A program made the translations under genes and the position numbers. A stretch of DNA of 64,000 nt from Clostridia bacterium (GTDB lineage: Bacteria > Bacillota > Clostridia > Christensenellales > Pumilibacteraceae). Within the stretch, counting starts at the first letter, position 1. Each line of letters begins with the position of its first letter. Below the pieces are notes generated by a model. The model searched no databases. It had not been told where the DNA came from and was given only the letters and a program-made list of their open reading frames with translations. This document shows positions 1-64,000 of the stretch, piece after piece. The DNA lies in contig WSNJ01000001.1 in assembly GCA_013316045.1 (NCBI GenBank), positions 26,241-90,240 of the forward strand. The letters are read 5' to 3'.

Positions 1-1471
1 CGCGGGGGGGGGCAGTCTTAGTATATTTTCCCGCCCTGTCGTAGAGAAACAGGCGGGTCTGAAAAAAGATTGGCTCGACGTTTCGTCGTTTATATGTTAT
101 TACGGCGATTTCGTCGAAGAACAGAAGAATTTCGACGTTGCCATTATGCACTCGAACGTTCTGTTCGGAAACGATAACGCCAAAGAAAAAGTAAAAGAAC
201 TCAGCGATAACGGTACGTATACCATCGCTTACATATCCGTAGGGGAAGATACGAATCTCGAAGTTGCCGACGGCTTAGGCGCGGGCGGCTATGCTTCCTA
301 CTACGTTTACGAAGACGGATACCCGAAAGTTAACACTAATTGGGGGTCCTATTTTGTCGACGCTTCAAATCCCGTTTGGCAGCAGAAAATTCTCGAACAG
401 GCGGGTCAGATTCTCGATTACGGCGTTGACGGACTGTTTCTCGATACGCTCGATACGGTCGACGTTCGCCCCGAATCGCTCGGCGGACTTGTAGAGCTTG
501 TAAAACTTCTGCACGAAACGTATCCCGAAGCAAAGCTCGTTGCAAACCGCGGATTCAACTTGCTTAAATACATATCCCCGTACATTTCGGGACTTATGTT
601 CGAGAGCTTTAACACGACTTACGACTTCGAAGGCAACAGAGTTACCGACCTTGACGAAGCCGCAGTCGAATATAACACTTACGTGGCTTGCAACGTTATA
701 AACGCCGTACGCAGATACGATTATTTCCCCGTATTCTGTCTTGATTACTGCAACGAATACGAGTATAATTATATGCCGCGCGAATATTACAACAACAGTT
801 GGAAGTACGACTTTATTCCTTACTGCACGTACGACCATCTTTTGTTCACGGCTTGCAACCCGAATGTCGACGTAAAAGAGCTTACCGCAAAGCGCGGCGA
901 ACTCGCTCTGAGCAAGCTCGGCTCGACGGGCTTGGGCGAAGCTAACGCCGACGTAAGCGAAAACAACCTTGCATACGCAGGCAACGAGCTTGTTACCGTA
1001 ACGGTAGACGACAACGACACCTACGTAGGCTACGATACCGCCGCAATCAACGACGGCTGGTATGCAACGCCCGAAAATCACAATCAGAACAACTGGGCGC
1101 GCGAATCGTGGGCAAGTATGGATAACACCAACGATCACTGGATACAGTTCGCGTTCGACGGCGAAAAGAGTATCTCGAAAGTAGTCGTTCACTGGGCTAA
1201 CGATAACGACACGTACTACTCGCCGCAAAAGGCAATCGTTCAGGTATGGATAAACGGTTCGTGGATTAACGTGGCAACGTTCAGCAGTGCGCCCGCGGAA
1301 GAAGACGGCGATTATCTTGCATTCCAGCAGACGACCGAGTTCACGTTCGCATCCGTTTCCACCGAAAGAGTCAGAGTCCTTCAACCGTCCGGAATGGGCT
1401 GTACCGACAAGTACGGCGACCCTGTAAGGGTTAATATTATGTGGGTTAGTGAAGTCGAAATCTTCGCTTAG
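1..1471 (+). CDS. GH114-like glycoside hydrolase with C-terminal discoidin-type domain (5' partial)
   Basis: The frame is open from base 2, so the start lies upstream of the window. Counting from the internal Met at 146, residues 1-270 resemble the GH114/TM1410 TIM barrel (endo-alpha-1,4-polygalactosaminidase family): YISVGED at 29-35, GVDGLFLDTLD at 93-103 with candidate catalytic Asp residues, NRGF at 134-137 and an ES pair near 153. Residues from about 285 to 441 look like an F5/8 type C (discoidin, CBM32-like) sugar-binding domain. Upstream of the Met is an Ala-Gly-Gly-Gly linker encoded by nine G, as in the lipoprotein at 52072, so a lipoprotein signal just left of the window is likely. 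It precedes a sugar importer, which suggests extracellular glycan cleavage. Substrate is not determined. Confidence 0.72.
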   Translation, partial: AGGGSLSIFSRPVVEKQAGLKKDWLDVSSFICYYGDFVEEQKNFDVAIMHSNVLFGNDNAKEKVKELSDNGTYTIAYISVGEDTNLEVADGLGAGGYASYYVYEDGYPKVNTNWGSYFVDASNPVWQQKILEQAGQILDYGVDGLFLDTLDTVDVRPESLGGLVELVKLLHETYPEAKLVANRGFNLLKYISPYISGLMFESFNTTYDFEGNRVTDLDEAAVEYNTYVACNVINAVRRYDYFPVFCLDYCNEYEYNYMPREYYNNSWKYDFIPYCTYDHLLFTACNPNVDVKELTAKRGELALSKLGSTGLGEANADVSENNLAYAGNELVTVTVDDNDTYVGYDTAAINDGWYATPENHNQNNWARESWASMDNTNDHWIQFAFDGEKSISKVVVHWANDNDTYYSPQKAIVQVWINGSWINVATFSSAPAEEDGDYLAFQQTTEFTFASVSTERVRVLQPSGMGCTDKYGDPVRVNIMWVSEVEIFA

Positions 1472-1472
1472 C

Positions 1473-1594
1473 GGCGGCGTATACGGGCGCGCATAACGGC
1501 TACGTTCGGTTTGCCACCTTGGTCATTTATGCGAAATAAACTCCCGTCGGCGGCAAACCGACTGTTGCCGTTCTTCACACCCGTCTCCGCCGCC
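1473..1594. repeat. Long imperfect palindrome directly after a stop codon (family B)
   Basis: Left arm 1473-1487 (GGCGGCGTATACGGG) pairs with right arm 1580-1594 (CCCGTCTCCGCCGCC) apart from two mismatches, and pairing continues inward. It begins 1 nt after the stop codon of the GH114-like gene. Three relatives are at 5571, 23445 and 31391. The left arm always keeps GTATA and the right arm GTCT or its equivalent, so a specific mismatch is conserved. Confidence 0.7.
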
Positions 1595-1610
1595 TACGGC
1601 GGTAGTAACT

Positions 1611-1690
1611 GTCATTTCGACCAAGCGACGAAGTCGCGCGTGGAGAAATCTCTAAAACTATACTTCGCTCGGTTTCGGAGATTCCTTACT
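1611..1690. repeat. TCATTTCGA-family interspersed repeat (family A)
   Basis: One copy of the dispersed repeat that starts GTCATTTCGA and ends GGAGAAATCT. Related copies fill most large gene-free gaps in the window (5.7, 9.8, 13.9, 23.6 and 34.2 kb). No reading frame is supported here. Confidence 0.75.
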
Positions 1691-1711
1691 TAAAAATATA
1701 GGAGAAAGAAT

Positions 1712-3703
1712 ATGAAAAAAATCTTAAAAACTGTACTTACCGTAATAACGGCGGTTATTCTGTCGGTGTCGGTAATGGGTTGCGGATACGAACCCGATTA
1801 CAGCTACGTTGCGATAGACCCCGGAACGCTTCCCGCGCCCGTAGTGAGCCGCGACGACCCTACGTTCCGCGAGCATTATCCTATGCTCGAACCGTACGAC
1901 GAACCCGTTAAAATCACGGTTGCGGCTGTTGCGTATCAACCGAAATCGGGAGTTCCGTCGAATACGACGCCCGAGAATCAGGCGTTCAACAAGATAGCAA
2001 AGCAGTATCTCAACATCGAGCTGGTATACACGACCGTCGGCGCGTCCACGGTGTACGATTCTAAGTTGAATCTTGCAATCGGCGCGGGCAACACTCCCGA
2101 TATGTTCTACACGACGGACGGTTCGCTGTTCTCGTCGCTCAGAGATACGGGCGCGCTGGCTGATTTAAGCGGCTACTTCTACAATCTCAATGACGAATTA
2201 CTCGAAAACTACTTAACGTATATGCCCGACTTACTTCCCACGGTTATGAAAGAAGGCGGCTTATACGCGCTCCCTATGATAACGAACACGTATGCGGCGG
2301 CTCAGCGGCTCTATATCCGCAAGGATTGGCTCGATATAGTCGAAATGGACGCTCCTCCGACTACGGTTGAAGAAATGATAGCCGTAGGTCAGGCGTTCGT
2401 AGACAATAAGGCTGCGATTGCCGCTAAAACGGGCATTCCCGCAAACCGCATAATTCCGTTTGCTATGCAGAAAGAGCTTACCTGGGCGGGGTCGTACTCG
2501 GCGGAAGGCTTGTTCAACGCGCACGGCGCGTCGATAGGCGCATACTTCGACGACGGCAACGGCGACCTTATAGCGTCCACGACTTCGCAGGAAACGAAGA
2601 ACGCGCTTTCTACTATGCGCGAAATGTACTCCAAAGGCATACTCGACGTAGATTTCACTTCCAAAACGACCGAGCAGATTCAGGCAAACATAAGAGCGGG
2701 CTACGTAGGTATGACGTTCGGCGAGTGGTGGCTTCCGAAAGACGCTCTCGACGACAGCTACAAGGCTGAACAAAAGGGCGAAGAACCCGTTGATTGGACT
2801 TGGGTCGATTTGCCGAACTACGGCGATAACGAATCGTTGCCCGTGGTAAGCCGCGTTTCGGTTTCGGGCTACAATCTTGTTTCGAGCAAGTGCGCTCACC
2901 CCGAAGCGGTAGTCAAGCTCATAAATCTTTTCTACGACATTTACTACTCCGACGACAGCGCGGAACGCTACGTCGACAAGACCACGGGCGCATCGCTCAC
3001 GCTTCCGTCCGCAGGCTTCGACGACCAACTCGTTCCCATCAAACTCTGGGACGGCATATCGTCGATAAGAGAGTACGAGCGCGTTCAGAAAGTGTTCAAG
3101 GACCTTTTCGACGCAGGTTTCGGCGACACGGAAGCCCGCCTTAAAGACGGCGCGACCGAAGAAGTTGCGAGCGCGGAGCAAGGCGACTACGTAGTAAGCT
3201 CGGCTAACAACGTTACTACTATATTAAAGCGCAGTCTTATCGCCGAGATAGAAGCCAATCCGACCTACAAAGAGATTTTCGACACAATGAAAAACCGCGA
3301 AAAGATTCTGCACTTTGCGGACGGGTATCCGTACTATGCGGCAATGCGCAGACTCGAAGAGCACCCCGACGAAGATAAGTTAACGCAGAAAGAGCGCGCG
3401 GGCTGGGGAATTTACCACGAAATGATAGACCCCGACGGCTCGTACGCATACGTCGTAGACCTTACCACGGGCGCGAAGAAAGCCAAGTACAACGAGTTCT
3501 ACGGCGCGTCGCTTACCACTATGAAAGACTTCGGCAGTTACCTTACCGACAGAGTAAACGAGATATTCACTCAGATAATAACGGGCGAACTCGAACTTAA
3601 CTACTTCGACGAATTCGTAACCAAAACGTACAACAAGAACGGCGGCGACAAGATTATAAAGCAGGTCAACGCCTGGTACGACGCTCAACCAAAAAAGGAT
3701 TAA
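1712..3703 (+). CDS. ABC transporter extracellular solute-binding lipoprotein (LplA/YtcQ type)
   Basis: This 663-aa protein has a signal peptide and a lipobox ending in Cys24 (SVMGC), so it should be anchored outside the membrane. The body has the fold pattern of family-1 solute-binding proteins of the Bacillus/Paenibacillus LplA group, which are longer (500-660 aa) than maltose-type binders. A GGAGA site at about 1701 supports this start. Two permease genes follow at 18 and 12 nt, giving an operon, and the upstream gene is a glycan hydrolase. The expected ligand is an oligosaccharide, but none can be named. No ATPase gene accompanies the system. Confidence 0.9.
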   Translation: MKKILKTVLTVITAVILSVSVMGCGYEPDYSYVAIDPGTLPAPVVSRDDPTFREHYPMLEPYDEPVKITVAAVAYQPKSGVPSNTTPENQAFNKIAKQYLNIELVYTTVGASTVYDSKLNLAIGAGNTPDMFYTTDGSLFSSLRDTGALADLSGYFYNLNDELLENYLTYMPDLLPTVMKEGGLYALPMITNTYAAAQRLYIRKDWLDIVEMDAPPTTVEEMIAVGQAFVDNKAAIAAKTGIPANRIIPFAMQKELTWAGSYSAEGLFNAHGASIGAYFDDGNGDLIASTTSQETKNALSTMREMYSKGILDVDFTSKTTEQIQANIRAGYVGMTFGEWWLPKDALDDSYKAEQKGEEPVDWTWVDLPNYGDNESLPVVSRVSVSGYNLVSSKCAHPEAVVKLINLFYDIYYSDDSAERYVDKTTGASLTLPSAGFDDQLVPIKLWDGISSIREYERVQKVFKDLFDAGFGDTEARLKDGATEEVASAEQGDYVVSSANNVTTILKRSLIAEIEANPTYKEIFDTMKNREKILHFADGYPYYAAMRRLEEHPDEDKLTQKERAGWGIYHEMIDPDGSYAYVVDLTTGAKKAKYNEFYGASLTTMKDFGSYLTDRVNEIFTQIITGELELNYFDEFVTKTYNKNGGDKIIKQVNAWYDAQPKKD

Positions 3704-3721
3704 CGATAAAGGCAGGAAGAT

Positions 3722-4639
3722 ATGGAAAAAGCGTTCAGAATTTCTAAATATGCGAAAATAAAAAGGCAGGCGTCTTTTCACCTTATGATGTTGCCCGGCA
3801 TCGTGCTCGGCATAGTGTTTTCGGTCGTTCCGCTTATCGGCATAATAATGGCGTTCGAAAACTACAATTCCGCGCTCGGAATGTTCGGCTCGCAGTGGGT
3901 GGACGTGTACAACTTCAAATTACTGTTTTCGCGCGACGATTTCTGGACGGCTACGCGCAACACCGTAATTATAGCTTTGTATAAGCTGGTTCTGAACTCG
4001 GTATTGTCCATAATACTCGCGCTTCTTATCAACGAAGTAAACAACAAGCACCTTAAAAAGAGCGTGCAGACGATAATATTTTTGCCGTACTTTTTGTCCT
4101 GGGTGCTTCTCGGAAACATAATGGTCGAAATGTTCTCTACTACGGGAACGGTAAACCTTATACTCGGAAAACTCGGGATAGCGGGCAAGTCCTGGATAAC
4201 GTCGAAGAATCATTTCAGGCTTATAGTCATAATTTCGGACGTGTGGAAAACGGTCGGTTATCAGGTGGTCGTATTCCTTGCGGCGATAACGGGCATAGAC
4301 CCCGAGCTGTACGAAGCGGCAAAGATAGACGGCGCGGGGCATACGAGCAGGTGTTTGCACGTAACTATTCCCGGCATAATGTCTATGATTGTTCTTATGT
4401 GTATACTCAACATAGGCAACATAATGAACGCGGGATTCGAGCAAATACTCGTTATGTACAACCCGTCGGTTTATTCCACGGGCGACATACTCGATACGAT
4501 GGTTTACCGCATAGGTCTTACGCAGAATAACTTCTCTATGGGTACCGCGATAGGACTTTTCAAGTCGATAGTAAGTTGTTTCTTCTTTGCTATTTCTTAC
4601 GGAATTGCGTACAAGGTAAAAGGTTACAGGATTTTCTGA
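3722..4639 (+). CDS. ABC sugar transporter permease, LplB/YteP type
   Basis: A 305-aa inner membrane protein with about six hydrophobic helices, beginning with a basic cytoplasmic stretch and a first helix at residues 20-45. The EAAKIDGAG segment near residue 196 is the permease EAA loop that contacts the ATPase. It is the first of two permeases behind the binding lipoprotein and pairs with the gene at 4652 to form the channel. AGGAAG lies just before the ATG. Family assignment is secure and the transported sugar is unknown. Confidence 0.92.
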   Translation: MEKAFRISKYAKIKRQASFHLMMLPGIVLGIVFSVVPLIGIIMAFENYNSALGMFGSQWVDVYNFKLLFSRDDFWTATRNTVIIALYKLVLNSVLSIILALLINEVNNKHLKKSVQTIIFLPYFLSWVLLGNIMVEMFSTTGTVNLILGKLGIAGKSWITSKNHFRLIVIISDVWKTVGYQVVVFLAAITGIDPELYEAAKIDGAGHTSRCLHVTIPGIMSMIVLMCILNIGNIMNAGFEQILVMYNPSVYSTGDILDTMVYRIGLTQNNFSMGTAIGLFKSIVSCFFFAISYGIAYKVKGYRIF

Positions 4640-4651
4640 GGGGATAACGCT

Positions 4652-5575
4652 ATGGATACGCTAATGGAAAAAACAAAACCTATGAAAATCAAGACTACCG
4701 CTTCGCGGAGAGTGTTTACCGTACTGAACGGCGCGTTTCTTATAATCTTTTCGATTTTCTGCCTGTTGCCGTTTATCAATCTTTTGGCGATTTCGCTTTC
4801 AAACGCCGAATCGGTCGACGCGGGCTTAGTCAGCTTTTACCCGATGAACCCCACGGGCGACGCGTACAAGTACCTTTTGCAGAACAGCGAGTTTTTCCGC
4901 GCGTTCGGTTGGAGCGTTTTGAGAGTAGTGCTCGGAACGGTTATTTCGCTCGCGGTCATAACGCTTGCGGCATATCCGCTGTCTAAGTCGAAATCGCGTT
5001 TCAGCGGAAGAACGTTCTACACCGTGTTCTTTATAGTAATAATGTTCTTTTCGGGCGGACTCGTTCCCACGTATATGGTTATAACTAAGCTCGGAATGTA
5101 CAACACAATCTGGGCGCTCGTTCTGCCCACGGCAATGAACGCTTGGAATATGGTTTTGCTGATAAACTTTTTCAGGCTCGTACCGCAGCAGCTCGAAGAA
5201 TCGGCAATGTTGGAAGGAGCGGGGAATTTCAGAATACTTTGGAGCATTTATCTGCCCGTATCGTTGCCCGCGCTCGCTACCGTAATACTGTTTACGGCGG
5301 TACAGCATTGGAACAGCTGGTTCGACGGCGCGATATATATGAACCCTACGAAAGTGCCGCTTCAATCGTATATCTACAATATGATTAACGAAGCGAACGA
5401 GCTTTCCAACAAGGGCAACCTTTCCGAAGCGGAACGCGCGCGTCTTGAAGCTCTCCCGGGAAAAACTTTGCGTTCGGCGCAAATCTTTATAGCAATGATT
5501 CCTATAATGGCGGTTTATCCGTTCGCGCAGAAGTTTTTCGTTAAAGGGCTTGTGCTCGGCAGCGTCAAAGGCTGA
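4652..5575 (+). CDS. ABC sugar transporter permease, LplC/YtcP type
   Basis: A 307-aa membrane permease of the CUT1 second-subunit group, with six predicted helices and an EAA-type loop reading EESAMLEGAGNF near residue 180. It starts 12 nt after the previous permease. The C-terminus (FVKGLVLGSVKG) is typical of LplC/YtcP proteins. The stop codon lies inside the left arm of the palindrome at 5571-5697, so transcription probably ends or is processed there. Confidence 0.92.
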   Translation: MDTLMEKTKPMKIKTTASRRVFTVLNGAFLIIFSIFCLLPFINLLAISLSNAESVDAGLVSFYPMNPTGDAYKYLLQNSEFFRAFGWSVLRVVLGTVISLAVITLAAYPLSKSKSRFSGRTFYTVFFIVIMFFSGGLVPTYMVITKLGMYNTIWALVLPTAMNAWNMVLLINFFRLVPQQLEESAMLEGAGNFRILWSIYLPVSLPALATVILFTAVQHWNSWFDGAIYMNPTKVPLQSYIYNMINEANELSNKGNLSEAERARLEALPGKTLRSAQIFIAMIPIMAVYPFAQKFFVKGLVLGSVKG

Positions 5576-5697
5576 GAGCGTATTCATCGGCGTATACGGA
5601 CTACGCGCGCCGCGTCGGCGCGGTTACGTATGTTTGGATACGCGCCCTTGCCGCCGCGTCGCCTGTTGTCCGTCTACGCCGCGACTACGCTCTCAGC
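5571..5697. repeat. Long imperfect palindrome overlapping a stop codon (family B)
   Basis: The outer 12 bp (5571-5582, GCTGAGAGCGTA) are the exact reverse complement of 5686-5697, and the left arm contains the TGA stop of the permease gene. The inner arms pair with a few conserved mismatches. Total length is 127 bp, the same as the copy at 31391-31517, but the outer stems of the two copies are unrelated in sequence. Confidence 0.8.
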
Positions 5698-5699
5698 GG

Positions 5700-5935
5700 A
5701 GCGGCGCGCACCGCAACACTGTCCTCAGCCGAGCGTCGCAGTCGCGAACGCCACGAGCCGCAGGCGAGTATTTCGACCAAGCGACGCGCACCGCATCACT
5801 GTCCTCAGCCGAGCGTCGCAGACGCGAACGCCACGAGCCGCAGGCGAGTATTTCGACCAAGCAACGCGCACCGCATCACTGTCATTTCGACCAAGCGACG
5901 CAGTCGCGCGCGGAGAAATCTCCGAAAATTTATCC
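5700..5935. repeat. Tandem GC-rich and TCATTTCGA-family repeats
   Basis: A unit of about 80 bp (CCTCAGCCGAGCGTCGCAG through GAGTATTTCGACCAAGC) occurs twice with a third partial copy and runs into a standard GTCATTTCGACC to GGAGAAATCT repeat. The same CCTCAGCCGAGCGTCGCAG unit recurs at about 9920. The open frames across it are repeat-derived and not credible genes. Confidence 0.8.
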
Positions 5936-5970
5936 TTAAAAAACAACTATCAAGGAGGTCTTGATTAAAT

Positions 5971-7695
5971 ATGAAAAAACGTATTATAGCATATCTTGCG
6001 GCGGCGCTTATGACGCTTGCGTGCGTGGGTTGCAACAAAGCCAAAACGCCCGAGTGGACGGACACGGTTCCGCGCCCCGAGATAACCGCGCCCAACGTAA
6101 ACGGCAGTTACGTAACGTATCCCGAAGCGCCCGAGAACGCGCCTGCCGACGCCGATACGAACAAAGCGCCGACGGTTAAGGGCTACGCGTCCTACGGCGA
6201 GTACGAAATAAACGCGGACGGCGAATTCCCCGTAATTACGTACGACAATCTCAACGATTGGGACTACGTGTATGCGGCGGTAGATAATTATCACGCGGAG
6301 TACGGCAATATCATTATTACCGTAAACAGTCAGACCGCCGAAAAAATAACGGTTCAGGCGATATATTACGAAATGTATACCGATAACAACCGCGCGGTTA
6401 CCGTATATTCGGGCGACCTTGGCGGACAGACCGACAGGCGTATTATAGCTCGGCTCGACAAGTTCACAAAGCTGAACGGCGAGTGGCAGACTATGGGCAG
6501 CGGAAACCTGCTCGAAAACGCTAAGATTATCGGCTTTGCAATTTTCGTCGATTCGATTCCCGTGCAGGTTGTTTCCGACCGAAAGGGGAGCGTAACGATT
6601 AAGTCGTTCGAGTTCGTCAAAGACGATAACCCGGGGCTTGATATGCAATACATAGTGCCGTCCGTCAACTTCGACGGGTCTGCTACCAACGAAGGCTCGG
6701 GTTACAATCTCGAAAGCGTTAAAAACGATTCCGAAAATCCCGAACTCGTTACGGGACTTAAAGTTTCCTATGACGGAGTAAAACAGTATTCGCAGGTTTA
6801 TATCCCGATTATGGATAAAGATTCCGTTCCCGATTATGCGGAGTTTTCGATAAAGCTCAACACGACGGGCGTAAAAGGGTATTCCATAGGCGTTATGTTC
6901 TCCACCGGCGGCAATAATTGGCAGAATTACGTTTCTATGGTAACGGTTACCAACGCCGCGGACGGAGAACACGAGCACACGGTTAACTTCGACGGAACTT
7001 CGCCTATATCTATGGGCGATTGGTCGAGCGTTCCCGGAGAATTTATAAAAAATTACGGCGTATATCAGATTTGTATCTGGTTCGACTCGCTCGACGGAAT
7101 GGATAACAACAATTCGGGCGAAGCGGTTGTAAGCGATATCGTATTCAACCGTACCGCAACCGACGGCGCGACTATCGGCAGAGCTTGGTCGACCACGATT
7201 TCGTCGAATATTTCTTACGATAATATCGAACTCGGCGGCAAAGGCACGGTAACGTATTCCTGGTATTCGTCTTGGTACTATCTTTCGATGCCTGTTTCGG
7301 GCTACACCCCCGACGCGCCCAAATCGAAAATGATAGTTAAGTTCACTGCCGAAGAAATCGACCGTATGGGTATTGCGCTCGTTGCGTCCAACGTAAAACA
7401 GAACAACGGCGAAGCGGTGCTCTGTTCGACTTGGGAAACGTTCGGCGTAACCGAAAGCGGAGCTTCGGGAACCGATTCCGCCGCTTACGGAACTACGTAC
7501 AAGGTCGAAAAAGACGGGAACGATTGGACTATAACGTTCGATTTCTCGAAAGCTAAAAAGCAGTCCGACGGAAACGCTTTCTGGGAAGCAACTTTAACGG
7601 CTCTGAGAATTTACCTTAACGACCCGTCGGGAGCGTCGTCGGGCTTTGCGGGAACGAGAACTATCGAGTTCACTTCCATAGTGTTTGAAGATTAA
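5971..7695 (+). CDS. Secreted beta-rich lipoprotein, possible carbohydrate binder
   Basis: A 574-aa protein with a signal peptide and a lipobox at Cys21 (LACVGC), preceded by a strong AAGGAGG site. The mature part is rich in Thr, Ser, Asn, Tyr and Trp and appears to contain three beta-sandwich-like segments (about 60-215, 220-390 and 395-574). Each ends in a strand such as VTIKSFEFVKDD or RTIEFTSIVFED, a pattern common in carbohydrate-binding modules. No catalytic motif is visible. It lies between the sugar importer and the surface protein at 7755, whose domains have a similar pattern, so a role in surface glycan capture is inferred. No named family is recognised with confidence. Confidence 0.7.
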   Translation: MKKRIIAYLAAALMTLACVGCNKAKTPEWTDTVPRPEITAPNVNGSYVTYPEAPENAPADADTNKAPTVKGYASYGEYEINADGEFPVITYDNLNDWDYVYAAVDNYHAEYGNIIITVNSQTAEKITVQAIYYEMYTDNNRAVTVYSGDLGGQTDRRIIARLDKFTKLNGEWQTMGSGNLLENAKIIGFAIFVDSIPVQVVSDRKGSVTIKSFEFVKDDNPGLDMQYIVPSVNFDGSATNEGSGYNLESVKNDSENPELVTGLKVSYDGVKQYSQVYIPIMDKDSVPDYAEFSIKLNTTGVKGYSIGVMFSTGGNNWQNYVSMVTVTNAADGEHEHTVNFDGTSPISMGDWSSVPGEFIKNYGVYQICIWFDSLDGMDNNNSGEAVVSDIVFNRTATDGATIGRAWSTTISSNISYDNIELGGKGTVTYSWYSSWYYLSMPVSGYTPDAPKSKMIVKFTAEEIDRMGIALVASNVKQNNGEAVLCSTWETFGVTESGASGTDSAAYGTTYKVEKDGNDWTITFDFSKAKKQSDGNAFWEATLTALRIYLNDPSGASSGFAGTRTIEFTSIVFED

Positions 7696-7754
7696 AATTT
7701 TTTCAAGTCAAATTTCGGGCAAAAGCCCGTTAAAATAAGGAGGAATTATTAAAA

Positions 7755-9830
7755 ATGAAAAAGGCAAAATGGTTATGCACTCTCGTGCTTGCGCTGTGTT
7801 TGGCGCTGTGTATGGGAGTAGCGGTTACGGCAGCCGCCGACGGCGAGCTGACCGTAGGGTCGATAAGCGCCGCGCCGGGTCTTGACGTAAATGGAACTGC
7901 CGACGGAAAAACGCAGTTATCTTTTACGAATGGAAATGCATTGCAAGGAACTGTTGAAATTGGTAACTATGTAAATGAATCTATTGAAATCAAATTGGTT
8001 TCCGATGCTGATGTAAGAGTACGCATTGCGTTGTTGAGTTATGATTGGAGCACAGCATTAGCGTGGGAAAATGATTTAGGGCAGTGGGATGCGAAAACGA
8101 TACCCGCAGGGCAGGAAACTACAATTCTTTCTAATGGATATACGGAAGGAACGACAGCTGCAAATTGTCATTTGTGCATTTATTTCTACGATACGGGAAC
8201 TGTAACGATAAACAGTTTCAAAGTCGGTGAAGTAAGTTATACGCCTTCTCAATATATCCCGCCCGAAACCCCTACCGATACGGTTCTTAAAGGATATAGC
8301 GATTGGACGGGTTCGAATAACGTTACGATTTCGCAAAACAATCTCGATACTTCGCTTACGTCCGACGGCATAACCGACGGTATAGCAACCGTTACGTTTA
8401 GCGACGCCGCAGTCGAAGATTATACCGATTCCGTAACGGGTGAAACTGCAAAAATTACCCATATAACGATTCCTATCGACGGAGTACCTACGGGTTGGAG
8501 CAATTTGTACGTCAAATATAAGGCTACGAGCGGAATAAGCGCAATCGAAGCGCATATGAACGAAGTTCTTATATCCGAAACCAATCCTAAACCCGATTTG
8601 CAAGGTAAAAAAGTATTTATGTGCGGAAATATTTTTTCCGCTTGGAACGTAACTACTTTTGCGGCTCAGACCGACGGTTATAAACTTTCGGTATGTTCGA
8701 TAGGCACTTATGCGGCTACCGTTACTCAAAAAACGGCGTTGGTATTCTCGGTTAAGTTTGCCGCAGGCGCAATCGCAAGCGAGCAGAGCATAGAATTCGG
8801 CGGAATAGCGTTTGCAAATGCAAAACCCTCTTTTGCAACCGACGACCCGAACGTTACTTCGGCTGTCGGACCTTTGACGCAAGACCAAAGCCGTTTTACG
8901 ATAACTCAGAGCGGCGACGGCACCGTAATTTCTTGGGCGGCAAAAGACGGGGCAAACTACAACTTTGTAAATGTTCCCGTAACGAATTGGCAGACTTCCG
9001 ACAGATTTGTAAAAATGGTATTCAGCGCAGATAAAGATTTTACAATGGCTGTTTACGAAGGCAACAGCAACGTAGTAAGCGGACACACCTTGTATAAAGG
9101 CGGTGTAGAACAAACCTTATACGTTGACACTACGAAAGCGCAAATTGCTATCAAGGCGGGCGACGTTGGTTTAAGACTTTACTTGGATACGCAGGACGAG
9201 AGCGAAGCGAAAGTACTTACTATCAAGTCTATCGAATTCGTAGAAACGGCAGTCGCTTCCAAGCCCGAAGAAACCGCACTTACGATTAACTATGCGGCTG
9301 AAACCGTTACGTTCGACGCGGAAACTATAATCGTTTATTCCGACCAAGGTACTACCGCAATCGAGAGCGGCGCAAAAGTAACCCCGGGAACCAAACTCTA
9401 TATGCGCACCAAGGCAAGCGACGGATACGTTCAGAGCGAACTCGCGGAATTTAACGTTCCCGCTCGTCCCGCCGCAGAAGAAATCACGCCCACCGCTTCC
9501 GCAACGGCTATAACGGTTACGAAAGAAGGTTACAGCTTTAAGATAGGCGACGGCGAGTGGACTGCCGTAGGCGCGTTTACGGGACTTACCGCAGGCACGG
9601 AATACACGATTACGTACAGAAAAGACGCAACCGCTACTTCGTTTGCTTCGGAAGAAAAAACCGTTAAGGTTACCACTACCGCGGCGGCAGGCGAAGAAAC
9701 CCCCGCACCCGCTAAAAAGGGTTGTAAGAATGCCGTAAGCGGCGGCGCGCTCTACGCGTTCCTTGCCGTTTGCTTCGCCGTTATCGCATTCTGCGGAGTA
9801 AGACTTATAAAGAAAAGCAAGAGAGATTAA
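7755..9830 (+). CDS. Membrane-anchored multi-domain surface protein with GC-motif C-terminal anchor
   Basis: A 691-aa secreted protein: signal peptide at 1-28, three beta-sandwich segments (about 30-170, 180-360 and 370-490) similar in style to the lipoprotein upstream, then two fibronectin-like repeats (500-650). The C-terminus is a Lys-rich stretch with KKGCKNAVSGG, a hydrophobic helix and the basic tail KKSKRD, which resembles a sorting or anchoring signal but lacks LPXTG. An AGGAGG site precedes the start. Bases 7905-8245 are visibly AT-richer, with codon choice unlike the rest of the gene, suggesting recombination in the first domain. Function is unknown; surface glycan binding is inferred from context. 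Confidence 0.75.
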   Translation: MKKAKWLCTLVLALCLALCMGVAVTAAADGELTVGSISAAPGLDVNGTADGKTQLSFTNGNALQGTVEIGNYVNESIEIKLVSDADVRVRIALLSYDWSTALAWENDLGQWDAKTIPAGQETTILSNGYTEGTTAANCHLCIYFYDTGTVTINSFKVGEVSYTPSQYIPPETPTDTVLKGYSDWTGSNNVTISQNNLDTSLTSDGITDGIATVTFSDAAVEDYTDSVTGETAKITHITIPIDGVPTGWSNLYVKYKATSGISAIEAHMNEVLISETNPKPDLQGKKVFMCGNIFSAWNVTTFAAQTDGYKLSVCSIGTYAATVTQKTALVFSVKFAAGAIASEQSIEFGGIAFANAKPSFATDDPNVTSAVGPLTQDQSRFTITQSGDGTVISWAAKDGANYNFVNVPVTNWQTSDRFVKMVFSADKDFTMAVYEGNSNVVSGHTLYKGGVEQTLYVDTTKAQIAIKAGDVGLRLYLDTQDESEAKVLTIKSIEFVETAVASKPEETALTINYAAETVTFDAETIIVYSDQGTTAIESGAKVTPGTKLYMRTKASDGYVQSELAEFNVPARPAAEEITPTASATAITVTKEGYSFKIGDGEWTAVGAFTGLTAGTEYTITYRKDATATSFASEEKTVKVTTTAAAGEETPAPAKKGCKNAVSGGALYAFLAVCFAVIAFCGVRLIKKSKRD

Positions 9831-9831
9831 A

Positions 9832-10052
9832 TTTAAGAGATTTCTCGGCTTCGCTCGAAATGACAACCTACGGTTGTTGGCGTTCGCGCTCGGCTAAGAG
9901 CAGGGCGGGCAACCACTCCAATACTGTCCTCAGCCGAGCGTCGCAGACGCGAACGCCACGAGCCGTAGGCGAGTATTTCGAGCGGAGTGCCGAAGCTATC
10001 CAAAGCTCTGTCATTTCGAGCGGAGTGCCGAAGGCACGCAGTCGAGAAATCG
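9832..10052. repeat. TCATTTCGA-family repeat cluster
   Basis: It contains GAGATTTCTCGGCTTCGCTCGAAATGAC in broken form, a copy of the CCTCAGCCGAGCGTCGCAG unit also seen at 5.7 kb, and two copies of TTTCGAGCGGAGTGCCGAAG. No gene is supported. Confidence 0.75.
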
Positions 10053-10066
10053 CTCAAAACTTACAA

Positions 10067-10111
10067 CAACACAAAAAAACCTTCCGAGTAATCGGAAGGT
10101 TTTTTGTGTTG
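10067..10111. terminator. Bidirectional intrinsic terminator
   Basis: The stem has arms 10067-10087 and 10092-10111 (core CCTTCCGA / TCGGAAGG) flanked by an A-run on the left and a T-run on the right. It can end both the surface-protein transcript (+) and the oxidoreductase transcript (-). Confidence 0.9.
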
Positions 10112-10117
10112 TAACTG

Positions 10118-10200
10118 ATTTTCAAGGCTTCTCCTTTTAGGAGAAGCTGTGCGGTCGCAAAGCGTAGCGACCGACCGCACTGATGAGGTCAAGGTTTTAT
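10118..10200. repeat. Hairpin-rich interspersed element (GGCTTCTCC / CACTGATGAGG type)
   Basis: GCTTCTCC-TTTTA-GGAGAAGC forms one hairpin and TGCGGTCG with CGACCGCA forms a second, followed by CACTGATGAGG. This arrangement resembles short dispersed repeats common in Clostridia. Only one copy was seen in this window, so the call as a repeat rests on general knowledge. Confidence 0.45.
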
Positions 10201-10201
10201 C

Positions 10202-13777
<3,576 letters not shown>

Positions 13778-13795
13778 TTAAGACAAACCTTATAT

Positions 13796-13824
13796 ATTAT
13801 ACTCTTAATGTTCGCAATAGTCAA
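13796..13824 (-). promoter_or_regulatory. Promoter of nifJ
   Basis: On the minus strand, TTGACT (13819-13824) and TATAAT (13796-13801) are separated by 17 bp, about 75 nt upstream of the start codon. Confidence 0.85.
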
Positions 13825-13880
13825 ACAAAATCACGGCGCAGTAAACGGAGAAATCTTTCCCTAAAACACCGCGAAAAGAG

Positions 13881-13911
13881 TTGACAAAAAGGAAATGGGG
13901 GGGGGTATACT
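13881..13911 (+). promoter_or_regulatory. Promoter-like site with a G9 spacer
   Basis: TTGACA (13881-13886) and TATACT (13906-13911) are separated by 19 bp that include nine consecutive G (13897-13905). Loss of one or two G would bring the spacer to 18 or 17 bp. Downstream lies only the repeat array, so the transcript, if any, is non-coding. Confidence 0.4.
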
Positions 13912-13925
13912 TTTCACCCCGCCAT

Positions 13926-14415
13926 TGTCATTTCAGCTAACACTCTTGTCATTTCGAGCGCAGCCGAGAAATCTTTTCATTTCTCATAGATTTCTCCGCT
14001 CTGTACGCTACGCTCACTTCGGTCGAAATGACATAGACGGTTTTTGTCATTTTAGCTAACACTCTTGTCATTTCGAGCGTAGCCGAGAAATCTTTTCATT
14101 TCTCAAAGATTTCTCCGCTCTGTTCGCTACGCTCACTTCGGTCGAAATGACACAGACGGTTTTTGTCATTTTAGCTAACACTCTTGTCATTTCGAGCGTA
14201 GTCGAGAAATCTATTCTTTCCGCTTCTGTCATTTCGAGCGTAGCCGAGAAATCTTTTCATTTCTCATAGATTTCTCCGCTCCGTTCGCTACGCTCACTTC
14301 GGTCGAAATGACATAGGCGGTTTTTGTCTTTTTAGCTAACACTCTTGTCATTTCGAGCGCAGTCGAGAAATCTTTACTTTCTGCTCTTGTCATTTCGAGC
14401 GTAGCCGAGAAATCT
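13926..14415. repeat. Large TCATTTCGA repeat array (about 123-bp units)
   Basis: About four units, each with TTTAGCTAACACTCTTGTCA, then CATTTCGAGCGYAGYCGAGAAATCT, a T-rich hairpin loop and the inverse half AGATTTCTCCGCT to GGTCGAAATGACA. Each unit is therefore an inverted repeat (arms AGATTTCTC.../...GAGAAATCT). The array ends at 14415, exactly where the hsdS remnant takes its stop codon. No repeat-spacer regularity or cas gene supports CRISPR. Confidence 0.85.
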
Positions 14416-14520
14416 ATTCCGCTTTTTCCTTAAACGCAAGCAATTTATCGCGGTAATATTCGTACTGTTTTTTGCGCGCAGTAAGCTCGTTTTGCAATTC
14501 GTTTGTAAGCTCCGCATTGT
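14414..14520 (-). pseudogene. Remnant of a type I restriction specificity subunit (hsdS) C-terminus
   Basis: The minus strand encodes ELTARKKQYEYYRDKLLAF near its end, a match to the conserved distal coiled coil of HsdS (consensus like ELRKKQYEYYRDKLL). Only about 35 codons remain. No target-recognition domain and no hsdM or hsdR is present, and the stop codon lies in the flanking repeat array. It points to a lost restriction-modification locus. The match is from memory of the family and needs a database check. Confidence 0.6.
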
Positions 14521-14549
14521 AAACCTTATATAACCTTTTATTATAACCT

Positions 14550-14789
14550 TTAATCGGTAATATTACCGTCTCGAAATAAAGGACTGTCAAAAAAATCTGG
14601 CAAATCCATCCCGAATCCTTGGGCAATTTCGTAAATTACAATTAATGCCGTAGTTTTATTCTTGCAATTTCGTATTTCTGAGATATGTGATGCAGGCACT
14701 CCGCTGTTCATAGATAATCTATATTGAGTTATATCCTGCTTTTCAATTAACTCATTGATTCGCAAAGCAACAGCTTTTGATAAAGTCAT
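14550..14789 (-). CDS. XRE-family repressor, paralog 1
   Basis: A 79-aa single-domain helix-turn-helix protein. Residues 7-60 form the Cro/C1-type fold, with the recognition segment around SMNSGVPASHISEIRN. It is 75-80% identical to the 79-aa gene at 14930 by eye, so the two arose by tandem duplication. A GGAG site precedes the ATG. Two copies of an AATTAG-N6-CTAATT palindrome flank its promoter (14801-14864), which implies autorepression. Base composition is AT-richer than the chromosome around it, consistent with acquisition together with the hsdS remnant. Target genes beyond itself are inferred. Confidence 0.88.
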   Translation of the reverse strand: MTLSKAVALRINELIEKQDITQYRLSMNSGVPASHISEIRNCKNKTTALIVIYEIAQGFGMDLPDFFDSPLFRDGNITD

Positions 14790-14800
14790 AATACAGCTCC

Positions 14801-14864
14801 AATTAGTTTTGACTAATTAGAGTATAAAATAATTGAAAAATTTTTTAATTAGCGATGACTAATT
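14801..14864 (-). promoter_or_regulatory. Paired operators at the XRE paralog 1 promoter
   Basis: AATTAGTTTTGACTAATT (14801-14818) and AATTAGCGATGACTAATT (14847-14864) share AATTAG-N6-CTAATT. Their start-to-start spacing is 46 bp, identical to the pair upstream of paralog 2. A minus-strand TATACT box lies between them. Confidence 0.8.
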
Positions 14865-14929
14865 GCTTGTGGATTTCGAATTTTTAGATTATAATAAAGT
14901 GGTCAATTCATAAATGCAAAAAATTTTTG

Positions 14930-15169
14930 CTAATCGGTAATATTTTCATAGCTGAATAGAGGACTATCAAAAAATTCTTGTAATGTCATATCAAACCCTT
15001 GTGCTATATCATAGACTATGTATAAAGCAGTAGTTTTGTTTTTACAATGTCTGATTTCACTAATATATGGAGCCGGTACTCCACTATTCATAGATAATCT
15101 ATATTGAGTTATTTTCTTCTTTTTAATTAACTCATTTATTCTTGTCGCAAGTGCTAAACTTAAAGTCAT
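14930..15169 (-). CDS. XRE-family repressor, paralog 2
   Basis: A 79-aa helix-turn-helix protein nearly collinear with the one at 14550 (both end in DSPLF...NITD). Most differences fall in the second half, for example ALYIVYDIAQGFDMTLQEF against ALIVIYEIAQGFGMDLPDF. An AAGGAG site sits before the start. Its promoter region is bounded by two AATTAG-N6-CTAATT-type sites (15180-15243) and is shared with the divergent SLOG gene at 15264, so this protein or its paralog probably controls that gene too. Retention of two near-identical repressors with matching operators is unusual. Confidence 0.88.
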   Translation of the reverse strand: MTLSLALATRINELIKKKKITQYRLSMNSGVPAPYISEIRHCKNKTTALYIVYDIAQGFDMTLQEFFDSPLFSYENITD

Positions 15170-15179
15170 ATTAACTCCT

Positions 15180-15243
15180 TATTAGTTTTGACTAATTGTA
15201 GTATATGACTTTTTAATATTTTTATAATTAGCTATAACTAATT
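15180..15243. promoter_or_regulatory. Paired operators between XRE paralog 2 and the SLOG gene
   Basis: TATTAGTTTTGACTAATT (15180-15197, one mismatch) and AATTAGCTATAACTAATT (15226-15243) match the operator pair at 14801-14864 in sequence and in 46-bp spacing. The second site lies 20 bp from the start codon of the SLOG gene, so both directions could be repressed. Confidence 0.8.
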
Positions 15244-15263
15244 ATAAGTGATATTTAATTATT

Positions 15264-15755
15264 ATGGCAACCTGCTGTTTTTCGGGACATAAGTATTCTT
15301 TTGAATACCAAAATAGCGAGTATCGAAAAAGATTGACCGATATTATTGAAAATCTTATCGTCAACGAGAATGTAGATACTTTTTATTGCGGCAAGCGCGG
15401 AGATTTCGACTTGCTGTGTTGGCGCATTACAAGCGAGCTTATAAAAAAGCACCCGCACGTAAAAATATATCACGTGCTTTCTTACTTCCCGACGGGTACG
15501 GACGAGCGCAGTACTGAGTCGAAATTGCGCGACGAAATACAAACAATATACTTGCTGGAAGAACGCGTTCCGCCGAGATACGCCATTATCCGCACCAATC
15601 AATGTATGGTAGATATATCGGATTTTGTTTTAACGGGCGTAGACCATACTTACGGCGGCGCGAATACGGCTTTGGAATATGCCGAAAAAAAGCATAAGAA
15701 AATTATCTATTTCAATAAAGAAAGAGAAGAAAAAAATAAACAAAAGAGAATTTGA
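15264..15755 (+). CDS. SLOG-family (DUF1273/YpsA-like) nucleotide-binding protein
   Basis: A 163-aa Rossmann-like protein of the SLOG superfamily. It has an N-terminal CCFSGHKY strand-loop, a central TFYCGKRGDFD segment and a distal TYGGANTALEYAEKK helix, as in the stand-alone YpsA/DUF1273-type proteins of Firmicutes. SLOG domains bind nucleotides or nucleotide-derived ligands; no reaction can be assigned here. No ribosome site is visible and a TATTTA box lies just before the ATG, so the mRNA may be leaderless. It is divergent from an XRE repressor, shares its operators, and is followed 1 nt later by a small acidic protein. Confidence 0.8.
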   Translation: MATCCFSGHKYSFEYQNSEYRKRLTDIIENLIVNENVDTFYCGKRGDFDLLCWRITSELIKKHPHVKIYHVLSYFPTGTDERSTESKLRDEIQTIYLLEERVPPRYAIIRTNQCMVDISDFVLTGVDHTYGGANTALEYAEKKHKKIIYFNKEREEKNKQKRI

Positions 15756-15756
15756 A

Positions 15757-15996
15757 ATGAATAAAGAATTATCAAAAAATAAAAAGCGTCGTCGTTGGAA
15801 AAATTATTCTTATGCGGTATTCGATAGAATGACGGAAGAAGAATATGCTGTGTACATAAGCAAAATGACAGAGCAAATGGAATTTATAGAGTCGTTGGAG
15901 CAAGCCGAAACAGAAGAATCGTACGAATCGCAATACAATACGGAAAAACTTTTTTGCAATGATGAAACCGATTGGTATTATCCCGACGACGACTGA
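15757..15996 (+). CDS. Small acidic protein, coupled to the SLOG gene
   Basis: This 79-aa protein starts at an ATG 1 nt after the SLOG stop codon, so it is probably translated by re-initiation. A longer frame opening at 15679 exists but would overlap the SLOG gene and add a lysine-rich tail. The sequence has a basic N-terminus (KNKKRRRWKNYSY), a central helical Glu-rich stretch and a very acidic end (DETDWYYPDDD). No family is recognised. The overall make-up is like phage or plasmid accessory proteins. Expression with the SLOG protein suggests a joint function. Confidence 0.6.
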   Translation: MNKELSKNKKRRRWKNYSYAVFDRMTEEEYAVYISKMTEQMEFIESLEQAETEESYESQYNTEKLFCNDETDWYYPDDD

Positions 15997-16019
15997 TATT
16001 TTTCGCCTGAAAAAACGAT

Positions 16020-16142
16020 AAAAAAATACCCAACCGAACAATAAGGTGTTCTGTTGGGTACCGCTTGGCGGGGCATAAGGCATTTTTCATTTCTTCGAGT
16101 TTGCTCATTTGTTACTCCATTGCAAAACAGATTACGTATTCC
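16020..16142 (-). ncRNA. Short transcript with a reading frame that lacks a stop before its terminator
   Basis: A minus-strand promoter (16149-16177) predicts a start near 16142. A GGAG site leads into an ATG at 16108, opening MSKLEEMKNALCPAKRY and continuing in frame through the terminator hairpin (16028-16059) and its T-run with no stop codon; the DNA frame stays open to 15884. The RNA would be about 120 nt and non-stop, so the peptide would be a natural substrate for ribosome rescue. A degenerate relative of the same CPxKxxPxE-plus-hairpin block lies at 44345-44400. It may instead be a small RNA or a gene remnant. Confidence 0.5.
16028..16059 (-). terminator. Intrinsic terminator inside a short reading frame
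   Basis: Arms 16028-16040 and 16047-16059 pair over 13 bp with one mismatch. On the minus strand they are followed by seven T. Confidence 0.85.
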
Positions 16143-16148
16143 TATATT

Positions 16149-16177
16149 ATTTTATCACAAGTAACGTTTTCAATCAA
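16149..16177 (-). promoter_or_regulatory. Promoter of the short non-stop transcript
   Basis: Minus-strand TTGATT (16172-16177) and TAAAAT (16149-16154) with a 17-bp spacer. Confidence 0.7.
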
Positions 16178-16209
16178 GTCGTTTTAGCGGAGTAAAAACA
16201 TTTCCGCGC

Positions 16210-16238
16210 TTGACTTAACCCCGACTTTTTAATATAAT
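16210..16238 (+). promoter_or_regulatory. Promoter of the first hypB-like gene, giving a leaderless mRNA
   Basis: TTGACT (16210-16215), a 17-bp spacer and TATAAT (16233-16238). The start codon at 16245 is 7 nt beyond the -10 box, so transcription should begin on the ATG itself. No ribosome-binding sequence is present. Confidence 0.85.
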
Positions 16239-16244
16239 ATAGCT

Positions 16245-16913
16245 ATGGATAAAATACGCGTTGTGGAAATCAGAGAAGATATAACTTCGCGCAACAATAT
16301 CGGCGCGGAAAAAATTCGCCGCGACTTGCTTGCGAAGAAGATTTTCTATCTTAACGTAATGTCGAGCCCGGGGAGCGGAAAGACTACGCTTTTGACCGAG
16401 CTGATTAACAGGTTGAAAAGCTCTTACCGTATCGGCGTTATCGAAGCCGACCTCGATTCCGCCGTGGACGCGCAGACTATCGCCGAAAAAACGGGCGTAA
16501 AGACGGTTCAGATAAATACGGCGGGCGCGTGTCATATAACGTGTCAGATGTCGGGCGAAGCGCTTGCGGCTTGCGGCGTGGACGGGCTCGACGTAGTTAT
16601 ACTCGAAAATATAGGCAATCTCGTATGCCCCGCGGAATTCGATACGGGCGCGCACGAAAATCTCGTGTTGCTGTCCGTTCCCGAGGGCGACGACAAACCG
16701 CTCAAATATCCGTTGATGTTCGAAGTGGCTACGAGCGTTGCCGTTACTAAAACCGACGTTCTGCCCGCGTTCGATTTTTCGTTTGAAAACGCGGAAAAGA
16801 ACGTTACTAAGCGCAATAAAAACGCGCCCGTGTTCTTTACTTCGGCGCTGAAAGGCGACGGGCTCGACGCGCTCGAAAATTACCTGCGCGAAAGAATAGA
16901 GAGTATCAAGTAA
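16245..16913 (+). CDS. hypB: HypB-like GTPase, copy 1 (nickel chaperone family)
   Basis: A 222-aa SIMIBI-class GTPase. Walker A is SPGSGKTT (41-48), followed by EADLDS (68-72). The GTPase-domain metal site of HypB is retained: Cys96-His97 and Cys128 in NLVCP. The N-terminal CxxCGC motif and the His-rich stretch of some HypB proteins are absent. HypB normally drives GTP-dependent nickel insertion into [NiFe] hydrogenase. Here a second HypB (19550) and HypA (23099) are nearby, but no hydrogenase subunit or hypCDEF is in the window. The next gene begins directly after its stop. A different nickel or zinc client enzyme is inferred. Confidence 0.88.
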   Translation: MDKIRVVEIREDITSRNNIGAEKIRRDLLAKKIFYLNVMSSPGSGKTTLLTELINRLKSSYRIGVIEADLDSAVDAQTIAEKTGVKTVQINTAGACHITCQMSGEALAACGVDGLDVVILENIGNLVCPAEFDTGAHENLVLLSVPEGDDKPLKYPLMFEVATSVAVTKTDVLPAFDFSFENAEKNVTKRNKNAPVFFTSALKGDGLDALENYLRERIESIK

Positions 16914-18089
16914 ATGAGCAACACTAAAAAAACTGTATTTGCGGCGATGATGCTTGCCGTCGGTATACTTCTTCCGATGGCTTTTCACGCTATTCCGAAC
17001 GCGGGCGCAACTTTTGCGCCTATGCACTTGCCCGTATTTATCGCGGGCATAATTTGCGGACCGTTTTACGGCGCGCTCGTCGCTACGGTCTGCCCGCTGC
17101 TGTCGTTCGTATTCACGGGAATGCCTACCGCGGCGTATCTGCCGAATATGACGGTCGAATTGCTCTGTTACAGCGTTTTTTCGGGACTTTCGTTCCGACT
17201 TATAAAAACGAAAAGATTTTTGCCCGACGTTTATATTGCGCTTGTAATCGGTATGCTTTCGGGGCGCGCGTTCGGCGGCTTAACGGCGTATCTTATGTAC
17301 TTGGGCGGAAACAGGAGCGCGTATTCCTGGACGGCTTTTTACACGGCGTACTTCGTTACGTGCCTGCCGGGAGCGGCGATTCAGCTCGTCGTCGTTCCCG
17401 CCGTTACGGAAGTTGCGCGGCGCACGGGTTTTCTGCGCGAATCGGACAGATTCATTTCGGATAAACACTACCGCGACAACGCCGACAGGCAAAAGAAGTT
17501 TTTCGACGGTTTAGCGCCCGAGTGGCGGAGCGCGTGCGCCTTGACCGACGGAAAAATCGACGAGCTTTTGGGCGGAATAAATCTTACAAGGGACTCGCGT
17601 GTTCTCGACGTTGCGTGCGGAAAGGGCGTTCTCGATTCGTATCTGCTCTCGCGCGGGTGCAGGGTCGACGCGATAGACGTTTCCGAAACTATGATAGAGC
17701 TTGCGCGCAAAGACACGAAAAACGCGGGCGTGAATTTCTCCGTAGCCGATTTCTACCGCTTCGACGCAGACGTAAAATACGATACGGTAATAGTTTTCGA
17801 CGCTTATCCGCACTTTCTGAACAGGCGGCTTTTTGCCGACAAGGCATTTGATTTACTGCGCGACGGCGGCGAGCTGTGGATAATCTTCGACGAGAACCGC
17901 GAGAAAATCAACGGACATCACGGCGCGGCGAGCGCGGGCGTTACCGCGGGACTCAAACCCGCCGCGGAAGAAATCAAGGTCTACAAAAACAGATTCGATA
18001 TTTTAGATGCAACCGACGACGAAATCGGCTATACGATAGGTCTGAAAAAGAAAACCCGCGCAAAAAATAGGAAAAAAAATTCTTTTTAA
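16914..18089 (+). CDS. Fusion of an ECF-transporter S component and a SAM-dependent methyltransferase
   Basis: A 391-aa two-part protein. Residues 1-170 are hydrophobic with five or six helices and the ECF-S pattern PMHLPVFIAGIICGP (36-50), PLLSFVFTGMP and PNMTVELL; S components bind a vitamin, cofactor precursor or metal and use a shared energising module. Residues 185-391 form a class I methyltransferase with motif I VLDVACGKG (230-238) and an acidic loop at the second strand (AIDVSETM). The DNA is continuous with no frameshift sign. It starts immediately after hypB copy 1, so the two are co-transcribed. The transported compound may be the methylation substrate, but this is inference. Confidence 0.8.
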   Translation: MSNTKKTVFAAMMLAVGILLPMAFHAIPNAGATFAPMHLPVFIAGIICGPFYGALVATVCPLLSFVFTGMPTAAYLPNMTVELLCYSVFSGLSFRLIKTKRFLPDVYIALVIGMLSGRAFGGLTAYLMYLGGNRSAYSWTAFYTAYFVTCLPGAAIQLVVVPAVTEVARRTGFLRESDRFISDKHYRDNADRQKKFFDGLAPEWRSACALTDGKIDELLGGINLTRDSRVLDVACGKGVLDSYLLSRGCRVDAIDVSETMIELARKDTKNAGVNFSVADFYRFDADVKYDTVIVFDAYPHFLNRRLFADKAFDLLRDGGELWIIFDENREKINGHHGAASAGVTAGLKPAAEEIKVYKNRFDILDATDDEIGYTIGLKKKTRAKNRKKNSF

Positions 18090-18092
18090 CTA

Positions 18093-18121
18093 TTTACAAC
18101 TAAATTCAAAAGTGTTATAAT
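18093..18121 (+). promoter_or_regulatory. Promoter of the flavoprotein-hypB-hypA operon
   Basis: TTTACA (18093-18098), a 17-bp spacer and TATAAT (18116-18121; a second overlapping TATAAT follows). About 35 nt of leader end in AAAGGAGGG before the start at 18163. Confidence 0.75.
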
Positions 18122-18162
18122 ATAATGTAAGAATTACAATTAAATATTAAAGGAGGGACATT

Positions 18163-19548
18163 ATGGAAAACAAGGAACAACGTATTTGCATCATAGGCGG
18201 CGGACCTGCGGGGACGAGCGCGGCTATGTATCTCGAAAAGAACGGATACGAGAACTACGTAATCTATGAGAAAACCGACCGCGTAGGCGGTAAGGCTTTT
18301 TCGCCTATGATGAAATGCAAAAAAGCGGACGGCACGTGGGAAGACAAGACTATCGAAATGGGCGCGGTAATGGGCTGCGACACGTATTTCGCGGTTGCCG
18401 AGTGCGAAGAATTCGGCGGCACGACGCACAAAGACGGACCGCCTATGGGCAGACGCTTTATGAACACGGACGGAACTCCGCAGAAGTCGTCCAAAATCGC
18501 CCTTTTGAAAAAGTTTATGAAAATGAAAAAGCTGTCGAAACTTCTTAACAAGAAGTACTACGGCTACGACGTTACGGGACACCGCGGCGTTGCGCAGGGG
18601 CGTTACGAAGGTCAATGCCCGTCGCCCGAAATGAAGTTAAAGCACATCGAAGGCGAAAATCCGAATCTTAAAGATTTGTCTATGCCGTTTTCGGAATTTC
18701 TTAAAAAGAACAAGTGCGAAGACGCTACGCTCGTTTGGAAAGGACCTTTTACTTCGTTCGGCTACGGCTATTTCGACGAAATTCCCGCGGCTTACGTGCT
18801 TAAATATCTCGACGCGTTCACCGTAAGGCAGTTTCTTTCGACGGGTAAGCTGTGGACGTGGAAAGACGGCACGCAATCTATCTGGGAAGGCGTAAACCGC
18901 AACTTGAAGCATCCCGCGCAGCTCAATTCCGAAGTTACCGCAATCCGCCGCACGGACGATAAGGTTTACATTACGGTAAACGGCAAGGAAGAAGAATTCG
19001 ACAAGCTGATAATCTGCACGCCGCTCGAACTGTTCTTGAATTACGGCGACCCGACTGAGCAGGAAAAAGAGCTGTTCTCGAAAATTCAACACAAGGAATA
19101 TTTTACTATGGCTGTGCGCACGGCGGAAGGCAACACGCCCGACATTTCGTACTATTTCTTCGAGAATATGACGAACGAAACGCGCGGACACCTTATGGTG
19201 TTCTATCACCGTTGGCCGCAGGAAGAAGTTACCGAACAGCCGCTCGTTACGTTCACTCTGCGCAATCACGAGGGAATGGAAGACGTTCCGTTCGAAGTAG
19301 CGCGCGATACGACGCTTGCCGATATGACTAAGTGCGGCTTGCCCGTCGAAACCACGGAGCGCATAGACGACTGGTACTACTTCCCGCACGTATCGTCAAA
19401 GGACTACGCCGACGGCTGGTACGATAAAGTCGAAGCTATGCAGGGGCAGAAGAACACTTTCTACGCGGGCGAAGTTATGTCGTTCGGCGATATGGAAGAA
19501 ACCGCGGAATACAGCCGCGACCTTGTAGGCAGGTTCTTTAAGCGCTGA
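18163..19548 (+). CDS. FAD-dependent oxidoreductase, amine-oxidase/phytoene-desaturase fold
   Basis: A 461-aa flavoprotein with an N-terminal dinucleotide site IIGGGPAGTSAA (10-21) and YEKTDRVGG (38-46), typical of the amine-oxidase, protoporphyrinogen-oxidase and desaturase superfamily. The C-terminus has the second FAD motif (FYAGEVMSFGDMEETAEYSRDL). No signal peptide or membrane segment is seen. The substrate cannot be read from sequence. A strong AAAGGAGGG site supports the start. It heads the operon continuing with hypB copy 2, the 955-aa iron-sulfur flavoprotein and hypA, all within 4-8 nt of each other. Confidence 0.85.
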   Translation: MENKEQRICIIGGGPAGTSAAMYLEKNGYENYVIYEKTDRVGGKAFSPMMKCKKADGTWEDKTIEMGAVMGCDTYFAVAECEEFGGTTHKDGPPMGRRFMNTDGTPQKSSKIALLKKFMKMKKLSKLLNKKYYGYDVTGHRGVAQGRYEGQCPSPEMKLKHIEGENPNLKDLSMPFSEFLKKNKCEDATLVWKGPFTSFGYGYFDEIPAAYVLKYLDAFTVRQFLSTGKLWTWKDGTQSIWEGVNRNLKHPAQLNSEVTAIRRTDDKVYITVNGKEEEFDKLIICTPLELFLNYGDPTEQEKELFSKIQHKEYFTMAVRTAEGNTPDISYYFFENMTNETRGHLMVFYHRWPQEEVTEQPLVTFTLRNHEGMEDVPFEVARDTTLADMTKCGLPVETTERIDDWYYFPHVSSKDYADGWYDKVEAMQGQKNTFYAGEVMSFGDMEETAEYSRDLVGRFFKR

Positions 19549-19549
19549 T

Positions 19550-20224
19550 ATGCAACGGGTAAAGATAATCAACCTGAATAAAGGCGTGTTCGACGACAAT
19601 GACCGCCAAGCCGACTTGCTTCGCGCAAAGCTCGGAGCCGACGGAACTTTTCTTATAAACGTTATGTCAAGCCCCGGAGCCGGCAAAACGACGACTCTTA
19701 TCGCGCTGATAAACGCGCTTAAAGACAAGTTCCGCATCGGCGTTATGGAAGCCGACATAGATTCCGACGTGGACGCGGTAAAAGTAGCCGAAAAAACGGG
19801 CGTAAAGTCGGTTCAGCTTCATACGGGCGGAATGTGTCATCTCGACGCGGAAATGACGGAGCAGGGGCTTAAAGGCATAGGCTCGGAAAAACTCGACCTT
19901 ATTTTCTTGGAGAACGTCGGCAATCTCGTCTGCCCCGCGGAATTCGATACGGGCGCGCATCTCGATATGACGATACTGTCCGTTCCCGAAGGCGACGACA
20001 AGCCGCTCAAATATCCGCTTGTATACGAAAAGTGCGGGCTTGTGCTTATTAACAAGACGGACGCAAAGCAATATTTCGGGTTCGATTTCGACAAGTGCCT
20101 TAATAACATAAGATTAAGAAACAAAACTTCCGCCGTTATACCGATTTCGGCTAAAACGGGCGACGGAATATCCGCCGTAGCGGAATTTATAGAGAAAAAA
20201 ATATCATTTTGGAAGGAGAATTAA
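19550..20224 (+). CDS. hypB: HypB-like GTPase, copy 2
   Basis: A 224-aa paralog of the protein at 16245 with the same spacing of key parts: Walker A SPGAGKTT (41-48), EADIDS, Cys96-His97 and Cys128 in NLVCPAEFDTGAH. The two differ mainly at the N-terminus, after Cys96-His97 (LDAEMTEQG against ITCQMSGEA) and at the C-terminus, so they could form distinct homodimers or a heterodimer. The ATG lies 1 nt after the preceding stop, indicating translational coupling. Its role is presumably GTP-dependent metal delivery with the HypA encoded downstream; the recipient enzyme is unknown. Confidence 0.88.
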   Translation: MQRVKIINLNKGVFDDNDRQADLLRAKLGADGTFLINVMSSPGAGKTTTLIALINALKDKFRIGVMEADIDSDVDAVKVAEKTGVKSVQLHTGGMCHLDAEMTEQGLKGIGSEKLDLIFLENVGNLVCPAEFDTGAHLDMTILSVPEGDDKPLKYPLVYEKCGLVLINKTDAKQYFGFDFDKCLNNIRLRNKTSAVIPISAKTGDGISAVAEFIEKKISFWKEN

Positions 20225-20227
20225 ACA

Positions 20228-23095
20228 ATGCCCGAACAGAACGACAAGATTATCAGCAAGTATCAGGGCGAGAAACCCGCCGAGAAAAAATACATAAAAC
20301 TCGGCAGAAAAATCACCGACGTGGTTCCGCACAAGATAAAGGGTTTCGGTTCGGAAGCTCCCGAGTATTGGGGACTCAGAGAAGTTTTAACGCCCGAAAT
20401 GGTCGATGTGGCGAACAAAATGAAGCTCAGAAAGTTCTACACGTTCGAGCAGCTCTTAAAGAAGAACAAGGGGTACGAGCCGGTGGCTTTTCAAAAGCTG
20501 TTGGACGAAATGTCGTACATAGGAATACTCGAATACGACTACGGCGACAACTACGACCACTACGGCGAACTCAAAGACAAGCCGAAAATCAAACGCTACC
20601 GCGTGCCGTTTTACGTGCCGGGGTCGGCGGAGCTTTTCAACTCGTCAATCGACCGTATCGAAAAGAATCCCGCCGTTACTTCGTTCTTCGAAAGAATGAC
20701 TTTTATTCCGCTCGCGGGCATAACTCAGATGATACCGCCCGGCGGCGACGGCATAGGAATGCACGTTATCCCCGTAGAACAGGCGATAGACGCGGAAAAC
20801 AAGTCGATTGATTTGGAGCACATTTCGTATTGGCTCAAAAAGTACGACGGGCACTTGTCCGCGGGCATCTGCTCGTGCAGAGCGTCCCGCGCGGTACTCG
20901 GCGACGGTTGCGCCGACGACGTTGACGACTGGTGCATACAGGTCGGCGATATGGCGGACTACGCCGTCGAAACGGGCAGAGCGCACTACATAACGAAAGA
21001 GCGCGCGCTCGAAATTCTGGAACTTGCCGAAAAGAACGGCTACGTGCATCAGATAACGAACATAGACGGCGAAAACAAGATTTTCGACATCTGTAACTGT
21101 AACGTAAAGATTTGTAACGCGCTACGGACTTCGCTTTTGTTCAACACGCCGAACCTTTCGCGCAGTGCGTACACCGCAAAAGTAAATAAGGATAAGTGCG
21201 TAGCTTGCGGCAAGTGCGTCGAAGTCTGCCCCGCGGGCGCAGTCAAGCTCGGGCAGAAGCTCTGCCACAAGGACGGCTCGGAAGTAAAATACAAGCACGC
21301 CGTACTGCCCGACAAAATCAAGTGGGGCAAATACGCCTGGGACGAAGACTACCGCGACACCGCGAGAATGTCGAACACGTACCCGAGCGGAAGCGCGCCC
21401 TGTAAAGCGGCTTGTCCCGCTCACGTTCCCGTTCAGGCGTACATAGCTCTCGCAAAGCAAGGCAAGTACCGCGAAGCTTTGGAAATGATAAAGACGGAGA
21501 ACCCGTTCCCCGCCGTTTGCGGACGCATTTGCAACCGCAGATGCGAAGACGCCTGCACGCGTGGCGAAATAGACGCGCCCGTGTCGATAGACGCAATCAA
21601 AAAGTTCGTTGCTGATTTGGAAATAAAGTCCGAGAACCGCTTTATCCCCGAAAAACTCATTTCGTCCGTTCACGGCGAGTACGACGACAAGATAGCTATA
21701 ATCGGCGGCGGTCCCGCGGGACTTACGGCGGCTTACTACTTGGCGCAAATGGGTTACAGTCCCACCGTGTTTGAAAAGAACGTAAGAGCGGGCGGTATGC
21801 TTACCTACGGCATACCGAGCTACAAACTCGAAAAAGACGTAATCGACGCCGAAATAGATATCTTGCGCGAAATGGGCGTAGAGATTAAGTGCGGCGTAGA
21901 AGTCGGCAAGGACGTAACTATTCAGAACCTTAAAGACATCGGCTACAAGGCGTTTTATATAGCGATAGGGTGCCAAGGCGGTCGCCGTCCCGGAGTGGAA
22001 AACGACGCGGCGGACGGCACGGAAATAGCCGTCGAATATCTGAAAAACAGTTTCGAGAAGAAAGAAAAGTTTACGGGCGACGTAGTCGTAATCGGCGGCG
22101 GAAACGTTGCGATAGACTGCGCGCGCAACGCTCACAGGCTCGGCGCAAAGTCGGTTAGTATGTTCTGTTTGGAAGCGCGCGGCGAAATGCCCGCAAGCAA
22201 AGAAGAAATCAAGGAAGCGGAAGAAGAAAACGTGCAAATCGGCACGTCCTGGGGCGTTAAGAAAGTTCTCGTCGGCGCGGACGGAAAGGTTACGGGCATA
22301 GAGCTTATGCGTTGCGTAAGCACTCTCGACGAAAACGGCAAGTTCAACCCCAAATATTCCGAAGACGAAGTAAAAGAAGTAAAAGCCGACAAGATAGTGT
22401 TCGCTATCGGTCAGGCGATAGATTGGGGCGAACTGCTTGACGGCACGGGCGTTAAGTTCTGGCACGGAAATTATCCCGTTGCGGATAAATTCACGTATCA
22501 GACCGACGACCCCGATATTTTCGTCGGCGGCGACGTATATACGGGACCGCGTTTCGTAATCGACGCGATTGCGGCGGGACACGAAGCGGCGGAGAGTTTG
22601 CACCGCCACATCCGCCCGAAAGCCCATATGACGATAGGGCGCGACAGGCGCAGTTATACGCCGCTCGATAAGCAGGACCTTACGTATCCGTCTTACGATA
22701 CCGCAGGACGGCAGGAAGCGGGTATGGACGAAAGCGTGGACTTCAAGAATTCGTTCGCCGACGCGCACTTAACGCTTACGGAAGAACAGGTCGCCGCGGA
22801 AGCAAAGCGCTGTCTGTCGTGCGGCGTAAGCTACGTAGACCCGAACAAGTGTATAGGTTGCGGCTTGTGTACCACTCGCTGTAAGTTCGGAGCAATCGAG
22901 CTTGTGCGCGACCATCCCAAGTGCTCGACTATGCGCGTAGCCGAAAAGAAAGTCGGCGGACTCGCAAAGTACGCTATAAAGCGCGCCGTTAAAATAGTTC
23001 TTCACAGCGGCTCGAAAGAAGCCCGCGAAATGGCTAAAAAGAGAAAGGCTTACAAGAAAAGCGAAAAGATTGCCGCAAAGGAAGCAAAAAAATAA
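20228..23095 (+). CDS. Large iron-sulfur flavoprotein, GltD-like NAD(P)H oxidoreductase with extra ferredoxin domains
   Basis: A 955-aa fusion. Residues 1-300 hold a winged-helix-like stretch (55-105) and a Cys-containing module with ICSCRASRA near 215 and FDICNCNVKIC near 283. A 4Fe-4S motif CVACGKCVEVCP lies near 323. The GltD/dihydropyrimidine-dehydrogenase-type Fe-S domain starts near 391 (CKAACPAHVP, later CGRICNRRCEDAC). An FAD site IIGGGPAG is near 490 and an NAD(P) site VVIGGGNVA near 619. A last ferredoxin domain (CIGCGLCTTRC) lies near 875, followed by a Lys-rich tail. It likely moves electrons between NAD(P)H and a ferredoxin or partner enzyme. AAGGAG precedes the start. Confidence 0.85.
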   Translation: MPEQNDKIISKYQGEKPAEKKYIKLGRKITDVVPHKIKGFGSEAPEYWGLREVLTPEMVDVANKMKLRKFYTFEQLLKKNKGYEPVAFQKLLDEMSYIGILEYDYGDNYDHYGELKDKPKIKRYRVPFYVPGSAELFNSSIDRIEKNPAVTSFFERMTFIPLAGITQMIPPGGDGIGMHVIPVEQAIDAENKSIDLEHISYWLKKYDGHLSAGICSCRASRAVLGDGCADDVDDWCIQVGDMADYAVETGRAHYITKERALEILELAEKNGYVHQITNIDGENKIFDICNCNVKICNALRTSLLFNTPNLSRSAYTAKVNKDKCVACGKCVEVCPAGAVKLGQKLCHKDGSEVKYKHAVLPDKIKWGKYAWDEDYRDTARMSNTYPSGSAPCKAACPAHVPVQAYIALAKQGKYREALEMIKTENPFPAVCGRICNRRCEDACTRGEIDAPVSIDAIKKFVADLEIKSENRFIPEKLISSVHGEYDDKIAIIGGGPAGLTAAYYLAQMGYSPTVFEKNVRAGGMLTYGIPSYKLEKDVIDAEIDILREMGVEIKCGVEVGKDVTIQNLKDIGYKAFYIAIGCQGGRRPGVENDAADGTEIAVEYLKNSFEKKEKFTGDVVVIGGGNVAIDCARNAHRLGAKSVSMFCLEARGEMPASKEEIKEAEEENVQIGTSWGVKKVLVGADGKVTGIELMRCVSTLDENGKFNPKYSEDEVKEVKADKIVFAIGQAIDWGELLDGTGVKFWHGNYPVADKFTYQTDDPDIFVGGDVYTGPRFVIDAIAAGHEAAESLHRHIRPKAHMTIGRDRRSYTPLDKQDLTYPSYDTAGRQEAGMDESVDFKNSFADAHLTLTEEQVAAEAKRCLSCGVSYVDPNKCIGCGLCTTRCKFGAIELVRDHPKCSTMRVAEKKVGGLAKYAIKRAVKIVLHSGSKEAREMAKKRKAYKKSEKIAAKEAKK

Positions 23096-23098
23096 GAA

Positions 23099-23443
23099 AT
23101 GCACGAGCTGGGAATAGTCATCCACGTTATTGACCAAGTAGAAAAAATTGCCGCGGAAAACAACGCCGAAAAAGTCGTTTCGGTAACGCTCGAAGTCGGC
23201 GAAGTGTCGTCGGTAGTTCCCGATTACTTCCGCGACTGTTTCGAGTGGTCGAAAAAGAAAACGAAGTATATGCGGGACGCGGAACTTAACCTTATCGTTT
23301 TGCAGGCGCTCTCGTATTGCACAAAGTGCGAAAAAACGTACCTTACCACAAAGCACGCGAAAATATGCCCGCATTGCGGGAGTAATGAAACGTATTTGGT
23401 TAGCGGGAATGAGTTGAACATAAAAGACATAGCCGTCTTATGA
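23099..23443 (+). CDS. hypA: HypA-like nickel metallochaperone
   Basis: A 114-aa protein of normal HypA length. It starts MHELG, with His2 and Glu3 of the nickel site exposed at the N-terminus, and has the zinc ribbon Cys74-x2-Cys77 and Cys90-x2-Cys93. HypA passes nickel to hydrogenase or urease together with HypB. It starts 4 nt after the large flavoprotein and ends the operon; its stop is followed within 2 nt by a long palindrome. Together with two HypB paralogs and no hypCDEF, it implies metal delivery to a non-hydrogenase target or to a hydrogenase encoded elsewhere. Confidence 0.92.
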   Translation: MHELGIVIHVIDQVEKIAAENNAEKVVSVTLEVGEVSSVVPDYFRDCFEWSKKKTKYMRDAELNLIVLQALSYCTKCEKTYLTTKHAKICPHCGSNETYLVSGNELNIKDIAVL

Positions 23444-23444
23444 C

Positions 23445-23568
23445 GGCGGCGTATAACGGCACGTCATTCCGCTACGTTTGCCGCGCGCGCTCGGTCGAGT
23501 ATGTCAAAATACACTCCGCTCGCTTGCGCGGCAACTGCTAACGAAAATCCGCACCGTTCTCCGCCGCC
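23445..23568. repeat. Long imperfect palindrome directly after the hypA stop codon (family B)
   Basis: Left arm 23445-23459 (GGCGGCGTATAACGG) pairs with right arm 23554-23568 (CCGTTCTCCGCCGCC), with the same two mismatch positions as in the 1473-1594 copy. Confidence 0.7.
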
Positions 23569-23599
23569 TTGGCTTTGTGGGTGGCACCCGTCTCCGCCC

Positions 23600-23968
23600 T
23601 TTTCCTTGTCATTTCGACTAAGCGACGAAGTCGCGCACTTGTTCCGCTCACTGCCGCCGCTTGTCATTTCGACCGAAGCGAGCGTTAGCGAGCGAAGCGG
23701 AGAAATCTTTCTTTTCCTATTATATAAAAAAGATTTCTCGACTGCGTGCCTTGCGGCACTGCGCTCGAAATGACAAAATACGGCAGTGCGCCGCGCTCGA
23801 AATGACAAAATACGGCAGTGCGCCGCGCTCGAAATGACATAAATACGGCAGTGCGCCGCACTCGAAATGACATAAATACGGCACTGCGCTCGAAATGACA
23901 TAAAAAGGGCAGGGCACTGCGCTCGAAATGACATAAAAAGGGCAGGGCGCTACGCTCGAAATGACATA
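23600..23968. repeat. TCATTTCGA repeats with a tandem 31-36-bp CGCTCGAAATGACA array
   Basis: A standard GTCATTTCGACTAAGCG copy and its inverse flank a tandem run (23750-23968) of about seven units of CGCTCGAAATGACA plus WAAATACGGCAGTGCGCCG or TAAAAAGGGCAGGG. The changing second half shows stepwise array growth. Open frames through it encode repeated CHFERGALPY-type peptides and are rejected as genes. A weak hairpin (AACGGC/GCCGTT, 23977-24003) follows. Confidence 0.8.
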
Positions 23969-24029
23969 AAACGGTTAACGGCTCGCAGGGTATGCGTGCC
24001 GTTTATGCTTTTCTATAAAATATAAGTAT

Positions 24030-24058
24030 TTGACATATCTTGCGATACAAAGTAAAAT
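24030..24058 (+). promoter_or_regulatory. Promoter of the alcohol dehydrogenase gene
   Basis: TTGACA (24030-24035), a 17-bp spacer and TAAAAT (24053-24058), then AAAGGAGC before the ATG at 24095. Confidence 0.85.
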
Positions 24059-24094
24059 GTAAACAAAAAAACAAACTTAAAAGGAGCAACGGAA

Positions 24095-25261
24095 ATGAAC
24101 GGAAATTTTACTTATTGCAATCCTACGAAACTTTATTTCGGAAAGGACGCGTTAGACGGACTTAAAGAAGAACTGCCCAAATACGGCAAGAACGTGCTGC
24201 TCGTTTACGGCGGCGGTTCGATTAAGAAAAACGGTATATACGATAAAGTTATTGCAATTCTCAAAGAGTGCGGCAAAAATATATACGAAGACGCGGGCGT
24301 TATGCCTAACCCCACGACGGACAAATTGAACGAAGGCGTTATGCGCGCGAATAAAGCGAAAGCCGATTTGATTTTGGCGGTCGGCGGCGGTTCGGTATGC
24401 GACTACGCGAAAGCCGTATCGGTATCGGTCAACTGTAACGACGACCCGTGGGAGAAATATTTTATCCGTTTTGAAGAACCGACCTGCGAAATAATACCCG
24501 TGGGTTGCGTGCTTACTATGGTCGGAACGGGCAGCGAAATGAACGGCGGCTCGGTTATAACGAATCACGCGCAAAAACTCAAAATCGGACACGTTTTCGG
24601 CGATAACGTATTTCCGAAGTTCTCTGTTATGAACCCCGAATTTACCTTTACGCTTCCCAAATATCAAATGATATCGGGCATTTACGACATAATGTCGCAT
24701 ATTTTGGAACAGTATTTTTCGGGCACGGACGACAACACGAGCGACTATATTTCCGAAGGGCTTTTGCGCTCGCTTATTCACAGCGCGGATATTGCGGTCG
24801 AAAATCCGACGGACTACGAAGCGCGCAGTAACATAATGTGGACGGCGACTTGGGCGCTCAACACGCTTGTCGCAAAGGGCAAAACGACCGACTGGATGGT
24901 TCATATGCTCGGGCAGGCTGTCGCGGCGCACACCGACGCAACGCACGGAATGACGCTTTCTGCCGTAACAATGCCGTACTACAAATATATTCTGCCCTAC
25001 GGAACGGCAAAGTTCGCGCGCTACGCCGTCAACGTGTGGGGAGTGGACGCGCGCGGCAAAACGCAGGAGCAGACGGCGCTCGACGGGCTGGCGGCTATGG
25101 AAAAATGGATGCGCAAAATCGGGCTTGTTATGAATATAACAGACCTTGGCGCAACGAAAGAAATGCTTGACGGAATGGTAAAAAGTACGCTTATAATGGA
25201 CGGCGGCTACAAGGTGTTCACCGAAAGCGACGTCCGCGCCGTACTTAAAGCAAGCTACTGA
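24095..25261 (+). CDS. Iron-containing NAD(P)H-dependent alcohol (butanol) dehydrogenase
   Basis: A 388-aa group III alcohol dehydrogenase of the BdhA/YqhD type. It has the NAD(P) loop GGGS (46-49 and again near 98), the GTGSEMNGGSVITN segment near 147-160 and the metal-binding His-containing part SGIYDIMSHILEQYFSG around 190-206, with further His in WMVHMLGQ and AHTDATHGM. It reduces aldehydes to alcohols at the end of fermentation, recycling NAD(P)H. It is monocistronic with a near-consensus promoter. Its stop codon abuts the stop of the convergent DegV gene with no gap. Confidence 0.95.
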   Translation: MNGNFTYCNPTKLYFGKDALDGLKEELPKYGKNVLLVYGGGSIKKNGIYDKVIAILKECGKNIYEDAGVMPNPTTDKLNEGVMRANKAKADLILAVGGGSVCDYAKAVSVSVNCNDDPWEKYFIRFEEPTCEIIPVGCVLTMVGTGSEMNGGSVITNHAQKLKIGHVFGDNVFPKFSVMNPEFTFTLPKYQMISGIYDIMSHILEQYFSGTDDNTSDYISEGLLRSLIHSADIAVENPTDYEARSNIMWTATWALNTLVAKGKTTDWMVHMLGQAVAAHTDATHGMTLSAVTMPYYKYILPYGTAKFARYAVNVWGVDARGKTQEQTALDGLAAMEKWMRKIGLVMNITDLGATKEMLDGMVKSTLIMDGGYKVFTESDVRAVLKASY

Positions 25262-26134
25262 TTATTTTCCGAAAAAGAACACTGCGACCGTTCCGGGACC
25301 GCAATGCACGCCCATAACTACGTCGATATAGTTGATAACCGCGTTTGAAACGTTTATCTTTTCCTTGATTTTCGAAATCAGGAATTCGGCGTCGTCGGGG
25401 CAGTCGGCGTGCGCTACGTACAGCGTAGCGTTCTCGGCGTCCGCAATATTGTCGGCAACGCGCTGAGCCAGATTCGACAGCGATATTTTACGCCCGAAAA
25501 CCTTGCCCACGGGGACGAGCTTACCGTTTTCGTCGGCGCGGATAATCGGCTTGATGTTAAGCGTGCTTGCTATTAAAAACGTAGTTTTTTTCAATCGACC
25601 GCCGCGGTAAAGATACGAGAGATTTTCCACGGTGAACAGACTTACGAGCTTCTGTTTGCCGTTTTCCGTCTTTTCCGCGACGGATTCTATATTTTCGCCG
25701 TTTTCGCGCAGATTTGCGGCGAATATAACGAGCGCGCCTTCGCCGAGCGACCCGGTATGAGTGTCCACGGCGATTATTTTACGTTCGGGATATTTTTCCT
25801 TAAATTCGGCGAGTATGCCCGAAATCATATCGAAGTTTACGCTCAGAGCCGACGAAAAGCCGACGTACAGCAAATCTTTTCCCGCGGAAAGAACTTCTTC
25901 GAAAATCTTTTCGCATTCTTCGCGCGGCGCGCACGAAGTCGTCATCGGCGTTTTGTCGCGCATCGAATCGTAAAACTTTTTAAGGTCGGGCGTTTCGCCT
26001 TTGACGTAGCCGAGCTTTTCTTCGCCGTTCACTCTGTAAACGAGCGGAATCGTATAAAGCCCGTACTTCTCGGTTATTTCTTCGCTTAAACTCGAACAAC
26101 TGTCCGTAACTATTTCAAATTCGTAATCGGTCAT
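25262..26134 (-). CDS. DegV family fatty-acid-binding protein, copy 1
   Basis: A 290-aa EDD-fold protein: FEIVTDSCSSL at the N-terminus, MTTSCAPREECEKIF near residue 60-75, a VDTHTGSLGEGALV loop near 125-138 and a conserved VHCGPGTVAVFF end. DegV proteins bind a fatty acid, and the FakB members present it to the FakA kinase. Whether this one serves FakA is not visible, and no fakA is nearby. It is one of two tandem paralogs (about 55-60% identical by eye) on the same strand, 40 nt apart, so the two probably prefer different fatty acids. Confidence 0.93.
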   Translation of the reverse strand: MTDYEFEIVTDSCSSLSEEITEKYGLYTIPLVYRVNGEEKLGYVKGETPDLKKFYDSMRDKTPMTTSCAPREECEKIFEEVLSAGKDLLYVGFSSALSVNFDMISGILAEFKEKYPERKIIAVDTHTGSLGEGALVIFAANLRENGENIESVAEKTENGKQKLVSLFTVENLSYLYRGGRLKKTTFLIASTLNIKPIIRADENGKLVPVGKVFGRKISLSNLAQRVADNIADAENATLYVAHADCPDDAEFLISKIKEKINVSNAVINYIDVVMGVHCGPGTVAVFFFGK

Positions 26135-26174
26135 TGTTTTATCTCCGTTAAAAAAATTTGTTTATACCGCGCGG

Positions 26175-27053
26175 TTATTTTTTCTTTCCCAAAAAGAACA
26201 GCGCAACCGTACCGGGTCCGGAGTGAGTACCCACAACAAGGTCGACGTAGTTTACTACTACGTCCTTTACCGGAACTCTCTTTTTTATTTCGGCAATCAA
26301 ATATTCCGCGTCGTCTATGCAATCGCCGTGCGAAATATATATCGTCTGATTTTCGGGTTCGACAATAAGCTCGGCGGCGCGCTTTGCGATGTCGGTCAGC
26401 GAAGTCTTGCGCCCGAAAACCTTGCCTATCGGAATAAGCCGCCCTTCGTCGTCGACGTGCATAACGGGTTTGATGTTCAGCGTAGTCGCAAGCAGGTACG
26501 CCGATTTTTTCACGCGTCCGCCGCGGTAAAGGTACGAAAGACTGTCTACGGTGAACAGGTGCACGAGCTTGTTGCGGTTGTCCTGCACCCACGTGCGGAC
26601 TTCTTCCGCGCTCTCTCCGTTTTCGCGCCTTTCGCAGGCATAAGTAACGAGCCGTCCCTGACCCATAGACGCGCCGAGCGAATCCACGTAATATATTTTG
26701 CGGTCGGGGTAGGAGATTTTAAGCTCGTCGAGCGTGGCTCTCGCGTTGTCGAACGTTGCGCTCAGAGCCGACGAAAAGCCTATATACAACAGGTCTTTTC
26801 CCGCGTCGAGAATTTCACGGAATACGCGCTCGCAGTTTTCGCGCGACGCGCACGAAGTAGTCATAGGCACCTTTTCGCGCATCATACCGTAGTATTTTTT
26901 AAGGTCGGTTTTTTCACCCTTAACGTAGCTTAATTTTTCTTCGCCGTTCACGATATACACGAGCGGAATTATATGAATCCCGTACTTGTCTATAAGTTCG
27001 TCGGTAAGATTCGCACTCGAATCCGTAACTATTTCGAAAGCATATTCCGTCAT
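26175..27053 (-). CDS. DegV family fatty-acid-binding protein, copy 2
   Basis: A 292-aa paralog of the downstream gene with the same landmarks: FEIVTDSSANL, MTTSCASRENCERVF, VDSLGASMGQG and THSGPGTVALFFLGKKK. An AAAGGAGCAGG site lies before the ATG. It is the first gene of the two-gene minus-strand unit. The loop around the bound carboxylate differs from copy 1 (SLGASMGQG against THTGSLGEG), which is where chain preference could be set. Role in exogenous fatty-acid use is by family analogy. Confidence 0.93.
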   Translation of the reverse strand: MTEYAFEIVTDSSANLTDELIDKYGIHIIPLVYIVNGEEKLSYVKGEKTDLKKYYGMMREKVPMTTSCASRENCERVFREILDAGKDLLYIGFSSALSATFDNARATLDELKISYPDRKIYYVDSLGASMGQGRLVTYACERRENGESAEEVRTWVQDNRNKLVHLFTVDSLSYLYRGGRVKKSAYLLATTLNIKPVMHVDDEGRLIPIGKVFGRKTSLTDIAKRAAELIVEPENQTIYISHGDCIDDAEYLIAEIKKRVPVKDVVVNYVDLVVGTHSGPGTVALFFLGKKK

Positions 27054-27246
27054 AGTCGTTCCTGCTCCTTTTTCTGTGGAATTTAATATTTTAACGCTAC
27101 TTTTATATTATTACCGTTTGATAGATTTTACAATAAACCGACGCCCGATTTTGCTCTATCTTTGTGTTTTTGCCGTAAACTGTCGAAAAATTCGCGGTAG
27201 AGCGACGAAAAACGACTCCACCGTGAGTAGAGTCGCTTTAATGCGC

Positions 27247-27275
27247 TTGATTTATGCGCCGAAATAGTGTATAAT
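27247..27275 (+). promoter_or_regulatory. Promoter of the XRE membrane regulator, near-leaderless
   Basis: TTGATT (27247-27252), a 17-bp spacer and TATAAT (27270-27275). The ATG at 27287 is 11 nt beyond the -10 box, leaving about 5 nt of leader and no ribosome site. Confidence 0.8.
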
Positions 27276-27286
27276 ATGGTAAGATT

Positions 27287-27886
27287 ATGGATGAAACGAC
27301 GTTAAAAGATATAATTGCAAGAAATATAACCGCTTGCCGCAAAGCAAAGGGGCTTACTCAGCTTGACGTTGCCGAAAAGCTGAATTATACCGATAAAGCC
27401 GTTTCGAAATGGGAGCGCGCGGAGTCGATTCCCGATATTACCACAATGTATCAGCTCGCGGAACTGTACGGCGTAACTTTGAACGACCTTTGCACGGAAA
27501 GCGGCGGCGCGAGAATAGGAAAGATAGGCAAAGTATTGAAAAGTCATAAGCTCATAATTCCGTTTCTTTCGGCAGGGCTTGTGTGGCTTGTCGCAACTAT
27601 CGCGTTCGTATTTTTAACTATGTTTCTCGGGAGCTACAAAACGTGGCTTGCGTTCGTCTACGCCGTGCCCGTGTCGATAATCGTTCTGCTCGTTTTCAGC
27701 GCGATATGGGGCAACAAAATTCTGTCGAGCGTTCTCATATCGCTTCTGATATGGTCTATTCCGACTTGCGTCGTTCTTACGGTTTCGTTCTCGATGATTT
27801 GGCTTTTGTTCATTATTCCCGTGCCGCTTCAAATTCTCGTTATCCTGTGGTACGTTATGAGAATAAAAGCGTCGAAAGAAAAGTAA
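27287..27886 (+). CDS. XRE-family regulator with C-terminal membrane helices
   Basis: A 199-aa protein. Residues 8-68 are a Cro/C1 helix-turn-helix (GLTQLDVAEKLNYTDKAVSKWERAESIPDI), and residues 85-190 hold three or four hydrophobic helices. The WER motif after the recognition helix is typical of Firmicutes regulators of this build, which tie DNA binding to the membrane. The gene stands alone between the DegV pair and repeats. The targets and signal are not evident. Its mRNA is probably near-leaderless. Confidence 0.88.
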   Translation: MDETTLKDIIARNITACRKAKGLTQLDVAEKLNYTDKAVSKWERAESIPDITTMYQLAELYGVTLNDLCTESGGARIGKIGKVLKSHKLIIPFLSAGLVWLVATIAFVFLTMFLGSYKTWLAFVYAVPVSIIVLLVFSAIWGNKILSSVLISLLIWSIPTCVVLTVSFSMIWLLFIIPVPLQILVILWYVMRIKASKEK

Positions 27887-27890
27887 TTAT

Positions 27891-28090
27891 TCCGCTTTTT
27901 TACCGCGGCAAAAAAAGCGGAGCAAAAAAGCCGCCGGGGGCTTGCAACTGTCCCCGAGTCTGTCGCAAGCATAGCTTGCGCCGCACTTTGGCTAAAATAG
28001 CAACACAGTTGCTATTTTGCGGCAAGCCGTCGCGTCGTGCCACCCAATGCCCTACTTTTAGAAAAAGTAGGCAAAACCTTTTTAAGGTCA
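27891..28090. repeat. Interspersed element with terminal hairpins, long copy (family C)
   Basis: Flanks 27891-27955 and 28041-28090 occur in reverse complement at 32341-32462. The left end carries CCGCTTTTTT/AAAAAAAGCGG and the right end CCTACTTTT/AAAAAGTAGG hairpins. This copy has about 85 extra bases in the middle, including palindromes around GCAAGCATAGCTTGC and AAAATAGCAA/TTGCTATTTT. No protein is encoded. Confidence 0.75.
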
Positions 28091-28137
28091 AAAACAAATA
28101 TACAAACCTATATTCTTTCTCGCTTTTGTTAAAAACT

Positions 28138-28235
28138 TAAAACAAGGTTTTGTTTACTTTTTTCAAAAGTAAATCGTTGCGGGGTTCGGGACACAGTCGA
28201 AAGTGTCCCGACGCGCTTTTGGTTCTTTTGGCGCG
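28138..28235. other. Hairpin-rich gene-free stretch
   Basis: TACTTTTTTCAAAAGTA and GGGACACAGTCGAAAGTGTCCC form two hairpins between the family C element and the end of the P-type ATPase gene. The GGGACAC stem could end transcription, but it lacks a clean T-run. No other content is seen. Confidence 0.35.
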
Positions 28236-28252
28236 CCGTCAAAAGAACACAA

Positions 28253-30145
28253 TCACTTTCCGCTTCGCATTGCGTTGAGTATCGCAATCACCGCAACGCC
28301 CACGTCGCCGAACACGGCAAGCCACATATTCGCAATGCCGACCGCGGACAGAATAAGTATGGCTATTTTCACGACTATGGAGAAAATTACGTTTTGGCGT
28401 ACTATTCCCATAGTCTTTTTCGCTATGCGCTTGGCGAGCGGAATTCCGCGCAGGTCGTCTTTCATAAGAACCACGTCCGACGCTTCTATCGCCGCGTCGC
28501 TACCGACTCCGCCCATAGCAATGCCTACGTCCGAGCGCATCAGCACGGGCGCGTCGTTGATTCCGTCGCCGACAAAGCAGAGCGCGTCGCCCGCGTTTTT
28601 CGCGCCGAGCAGTTTTTCCACTTCTTCGACCTTGTTCTGCGGCAGTAACGACGCGCGGTAGTCGCTCACGCCTATGTCCTTTGCAACGCTTGCCGCCGCA
28701 AGCTCGTTATCGCCCGTCAACATACAGGTCTTGCAGCCCGCCGCGTTCAGAGCGGAAATAACTTCTTTCGTTTCGGGCTTTATTTCGTCGCACACGGTAA
28801 GCGAGCCTATAAGCCTGCCGTTTTTCGCAACGTATACGTGCGTGCCCGCGCCGCTCACGGCGGTAAATTCCACGCCGTAATCGCGCATAAGTTTTTCGTT
28901 GCCCGCAAGAATTACTTCGCCGTCTTTCTCCGCCACCGTCCCGAAACCCGCCTTGTTTGTAAGCGCGTAGCCGCTTTCGGGTTCTTTTCCGTAGCGCGAC
29001 AGTATGGATTTGGCGATAGGGTGTCCCGAACCCTTTTCGGCAATCGCCGCAAGGCGCAGGATTTCGCTTTCGTTGTTTGCGGGGGATATTTCGGTTACCG
29101 CGAAATTGCCCTTTGTAAGCGTTCCCGTCTTGTCGAACACGAAAATATTCGCTTTATCGAATTTTTCCAAGTAAGCCGACCCCTTTATAAGAACGCCCTT
29201 TTTCGACGCCGCGCCCAAACCGCAGAAGAACGACATAGGCACGGAAATAACGAGTGCGCAAGGGCAGGACACAACGAGAAACGACAGCGCGCGGTATATC
29301 CAGGTCGAGAAGTCGCGCGTTATGACGCTCGGAATTACTGCGAGCAGAAGCGCAATGCCGACGACGGCGGGGGTGTAGTACTTCGAAAACTTAGTAATAA
29401 AGTTTTCGGATTTCGATTTCTGTTCGGCGGCGTTTTCCACGAGTTCGAGAATTTTGGAAACGGTCGAGTCGTAAAATTCTTTTTTCACGCGGATTTCTAT
29501 GCGCGAACTTACGTTTACGCAGCCGCTTATAACTTCGTCGTTTTCTCCGACTTCGCGGGGGAGCGATTCGCCCGTAAGAGCCTTGGCGTCGAGCGTCGTC
29601 GAGCCGCTTGTTATAACGCCGTCGAGCGGTATTTTTTCGCCCGCGTTGACTATTACCGTTTCGCCGACTTTAACTTCCGACGGGTCGACCGTTATTTCCT
29701 TTCCGCCGCGCAGAACGCACGCGCTGTCGGGGCGTATGTCCATAAGCGACGCAATCGATTTGCGCGATTTTCCCGCCGCATAGCTTTGAAAAAATTCACC
29801 GACCTGATAGAACAGAAGCACCGCGCACGCTTCGTCGAAGCCTTCGATTTCGCCGCCCGTAATTCCGCCGTATATCGCAAGCGAGAACGCGCCGAGCGTG
29901 GCTACGCACATTAAGAAATTCTCGTCGAAAATCTGTCCGTGAACTATGTTCCGCGCCGCCTTGAAAAGCACGTCGTAACCTATGTAAATATAGACGGCAA
30001 GATAAAGAAACAGCGGCAGCAGAAAACCGAGCTTTCCGCCGATTACCGTATGAAGCTCCACGGCTTTATCCGCCGCAAGCACGGCAATAAACGCGCACAG
30101 CGCAACGCCTATTCTTATAAGCGACCTTTTTTCCTTTTTAGTCAT
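28253..30145 (-). CDS. Heavy-metal P1B-type ATPase (zinc/cadmium/lead efflux)
   Basis: A 630-aa P-type ATPase pumping metal out of the cytosol. The transport motif SCPCAL lies near residue 293, the phosphorylation motif DKTGTLT near 335, the HP dipeptide near 376 and GDGINDAP near 525. Membrane helices flank these in the usual P1B-2 order. It lacks the N-terminal HMA domain found in most CadA/ZntA proteins; a free HMA protein is encoded 10 nt upstream instead. An ArsR-type regulator lies further upstream. Metal preference for Zn/Cd/Pb is inferred from CPC and the regulator type. Confidence 0.94.
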   Translation of the reverse strand: MTKKEKRSLIRIGVALCAFIAVLAADKAVELHTVIGGKLGFLLPLFLYLAVYIYIGYDVLFKAARNIVHGQIFDENFLMCVATLGAFSLAIYGGITGGEIEGFDEACAVLLFYQVGEFFQSYAAGKSRKSIASLMDIRPDSACVLRGGKEITVDPSEVKVGETVIVNAGEKIPLDGVITSGSTTLDAKALTGESLPREVGENDEVISGCVNVSSRIEIRVKKEFYDSTVSKILELVENAAEQKSKSENFITKFSKYYTPAVVGIALLLAVIPSVITRDFSTWIYRALSFLVVSCPCALVISVPMSFFCGLGAASKKGVLIKGSAYLEKFDKANIFVFDKTGTLTKGNFAVTEISPANNESEILRLAAIAEKGSGHPIAKSILSRYGKEPESGYALTNKAGFGTVAEKDGEVILAGNEKLMRDYGVEFTAVSGAGTHVYVAKNGRLIGSLTVCDEIKPETKEVISALNAAGCKTCMLTGDNELAAASVAKDIGVSDYRASLLPQNKVEEVEKLLGAKNAGDALCFVGDGINDAPVLMRSDVGIAMGGVGSDAAIEASDVVLMKDDLRGIPLAKRIAKKTMGIVRQNVIFSIVVKIAILILSAVGIANMWLAVFGDVGVAVIAILNAMRSGK

Positions 30146-30155
30146 AAGAAACTCC

Positions 30156-30380
30156 TTACAAAATTATCTTGCAGTCCGGCTCTACCTTTTTGCAAATCTT
30201 AACGGCTTTTTCCATAATCGAATCCATTTCGCTTTCCTCGGCTTCTATCGACAGCCGTTGCGTCATAAACGCAACCGAAACGGCTTTAACTCCGTCGATT
30301 TTCGCAATCGCACGCTCCATTTTAGCAGCGCAGTTGGCGCAATCCAAATCCTGCAACCTGTAAACTTTTTTAACTGTCAT
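30156..30380 (-). CDS. Stand-alone HMA metal-binding protein
   Basis: A 74-aa ferredoxin-like metallochaperone fold. The metal motif is DLDCANC (Cys14, Cys17) and the body AIAKIDGVKAVSVAFMTQRLSIE is a typical HMA sequence. It probably delivers metal to the adjacent ATPase, or stands in for the ATPase's missing N-terminal domain. The leading Asp before CxxC is common in zinc/cadmium rather than copper HMA domains. An AAGGAG site precedes it. It is separated from arsR by a terminator-like hairpin (30461-30479), so it may have its own promoter. Confidence 0.9.
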   Translation of the reverse strand: MTVKKVYRLQDLDCANCAAKMERAIAKIDGVKAVSVAFMTQRLSIEAEESEMDSIMEKAVKICKKVEPDCKIIL

Positions 30381-30460
30381 TTTTATATCTCCTTGTGAGT
30401 TTGTATTTATTTTGAATATTTAGATTATTGAGCAATTATTCAACTGTTTTCCCGTAAAAA

Positions 30461-30479
30461 ACAAGGAATTGCTCCTTGT
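30461..30479 (-). terminator. Terminator or attenuator between arsR and the HMA gene
   Basis: ACAAGGA-ATTGC-TCCTTGT with T-rich sequence on both sides. On the minus strand it lies after arsR and before the HMA gene. TGAGCAATTATTCA, an ArsR-like palindrome, is nearby at about 30429-30442. Confidence 0.65.
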
Positions 30480-30532
30480 ATTTTTTTAGAAAGTGCAGTT
30501 GCCCGTATCCCGCGATGACTGCGCTTTCTTTA

Positions 30533-30877
30533 TTACTTTTCTTCCGCCAAGTGGGTTAGCCCGTACTCTATAATTTTAGTAACGTGGTCGTCGTCGAGCG
30601 AGTAGCGCACTTCTTTGCCTTCTTTCGTACCTTTAACGAGTTTCGACCCACGAAGAACGCGCAACTGATGCGACACAGCCGAAACGCTCATATTCAGCAC
30701 GTCCGCGATTTCGCCTACGTTAAGGTCGCGTATTTGCAGGCAACCCAAAATTTTTGCGCGCGTTGAATCGCCGAACATCTTGAACAGTTCCGCCAAATCG
30801 TACAGAGTTTCGTCGGGCGGCAGTTTTTCGCGTATCGCCGCAATATAATCGTTTGAATTCGGATTTTTCTTTTCCAT
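30533..30877 (-). CDS. ArsR/SmtB-family metal-responsive repressor (CzrA-like)
   Basis: A 114-aa winged helix protein; the ATG at 30877 is chosen because GAGGAG sits 5-6 nt upstream, while a longer frame to 30979 would run over the promoter. The recognition helix is SVSAVSHQLRVLR. The last helix carries Asp-x-His (DDDH) and a distal His-x2-Glu, the alpha-5 zinc site pattern of CzrA and SmtB. It should release DNA when Zn or Cd binds. The operator overlaps its own -10 box. It controls at least itself and plausibly the HMA and ATPase genes downstream. Confidence 0.9.
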   Translation of the reverse strand: MEKKNPNSNDYIAAIREKLPPDETLYDLAELFKMFGDSTRAKILGCLQIRDLNVGEIADVLNMSVSAVSHQLRVLRGSKLVKGTKEGKEVRYSLDDDHVTKIIEYGLTHLAEEK

Positions 30878-30896
30878 AAGCTCCTCAGCTCCGCAT

Positions 30897-30957
30897 ACAT
30901 TTGAACGGTTCTTCAAATGTTCAATAATATTATATACCGTCTTTCCGCGTTTGTCAA
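30897..30957 (-). promoter_or_regulatory. arsR promoter and ArsR operator
   Basis: Minus-strand TTGACA (30952-30957), a 17-bp spacer and TATAAT (30929-30934). The perfect inverted repeat ACATTTGAA-N6-TTCAAATGT spans 30897-30920, covering the transcription start. Confidence 0.88.
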
Positions 30958-31007
30958 CGGATTTTCCGAAAATTTTCAAGTTTTTTTTCAGCCGACCCGC
31001 GTTTTGC

Positions 31008-31036
31008 TTGCTTAAAAACGTTTTAGGTGGTATAAT
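31008..31036 (+). promoter_or_regulatory. Promoter of the rpsF-ssb-rpsR operon
   Basis: TTGCTT (31008-31013), a 17-bp spacer and TATAAT (31031-31036). Confidence 0.75.
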
Positions 31037-31059
31037 TTTTTAGTCTTATTTTATTATGG

Positions 31060-31108
31060 GACAATCCTTACTCCGCTTTTCGGGGCGGGGTCATAGACCG
31101 AAAGGAGG
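31060..31108 (+). promoter_or_regulatory. Candidate S6:S18 autoregulatory leader
   Basis: In the rpsF leader, CCTT (31066-31069) can pair with AAGG (31102-31105) and ACTCCGC (31070-31076) with GCGGGGT (31085-31091). This leaves a one-sided loop with ACCGA next to the ribosome site AAAGGAGG. A 3' loop with CCG beside a stem is the pattern of the S6:S18-binding leader known from many bacteria. The fold was drawn by hand. Confidence 0.5.
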
Positions 31109-31114
31109 TAAAAA

Positions 31115-31396
31115 ATGAACAAGTACGAAGTTTTGTACATTCTCGACGCAAAGTTGGACGACGCGGCAAAAGACGCCGCGTGCGAAAAGTACGGCGCGCT
31201 TGTTAAGGAGCTTGGCGGTGAAGTAGAGTCCGTCGATAAGTGGGGCGTTAAAAAGTTCGCTTATCCGATTGACGCTAAAACCGAAGGCTTCTACGCGCTT
31301 ATGAACTTTTCGTCCGCTCCCGAGTTCCCTGCCGAGCTCGAACGTAGGATGAGAATAGACGAGAATGTTGTTCGTTATATGGTCGTTAGAAAATAA
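31115..31396 (+). CDS. rpsF: Ribosomal protein S6
   Basis: A 93-aa small-subunit protein with the S6 start YEVLYILDAKLDD, WGVKKFAYPIDAKTEGFYALMNF in the middle and RIDENVVRYMVVRK at the end. S6 forms a pair with S18 on the 30S platform. The order rpsF-ssb-rpsR is conserved in Firmicutes. A perfect AAAGGAGG ribosome site is present. Its stop codon lies inside the left arm of a 127-bp palindrome that separates it from ssb, an unusual insertion in this conserved operon. Confidence 0.98.
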   Translation: MNKYEVLYILDAKLDDAAKDAACEKYGALVKELGGEVESVDKWGVKKFAYPIDAKTEGFYALMNFSSAPEFPAELERRMRIDENVVRYMVVRK

Positions 31397-31517
31397 GATA
31401 TATTCATCACCGTATACGCGCTACGTGCGCCGCGTCGGCTCAATCGAGTACGTTTAAGTACACTCATTCGCCGCCGCGCCGCCTGTTGCACGTCTACGGC
31501 GCGACTATATCTTATTT
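31391..31517. repeat. Long imperfect palindrome between rpsF and ssb (family B)
   Basis: The outer 12 bp (31391-31402, AAATAAGATATA) are the exact reverse complement of 31506-31517, and they include the TAA stop of rpsF. The inner arms share sequence with the 5571 copy, including TTCATC, GTATACG, CGCCGCG and CCTGTTG. Length is 127 bp, the same as that copy. Confidence 0.82.
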
Positions 31518-31564
31518 ATATCTTTTTTATGACATATAACAACGATTAAGGAGATAAGACAGAA

Positions 31565-31975
31565 ATGAACAAGTGTATTTTAATAGGTAATCTTACGCGC
31601 GACCCCGAGCTTACGACTACGGGAAGCGGAATTTCCGTTTGCAAGTTCTCTATTGCGGTAAACAGAACGTTCAAGAATCAGAACGGCGAGTACGAAACGG
31701 ACTTTCTGAATATCGTAACCTGGCGCGGCTTGGCGGACAACTGCTCGAAATATCTTACAAAGGGCAGTAAGGTTGCCGTATGCGGTCAGATTCAGACGCG
31801 CACTTACGAAGTAGACGGTCAGAAGCGTTACGCTACCGACATTGTAGCCGACGACGTGGAATTTCTGAACCGCGCGGGAGACAATCAATCGGCTGGCGGC
31901 GAACGTCAGTCCGCGCCCGCACCCAAAAAGACATCGGAACTCAAACCCGTAGACGACGAAGGTTTGCCGTTCTGA
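31565..31975 (+). CDS. ssb: Single-stranded DNA-binding protein
   Basis: A 136-aa OB-fold protein: [16 protein letters not shown] at the start, the [18 protein letters not shown] core and [15 protein letters not shown] low-complexity linker leads to the acidic tip DDEGLPF, which docks partner enzymes at replication forks. Length and tip are normal. An AAGGAG site lies 11 nt before the ATG. It sits between rpsF and rpsR as usual. Confidence 0.98.
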
Positions 31976-32003
31976 TACAATTCAACAGGAGGTTAATATA
32001 ATT

Positions 32004-32279
32004 ATGGATAACAAAAAAGCCAATATAAACGCCGAATCCGACGATAAGGGCAAGCGCCCTATGCGCCGCGCGCCGAAACGCAAGGTTTGCGCTTTCTGCG
32101 TTGAAAAGATAGAAGCTATCGACTACAAGGACTTGACGAAAATGAGACGCTACGTTACCGAAAAGGGTAAGATTGTACCGCGTCGCACGTCCGGCGTTTG
32201 CGCTCACCACCAACGCGAACTCGCAACCGCTATAAAGCGCGCGAGAATTATGGGGTTGTTGCCGTTCAAAGGCGAATAA
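32004..32279 (+). CDS. rpsR: Ribosomal protein S18
   Basis: A 91-aa protein with a variable basic/acidic N-terminal 20 residues, then [51 protein letters not shown] and the end MGLLPF. The Cys-x2-Cys and Cys-x2-His positions suggest the zinc-carrying form of S18. It binds S6 on the 30S subunit. An AGGAGG site precedes it and a strong terminator follows at 32292-32323. Confidence 0.98.
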
Positions 32280-32291
32280 TGTAGAGCAGTT

Positions 32292-32323
32292 AAAGGCGCG
32301 GGAAAAACAATCACCGCGCCTTT
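32292..32323 (+). terminator. Terminator of the rpsF-ssb-rpsR operon
   Basis: AAAGGCGCGG (32292-32301) pairs perfectly with CCGCGCCTTT (32314-32323), followed by a T-rich tail. Confidence 0.9.
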
Positions 32324-32340
32324 ATGTTTGTTTAGCTGTT

Positions 32341-32462
32341 TTTTGACCTATAAAAAGTTTTGCCTACTTTTTCTAAAAGTAGGGCATTGGGGGTCCGGGG
32401 ACAGTTGCAAGCCCCCGGCGGCTTTTTTGCTCCGCTTTTTTTGCCGCGGTAAAAAAGCGGAA
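32341..32462. repeat. Interspersed element with terminal hairpins, short inverted copy (family C)
   Basis: The reverse complement of the flanks of 27891-28090, lacking the 85-base middle part. The join reads TGTCCCC next to CCCAATGCC with a few bases between. Together with the other copy it forms a large inverted pair about 4.3 kb apart. Confidence 0.75.
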
Positions 32463-32590
32463 TGGGAACTTTGGCATCTCGCCAAAAGAAATTATAGGAA
32501 GTTAAACTTATAATTTTATCGAAGTAATACTTTATAATAACCTTATAAAAAGCGATTACCGTCTTTTAACGACAAAAAAGCGAGAAATAT

Positions 32591-34165
32591 ATGATTCAAG
32601 TCAACGATATAAGTTTGCAATTCGGGTCGAGAGTTCTGTTCGACCACGTAAGCCTTAAATTCACCAAGGGCAACTGCTACGGAGTTATCGGCGCGAACGG
32701 CGCGGGAAAGTCCACTTTTCTGAAAGTGCTTTCGGGCGAGCTCGAACCGAATAAGGGCGACGTATTTATAGACAAAAACGAGCGTATGAGCGTTCTTATG
32801 CAAAATCAGAACGCTTACGACGACTATACCGTTCTCGACACCGTTATGTGGGGACACAAACGGCTTATGGAAGTCAAGAACGAGCGCGACGCGTTGTATT
32901 CGAAAGCCGACTTTTCCGACGAAGACGGTATCCGCGCGGGCGAACTCGAAGCCGAATTTGCGGATATGGACGGCTACGAAGCCGAAGCGAACGCCGAAAC
33001 GCTCTTGAACAACCTTAAAATCGACGGCGGCATATTCTACACGCAGATGAAAGACGTCGACGCGAAAGTCAAAGTAAAGGTTTTGCTTGCTCAGAGCCTG
33101 TTCGGCAAGCCCGATATTTTGGTTCTCGACGAGCCGACGAACAATCTCGACGCAAAGACCGTCAAGTGGCTCGAAGATTACCTTATGCAGCTCGACGATA
33201 CGATTATAATAATCGTATCGCACAACCGCCACTTCTTAAACCGCGTTTGCACGCATATATGCGACGTCGATTTCAAGCAAATAAACATTTTCGTGGGCAA
33301 CTACGATTTTTGGTACGAAACGAGCCAGCTTCTGGCGCGTCAGGCAAAAGAGCAGAACAAGAAAAAGGAACAGCGCGCAAAGGAACTTCAAGACTTTATC
33401 CAACGCTTTTCGGCTAACGCGTCGAAGTCGAAGCAGGCTACTTCCCGCAAGCGCGAACTCGAAAAGATTCAGCTCGACGATATAAAGCCGTCGTCGCGCC
33501 GCTATCCGTTTATCGACTTCAAGTTCGAGCGCGAGATAGGCAACGAGATACTCGAAGTCGAGAATTTAACGAAAAAGGGCTTTTTCGAGAACGTTTCGTT
33601 CAAGTTGAAGCGCGACGATAAAATAGGTTTTCTGTGCTCGAAAAGTCAAACTATGTCTATGCTGTTCGATTGCATAATGGGACTCGAAAAACCCGACGGC
33701 GGCTACGTAAAGTGGGGGCAGACGATAATTCCCGCTTATATGCCGCAGAATTACGATAACTATTTCGACGGGGTCGACCTGAATCTCGTAGAGTGGCTCA
33801 GTCAGTACTCGAAAGACCACTACGAAGAATATCTGCGCGGCTGGCTCGGGCGTATGCTGTTTTCGGGGCAGGAAGCTCTGAAAAAGGCGAGCGTTCTCTC
33901 GGGCGGCGAAAAGGTACGCTGTATGCTGTCGAAAATGATGCTCGCGGGCGCTAATTTCCTTATATTCGACGAGCCGACGAACCATCTCGATTTGGAGAGC
34001 ATAACCGCACTGAATAAGGGGATGACGAATTTCCGCGGCGGAATGCTGTTCATTACGCACGACGAAGAAATTATTTCGACCGTCGCAAACAGAATTATAG
34101 AGATAGACAACACGAAAATATTCGACCGCGATATGACCTACGACGAATATCTCGAACAGCCTTAG
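32591..34165 (+). CDS. ABC-F family ribosome-associated ATPase (YkpA/YbiT type)
   Basis: A 524-aa soluble protein with two ATPase domains and no membrane part, so a translation factor of the ABC-F group rather than a transporter. Domain 1 has Walker A GANGAGKS (34-41) and Walker B LDEPTNNLD. A Lys-rich linker (about 250-300) joins domain 2, with LSGGEK near 434 and FDEPTNHLD. The signature of domain 1 is degraded (VDAKVKVKV near 155-163 where a GG is expected), and Walker A of domain 2 is replaced by CSKSQTMS near 348. Both losses map to the same composite ATP site. The specific role (ribosome rescue or antibiotic protection) is not known. Confidence 0.92.
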   Translation: MIQVNDISLQFGSRVLFDHVSLKFTKGNCYGVIGANGAGKSTFLKVLSGELEPNKGDVFIDKNERMSVLMQNQNAYDDYTVLDTVMWGHKRLMEVKNERDALYSKADFSDEDGIRAGELEAEFADMDGYEAEANAETLLNNLKIDGGIFYTQMKDVDAKVKVKVLLAQSLFGKPDILVLDEPTNNLDAKTVKWLEDYLMQLDDTIIIIVSHNRHFLNRVCTHICDVDFKQINIFVGNYDFWYETSQLLARQAKEQNKKKEQRAKELQDFIQRFSANASKSKQATSRKRELEKIQLDDIKPSSRRYPFIDFKFEREIGNEILEVENLTKKGFFENVSFKLKRDDKIGFLCSKSQTMSMLFDCIMGLEKPDGGYVKWGQTIIPAYMPQNYDNYFDGVDLNLVEWLSQYSKDHYEEYLRGWLGRMLFSGQEALKKASVLSGGEKVRCMLSKMMLAGANFLIFDEPTNHLDLESITALNKGMTNFRGGMLFITHDEEIISTVANRIIEIDNTKIFDRDMTYDEYLEQP

Positions 34166-34169
34166 TCTG

Positions 34170-34535
34170 CTTGTCATTTCGACCGAGCGAATTACTAATT
34201 GTTTGTCATTTCGACCGAGCGAACTACTAACTGCTTGTCATTTCGACCGAGCGAATTACTAATTGTTTGTCATTTCGACCGAGCGAACTACTAACTGCTT
34301 GTCATTTCGACCGAGCGTAGCGAGCGGAGAAATCTATTATAAAAAGATTTCTCAACTGCGCGCCTGCGGCGCTCCGCTCGAAAAGACAGAGTAGTGCCCA
34401 GATTTCTCGACTGCGCGCCTGCGGCGCTCCGCTCGAAAAGACAGAGTAGTGCCCCGATTTCTCGACTGCGCGCCTGCGGCGCTCCGCTCGAAATGACAAT
34501 AAGGGGGGGCCTGCGGCGCTCCGCTCGAAATTATC
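34170..34535. repeat. TCATTTCGA-family tandem arrays
   Basis: At 34172-34318 there are five 32-bp units TTGTCATTTCGACCGAGCG plus AAYTACTAAYTG; the alternation of C and T shows a 64-bp duplication. At 34345-34535 there are three and a half inverse units of about 61 bp (GATTTCTCGACTGCGCGCC, GGCGCTCCGCTCGAAAAGAC). A G7 run is near 34504. No coding capacity is credible. Confidence 0.82.
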
Positions 34536-34559
34536 ATATTCTTCTTTTAAGCGTAATAT
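34531..34559 (+). promoter_or_regulatory. Promoter of uppP, near-leaderless
   Basis: TTATCA (34531-34536), a 17-bp spacer and TAATAT (34554-34559). The ATG is at 34569, giving about 3 nt of leader. No ribosome site is visible. The -35 box overlaps the end of the repeat array. Confidence 0.55.
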
Positions 34560-34568
34560 CTATAAGAT

Positions 34569-35339
34569 ATGAGCGTTTTGGAAGCATTTATATTGGGGCT
34601 TGTGCAGGGACTTACGGAGTTTTTGCCCGTATCGTCGTCGGGACACACTATAATCGCAGGAAAGCTGTTGGGGCTGAATTCCGTCCCGATGGCTTTTGAA
34701 CTTATTATCCACCTGTCAACGCTTCTTGCCGTCGTAATCGTAATGCGCAAGCAGGTTTTCGCGGTCGTCCGCCGTCCGCTCGGAAAAGATATGCGGCTTA
34801 TAATAACGGCAACCGTTCCGAGCGTTTTGGTAGTGTTTGCTTTCCAAAAGTTTTTCCGCTCGGCGTTCTCGGGCGAATACCTTATATATTGCTTTTTGGT
34901 TACGGCAATACTTCTCGTCGTGTCGGGGTTCGAGCGCAAAAAGCTCGTAAAGCCCGAAATATCGTATTTCGACGCGGCGATAATCGGCTTTGCGCAGGGC
35001 GTGGCGGCGCTACCCGGCATTTCGCGCAGCGGCTCGACTATCGCGACGGCAAAAATACTCGGCAACGAGCGCGAAAATTCGACGCGCTTTTCGTTTTTGA
35101 TTTCATTGCCGATAATAATCGGCTCGGCGGCGTTTGAACTCATAACGAATAAGTCGGCGGTAGGTATAGGCGTGTTGCCGCTTCTCGTCGGGTTTTTCTC
35201 GGCGTTCCTGTCGGGGCTTATCGGCGTAAAACTTATGATAAAGGTGTTTTCGCGCCGCTCGCTCGACGGCTTTGCGATATACCTGTGCCTGCTCAGCGTT
35301 TTTCTCTTGTGCAACGAAACTTTCCTGCATATCTTTTAG
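34569..35339 (+). CDS. uppP: Undecaprenyl-diphosphate phosphatase
   Basis: A 256-aa polytopic membrane enzyme of the BacA/UppP family that recycles the C55 lipid carrier for peptidoglycan and other wall polymers by removing one phosphate. The two active-site signatures are present: LTEFLPVSSSGH (15-26) and GISRSGSTIATAKILG near 151-166. About seven or eight membrane helices are predicted. Length is slightly short of the usual 265-280. It confers bacitracin tolerance in many species. The start is set by the family's MSxLEAFILGLVQG pattern. Confidence 0.96.
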   Translation: MSVLEAFILGLVQGLTEFLPVSSSGHTIIAGKLLGLNSVPMAFELIIHLSTLLAVVIVMRKQVFAVVRRPLGKDMRLIITATVPSVLVVFAFQKFFRSAFSGEYLIYCFLVTAILLVVSGFERKKLVKPEISYFDAAIIGFAQGVAALPGISRSGSTIATAKILGNERENSTRFSFLISLPIIIGSAAFELITNKSAVGIGVLPLLVGFFSAFLSGLIGVKLMIKVFSRRSLDGFAIYLCLLSVFLLCNETFLHIF

Positions 35340-35432
35340 AAAAAGCTCGGTGTAACGTATTTTTTTTCCGCCGCGTATAATGGTAGTACGGCGTATAAAA
35401 CGCCCGAAAATTATACGGAGGATAAAATATTT

Positions 35433-35723
35433 ATGTGCGATTGTCAGGATTATGTTTATAACCAAGGCTACGAAAGCGGCGGATGCAACAGGAGTTGCTC
35501 GTGCGGGAGATGTTCCTGCCGTCAAAGCTGTTGTTGCCGTCAAAGCTGCTGTAACAACCAAAGTTGCGGTCAGGGCTGTAATCAAGGTTGCGAGAGCGGT
35601 TGCAACAACCAAGGTTGCAGCCAAGGCTGCGGATGCAGACGCTGTCAGAGCTGCGGCAACCAAAACTGCGGCTGTTCGTGCCGTTGCAGACATAGCTGCT
35701 GCGGACTTTTCCGCTCGTTCTGA
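35433..35723 (+). CDS. Very cysteine-rich small protein
   Basis: A 96-aa protein with 27 Cys (28%), many Gln, Asn, Ser, Gly and Arg, and no signal peptide. The Cys pattern is built from CxC, CC and CxxxC steps (NQGC and SQGC repeats in the middle), and the ends are MCDCQDYVY and CCGLFRSF. A CGGAGG site about 12 nt upstream and a TATAAT box at about 35377 support expression. Alternative frames across the same bases give Ala/Val-rich or Ser/Arg-rich repeats and are less plausible. It could be a metallothionein-like metal buffer or a spore-coat-type structural protein. No family is recognised. Confidence 0.7.
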   Translation: MCDCQDYVYNQGYESGGCNRSCSCGRCSCRQSCCCRQSCCNNQSCGQGCNQGCESGCNNQGCSQGCGCRRCQSCGNQNCGCSCRCRHSCCGLFRSF

Positions 35724-35734
35724 ACAAAACAAAA

Positions 35735-35757
35735 AAGGTGCGGAGTTACCGCACCTT
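35735..35757. terminator. Bidirectional terminator
   Basis: AAGGTGCGG-AGTTA-CCGCACCTT with six A on its left, giving a T-run on the minus strand for the lipoprotein gene at 35820. It also lies just after the cysteine-rich gene. Confidence 0.82.
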
Positions 35758-35819
35758 GATACATACTTTATAAAATTTCAATCGCAAAACCGCAATGCGT
35801 TCAAAAGGGTGCAAACCCT

Positions 35820-36872
35820 TTATTTTTCCGTCGTATAATCGGACAAGCTGTAAACTATATTCGTAGCTTCTTCGCGCGCGCTTAAATCGTAGTTAACGCG
35901 AACCATACGCACTATAACCTTGCTTGTCGTGGAAGCAATGCCGCCGCCTTCTTCCTTGCGCTCGAATTTCACGCTCGGTTCGGTCATATACAGGGTAAAC
36001 GCGGGTCCCGAATACGTGTCGTTCCGCATAAGCGTCGTGCGCATACAATTAACGTCGTAGCTTCCGTTTTCGGCAGGGGACAGGTAAGTTGCGGCAAACG
36101 CTTCGTTCAGCGTAAATACCGACAGTTCTTCCGCCGTCTGAACGGTTACGTTCGTGTTCTTATACTTGCCTTTCTTGTCCATTCTGTCGGGAATCTCGTA
36201 CAGGTTTGAAAGGCTGAGTATCTGACTGTTTTTCGGAGCGGTGTTTTTGAGCGCGCGAGCCACGTAATAGAGTTGTTCGTTGTCGAAGCTCTGAGTCCCG
36301 CTTATCAGGTCGAATTCCTTAACGGACTCGTATTCGTCCGAAACCGTTCCGTCTTCGGCAACGCTCTTGTTCTTTTTAAGGCACGCCTTGTAAGCGTTGT
36401 AGTCCGCCGTAGCTTCGTAATCGTACACGATGTTCCGAAAATTACCGTCCGTCTTGCGCGGCGCGTAAACTTCCTTTTTATACGACGAAATAACGCCGCA
36501 GCCCTCGGTCGTAAATACTACTTCGCTCTCCACCGTATCGGTAAGCCCCCGGTCCGCGCCCGCTTTGTCCGTATCGCGGAACGTAACCGTGTGCGTAAGT
36601 TTTAAGTTAACGTACAGTTCGCCGCTCTCTCTGTCGCGGTACTGAGTAAGTTCGTAAACGGCTTGACCGTCCGCGAGAATATCGCCGTCGGTCGTTTCCT
36701 TGCCCGAACGCACGCGCTCGACTATTTTAATATCGTAAACGCACTTTTCGTATGCTTCGTTTTTGCCCCAGGGCTTGTCCGCGTCGAACTCGTAAACTAT
36801 GGGCGCGGCTGTGCAGGCGGTAAATAATACGCCGAAAAACACTGCAAATAAAACGCTTAATATTTTCTTCAT
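35820..36872 (-). CDS. Lipoprotein of unknown function
   Basis: A 350-aa protein with a signal peptide and lipobox ending at Cys20 (LFTAC). The mature part mixes beta strands and charged loops; no enzyme motif or named domain is recognised. Promoter elements TTGACA and TATACT lie so close (36879-36908) that transcription should start at or next to the ATG. It is expected outside the membrane. The gene is transcribed alone and ends at the terminator at 35735-35757. Confidence 0.8.
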   Translation of the reverse strand: MKKILSVLFAVFFGVLFTACTAAPIVYEFDADKPWGKNEAYEKCVYDIKIVERVRSGKETTDGDILADGQAVYELTQYRDRESGELYVNLKLTHTVTFRDTDKAGADRGLTDTVESEVVFTTEGCGVISSYKKEVYAPRKTDGNFRNIVYDYEATADYNAYKACLKKNKSVAEDGTVSDEYESVKEFDLISGTQSFDNEQLYYVARALKNTAPKNSQILSLSNLYEIPDRMDKKGKYKNTNVTVQTAEELSVFTLNEAFAATYLSPAENGSYDVNCMRTTLMRNDTYSGPAFTLYMTEPSVKFERKEEGGGIASTTSKVIVRMVRVNYDLSAREEATNIVYSLSDYTTEK

Positions 36873-36878
36873 TCCAAG

Positions 36879-36908
36879 AGTATATCATAAGCGCGCCGCT
36901 TTTGTCAA
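36879..36908 (-). promoter_or_regulatory. Promoter of the lipoprotein gene, leaderless
   Basis: Minus-strand TTGACA (36903-36908), an 18-bp spacer and TATACT (36879-36884). The ATG begins 6 nt after the -10 box at 36872. Confidence 0.8.
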
Positions 36909-36929
36909 ACCTAATGTGAAAGGATTGAT

Positions 36930-37682
36930 TTATTCGCTTTTGCTTTCCTGCGGTTTGGAAGTTCCGCTTTCTTCCGTTTTTGCGCACGTTATCTTTTTCG
37001 CGGCTCTTTTCGCCTTGATTTTGTCATATGCGAACGTGAACGCGACTTCGACCATAGAGCCGAAGATAAGTATAAACCACCATCTTAGCGGCGTGCCCGG
37101 AACTGCGGGTTGGTCTATTATCATAGTTTCGGGTATGTTCATTACGTCCAAAAGGAACAGCCCGAAAAGCGTATAGGCGGCAATGCCCAAAGGGAACGCG
37201 TACCAATTCTTAAAAGACGGCTCGAACCACTTTCCTACAACCATAACTATGCAGAGTATCGAGCCGCAAGCGTGATGGTTCATACCCGTTATTGTAGGGA
37301 AAAAGAAGAACGACGGGTGCTGATTGAGAAACGTCGGATAAAACACGCACGCCGTGCCGCCTATTAGTTCCAAGTAAAACAGAAAGTGAAATATTTTAAG
37401 ATTCGGCTTTCCTGCCATAACGAAAATTCCGAGCAGCAGGCTCGACATTCCGCAATAGGTGTTCGGAATCATTTCGCGTATGCCTATGCCGTTATCGTTC
37501 CACACGGTAAGCGAAATGCGGTTGATAATAAGGCTTACGGCAAGAAGTCCGCCCAAGCACCTGATATAAATATCCCTTGCCTTGTCGGTTTTAAGCGCGA
37601 ACTTCAAAACGATAATCGCGGCGGCAAGACAAACTAAAAACAGAATTACATAAATAAGATGATAACTTGTATATAACCTCAT
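36930..37682 (-). CDS. YwaF/TIGR02206-like integral membrane protein
   Basis: A 250-aa protein with six or seven hydrophobic helices and a charged C-terminal tail (KAKRAAKKITCAKTEESG). The paired histidines in MNHHACG near residue 137, a PNTYCG motif near 75 and a conserved Pro-Leu-Arg-Trp-Trp region match the YwaF-type family of unknown function. It is divergent from the gene at 37870. The region between has palindromic TATACGCGTATA and a related ACGCGTATATA, so the two may share control. No transport substrate can be inferred. Confidence 0.75.
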   Translation of the reverse strand: MRLYTSYHLIYVILFLVCLAAAIIVLKFALKTDKARDIYIRCLGGLLAVSLIINRISLTVWNDNGIGIREMIPNTYCGMSSLLLGIFVMAGKPNLKIFHFLFYLELIGGTACVFYPTFLNQHPSFFFFPTITGMNHHACGSILCIVMVVGKWFEPSFKNWYAFPLGIAAYTLFGLFLLDVMNIPETMIIDQPAVPGTPLRWWFILIFGSMVEVAFTFAYDKIKAKRAAKKITCAKTEESGTSKPQESKSE

Positions 37683-37795
37683 AAGTAATTAACCCCGAAC
37701 GCGGTAAAATAGTTACGCCCGCCGTTCGTTATACTTATATTATATCAAACGCGTATATATTTTACAACTAATATTACGCAGTATTGCTATAAAAG

Positions 37796-37835
37796 TTGTC
37801 ATTTCGTAATGTTTTTAGTATAATATACGCGTATA
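37796..37835 (+). promoter_or_regulatory. Promoter of the gene at 37870 with a palindromic site
   Basis: TTGTCA (37796-37801), a 17-bp spacer and TATAAT (37819-37824). The perfect palindrome TATACGCGTATA (37824-37835) covers the expected transcription start. Confidence 0.75.
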
Positions 37836-37869
37836 CACGCAAAAAACATTCAGCAAGGAGAAATCCGCT

Positions 37870-38862
37870 ATGCCAAACAGCAAAGTAAAGCAAAAACCCG
37901 TAATAATTATTTTAAGAGTTCTGGCGATAATCGCGGCGGTTATACTTGTTCTGCTCGTCGCGGTGCGCGCAGGCGAGCGGCTCGCGTTCGCAAAATTCTA
38001 CTCGAACGCAAAGCGCGAACTGCCGATTCCCGCGGTCAACGGCGGATTCGTCGGGCAGGGACTCGATTATATCGAAGAAGACGGCGTTTTCGTAAGTTGC
38101 GGCTATTCGTCGAAAAAGGGCGAAGCGTCGTCGGTTTACGTTATGAAGTCCGACGGAACTTCGCATAGAACCGCGCTGAAAAACCAAGACGGAAGCAACT
38201 ATACGGGGCATACGGGCGGCGTCGCGCACTATAACGGCTTTTGCTTCATAACGGGCGCGGACGGGCTCGACGTATTCTCGCTTGCCGACGTTTTGGCGGG
38301 CGGCGAAGCAAAGAAAATAGGCGAAGTCAAATCGCCCGACGGACACGACCCCGCCTACGTTACCGTTTGCGGAGATAAGCTATACGAAGGCTCTTTCTAC
38401 CGCGCGGGGAACTACGAAACTCCCGAAAACGAGCGCATAACGACTCCGCACGGCGACGGGAACAAGGCGCTTATATACGTTTACGATTTGAGCGAAACCG
38501 CGCCTTTCGGCGTGAACGAAACGCCCGTAGCCGCTTACTCGACGGTCGGACTCGTGCAGGGTATGACGTTTACCGACGAGCAAATCGTGCTTTCCACGTC
38601 CTACGGCTTGGCGGCGTCGCACCTGCTGTTTTACGATATAGCCGATATCGCCGCGCCCGAAAAAACGACTGTGGGCGAAAACAGCGTAGACCTTTACTAT
38701 CTCGACGGCTCTTGCCTTGCCAAAAGCGTAAAAGCTCCGCCTATGACCGAAGAAATCGTTTACAAAGACGGCCGAGTCTTTATTATGTGCGAGTCAGCCA
38801 GCGACAAATATATCTTCGGCAAATTTATGAGCGGAAGATATATGTACAGCTACAAGGCGTAA
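37870..38862 (+). CDS. Membrane-anchored extracellular protein, propeller-like
   Basis: A 330-aa protein: basic N-terminus, one membrane helix (about 11-33) and a long extracellular part. The latter has repeated strand pairs such as GLDYIEEDGVFVSCGYS, GGVAHYNGFCFITGADGLDVFSL and GMTFTDEQIVLSTSYGLAASHLLFYDI, the pattern of a beta-propeller. No catalytic signature is recognised. An AAGGAG site supports the start. It is followed by an independently promoted DUF4091 gene. Function is unknown; ligand binding at the cell surface is possible. Confidence 0.7.
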   Translation: MPNSKVKQKPVIIILRVLAIIAAVILVLLVAVRAGERLAFAKFYSNAKRELPIPAVNGGFVGQGLDYIEEDGVFVSCGYSSKKGEASSVYVMKSDGTSHRTALKNQDGSNYTGHTGGVAHYNGFCFITGADGLDVFSLADVLAGGEAKKIGEVKSPDGHDPAYVTVCGDKLYEGSFYRAGNYETPENERITTPHGDGNKALIYVYDLSETAPFGVNETPVAAYSTVGLVQGMTFTDEQIVLSTSYGLAASHLLFYDIADIAAPEKTTVGENSVDLYYLDGSCLAKSVKAPPMTEEIVYKDGRVFIMCESASDKYIFGKFMSGRYMYSYKA

Positions 38863-38872
38863 AGCGAAACGC

Positions 38873-38901
38873 TTGACTTTATTCGGCGCAACGACTATAA
38901 T
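38873..38901 (+). promoter_or_regulatory. Promoter of the DUF4091 gene
   Basis: TTGACT (38873-38878), a 17-bp spacer and TATAAT (38896-38901), about 48 nt before the ATG with AGGAG between. Confidence 0.85.
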
Positions 38902-38948
38902 TCAAGATATATTTTTACAGGATACAGAGCATAGGAGAAAAAAGCAAT

Positions 38949-40559
38949 ATGAGAATGATGACGGTAAGTTCGCTCGACAAGATATTTCCCGACGGCGGAG
39001 TAAATATTCCCGAATGCGGCGGCGTAATGCTGAAAAACGAACGGTACAACTTTCAGGTTGCCGTTAAAAACGAAAATGCGTGGCGAATTTACGGAACAAG
39101 ACTTAGCGTAACGGGCGGACTGTCCGAGTTTGTGAGCGTGCGCGCGGTCGATTCGGTTCCCGCAACGGTTACAACGTATCCCGCCGCCGACGGTTACGTA
39201 ATCTTTCCGCTCGGAAAAGACAGCAGGCTTTATCCCGACGTTCTGCGCCCCGAAAACACGACGAATATAGCGCCTTGCAAGTGGGCGGCGTTCTGGCTTA
39301 CCGTGCAAAATAAAGACGGCTTGCCCGTCGGCAAACACAACCTTAAAATAGATTTGTTCGGCGAAAACGGCGAAACGCTCGGGACTACGGAATACAATCT
39401 CGAAGTTTTGGACGCGGAAATTCCCGATTCGGATTTTCCCGTAACGCATTGGGTTCACTACGATGCAATAGCAAACTACTACAATATAAAGCCGTGGAGC
39501 AAGGAATATTACGAAAAGCTCGGCAGTTTCTTAAAAAGCTACGTAAGCCACGGAAGCAATATGCTTTACGTTCCGCTGTTTACGCCGCCGCTCGATACGA
39601 AGATAGGCGGGGAGCGGCTCGACGTTCAGCTTATCGAGATAGAGCGCAAGAACGGCAAGTACAAGTTCGACTTGAAAAAGCTCGAAAAGTTCATAGACTT
39701 CGCGCTTTCATACGGCGTAAAATATTTCGAGATGTGCCACCTTGCGACTCAGTGGGGCGCGGCGCATTGCCCCAAGATTATGGCGACTACCGAGAACGGT
39801 TACGAGCGCATATTCGGTTGGGATACATCGAGTACGGGCGACGAATATCTGAGTTTTTTACGCGAGTGTTTAGCGCAAGTAGACGGATTGTTGAGAAAGA
39901 AAAACCTTACTCAAAAAACATATTTCCATATATCCGACGAGCCGAACAAGGACAACATAGCGCGGTACAAGGAAGTATACGACGCAATCCGCCCGATAAT
40001 AAAGGACTATAAACTTATGGACGCGGTATCGGACTCGGGGCGCGACATAATAGATATACCCGTAGTTTCGACTACGCATTTGAGCGGCAAGTGCGAGAAA
40101 AACGAATTTGCGTATTACTGCTGTTCGAGCCATATGAACTGTTTAGCCAACCGCTTTCTGAATATGCCGTCTCAGCGCAACCGCGTTTTCGGCTATCAGC
40201 TGTGGCTGAACGAAGCGAACGGCTTTCTGCACTGGGGCTTTAACTTCTACAACGACGGCTTGTCGCACAAAAGCATCGACCCGTTCCGCAATACCGACGC
40301 GGGCGAGCATTTCCCCGCGGGCGATTCGTTTATCGTTTACCCCGGCGAAGACGGCGCGTGGGACTCTCTGCGCTCGGAAGTTTTCTTCGACGCGTTGCAG
40401 GACAGGGAAGTGCTTTGCGCGTTGGAGAAAAAACTCGGGCGCGAAAAGCTCGAAAAATATCTTGCGGACAACGGCGTGAGCGGGTGGAATAATTACCCGC
40501 ACTCGGCGCAGTGGCAGACCGAAACGGGCGCAAAAATCAGAAGAATGCTTGCGGAATAA
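38949..40559 (+). CDS. DUF4091 (glycoside-hydrolase-like) protein, cytoplasmic
   Basis: A 536-aa protein without a signal peptide. Residues 1-155 look like a beta-sandwich domain and 160-500 a TIM-barrel-like region of the DUF4091 family: WVHYDAIANYY near 176, MCHLATQWG near 263, YFHISDEPNK near 322 and YQLWLNEANGFLHWGFNFYND near 417. The Asp-Glu-Pro after strand 4 is the best candidate acid/base. DUF4091 proteins are predicted glycosidases and recur next to sugar importers. A second, lipoprotein DUF4091 is encoded at 52072. Substrate is unknown. Confidence 0.82.
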   Translation: MRMMTVSSLDKIFPDGGVNIPECGGVMLKNERYNFQVAVKNENAWRIYGTRLSVTGGLSEFVSVRAVDSVPATVTTYPAADGYVIFPLGKDSRLYPDVLRPENTTNIAPCKWAAFWLTVQNKDGLPVGKHNLKIDLFGENGETLGTTEYNLEVLDAEIPDSDFPVTHWVHYDAIANYYNIKPWSKEYYEKLGSFLKSYVSHGSNMLYVPLFTPPLDTKIGGERLDVQLIEIERKNGKYKFDLKKLEKFIDFALSYGVKYFEMCHLATQWGAAHCPKIMATTENGYERIFGWDTSSTGDEYLSFLRECLAQVDGLLRKKNLTQKTYFHISDEPNKDNIARYKEVYDAIRPIIKDYKLMDAVSDSGRDIIDIPVVSTTHLSGKCEKNEFAYYCCSSHMNCLANRFLNMPSQRNRVFGYQLWLNEANGFLHWGFNFYNDGLSHKSIDPFRNTDAGEHFPAGDSFIVYPGEDGAWDSLRSEVFFDALQDREVLCALEKKLGREKLEKYLADNGVSGWNNYPHSAQWQTETGAKIRRMLAE

Positions 40560-40577
40560 TCCGCTCGCGAAAACTTC

Positions 40578-41183
40578 CTATCCGCCGAGCGTAATGTCTT
40601 GGCGGGAATACCATTCGATAGCGTCGTCCAAGTGGCTCTCTCTGAACTCGGGCCACAAGTCGTCGATAACGTAAAAGTCGGAATAGACCGTTTGCAGCGG
40701 CAGAAAACCCGACAGCCGCCGCATTCCGCCCCAACGGATAACCATATCTATACGCGGAATGTCGCGCGAAAGCCAACCGTTTTTAATATCCCATTCGAAA
40801 CCGTAATTAACAAGAAGATTGACCCGCATTTTATCGCTCGGCGGGTCTTTTTTTTCGGCGTAGGGCAGTAACTGCGCGGGAAAACTTTTCGATTCCGTAT
40901 TTCCGCAAACGTATACCGAAACGTTCTCTTTCTCTATAAGCTCCACGGCGTTACAGCAGGCGGCTTTGAACGCTTCGACCTGCTCCTTGGGTCGCTTGCA
41001 GTTGTCGACGGTAAAGCCGTAATACGTAAGCTCTTTTACGTTCCGTTTCTGTGCGGCGCGCAAAAGACTCAGCCCCGGCATAAGTCCGTGGTCGTAGCCG
41101 TTTTCTTTTTTCAAACCGTGCAGGGTAGCCCAACGCCTGTTCCCGTCGGGAATTATACCTATATGTTCGGGGTAGTGGTGCAT
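40578..41183 (-). CDS. Divergent undecaprenyl diphosphate synthase family protein
   Basis: A 201-aa cis-prenyltransferase homolog (ATG at 41183; a TTG start at 41210 would add nine residues). Family motifs are present but altered: HIGIIPDGNRRWA near 7-19 (usual DGNGRWA), LTYYGFTVDNCKRP for the usual FSTENWxRP, and RWGGMRRLSGFLPLQTVYSD near 160-179 where Glu of GGE is Met and the final metal-binding Glu is Asp. It is shorter than standard UppS (230-260). It may make a different prenyl chain or have lost activity. No ribosome site is obvious. A main uppS presumably lies elsewhere. Confidence 0.75.
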   Translation of the reverse strand: MHHYPEHIGIIPDGNRRWATLHGLKKENGYDHGLMPGLSLLRAAQKRNVKELTYYGFTVDNCKRPKEQVEAFKAACCNAVELIEKENVSVYVCGNTESKSFPAQLLPYAEKKDPPSDKMRVNLLVNYGFEWDIKNGWLSRDIPRIDMVIRWGGMRRLSGFLPLQTVYSDFYVIDDLWPEFRESHLDDAIEWYSRQDITLGG

Positions 41184-41304
41184 ATACCCGATTATCGGCA
41201 ATATGCGCAAAAAATATACCGCGGAAACATCCGATTATACGTTCAAGCGTATTGTCATAGCAAAAATTTCGCTTCGTGAGCGTCGGAATTAAAATAACTA
41301 TATC

Positions 41305-41589
41305 TTATTTTTCGTTTTTGATTTTATCCGACTCGCTTTCTTCGGTCAATATTTTTTCGATAACGTCTATCTTAGTGCGAATGTCGGCAATAGAACTTAT
41401 TGCCGTTTGTTTGCGCATATTTCTTACTCTTTGACGGTAATTCCACTTTTTACAATTTTCGTTTTTATCCACAATTTTGTTTTGAGTAGAGCAAAAACCT
41501 ATATCTTCTTGTTGCAGATTGCAAAACCCTTTCGTATAAAACCGCCTGAAAGCTCCGCAATTCCAACACTTTTTATTTTCTTCTTTCAT
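41305..41589 (-). CDS. Small Cys-rich protein, putative metal-binding
   Basis: A 94-aa protein. The N-terminal half has CWNCGAFRRFYTKGFC and GFCSTQNKIVDKNENCKKW, five or six Cys that could hold a zinc or iron-sulfur site. The second half is helical and charged (ISSIADIRTKIDVIEKIL). An AGGAG site 8 nt before the ATG supports it. AT-rich compared with its neighbours, it starts the second accessory patch. Similar small Cys proteins are common next to mobile or phage genes in Firmicutes. No function can be stated. Confidence 0.65.
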   Translation of the reverse strand: MKEENKKCWNCGAFRRFYTKGFCNLQQEDIGFCSTQNKIVDKNENCKKWNYRQRVRNMRKQTAISSIADIRTKIDVIEKILTEESESDKIKNEK

Positions 41590-41710
41590 AATTTAACTCC
41601 TATGACTATTAAGTTTTATAATAAAACATCTTTAATGGAATTATAAATGAAAAAAATATAAAAAACTTGACTTATACGTTTTACGTATGAAAAAAATTTT
41701 CAACAATTAT

Positions 41711-41746
41711 AAAAAGACCTTAAACAATTACGTTTCGGGTCTTTTT
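41711..41746 (-). terminator. Terminator of the membrane protein gene at 41772
   Basis: AAAAAGACC (41711-41719) and GGTCTTTTT (41738-41746) form a stem. T-runs exist on either strand, so it can act in both directions. Confidence 0.78.
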
Positions 41747-41771
41747 GCTACTTTGCTTACAGGCGCGCGCC

Positions 41772-42908
41772 TTATCTGTATTTTATATATTCGATAAGGG
41801 ACTTTACGGAGTTCGGGATAATGGAAATTCCCACGGAAACGAAGAAAAGGCACGCCAGCCCGTAAACGGTAGGGTGGCGCAAAAGAGAGCTTACGGTTAC
41901 GGGCGATTTTGTTACGCCGCTTTCTATAATGACTAAAAACAACAGCCCCATAAAAATAAGCAACGCCGCCGCGGCGAACTTAATCAGAAAAGCGTTTACG
42001 AATTCGTATCTGTGGAAAGCAATAACGCCGAACATCAAGCCCAACGCTATCGGAAAACCGCCAACCACGGCGGGCATATCGCCCATAATATGAAAGTATC
42101 CCATCAGAACAATGAAAATTCCCACAACAATACAACATATTCCTGCGACAAGCGCACCCTTTTCTATTTGTACGGCGGGGCGTTCGCGCTTAGGCGCAGG
42201 GCATTTTGCGGAATCGTTGCCCGCGTTGTCGGTATGATTGTCGGCGTTCTTCTTGTCGCCGCCTTTGCGCCGCTTGCCTTTGGGAACTTTTATTTCTTCG
42301 AGTTTATCTCCCAGATATTTTTTAATCAGATAAGCGTCGGAAACGGGCGGCATAAAGCCCATAGGAATCCGCTCTTTGTCGCTTTGAATACAAAACACGA
42401 GAAAAACGCCCGCTCTCGATTTTATCATATGACAAACGGACAGCTCTTTCCTGTCGATAACGCGCTGTTGACCGCGGTTTTTTATAACGATAAAACCGTC
42501 GTAAATCATTAAAGCGTTTTCGCGGCTCTTATTCTCGTCGGCGGTATTAAGCTCGCTTTGCAGTTCTTCTATTCTTAGGCGCGACTCTATTTCGTGCGGA
42601 CGGTAATATTTGCCGACCTTTCGCATAAATATGCCCCATAAGCCGAAAACGGTAAGCACCGTAATAAGAATTACGACGCCGAGTATTATAAACAGTATAA
42701 CGTAGCTTTTTATTACCGCGGATTTACCGTAAAGGCGCAAATCGAAAATAAAATTCACAACGCACCAAGCGGTTAACAGCAACGCGCAAATTAAAATCCA
42801 TATCGCCGTAAACGATTTGATATACCGCTTCCTTTCGCTTTTCGACATATCGAGCGGGTGCTTTGTGTCGCTGTATTCGTATAACAATTTACCGTAATTA
42901 TTATCCAT
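41772..42908 (-). CDS. Membrane protein of unknown function
   Basis: A 378-aa protein; the ATG at 42908 has GGAGAG 7 nt upstream, while a GTG at 42974 lacks a site. Two helices near 35-55 and 70-100, a cytoplasmic part of about 130 residues with a PH-like strand pattern (MIYDGFIVIKNRGQQRVIDRKEL), a Lys/Asn-rich linker (KGKRRKGGDKKNADNH) and then four or five helices to the end. No known family is recognised. It lies upstream of an AT-rich patch and is the only large neighbour of the TIR-methyltransferase gene on the same strand, 34 nt downstream of its stop region. Confidence 0.7.
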   Translation of the reverse strand: MDNNYGKLLYEYSDTKHPLDMSKSERKRYIKSFTAIWILICALLLTAWCVVNFIFDLRLYGKSAVIKSYVILFIILGVVILITVLTVFGLWGIFMRKVGKYYRPHEIESRLRIEELQSELNTADENKSRENALMIYDGFIVIKNRGQQRVIDRKELSVCHMIKSRAGVFLVFCIQSDKERIPMGFMPPVSDAYLIKKYLGDKLEEIKVPKGKRRKGGDKKNADNHTDNAGNDSAKCPAPKRERPAVQIEKGALVAGICCIVVGIFIVLMGYFHIMGDMPAVVGGFPIALGLMFGVIAFHRYEFVNAFLIKFAAAALLIFMGLLFLVIIESGVTKSPVTVSSLLRHPTVYGLACLFFVSVGISIIPNSVKSLIEYIKYR

Positions 42909-43008
42909 AAAACTACTCTCCGCAAATTTTATCGAGTTGTTTATATTGTTCTTGAAATCCGATATTCGGTTCACGTATTCAAATGCTCGCTAAAAAGATA
43001 AGACCTGT

Positions 43009-44289
43009 TCAGTTTTTAGTTGCCGAATAAAAGAATATACCCAATAATATAAAGTATTTTCCGTTCATATAATCTTCTTTCATTTCTTTGTGTTTTTGTG
43101 TTACGCCTTTCAAAAGGTCAAATGCTTCGTAATTATCGAAATACGAAGCATTATCGGTAGCCCATAGTTCGGAGTTAAAGTACAAGTCCCATAATTCTTC
43201 TCTGTATTTTCCGTCAAAATCGTTAGACGATACGGAAGAAGATAAAAGACGGATATTTTTGAAACCCGCGTTTTTCAAGCACAAAGGAATTTTTCTACCC
43301 ATTTTTCTATCACCGGATTCCTTTGAGTGCTCCCAAATATAAAAACAATCGTCGAAAAATTTAGAGTGTGGATAGACAAGATTTACGCCGTCGTCCTCGT
43401 CTTGAATGAAAACGGTACCGCCTTCGTTTAATAGGATATGTAAGTTCTTTAATAATTCGTCAATTTTGCCTAAGTGTAGCAGTACCGCCGAAATATGAAT
43501 TATATCGAAACCTATAATATTGTACCTTCGCATTTGAGTAAATACATTGCCGAGAAATTTATCCGACAGAACGTCGCATTGAATAAATGCGTGTTTGTCG
43601 TCGCCGTAAAGCGTATTTGCTTCTTGCACCGCTTCCGCATTGCAGTCCACTCCCAAAATAAAACCGTATTGCCTATCGGCGGTGCGCATAATTATATTGT
43701 CGCCGTTGTTGCAACCTATATCAAGAATCATAGGATTGTCGTATTTTGCGAATATCTCCGACAGATATGTTTCGCAGCACGCATTAAAATATCTGTTCTG
43801 GGCTTGAAGTCTAATCTTTTCAACTTCTTTTTCGGTCGAATAACTGCTTTGACTCGACTCGTCATTTTCCGGGGTTATATTTGCTTGTTCGAAAATCGCA
43901 AGTACAAGGCTCTCAAAATCTACGAATTTATCCGCATATAGCCAATTTAGACTGCCTAAAAACAACTCGATAATTTCCTGATTTTCATCGCTCAAATCAT
44001 CTAATACTACCGGAATAATAGAATAATTGCTTATCTTCTTTTGTTTTGAAATCGCTCGTGCAATTTCATTTCGTACCATTAACGACGAACAACTCGAATT
44101 AGACAAAAATACAACAAAGTTTTTAGAATTGTTTATGCCTTTGTTTATTTCTTCAATAAAATGTTGTTTACTGTCCCTAAGTTGAAACCAACACGAAGCT
44201 CCGAAAAATTTTATAACGGAAACTATTTCTTCCACCTTATCTTTATCTGCATTTGAAAATGAAACAAAAATATCATTAGTGTCGCTCAT
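43009..44289 (-). CDS. TIR domain fused to a SAM-dependent methyltransferase
   Basis: A 426-aa fusion. Residues 1-135 form a TIR domain: DIFVSFSNADKDK at strand A, ASCWFQLRDS at 31-40, and SNSSCSSLMVRNEIARAI with the putative NADase Glu at 75. Residues 155-426 are a class I methyltransferase with MILDIGCNNGDN (motif I, 187-198), GVDCNAEA (213-220) and a GFDIIHISAVLLHLG segment. No signal peptide. TIR domains in bacteria cleave NAD or make NAD-derived signals in antiviral defence. The methyltransferase could modify a nucleotide or small molecule. GAGAGG precedes the ATG. Base composition is AT-rich, pointing to transfer. Confidence 0.82.
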   Translation of the reverse strand: MSDTNDIFVSFSNADKDKVEEIVSVIKFFGASCWFQLRDSKQHFIEEINKGINNSKNFVVFLSNSSCSSLMVRNEIARAISKQKKISNYSIIPVVLDDLSDENQEIIELFLGSLNWLYADKFVDFESLVLAIFEQANITPENDESSQSSYSTEKEVEKIRLQAQNRYFNACCETYLSEIFAKYDNPMILDIGCNNGDNIIMRTADRQYGFILGVDCNAEAVQEANTLYGDDKHAFIQCDVLSDKFLGNVFTQMRRYNIIGFDIIHISAVLLHLGKIDELLKNLHILLNEGGTVFIQDEDDGVNLVYPHSKFFDDCFYIWEHSKESGDRKMGRKIPLCLKNAGFKNIRLLSSSVSSNDFDGKYREELWDLYFNSELWATDNASYFDNYEAFDLLKGVTQKHKEMKEDYMNGKYFILLGIFFYSATKN

Positions 44290-44344
44290 TAGTAAACCTC
44301 TCTAAATAAAATACATTGCATTAACTATTATAATAATACTTATA

Positions 44345-44400
44345 AAAAACCCAATCAAACGGTAAAGGTTCGACCGGGCGGGTCTTGGTGGGGCAGTAGT
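44345..44400 (-). terminator. Degenerate terminator block related to the one at 16028-16059
   Basis: On the minus strand TGCCCCACCAAG is followed by an ACCC...GGGT imperfect hairpin and six T, just after the PPOX remnant. The 16-kb locus has TGCCCCGCCAAG, a better hairpin and seven T. In the matching frame both encode CPxKxxPxE. Confidence 0.5.
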
Positions 44401-44415
44401 AACCTAAAAAGAATT

Positions 44416-44584
44416 TTATATTTCAAAAGTTTCAAACTCGCCGTCAATGTAAATTGTTGTTTCATTTGCAACAAAATGAATAATGCAATATTCGGGGATA
44501 GCCTTTTTCCGATACCGACGCAACCGTACAAACTTGACATTTAGACAAGAGATTTTTGGCTTTTTTTACAAGATTGTTATTCAT
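44416..44584 (-). pseudogene. Decayed pyridoxamine-5'-phosphate-oxidase-like (general stress) protein
   Basis: The minus-strand ATG at 44584 opens MNNNLVKKAKNLLSK and CQVCTVASVSEKGYPRI, close to the start of the Firmicutes PPOX/general-stress flavin-binding family. The frame then stops after about 40 codons. A second frame ends with TTIYIDGEFETFEI and TAA (44416-44418), like the end of the same family. A normal gene has 130-150 codons, so the middle was deleted and the remainder frameshifted. Confidence 0.6.
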
Positions 44585-44774
44585 TACAAACTTCGTTTTT
44601 TATTTTCATTATACTATTTTTACACTGAAAAGGCAAACAAAAACGCAACATAAAAGACTGTGATACTACCGCAAATGTGCCGCCTACGGCTATTAGGTTT
44701 TCGCGTAACAAGTACGAAACGGCTATGCACAAAAGTGGCGTTCGCTGCGCTCGGCTGAGAAAGGTAAAACGCGC

Positions 44775-44805
44775 AACCCGACAGATTTATTTAATCGGTC
44801 GGGTT
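44775..44805 (+). terminator. Isolated terminator-like hairpin
   Basis: AACCCGAC (44775-44782) pairs perfectly with GTCGGGTT (44798-44805), followed by TTTT-type sequence. No intact gene is seen immediately upstream; 44590-45137 otherwise holds nothing I can support as a gene. Confidence 0.6.
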
Positions 44806-45137
44806 TTGGCTTGCCTTTGGCGCGATAGCCCAACAACCGAAAGGCATTACGGCGGCAATACGGCGGCTTTACACGGCACTATACGAAATGAAAAACCGCA
44901 AAAGAAAAAACCTAGCCAAATTACTGTTTATCGTACAATTATTATAGCAAAAACAAAATATTTAAACAAGCAAACAGTAAGGCGCTTTAAGATGTTTTGC
45001 GAAGTGCCTTTTGTTTTATTTGGTAAAATTACCTTGTTCATCACGTTTTTAAGTTTGCCACGCCGTAGGAATTGGCGGTTTAGATAATATGTCTTTAATC
45101 GGCAAACACACTCCAAAACTTTCATACAAAAGAAAAA

Positions 45138-45167
45138 GTACGAACTCACTTTGGCGTGTGTTCGTAC
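45138..45167 (-). terminator. Terminator of tRNA-Ser(UGA)
   Basis: GTACGAAC (45138-45145) and GTTCGTAC (45160-45167) form a perfect stem, followed on the minus strand by TTTTT. Confidence 0.85.
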
Positions 45168-45177
45168 AATTCGCTTT

Positions 45178-45266
45178 TGGCGGAAGCGGAGGGATTCGAA
45201 CCCCCGTGGGCTTGCACCCAAACGGTTTTCAAGACCGCCTCGTTATGACCGCTTCGATACGCTTCC
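45178..45266 (-). tRNA. tRNA-Ser (anticodon UGA)
   Basis: The minus strand folds as an 89-nt class II tRNA: acceptor GGAAGCG/CGCTTCC, anticodon loop CTTGAAA, long variable arm TGGGTGCAAGCCCA, T arm GGGGGTTCGAATCCCTC and an encoded CCA. It has its own promoter and terminator. Confidence 0.96.
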
Positions 45267-45343
45267 GTACAGGTTATTATTATAATCGTTTTAACGGTTT
45301 TTCGCAAATGTTTCGGGCGTAAAACAACGTAAACGACCGTATA

Positions 45344-45372
45344 ATTATATAATATGCTTAAATCATTGTCAA
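45344..45372 (-). promoter_or_regulatory. Promoter of tRNA-Ser(UGA)
   Basis: Minus-strand TTGACA (45367-45372), a 17-bp spacer and TATAAT (45344-45349). Confidence 0.88.
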
Positions 45373-45399
45373 GTAAAGCAAAATTACTTTTCAAAACGC

Positions 45400-45428
45400 T
45401 TGCCAAAACCGTTAAAAAATGATAAAAT
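45400..45428 (+). promoter_or_regulatory. Promoter of tRNA-Ser(CGA)
   Basis: TTGCCA (45400-45405), a 17-bp spacer and TAAAAT (45423-45428), 10 nt before the tRNA 5' end. Confidence 0.82.
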
Positions 45429-45438
45429 AGCAAGGCTT

Positions 45439-45527
45439 GGAGAGGTATCGAAGTGGTCATAACGGGGCTGACTCGAAATCAGTTTGTCTTAACGGACACG
45501 GGGGTTCGAATCCCTTCCTCTCCGCCA
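45439..45527 (+). tRNA. tRNA-Ser (anticodon CGA)
   Basis: An 89-nt class II tRNA: acceptor GGAGAGG/CCTCTCC, anticodon loop CTCGAAA, long variable arm, T arm GGGGGTTCGAATCCCTT and an encoded CCA. It is divergent from tRNA-Ser(UGA), with the two promoters back to back. Confidence 0.96.
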
Positions 45528-45534
45528 ATCGCCG

Positions 45535-45592
45535 CCGCGTTTGAACTCGCGTTACGTTTTCGTAAACGGAGTTTCGGGCGCGGTTTTTTATT
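45535..45592 (+). terminator. Terminator of tRNA-Ser(CGA)
   Basis: CGCGTTTGAACTC pairs with GAGTTTCGGGCGCG (small mismatches) and is followed by six T. Confidence 0.75.
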
Positions 45593-45683
45593 TATAAGTA
45601 TTGCGGGATAATTTATGTAAGGACGGTTGTTTTTTTCGGAAAATTTCGATGTTTCTGCCGATTTTGCAATAATACGGCGTGTG

Positions 45684-46613
45684 TTATTTTCGAGTGTTTT
45701 CGTTTCGGTATTGGGTAGGGGTTCTGCCGACGACGGAGAAAAAAGTGTTCGAAAAGTGCGAGCTGTCGAAAAAACCGCAGTCCTGCGCTATTTGAGCTAT
45801 GGAATCGTCGGTGTCGGTAAGTTTGGATATTGCTTTTTCTATTCGTACGTTTATAATATATTGCATAGGCGTTTGATTGAACAGTCTTTTGAAATAGCGC
45901 ATATATGTCGATTCCGAAATAAACATATTTTTGGCGAGTTCTTTTACGGTTAGCGGTTGGGCATAGTTGCTTTCTATGAATTCGACGGATAATTGCATTT
46001 TATAGTAATCGTTGTCGAGCGCGTTGTTTTTGACAAACGTTTCGTTTCTTTTGTAAATGTAGTACGAAAGATCGCAAATAAGGCTTACGGCGTGAATATT
46101 GAAAAGCGCGGGCGGAACAGTCGCGTATTGTTGCGAAAGAGAAACCAGTTCTTTCATTTTTATATGCGTTTGATCAAATTGTTCTTTGGTAAGATGCAAA
46201 AACAGGGCGGGAAACTGCTTGTTCGTTCTTAGTTGCGGTTCCGTTTGAAACAGAGTTTTATATCCGGGGAACTTCCTTAAATCAAAATAATTTGAATTCA
46301 AAAGACTTCTTTCTATCAGTAAATGAAAAATACTCATATGCTCGGACGTCTGCCAATATCCGTGCCTTATTTGCGGCGGCAAAACGAAAACGTCGCCTTT
46401 TTTTATAGGGTAGCGATTATTTTCGATATAATGCGCGCCCGTGCCGTTTACAACGATATTCAGTTCGTAGAAGTCGTGGCGGTGCATATACATCGGGTAG
46501 TGATCGACGAAAAAGTAAGCCAAATGGTCGTGAAGATGCACGTCCGCATTGTTCATTCGGAAATAGGGTATGATGTTGTCGGGTAACGTTTCGGGAAAGT
46601 TTTTTTTCGCCAT
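45684..46613 (-). CDS. AraC-family transcriptional regulator with cupin sensor domain
   Basis: A 309-aa regulator. Residues 25-125 form a cupin sugar-sensing domain (HLHDHLAYFF, MHRHDFYELNIVVNGTG, KKGDVFVLPP). Residues 205-309 hold two AraC helix-turn-helix motifs (YAQPLTVKELAKNMFISESTYMRYFKRLF and DDSIAQIAQDCGFFDSSHFSNTFFSVVGRTPTQYR in separate stretches). It is divergent from the large glycan locus beginning at 46794, which it likely activates on binding a sugar. Candidate half-sites lie between the two at 46660-46669 and 46715-46724. Confidence 0.93.
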   Translation of the reverse strand: MAKKNFPETLPDNIIPYFRMNNADVHLHDHLAYFFVDHYPMYMHRHDFYELNIVVNGTGAHYIENNRYPIKKGDVFVLPPQIRHGYWQTSEHMSIFHLLIERSLLNSNYFDLRKFPGYKTLFQTEPQLRTNKQFPALFLHLTKEQFDQTHIKMKELVSLSQQYATVPPALFNIHAVSLICDLSYYIYKRNETFVKNNALDNDYYKMQLSVEFIESNYAQPLTVKELAKNMFISESTYMRYFKRLFNQTPMQYIINVRIEKAISKLTDTDDSIAQIAQDCGFFDSSHFSNTFFSVVGRTPTQYRNENTRK

Positions 46614-46648
46614 TTGACGCTATTCTCCTTTTTATTACGGATATTATA

Positions 46649-46724
46649 TGATAATATTATCACAAAATAAAAATACGGACAAGCGTTTCTTTTGCATATA
46701 TGACGGTATTTTCCTATTTTGTGA
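46649..46724. promoter_or_regulatory. Candidate AraC regulatory region of the second glycan locus
   Basis: TATTTTGTGA occurs on the plus strand at 46715-46724 and inverted at 46660-46669. The perfect palindrome TGATAATATTATCA spans 46649-46662. TATAAA at 46734-46739 could be the -10 box of the locus; its -35 is weak, as expected for an activated promoter. Confidence 0.55.
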
Positions 46725-46793
46725 GAGAAATTTACTATAAAATTGTCTTATTATGTGGTTTACTATTATTGTAATAAACTAAAAACGGATTTT

Positions 46794-48601
46794 ATGGCGG
46801 AGAAAATGGCTAAGGCTTATTCGATTTACGATTCGGGCAATATCAAGCGAATGACGGATTTTATAATTTCCGAGCAACTTACCGACGAAGAATTGTGGGA
46901 GTTGTTTGCAAATCAGTTCTCGGAACATACCGACGTTGCGGATCTCGGTTGGCGCGGCGAATATTGGGGAAAGACGATGCGCGGAGCTTGTTTGATATAT
47001 AAAGCGACGAGAGACGCGAAGTTATACGGCGTTTTGGAAAAAAGCGTCGAACGGTTGTTGTGTGCACAAGACGCCGACGGCAGAATTTCGACATACGATA
47101 AGAAAAACGAGTTTAAGGGTTGGGACGTCTGGTGCCGCAAGTACGTTGCGATAGGGCTCGAATATTTTTTCGACATTTGCAAAGACGAAGCGTTAAAAAA
47201 ACTTATAATAAACGCGTTGAAAAAACATTGCGATTATATGATCGAGCATATCGGCGCGGACGGCGAGAATAAAATTTCGATAACCGAAACGAGCGAAATA
47301 TGGGGCGGAATGAATTCGAGTTCGTTGCTTAAACCGTACGTCGTTTTGTTTGGTATAACGAAAGACGAGAAGTATTTGGATTTCGCGCGGTACATATTGG
47401 AAGAAGGCGGCTCGAAAGGGTTCGACATATTCGAGGCGGCATATAATCGCGAACTTATGCCGTACGAATATCCGTATAAAAAGGCTTACGAAATGATCGC
47501 GTGTTTCGACGGGGCGTTGGAATATTATAAGGCGACGGGCGAAAAAAATATCTTACGTCGTGCGAACGTTTTGCCGAAGCCGTTTTCGCTACCGATTTTA
47601 CCGCGGTAGGGGGACTGAGTTGTTATCACGAGGTATTCAATCACGCAACGCAAATGCAGACCGTGCCCATAAATATGATTATGCAGGAAACTTGCATTAC
47701 GGTGGCGATGATGCTTTATTCCGCAAAGTTGTTTTGTATAACGAAAAACTCTCTTTTGCCGGATCGCATCGAAACTATGTTTTACAATTTGTACGGCGGC
47801 ACGCTGAATTTCGATATGACTCGCGAAAACGGAAAGTTGCCGTTCGACAGTTATTCGCCGATCGCGGGCGGAAGCCGCGGACGCGCCGTCGGCGGAAAAA
47901 AGAACATCAGCGAAACGCGCTTTTACGGCTGTTGCGCTTCTATGGGCGCGGCGGGACTAGGCGTGTTTTTGGATAACGCCGTTTCTTGCGACGGCGGACT
48001 GTTTATAAATCACTATCTGTCGTCGGAGATACGATATACAACGGACTTACAGAAAATATCGATCGAACAGCGCACGAATTATCCCGAATCGGGTTTGGTA
48101 GAACTTTGTTTGCATATGGAAAAAAGCGAGAAATTCGCGCTTTGGCTCAGAATACCGAATTGGTGCGAGAAAGTTTCGGTTTCGTCGAACGCTTTTATAG
48201 AGTCGTACGAACGGCGAGAAGGATATATCGTGATAGATACGGTATGGAAAGACGGCGACGAGGTGCGGCTCGAACTCGATATGCCTTTCGAAATATCGAC
48301 GGCTAAATCCCCGTCGTCGCAAAATATTTGTTTTTGCGTAAAAAAAGGACCCGTCGTATTCACGGCGGATAAAAGATATTGCGATTTATACGAGATTTAC
48401 GACGGAGACCCGAAAACATACGTTTTTCGCGAAGCGGGTGCGAACGCCGACGGGGTGCGAACGGTCGAAATGTACGATTCAAGTAAGAAAAAAGCCGTGC
48501 TCATACCGTATGCGGACGCGGGAAAAACTTACGACGAAAGGTCCGCAGTCAACTGTTGGCTCGGAAGTAATATTAAACGGGAGGAAACGAGTTTCAGATG
48601 A
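46794..48601 (+). pseudogene. GH127-like (beta-L-arabinofuranosidase family) gene with a frameshift
   Basis: The first frame ends early at 47609 and the second frame carries the rest to 48601. A7 at 47542-47548 sits at the crossing point; one more A would give GEKKYLTSCERFAEAVF followed by TDFTAVGGLSCYHEVFNHATQ, continuous family sequence. Repaired length is about 602 aa, near the 600-650 of the family. Landmarks: GWRGEYWGKTMRG near 45, TSEIWGGMNSSSLL near 165, the Cys pair ETRFYGCCASMGAAGLG in the second part, and WLRIPNWCEKV. No signal peptide, so cytoplasmic. The last 4 bases overlap the next permease. The slip may be real, phase-variable or a sequencing error. Confidence 0.8.
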
Positions 48602-49494
48602 TACGCGAAAAAATGAAACTTAAAAGAAAAACGAAAGATTTGATATTTATTTGCGTAATGCTCGCCGTTCCCGTCGCGCATTGGTTTGTGTTTTGGCTCG
48701 GCGTAAATTTCAATTCGATTTTGATGGCGTTTCAGTTGCCGTCGGGCGGATGGTCGCTTTTGAATTTCAAGGATATATTCGCCGAATTCGGAGCCATAGA
48801 CTCGGAAATACGCATAGCCGTGAAAAACACGCTGATTTATTTTACGAAAGACGTTATAATGTTGCCGTTTCACTTTATAATCGCGTATTTTCTGTTCAAA
48901 AAAATCCGCGGCTATCGCTTTTTTCAAATAGTATTTTATCTTCCCGCAATAATAAGCGGCGTTGCGATAGCGTCGATGTTTTCCAATTTTATAGGTGCGT
49001 CGGGGCCCGTAGGAGTTTTGTTGAAAGCAATAGGCGTAAAAGAGGTACCCGAGTTTTTGGCTAATTCGGACTATGCGACCAAAACGATACTTTTCTATAC
49101 GATATGGCTCGGTTGGGGCGGACATATGCTGCTGTTCGGCGGCGCGCTCGCAAGAATTCCCGCAGACGTTTTGGAAGCGGGCAAGCTTGACGGCGTAAAT
49201 CTTTTTCAAGAGATGTTTTTGATAGTTTTGCCTCTCGTTTGGTCTACTATGTCTACGCTACTTATCTTGATTATGACGGGGCTTTTCGGCGCGAGCGGAC
49301 CTATTTTGCTGTTTACGCGCGGCGAATTCAAAACCACGACTATATCGTATTGGATATTCGATAAAGTCGCGTATCAAGGCGTCGGCGCATACAATTCGGT
49401 TGCCGCGTTCGGTATAATTTTTACGGTAGTAGGCGTGCCGATAATTATGTTTTTCAAGTATTTGATCGAAAAAATCCCGACGGTGGAATATTAG
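48598..49494 (+). CDS. ABC sugar transporter permease (MalF/UgpA type)
   Basis: A 298-aa membrane protein with six helices and an EAA-type loop at LEAGKLDGVNLFQ near residue 196. The ATG overlaps the stop of the preceding gene (ATGA), with GGGAGG upstream, so it is translationally coupled. It forms the channel with the permease at 49507. The matching binding protein follows at 50434. As at the first glycan locus, no ATPase gene is present. Confidence 0.93.
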   Translation: MIREKMKLKRKTKDLIFICVMLAVPVAHWFVFWLGVNFNSILMAFQLPSGGWSLLNFKDIFAEFGAIDSEIRIAVKNTLIYFTKDVIMLPFHFIIAYFLFKKIRGYRFFQIVFYLPAIISGVAIASMFSNFIGASGPVGVLLKAIGVKEVPEFLANSDYATKTILFYTIWLGWGGHMLLFGGALARIPADVLEAGKLDGVNLFQEMFLIVLPLVWSTMSTLLILIMTGLFGASGPILLFTRGEFKTTTISYWIFDKVAYQGVGAYNSVAAFGIIFTVVGVPIIMFFKYLIEKIPTVEY

Positions 49495-49506
49495 GAGTAC
49501 GCGGAT

Positions 49507-50409
49507 ATGAAAACAGGCGTTTTAACTTATCCGAAACTTTCGGAGAAAAAAAAGAAACGTGGACGCAGCGGACTCGAACGCGTCGTATTTACGATAGTGT
49601 TCGTTGTGTTTGCGATTCAGTCGATAACTTTGATATTCCCGCTTTTGTGGATGATTATGTCATCGTTCAAGGGCTTGCTGGAATATTCGGCGGGCAACGC
49701 GATGGCTTTTCCTAAAAAATGGCTTTTCGGCAACTACGCGCAGGCGTTTACGACGTTGAACGTCGGAAACACTACGTTCTTCGGTATGATTTTCAATTCA
49801 CTGTGGTACACGGGAATAACGACCGTTCTCGGAGCGTTCGTGCCGGCGGTTACGGGATACGTTATGAGCAAATATAATTTCAAGGCGAAGAAATTTATGT
49901 TTACGGTAGCCATTACCTGTATGACTATCCCGATAGTAGGAAGCACGGCGTCGCATATGAAGATAGTTTCCGCGCTCGGACTGTATAAAAATCCGCTCTA
50001 TGCGGTTGTAACGTCGCTCGGCGGATTCGGCGGGAATTTCCTTGTTTACTACGGCTTTTTCAAGTCCGTCAGCTGGGCGTACGCCGAAGCGGCGCAGATA
50101 GACGGCGCGGGTCCGTTCACGGTGTTTTTCAGAATAATGTTGCCGCACGCCGTACCGATACTCACAACGTATATGATAACTGGCGCGATAGGACACTGGA
50201 ACGAATATCAGTCGATAATTCTGTATCTGCCGAATTATCCGACGCTCGCAATGGGGCTGTTCGAGTATCAGTCAAACGCGATACGACTTGCAAACTATCC
50301 CGTTTATTTTGCGGGACTCATAATTTCTATGATACCGACGCTGTTGCTGTTCGGTTTGTTCAGTAACAAAATAATGACGAGCCTGTCTTTGGGTGGTCTT
50401 AAAGGTTAA
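49507..50409 (+). CDS. ABC sugar transporter permease (MalG/UgpE type)
   Basis: A 300-aa permease with a basic N-terminal segment (EKKKKRGRSG), six helices and the EAA loop YAEAAQIDGAGPFTVF near residue 196. AGGAG precedes it. The C-terminus (KIMTSLSLGGLKG) matches CUT1 second permeases. It is the partner of the preceding permease for oligosaccharide import. Confidence 0.93.
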   Translation: MKTGVLTYPKLSEKKKKRGRSGLERVVFTIVFVVFAIQSITLIFPLLWMIMSSFKGLLEYSAGNAMAFPKKWLFGNYAQAFTTLNVGNTTFFGMIFNSLWYTGITTVLGAFVPAVTGYVMSKYNFKAKKFMFTVAITCMTIPIVGSTASHMKIVSALGLYKNPLYAVVTSLGGFGGNFLVYYGFFKSVSWAYAEAAQIDGAGPFTVFFRIMLPHAVPILTTYMITGAIGHWNEYQSIILYLPNYPTLAMGLFEYQSNAIRLANYPVYFAGLIISMIPTLLLFGLFSNKIMTSLSLGGLKG

Positions 50410-50433
50410 AAATTCAAATAGGAGGATTTATAT

Positions 50434-52059
50434 ATGAAAGGACTCGGAAAAAAGATTTTGACGTTGGCGCTCGCCGCGACGCTGTGCTTGGGCACGGGCG
50501 TTTTGAGCGGATGCAAAGGCAAGATCGCGAACGACGAAAACACGCTCGAAATTTACATAGGCAATTTCGGGTACGGCTATAAATGGCTCGACGAAGCGAT
50601 AGAGCTGTTTAAGGAACAAGACTGGGTAAAGGAAAGATACCCGAATTTGAACATTCCGACGCCGCAACACAATTCGGACCGTCAGTTCCCCGCGAACAGA
50701 ATTATATCGGGCGCAAGCGCCAATACGATAGATTTGTTTTTCGCGGTCGACCCCGTGGCGGCTTACTACGACAGAACCGACCCGTCTACGGGAGAGTCGT
50801 ATTTCGCGGATTTGACCGACGTGTACGAAAGCACTGTTCCGAACGAGTCGGTAACTGTCGCCGAAAAAATGGACGACGCGCGTCTCGAATCGCAGGAAAT
50901 AGAAAAGAAAGACGGCGGCAAGGCGTATTACGGAATGCCGTGGGCGGACGTTTTCTCGGGAATACTGTACAATAAATCGTTCTTCGACAAATATTTCGAC
51001 GGCAGAGAACTGCCGAGAACGACGGACGAATTCATCGCTTTGGCGGCAGACGTAAAAAACACGAAAGACGATTCGGGCAACTCTCTTACGCCGTTTATAT
51101 TTTCGGCGCGGTACAACTATTGGATGAGTAGCGTAGTAACGTGGTGGGCGCAGTACGAAGGGCGCGCCAATTACAGAAATTTCTGGCTCGGTGTGAACGA
51201 AATGGGCGAATACGACGGTTCGACGTTCTCGCAAAAGGGGCGTCTGCGCGCTCTCGAAGCTCTCGAAGATCTTATAAGCAGGAGCACGGGCAACAGCCAC
51301 AAAGAAGCGACGACTATGGAATTCACGACGGCTCAGGCTAAGTACCTTTTGGGCGAAGCTATGTTTATGCCGAACGGCGACTGGTTCGAAAACGAAATGC
51401 GCGCTACGCAAGCCGAAAATCCTTATAACTACGACATAACTTATATGAGAATGCCCGTTATAAGCGCGATAGTCGAAAAGCTGTCGTACCGTAACGGAAG
51501 CGACTATATGTCGGACGAAATGCTGAGCGACGTGATTAAGGCGATAGACGGCGGAGAAACGAGCTTTTCGGGCGTAAGCGAGAATGATTTCAAGAAAATA
51601 AAGGACGCGCGCAGTATGCTGCAAAAGAGCACGGGACACGAAGCGTTTATTCCCGCGTATGCGAGCGCGAAAGATTTGGCGAAAGATTTTCTTAGATTTT
51701 TGGCTACCGACGCGGCTTGCCGTAAGTTTTCCGAAACGACGGGCGGCTGTTCGACTCCGTTCGAGTACGATTTGCAAACGTCCGCGCCCGAGCTTTACGC
51801 GTCTTTCTCCGACTTGCACAAAGACAAGTTCGATATATTGAAAAACGCGATAAGACTTCCCGCGGCGGGAGAGTTTAAGCTGAATTATTACGGCGGTATG
51901 GGATATTTCACGCGCACGTCGAGCGTAGAAACCGTGTTCGTGGCTCAGAACTCGGCGGACAGAAAAACGGCGCAAGAAGTTTGGCAAGCGGATATAGACC
52001 ATTTCACGTCCAACGGCTATGCGAATTGGAACGCATTGCTTACGAGAACGGGACTGTAA
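50434..52059 (+). CDS. ABC transporter sugar-binding lipoprotein
   Basis: A 541-aa lipoprotein: signal peptide and lipobox at Cys27 (VLSGCKG), then a family-1 solute-binding fold. The first lobe has TLEIYIGNFGYGYKWLDEAIELFKE in separate parts, and conserved ASANTIDLFF and YGMPWADVFSGILYNKSFF match the hinge-side strands of the family. It captures a glycan fragment for the two permeases just upstream. AGGAGG supports the start. Ligand not determined; GH127 next door hints at arabinose-containing material. Confidence 0.92.
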   Translation: MKGLGKKILTLALAATLCLGTGVLSGCKGKIANDENTLEIYIGNFGYGYKWLDEAIELFKEQDWVKERYPNLNIPTPQHNSDRQFPANRIISGASANTIDLFFAVDPVAAYYDRTDPSTGESYFADLTDVYESTVPNESVTVAEKMDDARLESQEIEKKDGGKAYYGMPWADVFSGILYNKSFFDKYFDGRELPRTTDEFIALAADVKNTKDDSGNSLTPFIFSARYNYWMSSVVTWWAQYEGRANYRNFWLGVNEMGEYDGSTFSQKGRLRALEALEDLISRSTGNSHKEATTMEFTTAQAKYLLGEAMFMPNGDWFENEMRATQAENPYNYDITYMRMPVISAIVEKLSYRNGSDYMSDEMLSDVIKAIDGGETSFSGVSENDFKKIKDARSMLQKSTGHEAFIPAYASAKDLAKDFLRFLATDAACRKFSETTGGCSTPFEYDLQTSAPELYASFSDLHKDKFDILKNAIRLPAAGEFKLNYYGGMGYFTRTSSVETVFVAQNSADRKTAQEVWQADIDHFTSNGYANWNALLTRTGL

Positions 52060-52071
52060 GGCGGTGAAAAT

Positions 52072-54564
52072 ATGAGTAAAAACGTTTTTAAGAAAATTAT
52101 TCTCGCCGCGTTGAGCGCGGTGCTGGCGTTTTCGTTTTGCGCGTGCAAGTCCGAAAATTCCGCGGGGGGGGGTAACGTTAATATATGGACGGCGTCGGGC
52201 GCGGAAAAGCTGTTGCAGGAAGCCGACTACAAATCGCGTTACGGAAATACGAGCGTTAAAATAGGCGTTTTCCGCAACGAAACGGAAGCGGCGCAAATTA
52301 TGATAACTCCCGAATACGACGTTAAGAGCTATTCGGTCGAAACGGCGGATCTCGTTTCCGCGGACGGAAAAGTATTGCCTAAAACGGCGATTTCGGTTTA
52401 CCACGAAAAATATATCTATGTGGATCAGCTGAAAGACAAGTATTCGCCGACGGGCATAGGTTGGTATCCCGACGCGCTGCTACCTATCGAAAAAGCCGCG
52501 GAGTACGGCGAAAACAAAATAGCCGCGAATAAAAATCAAGGCGTTTGGATATCCGTTCGTCCCGACGAAAATCAGACGGCGGGAACGTTCAAGGGGAATT
52601 TCGCCGTTATAACGGACGGAAAACGGAGCGAAGTCCCCGTCGAGATAACGGTATACGATTACACGCTGTCCGACAAAGTGCACTCGAAAACGAGTTTCGG
52701 TATGACTATGTCCGAAATCGCGGGCGCGGAACTCGACAGTTCGGTCGAAATGAACGAAAAATATTACGAATTTTTGCTCGACCGACGTGTTAGCGCGCAG
52801 TCGTTGCCTATGGGCATAATAAACACGGACGAAAGACTTTTGAAAGAGTATTTGCCTAAGTGGCTTAACGTCGCCGAAAAATATACTCGCGACGACAGGT
52901 GCTCTAATATAAATCTGCCGTTTGCGACTACGCAGGTTTCCGTTTCGGGCAAGACGATAACGAGCGTCGATTTCGATTTGTTTGAAAAAACGCTTAGGGC
53001 GATAGTCGAATACAGCGTCGAGAAAAACATAAATCTTCTCGAAAAAGCCGGAACGTATTTCATATTTTTCGACGAATACGACGTAAACAATACTGCCGTT
53101 ATGGCTTCTTACAATATAAACAAGGCGAACGAGCTTTGCGAAAAACTTGCGACGGAATACGGCGCGGCGACGATCGCGGAGCCGCTTAAAAGCGCGATAG
53201 TCAAGTCGCTCGCGGGATTCAAGCACAAAGTCGTAGGCGAACTTATGGACGCTTTGAAGGTCGAAAGGGCGGCGATGGTGCCCAAAATAAACAAATATCA
53301 CACGCAGGAACAGCGCGATATCTATATCGATTGGGATAAACAAGGCTACGTCGACAACGGTTACGGCAGCGAAATGTGGACGTATACTTGTTGGGATCCG
53401 ATGTCGCCGTCTCCGACTTACCATATAGAAGATATTTTACTGTCGTCCAGACTTTTGTCGTGGATGATGTACGATTACGATATAGTCGGAAATCTGTATT
53501 GGTCGACTACAAAATATCAGATACGCACGTCGAATTCGAGCAACGAATATCCGATTCAGGACTATTATTCGAATCCGCTCCGCTTTCCGAGAGCCAACGG
53601 CGACGGCTTTTTACTGTATCCGGGGCGACCTTACGGAATAGACGGACCCGTGTCGTCCATACGTCTCGAATCCGTTTGCGACGGCTTGGAAGAATACGAT
53701 TTACTGTACGCGCTCGAAGAACTGTATTCGGACGGCGGAGTTACGAAAGAGCAATTCGACGCGTTTACTCAGGTTTTGTATAAAGATTTATTCTCGGGCA
53801 CGCTCGTGCGCGTGGGCGACGGACTTGTAAACGATTTCGCGAATGCGAGAGCAATGCTTGCAGACCTTTTGGTAACGGCGGATCGTACGGGACTCGTTAT
53901 AAAAGAGTACGAAAACAAGGACGGCGCGGCGTCGGTCGTAATTTCCGCGCCGAATTCTACGGAAATAAATTTCGCGGACGGCGTGCAAGCCGAAAAAACC
54001 GTCGGCGACAACAGAACGGAATACGCGCTTTCTATTTCGCTCGACAAGGACGAAAACCGCTTGGCGCTTACCGCGACGGCGGACGGGAAAAATTATTCGC
54101 TCGAAATCAACTTGGGCGGAAAGAACGAAACCGTTACGGGCGAGAAATTCGCTTCGCTTATAACGCTAATTCCCGACGGCGGTTCGGTCGAAGCTGGCGA
54201 CAATGACGGCGAACCCGTTACGAAAATAACGCTTTCGGAGGCAAACGTTTCGGCGGCTGATATAGACGTATCGGGATTCGGCATAGGCGGAAAAGCTTCG
54301 CAGATAACTCTCGAAGTATATCTGTACGGCGACGAAGAAACGGAAGTAACAATTCTTACAAAATGCGCAAAATCCGACGGCTTTACGGTACCTACGGGTA
54401 TGAACGGCTTGAAACTGAATAAAGGTTTGAATAAGGTTACCGTTTCCGCGACCGATTTGAATTTCGATCGCAACGGAAATCTGAGCGTGATACGGTTCAG
54501 ATTCAACTTCCAAGAGCCGCAAGCGGTTTCGTTCGCGGTCGGAAAATTGACGACGGTGAGGTGA
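52072..54564 (+). CDS. DUF4091 lipoprotein (glycoside-hydrolase-like)
   Basis: An 830-aa lipoprotein with lipobox at Cys25 (SFCAC) and a linker SAGGGN encoded by nine consecutive G (52164-52172). Residues 40-200 form a beta domain (IGVFRNETEAAQIMITPEYD). Residues 210-600 are the DUF4091 barrel-like region: YFIFFDEYDVNN near 330, MWTYTCWDP near 440 and WMMYDYDIVGNLYWSTTKYQ near 462. From about 680 to 830 is a beta-rich domain that may bind carbohydrate. It is predicted to act outside the membrane on the glycan imported by this locus. The G tract could switch expression by slippage. Confidence 0.82.
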   Translation: MSKNVFKKIILAALSAVLAFSFCACKSENSAGGGNVNIWTASGAEKLLQEADYKSRYGNTSVKIGVFRNETEAAQIMITPEYDVKSYSVETADLVSADGKVLPKTAISVYHEKYIYVDQLKDKYSPTGIGWYPDALLPIEKAAEYGENKIAANKNQGVWISVRPDENQTAGTFKGNFAVITDGKRSEVPVEITVYDYTLSDKVHSKTSFGMTMSEIAGAELDSSVEMNEKYYEFLLDRRVSAQSLPMGIINTDERLLKEYLPKWLNVAEKYTRDDRCSNINLPFATTQVSVSGKTITSVDFDLFEKTLRAIVEYSVEKNINLLEKAGTYFIFFDEYDVNNTAVMASYNINKANELCEKLATEYGAATIAEPLKSAIVKSLAGFKHKVVGELMDALKVERAAMVPKINKYHTQEQRDIYIDWDKQGYVDNGYGSEMWTYTCWDPMSPSPTYHIEDILLSSRLLSWMMYDYDIVGNLYWSTTKYQIRTSNSSNEYPIQDYYSNPLRFPRANGDGFLLYPGRPYGIDGPVSSIRLESVCDGLEEYDLLYALEELYSDGGVTKEQFDAFTQVLYKDLFSGTLVRVGDGLVNDFANARAMLADLLVTADRTGLVIKEYENKDGAASVVISAPNSTEINFADGVQAEKTVGDNRTEYALSISLDKDENRLALTATADGKNYSLEINLGGKNETVTGEKFASLITLIPDGGSVEAGDNDGEPVTKITLSEANVSAADIDVSGFGIGGKASQITLEVYLYGDEETEVTILTKCAKSDGFTVPTGMNGLKLNKGLNKVTVSATDLNFDRNGNLSVIRFRFNFQEPQAVSFAVGKLTTVR

Positions 54565-54568
54565 TATT

Positions 54569-55738
54569 ATGAAAAAAACGCTTATATTCTTTATTACGCT
54601 TATAACTGTTTTCTGCGCGTGCGCGTGCGGAAAAAACGAAACGGAAGTTAGGACGGACGAGAGAATGATTTCCGTAAACGCGCTTTCCGCTCCGTCGGAT
54701 CTCGACAGCGTGCGTATGATAGGACCCGTCGGAAAAGTTACGACGTCTGATAAGGGCGCGTGCGTTACGGTTACGTCCGACCCTTATAAAGCGGGGTTTA
54801 AGCTCGACACGACCGCGCTGTACTTGCCTTTTTCCGACGAGCGAGCGGAAAAAGATTACACGGATTTTACGAATACGGAATTTGTGGCGTTCGACGTATT
54901 TTCCGAGAGCGACGAAACCGTTTCTTTGGACGTTCGGCTCGTGTTTTCGGACGTGGATTTGGGGCAGGCGGTAAACAGGAGCAAATGCGGACTGCCGCAA
55001 ACGTTCGAAATCAAACCGAATAGCTGGAACAGAGTCGCGTATTCGGTTAAAAGAGAACTTATTCCGAAAACCGAAGGCGTTCCCGCTTTGACGGTAAAGG
55101 GCGCGTATATCGAGTTCCCCGCAGTCGAAAACGATACGGATTTTCATTTGAAAGATTTGCGGCTTTACACGACGGATAAACCCGTTCCCGCGCTTTCTTC
55201 GGCGGTAAAAAGCGGCGAAATATGTTCGTTCGATTCGTATTGGCAAACGGAACTCACGCGTGTAGATTACTATTGGGACACACGGCTTATTCCGCAAATT
55301 CGGCGCGAAACGGGCATAACTTCCGACGGCATAGGTGCGTCGCTGAAAGTAACGGCAAAAGCGGGCACGGCGGCAGGTTCGGTATCGGGCAGATACCCGG
55401 GGATTTTGATAGGAGAAGAACTTCTGGCGTCGGTCGATTTTTCCGATTACCCCGACGACGCGAAACTTTGTTTCGACCTTTTCGCGCCGAAAAACGGCGG
55501 TATAGACAGGTTGTTTTTATCGCTTTACGTCGGCAGTACGAGATTTTTTAACGGAAAGGCTTTTTATGCCGTTCCGGGGCAATGGACCACCGTTTCTTAT
55601 ACCGTGGCGGAATTGAACGCGGCGGCGACGGACGATGCGAATTTCGAAAAGACAAACAGAATTTTCGTAAGGTGGTCGGAGTTTACGGGCACGGATAAAG
55701 TGTTCTATTTGGATAATTTCAGGGTCGTCGCGCCTTGA
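54569..55738 (+). CDS. Lipoprotein with paired carbohydrate-binding-like domains
   Basis: A 389-aa protein with a short signal peptide and Cys-rich lipobox region (VFCACAC, 14-20). Two similar beta-sandwich segments follow (about 45-205 and 215-389). Each has the pattern of a strand with a Ser/Thr-Trp pair and a long strand ending in LKDLRLYTTD or FYLDNFRVVAP. Such ends are typical of CBM-like domains. No catalytic residues are evident. It starts 5 nt after the DUF4091 lipoprotein and overlaps the next frame's upstream region. Role: likely surface glycan binding. Confidence 0.75.
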   Translation: MKKTLIFFITLITVFCACACGKNETEVRTDERMISVNALSAPSDLDSVRMIGPVGKVTTSDKGACVTVTSDPYKAGFKLDTTALYLPFSDERAEKDYTDFTNTEFVAFDVFSESDETVSLDVRLVFSDVDLGQAVNRSKCGLPQTFEIKPNSWNRVAYSVKRELIPKTEGVPALTVKGAYIEFPAVENDTDFHLKDLRLYTTDKPVPALSSAVKSGEICSFDSYWQTELTRVDYYWDTRLIPQIRRETGITSDGIGASLKVTAKAGTAAGSVSGRYPGILIGEELLASVDFSDYPDDAKLCFDLFAPKNGGIDRLFLSLYVGSTRFFNGKAFYAVPGQWTTVSYTVAELNAAATDDANFEKTNRIFVRWSEFTGTDKVFYLDNFRVVAP

Positions 55739-55758
55739 AAGTAAAGGGGAGAAATAAT

Positions 55759-58329
55759 ATGACGAAAACAAAGAAAATTTGCTTTGCGGCGCTTATTTCG
55801 CTGCTTATGCTGTGTTTGTCCGTATCCCTTGCGGCGTGCGGAAACAAAACGACGGAGACGGTTTCGGATTTCGAGATTAAAGAAAGCGTAACCGTTTTTC
55901 AAGGCGCGGTCGTGCATACGGAAACGCCGTTTATTGTCAATAATTTCGGGCAAAAACTCGGTTTCGACGTGAGAGTCGAAGATAAAGACGGAGTTTCGGT
56001 CGAGCTCGTAAACGGCACTTTCGTTGCGGAAAAAGAAAGCTATACTATATATTACGACGCTATTTTGTCGGTCGGCGGCAAAGTAACCAAAACCACGGCC
56101 GTAACGGTTATTTTGCCCGATACTCGGCTTGAAAGTTACGATAAAGTAACCGACGCAAATCTGTATCTTGCGGACAGAAAAGCGGAGTACGATTTTTCCG
56201 AACATTTCACGACCGACGTTTCGGAGATCAAAGACGACTACGATTTTATTTACGAGCTTGACGGCGAAGAAATGAACGGGAGCGTCTTGCCCGCCGACGC
56301 GGCGATCGGAATCGGCAAAGTTACCGTTTACGCGCGCAATAAATCGACGGGAACGGGCAAACTTTTGTATGAAGGCAGAGCCGACGTTTACGATTCGACC
56401 GAGCCGTCTATGACCGTGGCGAAACCCGAAATAACGCAAATGCGCGCTTATGCCGCAAACACTTGGAACGGTCATCCGACGAGTAATTTTGCGGAAGATA
56501 GCGAAAAAGGCGCGGTGCTGTCCGTTGCGGGGAGTGCGGTGGATCAAGTCGGCGTTGCGATAAACGCAATTCACGGCGCGGAATATTACGAAATGTTAGC
56601 CGAGAGCAATGATAAATTGTACGCCGTCTATTCGTTCAAATTTCTTTCCGAGGGGTCGGATATTACTTACTCTTACCGTCATTATAACCTTATGACGGGC
56701 ACGGATACGATGAGCGAGAATACGCGCGCGTCGCTCGACGAGTGGATAAGCGTTTCCGTTCCGCTCGCCGAATTCGCAGGCTATACGGAGACTTTGAGAA
56801 CCGTTTACACGCAAAATTTTTCGAGCAGCAAAGGGTATACGTCGAAAGGATTTTTGATGAAATACAATACGGTTTTGGGCAGTCAGACGAGAAAGACGGC
56901 ATTTTATATGACGGACGTCAAACTTTACGAAATCGCGTCTCTCGATCTGGATAGCGTAACGGACACGACAGTGCATTTGGTCGAAAAGTCCGACTCTTAC
57001 GATTTGTCGGCGCTTTATACGGAAGATACGGAGTCGTATAAAACCGATTTCGACTTCGTTTGGAGCATAGACGGCAAAGAAATAACGGGCAGTATCGTTC
57101 CGCAGACGATCGAACACGGATTGCACGGCGTTGTAATGCGCGCTAAGAACAAAGCAAGCGGCGCGGAAACCGAACTTTATACGGGAACGATAGACTTTTA
57201 CGACGAAGAAAACCCCGACTTTACCGTAGCGACCGCAACCGAAAAATATATGTACGGAGTTACGTCGAGCGGGTCGCTTACCAACGAATCAACGCAAACG
57301 ACTTACGAGAACGATTACGACGGGCGCGGAAACGTAATAAAAGTTACTATGTCGGCGGCGGCTAATTACAGCGGTATAGTTTTGAATTCGCTGCACGGCA
57401 GTGCGTATTACGAAAAACTTGCGATAAACAGCTCTTACTACTTGGAGTTCGAATTTAAGGTAGAAAGTCAAGAAGCAAATCCCGCTTATCAAGTAATTTC
57501 GAATGTTTCCGGAAATATGGGAGACAGAAAAAGTTATACGAAAGGAACTTGGCAAAGCGTTCGGATGAGCTTGGGCGAATTCGCGGAATATACGGAAGTT
57601 TTGCGTAAAAAATATAACGATAATCTAAGTATAAAAGGCACGAGCAACAAAACGGAAGGCGGAGCGACAAGCGACTTTTTGAGAATAACCGCGACGGAAA
57701 ACGGCATAAACGGAAGCGGGAACGGAAAAGCGGCGACTGTATATATGACCGAAATAAAAATCGTCGAACTCGTCGCAACCGCGAGCGCGGACTGTATGTA
57801 CGGGCTTACTTCGAGCGCAAGCGGTAAAAATCTTTCCACTCAGACTTCTTATATCGGAGCTTACGATTGCCGCGCCGATGTTATGCAAGTCAATATGAAC
57901 GAAGCCGCGAATTACAGCGGAGCAGTTATAAAACCGTTGCAAAACAAGACGTATTATCAAAGTTTGGCAAACGGAGCGGAGAACTATTTCGTTACGTTTG
58001 AGTTTAAGGTCGAAAGCGCGGAAGCCGTGCCCGAATATCAAATTATGTCCGCCGTTGACGGTACTATGAGCGCGAGAACGAGTTGCGTGAAAGGCGAGTG
58101 GAAAACGGTTGAAATACCACTCGGTCAATTTGTCGAGTTTTACGATACTTGGGTAAAAAAATACGACGATAATATAAACGTAAAAGGCAAAGACGTCGTA
58201 ACCGCAGGCGGCGCAAAAAGCGACTTTTTGAGAATTACCGCAACCGAACAGGCTAATGGCGGCGGAAATGGAAAAGCCGCGACCTTTTATATAACGAGCG
58301 TAAAACTTATACAAAAGGCGCAAGCATAA
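55759..58329 (+). CDS. Multi-repeat surface lipoprotein
   Basis: An 856-aa lipoprotein: the ATG at 55759 is chosen for its GGGGAG site, with the lipobox at Cys27 (SLAAC). Two related modules of about 90 aa (DANLYLADRKAEYDFSEHF and DTTVHLVEKSDSYDLSALY) each precede a beta-sandwich module, and the last sandwich is duplicated a further time. The three sandwiches share ANYSG, LEFEFKVES, KSDFLRITATE or DFLRITATE, and GNGKAATVYMT. Internal duplication is clear, most strongly between residues 490-680 and 690-850. It fits a cell-surface glycan-binding protein. No enzymatic motif is visible. Confidence 0.78.
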   Translation: MTKTKKICFAALISLLMLCLSVSLAACGNKTTETVSDFEIKESVTVFQGAVVHTETPFIVNNFGQKLGFDVRVEDKDGVSVELVNGTFVAEKESYTIYYDAILSVGGKVTKTTAVTVILPDTRLESYDKVTDANLYLADRKAEYDFSEHFTTDVSEIKDDYDFIYELDGEEMNGSVLPADAAIGIGKVTVYARNKSTGTGKLLYEGRADVYDSTEPSMTVAKPEITQMRAYAANTWNGHPTSNFAEDSEKGAVLSVAGSAVDQVGVAINAIHGAEYYEMLAESNDKLYAVYSFKFLSEGSDITYSYRHYNLMTGTDTMSENTRASLDEWISVSVPLAEFAGYTETLRTVYTQNFSSSKGYTSKGFLMKYNTVLGSQTRKTAFYMTDVKLYEIASLDLDSVTDTTVHLVEKSDSYDLSALYTEDTESYKTDFDFVWSIDGKEITGSIVPQTIEHGLHGVVMRAKNKASGAETELYTGTIDFYDEENPDFTVATATEKYMYGVTSSGSLTNESTQTTYENDYDGRGNVIKVTMSAAANYSGIVLNSLHGSAYYEKLAINSSYYLEFEFKVESQEANPAYQVISNVSGNMGDRKSYTKGTWQSVRMSLGEFAEYTEVLRKKYNDNLSIKGTSNKTEGGATSDFLRITATENGINGSGNGKAATVYMTEIKIVELVATASADCMYGLTSSASGKNLSTQTSYIGAYDCRADVMQVNMNEAANYSGAVIKPLQNKTYYQSLANGAENYFVTFEFKVESAEAVPEYQIMSAVDGTMSARTSCVKGEWKTVEIPLGQFVEFYDTWVKKYDDNINVKGKDVVTAGGAKSDFLRITATEQANGGGNGKAATFYITSVKLIQKAQA

Positions 58330-58348
58330 AAACAAGCGGGCAAAAGGA

Positions 58349-59527
58349 ATGGCAAACGAAAACAAATTTCATATCGGCTTTTGGAATTATAACCGCGCGG
58401 GGACGAAACCTGCCGAGCAGTATGTAAACGAGTGGAAAGAACTCGGTATGAATACGGCTTTAAGCAGCGTTTTCGACCCGTCGGTTTCCGAGCCGCAAGA
58501 CTTATTCGCGGAACTCGACGAAGCCGAAAAACGGGGAATTGCCATAATCGTTTACGACTACCGCACTCATTGGACTTCGCTTATGCGCGGCGGCGAGAAA
58601 GCGTTTCGCGGCGGCGTGGAAGCGGCGCGGCGCGATTTCGGAAAATATAAAGCCGTTTTCGGTTTCCATATAGGCGACGAACCGAAAAAAGAAGATATTC
58701 CTTTCGTAGTAAGCGCGGCCCGCATTGTCAAAGAAATAATGCCCGACAAGTTTTTGTTTATGAACTTTCTGCCGTATCTCGGGGAAGCGAATTTCGCGGA
58801 CACCGTCGGCGTTTCGGGGCGCGATTATCATACTTTGGCGGCGCAAACGGTTGCGGACGGCTCCCTTTCCGTTATGTGCTACGACTGCTATTCGCAATGC
58901 ACGGTTATAAACCCCGAGCGCGGGCTGAATATGTATTTCAAAAACCTGAATTTGTTCGCGCAAGCAGCGAAAGAAGCGGGCGTTCCGCTTTGGACGAGTC
59001 TGCTTTCCGTGGGGCATTGGCATTACCGCGTTCCGACCGAGGACGATCTGCGTTGGCAGTTGTCGACCGCGGCGGCTCACGGAGTCAAGGGCATTATGTG
59101 GTACTACGTTTACGGCGGCGACGGCGAAAGTTCGTACCGCAGTGCGCCTGTGGACGAAAACGGATATAAAACGCCGACTTTCGACGCTCTCGCGCGGCAA
59201 AACAGAGCGTTTATGAAACATTATGGCGACAGGTTTGCGAATGCGGAACTCATAAAGGTCGAGCATAGCGGCATTTCGTACGGCGGCACGCCTGCTTTCA
59301 GTTCAGACGAATTCGTAAAAAGCGCGTCGAGCCTGACGGGAACGCCGCTTATAGTCTCGCGTTTTGCGGTGCGCGGCGGCGGATATGCAGTAGTCGTAGT
59401 CAATTTATCGCGCGATATGCCTACTTGCGTAACGCTTACGCTCGGCGACAAGTTTTCGGTATCTGACGAGCCGACCGAATTTTGGCTCGCGCAGGGTCAG
59501 CTCAAATGGATAGACTTAAAAGATTAA
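58349..59527 (+). CDS. TIM-barrel glycoside-hydrolase-like protein, unclassified
   Basis: A 392-aa protein with no signal peptide, so cytoplasmic. It starts HIGFWNYNRAGT, has WKELGMNTAL in the first helix, and FGFHIGDEPKKEDI near 108-121, where Glu of GDEP is the candidate acid/base (compare HISDEP in the DUF4091 protein at 38949). SVMCYDCYS near 172 and VKGIMWYYVYGGDGE near 250 fit later barrel strands. The last 90 residues look like a small beta domain. The ATG directly follows AAAGGA, an unusually tight ribosome site. No GH family number can be assigned by eye. Confidence 0.72.
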   Translation: MANENKFHIGFWNYNRAGTKPAEQYVNEWKELGMNTALSSVFDPSVSEPQDLFAELDEAEKRGIAIIVYDYRTHWTSLMRGGEKAFRGGVEAARRDFGKYKAVFGFHIGDEPKKEDIPFVVSAARIVKEIMPDKFLFMNFLPYLGEANFADTVGVSGRDYHTLAAQTVADGSLSVMCYDCYSQCTVINPERGLNMYFKNLNLFAQAAKEAGVPLWTSLLSVGHWHYRVPTEDDLRWQLSTAAAHGVKGIMWYYVYGGDGESSYRSAPVDENGYKTPTFDALARQNRAFMKHYGDRFANAELIKVEHSGISYGGTPAFSSDEFVKSASSLTGTPLIVSRFAVRGGGYAVVVVNLSRDMPTCVTLTLGDKFSVSDEPTEFWLAQGQLKWIDLKD

Positions 59528-59540
59528 GGCGATTTCGGGA

Positions 59541-61946
59541 ATGACAATAAAAATAAATACCGCGAATTTAAGCGGCGACGGAACGATTGAAATAGCGTCG
59601 GAAAAGGCGTTGCGGAGCGCCGTGCTTACGGTAGAGAATAAAAGCGGCGAAAAAACTGTTTTCGAGTATTTAGGTATAAACGGAAACAGAGCAAAGCGAA
59701 AGTTTAAGATAGAAAATCCGAAACTTTGGAGCGTAAACGAGCCGAATTTGTATTGTTACGAAGTTACGGCGGAATACGGAGACGGGCAAACCGAAACGAA
59801 ACGCGGCAGGTTCGGGTTCAGGACGCTTTCGCAGAACGGGAAGAATATATGCCTAAACGGCAAACCGCTGTTTATTCGCGGATATATCCGCGGAGCGACG
59901 GCGCACGATCACTCGAACTTGTGCGGTCTTTCGGAATACGAATTTTACAAAAAGAATATAAGCGCGGCGAAAAAATTCGGGTTTAACTTCGTGCGGTTTC
60001 ATTCGACGGTTCCGAGCGAAGAATTTTTCGCCGTTGCGGACGAGCTCGGTTTGCTCGTGCACATAGAACTTCGTCCGCCGCATGATATTTACAACAATCT
60101 CGAAGAAATGGTAACGAGCGGCAACGCGGTCGTACCGAAAGAGTTTTTGCACAGCGTAGTTAATGCGACGTATAATCATCCGTCGCTTGCGGTGTATTGC
60201 ATAGGCAACGAAATAAAGAACGCCGGCGAGAGCGTTGTCCGCGAGATAAAAGAGACGTTAGACGAGCTCGACGGCACGCGACTGTTTTTGGATACTTGCG
60301 CTTGGGGCAAGAACAACAGACCGCTCGTAGATATGGACGTTCAGCATTTAAGCTATTATTTTCCGTTCGGCAAACGGAGCGAAATGTACGACGACACGGA
60401 CAATCTGTTGGTCGTAAATTCCGACGCGGATACGCCGCTCGTAACTCGGGGCGAAAATTGCACGGCTGTAAGAAAACTGTATTTCTCCGTTCCGCTTATA
60501 GCGCACGAAGTTTGCCACTATACGGCGCTTAGGGACTTTTACGCGCTTAAAGAAAAGTTCGTCGAATACGGGGTTTCGCGCCCGTGGTGGATAGACGAAG
60601 AAATAAAGATGATCGAAAGCAAGGGATATAAAGAAATATTCCCCGAAATGTACAAGGCGAGCAAATATTTTCAGAAAGAGTGCTTGAAAACGGCGTTCGA
60701 GGCTATGCGCAAAAGCAAGCTCTTGGGCGGATTTCACTTTTTGCAATTCGCGGACACCGACGTATACGAAAACTCGAACGGAATAGTCGACTGTTTCGAC
60801 GACGAAAATTATATAACGCCCGAAGAGTTTGCGAAATTCAACGGCGACAAGGTTATCGTTGTGGATTTGGGAAACGGGATTTTTTCGGAAGAAGAAAACG
60901 CGACCGTTCCCGTGTATTTTTCAAATATAGGCGACGACTTGGCGGAAAAAGCCGACCTTTATATTGCGCTCGAAACGAAAAACGGCGAACGCGTGGCGAA
61001 CGTCGAAATGAAAAACGTCGACGTTTCGCGCAAAGGAGTATATGAAATAGCGGCGGCGAAAATCGAGTTCCCCAAGGCGAATAAGAGTCAAACGCTTACG
61101 CTGAAAATAAGCCTTAAAACGGCGGATAAAACGTACGCCGAAAACCGATGGGATATTCGCGTTTTCAAAAAATGCGAAAAGCGGACTTACTTTGAATTTA
61201 CAAACTACGAAAAAGGGGATATAGTTGTAACGGCGGATATTGCAACCGCGCTAAATAAACTCGAAAGCGGAAAGAAAGTCTGTCTTGTATATCGCTCGGA
61301 TTTCACGCGGCACAGAAAGACTTTTGCGGCAAGTCCCGAGTATGCTTTTAAGGCGTCGTGGAACAGATTTAAGCCCGTTATATGGGACAGGGGCACGAAT
61401 TTCGGCGGACTGTGCGACGAAAAACTGTTGAATAAATACGGTTTCCCGAGCGGAAAATACTACGGTTTCGAGTATTGCGCGCTTTCGGAAGATTGCGACA
61501 AGATAATTCTCGACGATTTCCCCGTAAAGGTAGATAAAATCATTTCGGGCATAGACAAAAGCTCGCGCGACCGATTCGACGCGTACCGCGACGCTTACAA
61601 CTTGCCCGAGCTTATGTACGACAGAACTTTGCGCGATTTCGGCTATCTTTTCTCGGTAGGGGTAGGCAATGGCAAACTGCTCGTGTGCGGACTGAATCTT
61701 ACGGGATTGGACGAAAACGAGCCGTCGTCGCTCGCAATGGCGGAGTTTATAATAAAGTATATGCAAAGCGACGATTTTAAGCCGAGGAACCGTCTGTCGG
61801 TCGAAGTTCTAAACCGATACTTAAAAGATTGCGCGGAAAGACCCGTAAAAGAGAGAACGATGACTCAGTTTTGGGCGCTCGACGACGCGCCGGTGGAGAG
61901 TCCCGAGTTTTGGAAAGCGGCGAAAAAATACTTGAAAGATAGTTAA
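59541..61946 (+). CDS. GH2-family glycosidase lacking the N-terminal sugar-binding domain
   Basis: An 801-aa protein without a signal peptide. Residues 1-95 are the immunoglobulin-like domain of GH2 (NPKLWSVNEPNLYCYEVTAE), and 100-440 the TIM barrel: GFRTLSQNGKNICLNGKPLFIRGY in two parts, FNFVRFHS near 150, YCIGNEIKN near 222 with the acid/base Glu, and LIAHEVCHYTALRDF near 316 with the candidate nucleophile Glu. A C-terminal 350 residues hold beta domains. Typical GH2 enzymes have about 180 more residues in front, which are absent. It probably splits imported oligosaccharides in the cytoplasm. Beta-galactosidase, glucuronidase or mannosidase activity cannot be told apart. Confidence 0.85.
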   Translation: MTIKINTANLSGDGTIEIASEKALRSAVLTVENKSGEKTVFEYLGINGNRAKRKFKIENPKLWSVNEPNLYCYEVTAEYGDGQTETKRGRFGFRTLSQNGKNICLNGKPLFIRGYIRGATAHDHSNLCGLSEYEFYKKNISAAKKFGFNFVRFHSTVPSEEFFAVADELGLLVHIELRPPHDIYNNLEEMVTSGNAVVPKEFLHSVVNATYNHPSLAVYCIGNEIKNAGESVVREIKETLDELDGTRLFLDTCAWGKNNRPLVDMDVQHLSYYFPFGKRSEMYDDTDNLLVVNSDADTPLVTRGENCTAVRKLYFSVPLIAHEVCHYTALRDFYALKEKFVEYGVSRPWWIDEEIKMIESKGYKEIFPEMYKASKYFQKECLKTAFEAMRKSKLLGGFHFLQFADTDVYENSNGIVDCFDDENYITPEEFAKFNGDKVIVVDLGNGIFSEEENATVPVYFSNIGDDLAEKADLYIALETKNGERVANVEMKNVDVSRKGVYEIAAAKIEFPKANKSQTLTLKISLKTADKTYAENRWDIRVFKKCEKRTYFEFTNYEKGDIVVTADIATALNKLESGKKVCLVYRSDFTRHRKTFAASPEYAFKASWNRFKPVIWDRGTNFGGLCDEKLLNKYGFPSGKYYGFEYCALSEDCDKIILDDFPVKVDKIISGIDKSSRDRFDAYRDAYNLPELMYDRTLRDFGYLFSVGVGNGKLLVCGLNLTGLDENEPSSLAMAEFIIKYMQSDDFKPRNRLSVEVLNRYLKDCAERPVKERTMTQFWALDDAPVESPEFWKAAKKYLKDS

Positions 61947-61991
61947 AAGTTTTCAAAAATATCTTGTAAAAAAGAGGTCGTGGTCATAAAC

Positions 61992-62807
61992 ATGCAACTG
62001 AAATATTTGTTGGCGGTGGATTTGGAAGGCGCGCACGGAGTCGTAGGCGAACCGTACAAGGGGCTTTCGGTAAACTTGCCCGACTATACAAAAGCCGTCG
62101 AGAACATAACGAAAGAAGTCAATGCGGCGATAAGCGCATTGTTCGATTGCGGCGCGGACGAAGTTATAGTTTGGGATAATCACGGCAACCGCGACAATCT
62201 CGATTTTACGAAGATAGACGGTCGCGCGAAAAAGATAAAGCCCGAAAGCAACGGGATAAAGAGACTTTCTTTTTTGTTCGACGGCTCGTATTCGGCTATG
62301 CTTATGATAGGCTATCACGCGCGGGAAGGATTACTCGGCGGCGTTTTGGCTCATACGTACAGCTCGGCGGATATACAGTATTATAAACTTGGCGATAAGG
62401 CGGTAGGCGAAACGGACATAGACGAAATAATAGCCGCAAGCTACGGAGTGCCGACCGTGTTTTTGTCGAGCGACAACGTTTGCGTAAACGAATTTTCTTC
62501 TTCGCGCCCGAACATAGCAACCGCCGTAACGAAGATAGGCAAAGGCAGAAACCGCGCCGAATTTTTGCCGCCCGAAAAAGTTTTGTCGGATATTTACAAC
62601 GGCGTGAAAAGAGCCGCGCAAAAACCCGTTCGCGTGAGAAATTATCCTTTTCCGTGCATAATAGAAGTTCGCTTTACTCGCTCGGAACGTGCCGCCGAGA
62701 TTTGCGAAAAGTTGCGCGCGGAAAATTTTGCCGTGCAGTACGGCGAAGATTCGCATATTTTGACGGCTGTCGTAAACAACGCCGACGAACTCAGACTGTT
62801 TTTATAA
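61992..62807 (+). CDS. M55 family peptidase (DppA-like D-aminopeptidase)
   Basis: A 271-aa zinc peptidase (ATG at 61992; a GTG at 61980 would add four residues but sits too close to AGAGG). DppA metal ligands are in place: Asp and Glu in VDLEGAHG, His in VWDNHGN near 60, His in MIGYHAREG near 105 and Glu in VGETDIDEI near 135. DppA cuts D-alanyl peptides from cell-wall turnover. Its place inside a glycan locus suggests work on wall-derived or glycopeptide-like products. No signal peptide. Confidence 0.88.
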   Translation: MQLKYLLAVDLEGAHGVVGEPYKGLSVNLPDYTKAVENITKEVNAAISALFDCGADEVIVWDNHGNRDNLDFTKIDGRAKKIKPESNGIKRLSFLFDGSYSAMLMIGYHAREGLLGGVLAHTYSSADIQYYKLGDKAVGETDIDEIIAASYGVPTVFLSSDNVCVNEFSSSRPNIATAVTKIGKGRNRAEFLPPEKVLSDIYNGVKRAAQKPVRVRNYPFPCIIEVRFTRSERAAEICEKLRAENFAVQYGEDSHILTAVVNNADELRLFL

Positions 62808-62819
62808 GGGGTAAGACAA

Positions 62820-63446
62820 ATGAAATTGCAAAAAAAAGACGTAATACTTTTTAACGGCGATTCGGTAACCGACTGCCGCAGAGACCGCGGCGATTTCCAT
62901 TCGCTTTCGGGATATTCCGAAACTATTATGAATTGTTTGAACTCTTTTTATCCGTCGCTCGAAATCGTTGGTTTCAACAGGGGCGTCGGCGGCGATTCGA
63001 CGAAAGATTTGCTGTGCCGCTTGGAAAACGAGTTCAAAGAAACGAAAGCCACCGTTTTTTCCGTGCTCATCGGGGTAAACGACACTTGGCACAGATACGA
63101 CGGAAGAAACTGTTACGTAAGCGCGGATCAATTTGAAGAAAATTACGACGCAATACTGAAAATAGCAAAAAAATATGCGCGCGAAACGGTTATAATGGAA
63201 CCGTTTTTATTGCCGACCGACCCCGATAAAAGCAGATTCAGAGAAGATCTCGACCCTAAAATTCAAATCGTCCGCTCGCTCGCGCGAAAGTACGGAACGG
63301 ATTTTATACCGCTCGACGGGATTTTCGCGGAAAAGTGCGTTTCCGCGGATTCGGAAATATTTTCCGTCGACGGCGTTCATCCGACCGATACGGGTCGCGC
63401 CGTCATCGCCAAAGAGTGGCTTAAAAGAGTTAGGCTTTCAGATTGA
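62820..63446 (+). CDS. SGNH/GDSL-type hydrolase
   Basis: A 208-aa intracellular esterase-like protein. Block I is LFNGDSVTDC (Ser15 nucleophile), block II has GVGGDST near 57, block III IGVNDT near 86 and block V DGVHPT near 185, giving the Ser-Asp-His set of SGNH hydrolases. Carbohydrate acetyl-esterases are common in this family, which fits removal of acyl groups from imported glycan. It starts 13 nt after the M55 gene with a GGGG-type site and is the last gene of the locus. Confidence 0.9.
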   Translation: MKLQKKDVILFNGDSVTDCRRDRGDFHSLSGYSETIMNCLNSFYPSLEIVGFNRGVGGDSTKDLLCRLENEFKETKATVFSVLIGVNDTWHRYDGRNCYVSADQFEENYDAILKIAKKYARETVIMEPFLLPTDPDKSRFREDLDPKIQIVRSLARKYGTDFIPLDGIFAEKCVSADSEIFSVDGVHPTDTGRAVIAKEWLKRVRLSD

Positions 63447-63466
63447 ATCGAGACAGATGCAGAACG

Positions 63467-64000
63467 ATGAATAAAGAGCATAAAAAAATAAGCGGAAAGC
63501 AAGTTACGCAGATAATTTTCGACGTTTTGACGGCGATGGTATCGGGCGTAATAGTTGCGCTCGGAATACATATATTCATATCGTACAACGGATTCGTGCC
63601 CGGCGGAACAAACGGTCTTGCGAACATTCTATCTACGTTAATCGGTTGGAATGCGGGTTATTTCCTTATAATTATAACTCTGCCTATATCCGTTCTCGTG
63701 TTCTTTTTCGTAAAAAAACGCGTGGGGTTGTTGCTCATAATTTATATGGGCACGCAGTCGGTATCGCAAATACTTTTCGGCAAATTCGAGCTGTACGTGT
63801 ATACGGCGAACGACGCTACGCTTATGCTTGCGTCTCTTTGCGGCGGCGTGGTAACGGGCACGGGCTTCGGATTTATGCTCAGGCGTTTCGGAGCGAGCGG
63901 CGGTACGTACGCTATTTCCGCGCTTATACGCAGGTGGAAACCGCAGGCGAGCGTCGTGTGGCTGTCGTTCGTAATGGACGCATCGGTCATAATTATAGCG
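63467..64000 (+). CDS. YitT-family membrane protein (3' partial)
   Basis: Open from the ATG at 63467 to the window edge (178 codons). About five membrane helices, with NGFVPGGTNGLANILS near residue 42-57 and the ASGGTYAISALI segment near 144, which match the YitT/DUF2179 family of Firmicutes membrane proteins of unclear function. The C-terminal DUF2179 domain would lie outside the window. No clear ribosome site. It is 20 nt past the SGNH gene on the same strand, so read-through from the glycan locus is possible, but a functional link is doubtful. Confidence 0.85.
   Translation, partial: MNKEHKKISGKQVTQIIFDVLTAMVSGVIVALGIHIFISYNGFVPGGTNGLANILSTLIGWNAGYFLIIITLPISVLVFFFVKKRVGLLLIIYMGTQSVSQILFGKFELYVYTANDATLMLASLCGGVVTGTGFGFMLRRFGASGGTYAISALIRRWKPQASVVWLSFVMDASVIIIA

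What the first reader, a model, noticed from the sequence alone, without database searches (positions are those of the whole stretch)
43009..44289. TIR-methyltransferase fusion in an AT-rich patch
A TIR domain with the candidate NAD-cleaving Glu75 is fused to a class I methyltransferase with an intact SAM motif. Known bacterial TIR defences pair TIR with SLOG, SIR2-like, protease or channel effectors; a methyltransferase partner could modify the NAD-derived signal or a nucleic acid. A decayed gene, tRNA-Ser genes and different base composition nearby mark this as an accessory site.
Basis: partly seen in the sequence, partly recalled or inferred. Interest (0 to 1): 0.72.

Follow-up and report, generated by a model that had tools for sequence, protein, structure and literature searches.

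The report
Order-specific TIR–methyltransferase fusion protein family
A gut Clostridia bacterium carries a protein that joins a predicted NAD-destroying immune-type (TIR) domain to a methyltransferase-fold domain; the same fusion is scattered through its whole order, and some members have lost the methyl-donor site but never the predicted NAD-cutting residue, which suggests the methyltransferase half acts mainly as a sensor.

Summary
Window 43009-44289 (minus strand) encodes 426 aa: TIR_2 (Pfam 2.4e-18) plus a class I methyltransferase (MTase) with an intact SAM motif. Glu75 aligns with the glutamate of NADase TIRs (SARM1/TIR-1, Cat1).

The fusion is not a one-off. I recovered 60 non-redundant full-length relatives from one order and found none in 391 same-class or 299 same-phylum genomes. 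One MTase lineage carries at least five TIR types. The TIR glutamate is present in 60/60. Seven of the 60 (at least two losses) lack the SAM motif and His272, yet keep Asp299, and all but one keep Asp300 and Arg328. Both domains are under purifying selection.

Best reading: TIR is the NAD-consuming effector, and the MTase fold is a ligand-sensing or regulatory domain in a patchy, laterally moving accessory gene. Modification of the NAD product or of nucleic acid has no support. Defence context is weak. The strongest linkage, new here, is to co-directional GNAT acetyltransferase genes (17/115 neighbours versus at most 1/93 controls), although the window's own locus has none. No activity was tested, and structure prediction of the TIR was inconclusive. 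New variant of a known kind.

The parts
43009..44289 (-). TIR-methyltransferase fusion gene, 426 aa
   Evidence: ORF and translation; Pfam TIR_2 2.4e-18 and Methyltransf_12/23/31; 60 full-length relatives
43936..44271 (-). TIR domain, residues 7-118
   Evidence: Pfam TIR_2; profile hits to Cat1 7.8e-12, TIR-1 1.3e-11, AbTIR 3.5e-10, SARM1 about 1e-9
44065..44067 (-). codon of Glu75, predicted catalytic glutamate
   Evidence: aligned with DWVHKE of SARM1/TIR-1; Glu in 60/60 relatives
43009..43821 (-). methyltransferase-fold domain, residues 157-426
   Evidence: Pfam; PDB profile hit 3MGG 7.7e-23; Foldseek hits to small-molecule MTases
43699..43728 (-). SAM-binding motif I ILDIGCNNGD (residues 188-197)
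   Evidence: sequence; Gly192/Gly196 lost in 7 of 60 relatives
43474..43476 (-). codon of His272, lost exactly where motif I is lost
   Evidence: 7/7 versus 0/53
43387..43401 (-). DEDDG motif (residues 297-301), kept even in SAM-site-less relatives
   Evidence: Asp299 60/60, Asp300 57/60
44330..44358 (-). candidate promoter TTGATT-N17-TATTAT, about 40 bp upstream of the ATG (inferred)
   Evidence: consensus scan only
44349..44379 (-). candidate intrinsic terminator upstream, suggesting a separate transcription unit (inferred)
   Evidence: consensus scan only
41772..42974 (-). unnamed membrane protein 34 bp downstream, possibly co-transcribed; no homologue seen next to the relatives examined
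45178..45527 (.). divergent tRNA-Ser pair flanking the site (45178-45266 -, 45439-45527 +), conserved in the same-genus genome G056 without the fusion

Best explanation
A single-gene accessory immune-type or stress-response protein. The N-terminal TIR is the output and most likely cleaves NAD+ through Glu75 when the protein oligomerises. The C-terminal MTase fold is the input: a ligand pocket that binds SAM/SAH and/or a small methyl-acceptor and holds or releases TIR activity. In most members the pocket still looks able to bind SAM and possibly to methylate. In at least two lineages SAM binding appears lost while a second set of pocket residues (Glu157, Arg160, Asp299, Asp300, Arg328, Arg332) is kept, so methyl transfer cannot be required for the shared function. 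Shown by sequence: domain identity, conserved residues, the pattern of losses, selection, patchy and laterally moving distribution. Inferred: NAD cleavage, oligomerisation, ligand gating, and defence against phage as the biological purpose.
For: TIR assignment and Glu alignment. Glu in 60/60 relatives across at least five TIR types. SAM residues Gly192, Gly196 and His272 jointly lost in 7/60 while Asp299 is kept in 7/7, Asp300 and Arg328 in 6/7 and Glu157 and Arg332 in 7/7; two further cases show the same pattern. The SAM-less members group as one clade of six plus L078, fewest changes 2. dN/dS is 0.03-0.17 in both domains, including the SAM-less pair L168/L169 (0.067 TIR, 0.025 MTase). The fusion is patchy: present in a minority of genomes in every family surveyed. 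A family-f1 copy (L084) nests among f15 copies at 85% identity while f1 copies G000/G011 are 62-65% from it. The order N-terminal TIR then C-terminal partner is the usual effector-sensor layout of bacterial TIR immune proteins (established knowledge: TIR-STING, TIR-SAVED).
Against: No biochemical or phage data. Most members (53/60) keep the SAM site, so methylation may matter in the majority, including this one. Defence neighbours are few, and none sits beside the window's gene. The TIR model was low confidence (mean pLDDT 58) and found no TIR among confident fold matches, though with only seven close sequences in the alignment.
Confidence: 0.45

Rival explanations
1. A true bifunctional enzyme: the MTase methylates a specific small molecule (a NAD-derived product, nicotinamide, or an unrelated metabolite) and the TIR supplies or responds to it, so both activities are needed.
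For: SAM motif intact in 53/60. Foldseek and PDB hits are to small-molecule MTases. Free-standing relatives of the MTase sit beside a RimK-like ATP-grasp ligase, and one TIR-fused member (L148) has the same neighbour, which suggests a metabolic origin. GNAT genes, another group-transfer family, recur next door.
Against: At least two lineages lost the SAM site but kept the TIR Glu and remain under selection. No substrate can be named from the sequence.
Confidence: 0.25
2. Not phage defence: a housekeeping or developmental signalling protein, or a NAD-metabolism regulator, peculiar to these gut Clostridia.
For: No fixed defence neighbours; many loci lie between ordinary metabolic genes. No phage, plasmid or viral-contig copy. 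PADLOC hits near the loci are few (against control).
Against: Patchy presence within genera, several paralogues per genome, lateral transfer and TIR swapping are unlike housekeeping genes.
Confidence: 0.17
3. The TIR is a non-enzymatic scaffold or oligomerisation domain, and the MTase half does the work.
For: Some TIRs act as scaffolds (established knowledge). TIR types were exchanged on one MTase lineage, so the MTase is the constant part.
Against: The catalytic-type Glu is invariant in 60/60 across all TIR types, and it is the MTase site, not the TIR site, that degenerates.
Confidence: 0.1

Closest known systems
Single-chain bacterial TIR immune NADases with a C-terminal sensor (TIR-STING, TIR-SAVED, Cat1)
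   Same: N-terminal TIR with the conserved catalytic-type Glu followed by a C-terminal ligand-binding or oligomerising domain; profile matches to Cat1 (7.8e-12) and the metazoan TIR-STING (4.8e-11)
   Different: C-terminal domain is a class I MTase fold, not STING, SAVED or CARF; no cyclic-nucleotide synthase or CRISPR genes seen beside it
Thoeris (ThsB TIR plus ThsA)
   Same: weak TIR similarity to ThsB profiles (Pfam 1.3e-6, PADLOC 7.2e-6)
   Different: no ThsA-like SLOG/SIR2 partner gene found among the window neighbours; TIR fused to an MTase
3MGG-type class I SAM methyltransferases (uncharacterised Methanosarcina enzyme)
   Same: best solved relative of the C-terminal half, matching along profile positions 152-354 (7.7e-23)
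   Different: the archaeal protein has no TIR domain; DxDDG and Arg328 are hallmarks of this family

Membership tests
TIR NADase domain family | significant match to a TIR profile | tested here: met
   PF13676 2.4e-18, 67.2 bits against a cut-off of 28 bits
TIR NADase domain family | catalytic-type Glu at the conserved position | tested here: met
   Glu75 aligned with SARM1/TIR-1; 60/60 relatives
TIR NADase domain family | TIR fold in a confident structure model | tested here: inconclusive
   model mean pLDDT 58, alternating strand-helix order consistent, no confident match
TIR NADase domain family | NAD+ cleavage | not testable with these tools
   needs enzymology
class I SAM-dependent methyltransferase | motif I and motif II acidic residue | tested here: met
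   LDIGCNNGD and Asp215 present in the window protein
class I SAM-dependent methyltransferase | methyl transfer to a defined substrate | not testable with these tools
   no substrate inferred; some relatives lack the SAM site
Thoeris | ThsA (SLOG plus NADase or membrane effector) in the same operon | tested here: not met
   the same-strand neighbours 41772-42974, 41305-41589 and 40578-41210 match no SLOG or SIR2 family in Pfam; the first two match nothing in PADLOC
anti-phage defence system | enrichment beside other defence genes | tested here: inconclusive
   restriction-modification genes near 2 and extra TIR genes near 3 of about 24 loci; PADLOC comparison with control regions not decisive
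anti-phage defence system | protection from phage | not testable with these tools
   no experiment possible

The most novel reading that the evidence does not exclude
The MTase fold is an immune sensor that gates TIR NAD cleavage by the SAM/SAH state or by a methyl-acceptor metabolite, so that interference with SAM (as by phage SAM-degrading enzymes) triggers NAD loss. In some lineages the SAM site was dropped and a co-transcribed GNAT acetyltransferase took over the input: a TIR-plus-group-transfer-enzyme class of conflict systems not described before.
Probability: 0.15. Interest if true: 0.82.

Novelty: new variant of a known kind. Interest (0 to 1): 0.6.

Why it matters
Bacterial TIR proteins are a rich source of immune mechanisms, and what each one senses is usually unknown. 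This family offers natural SAM-site-less variants and TIR swaps on one partner lineage, so the question whether an enzyme fold has become an immune sensor can be tested directly with few mutants. The repeated link to GNAT genes points to a possible two-component version. No paper describing a TIR-methyltransferase family was found in the open-access library searched.

Tried and rejected
AlphaFold2 on the whole protein (mean pLDDT 52; MTase core 75-89) and on the TIR alone (58): too shallow an alignment; Foldseek and VIA-align on the TIR gave no confident match, so the TIR call rests on sequence profiles. Viral-contig, phage and plasmid searches found nothing. No tRNA-derived attachment-site repeat was found, so integration into tRNA-Ser is not shown. 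PADLOC of neighbours against controls: mostly generic families, not decisive. Suspected TIR-GNAT fusions L007/L008: Pfam sees no GNAT domain in them, so dropped. Nicotinamide N-methyltransferase as the MTase identity: no NNMT-family hit in Pfam. Literature searches for TIR with methyltransferase gave no relevant family.

Full report
What is there. The ORF at window 43009-44289 lies on the minus strand and encodes 426 aa without interruption. Pfam finds TIR_2 at residues 7-118 (2.4e-18, well over the curated cut-off) and several class I MTase families between residues 175 and 303 (best 4.4e-10). A profile of 27 relatives finds solved TIR structures: Cat1 7.8e-12, C. elegans TIR-1 1.3e-11, AbTIR 3.5e-10, SARM1 about 1e-9. 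The best MTase hit is 3MGG at 7.7e-23. In the printed alignments the family's invariant Glu (Glu75 here) falls on the Glu of 'DWVHKE' in SARM1/TIR-1 and the equivalent Glu of Cat1; that this Glu is catalytic in SARM1 is established knowledge. SAM motif I is intact (ILDIGCNNGD).

Structure prediction. Only seven close sequences could be used. The full model has mean pLDDT 52, with the MTase core at 75-89, and Foldseek matches small-molecule MTases. The TIR alone gave pLDDT 58 and no confident match. Its predicted strand-helix order fits a TIR but proves nothing, so the TIR assignment rests on sequence.

Distribution. Full-length relatives at 63-72% identity exist in several Clostridia genomes. 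In the order, 33 of 396 sampled genomes matched the narrow profile A2, including frames matched only in the MTase half, most of which turned out to carry other TIR types when read, while a few are free-standing MTases. None of 391 sampled genomes of the class other than the window's own matched, and no full-length match came from 299 genomes drawn across the phylum with the broader profile, again apart from the window's own. Within families of the order, matches occurred in 12/46, 28/201, 7/43, 5/40 and 7/41 genomes (some of the first three counts are TIR-only), and genomes with and without the gene share genera. I found no copy in phage, plasmid or viral-contig collections.

One MTase lineage, several TIR types. 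Sixty non-redundant full-length fusions were aligned. Their TIR halves fall into five similarity groups. On the MTase tree these groups need at least seven changes against a minimum of four, and holding one group (type 3) together is rejected (p-AU 1e-81; quick tree, long branches present). TIR domains have therefore been exchanged on a persistent MTase partner. A family-f1 copy (L084) nests among f15 copies at 85% identity, whereas f1 copies G000/G011 are only 62-65% identical to it, which indicates lateral transfer.

What is conserved and what is lost. Glu75, Glu157, Asp190 and Asp299 are present in 60/60. Seven sequences lack Gly192 and Gly196 of motif I, and the same seven, and only those, lack His272; six of the seven also lack Gln164. 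They keep Glu157, Arg160, Asp190 and Arg332 (7/7) and Asp300 and Arg328 (6/7). The tree gives a minimum of two independent losses (one clade of six, plus L078). Two further sequences found later show the same pattern. These are not plainly decaying genes: the SAM-less pair L168/L169 has dN/dS 0.067 (TIR) and 0.025 (MTase), like the intact pairs (0.03-0.17; many other pairs are saturated at synonymous sites). The inference is that the TIR glutamate is essential, methyl transfer is dispensable in some lineages, and a second pocket is retained. This favours an input or sensor role for the MTase fold, but the window protein itself keeps the SAM site, so a catalytic role there is not excluded.

Neighbourhood. 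The window gene has a candidate promoter and an upstream terminator of its own (consensus scans), a membrane-protein gene 34 bp downstream with no counterpart at the other loci compared, and a tRNA-Ser pair upstream. The same-genus genome G056 has the same tRNA-Ser pair but addB/addA-like genes on that side (gene identity from reading the sequence) and no fusion match, so the site is variable. No attachment-site repeat was seen. Among relatives there is no universal partner. Defence links are sparse: a HaeIII-type restriction-modification pair and another TIR gene near L020, an Eco57I-type gene near L072, TIR genes near L069 and L073, and exonuclease / uracil-glycosylase-like / DUF2779-Cas4-like genes beside L021. 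The PADLOC comparison with control regions was not decisive.

An unexpected linkage. GNAT acetyltransferases match 17 of 115 immediate-neighbour ORFs. No GNAT family appears among those with two or more members in 93 control ORFs of the same genomes, so at most one per family; Fisher p is 3e-4 with one and 4e-5 with none. They are all co-directional with the fusion, mostly overlapping or within 30 bp, directly downstream in 8/8 of one TIR-type-2 clade and directly upstream in 5/5 of the main SAM-less clade. In G1219 an intact fusion, two GNATs and a SAM-less fusion lie in one run (L172 9189-12937). The neighbour set contains related loci, so the independent number is smaller than 17. The neighbour set for this test was also limited to ORFs of up to about 450 aa, while the control set was not, so the comparison is approximate. 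The window's own locus has no GNAT.

Mechanism and rank. Most likely (0.45): TIR NADase output with a MTase-fold sensor, in an accessory immune-type gene. Rivals: a bifunctional enzyme (0.25), a non-defence signalling role (0.17), a scaffold TIR (0.10). NAD cleavage, ligand binding and phage protection are all untested. It works like single-chain TIR immune proteins; it is a TIR family member by sequence, is not Thoeris (no ThsA), and is not shown to be a defence system. Novelty: new variant of a known kind. The literature search covers open-access papers only.

Noticed in passing
L172 9189-12937 (G1219:C9); also L173, L176, L177, L004, L079, L080, L115, L116, L118, L137, L140, L179: GNAT acetyltransferase genes sit in the same direction directly beside TIR-MTase genes far more often than beside control genes; G1219 has intact fusion, GNAT, GNAT, SAM-less fusion in a row.
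   Followed up: partly
L017 1489-3258 (G020:C5): A 590-aa protein joins TIR, Tubulin/FtsZ GTPase, FtsZ_C and an FtsK alpha domain (Pfam 2e-22, 2.7e-26, 5.5e-16, 7e-15): a TIR-FtsZ fusion.
   Followed up: partly
L081 7363-8715 (G396:C5): GNAT domain fused to a class I tRNA-synthetase (W/Y type) core, 17 bp upstream of a TIR-MTase.
   Followed up: partly
L042, L006, L148: Free-standing relatives of the MTase sit beside a RimK-like ATP-grasp gene; the TIR-fused member L148 has the same neighbour, pointing to a metabolic origin of the MTase.
   Followed up: partly
L073 10769-17431 and L076 11490-16844: Shared gene block beside TIR-MTases: AAA_31 (KGGSGR) ATPase and two large proteins without Pfam match; a further TIR gene heads it in L073.
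   Followed up: partly
L021 2515-8555: Exonuclease, uracil-glycosylase-like and DUF2779/Cas4-like genes flank a TIR-MTase, with a second TIR-MTase of another TIR type convergent to it.
   Followed up: partly
window 46743-48601: GH127 beta-L-arabinofuranosidase gene split within the catalytic domain by a frame change at about 47.6 kb; decay or assembly error.
   Followed up: partly
G000:C25 2653-3993 and G000:C10 29259-29636: The window's genome has three more TIR genes: two close together on contig 25 and one in a 1775-aa frame on contig 10.
   Followed up: no
L069 14838-15653: A 272-aa protein with two TIR-like stretches (ThsB-like 4-84, SAVED-TIR-like 122-208) about 4 kb from a TIR-MTase.
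   Followed up: no
window about 41000-45500: GC skew changes from mixed or negative to steadily positive at about 45 kb, close to the tRNA-Ser pair.
   Followed up: no
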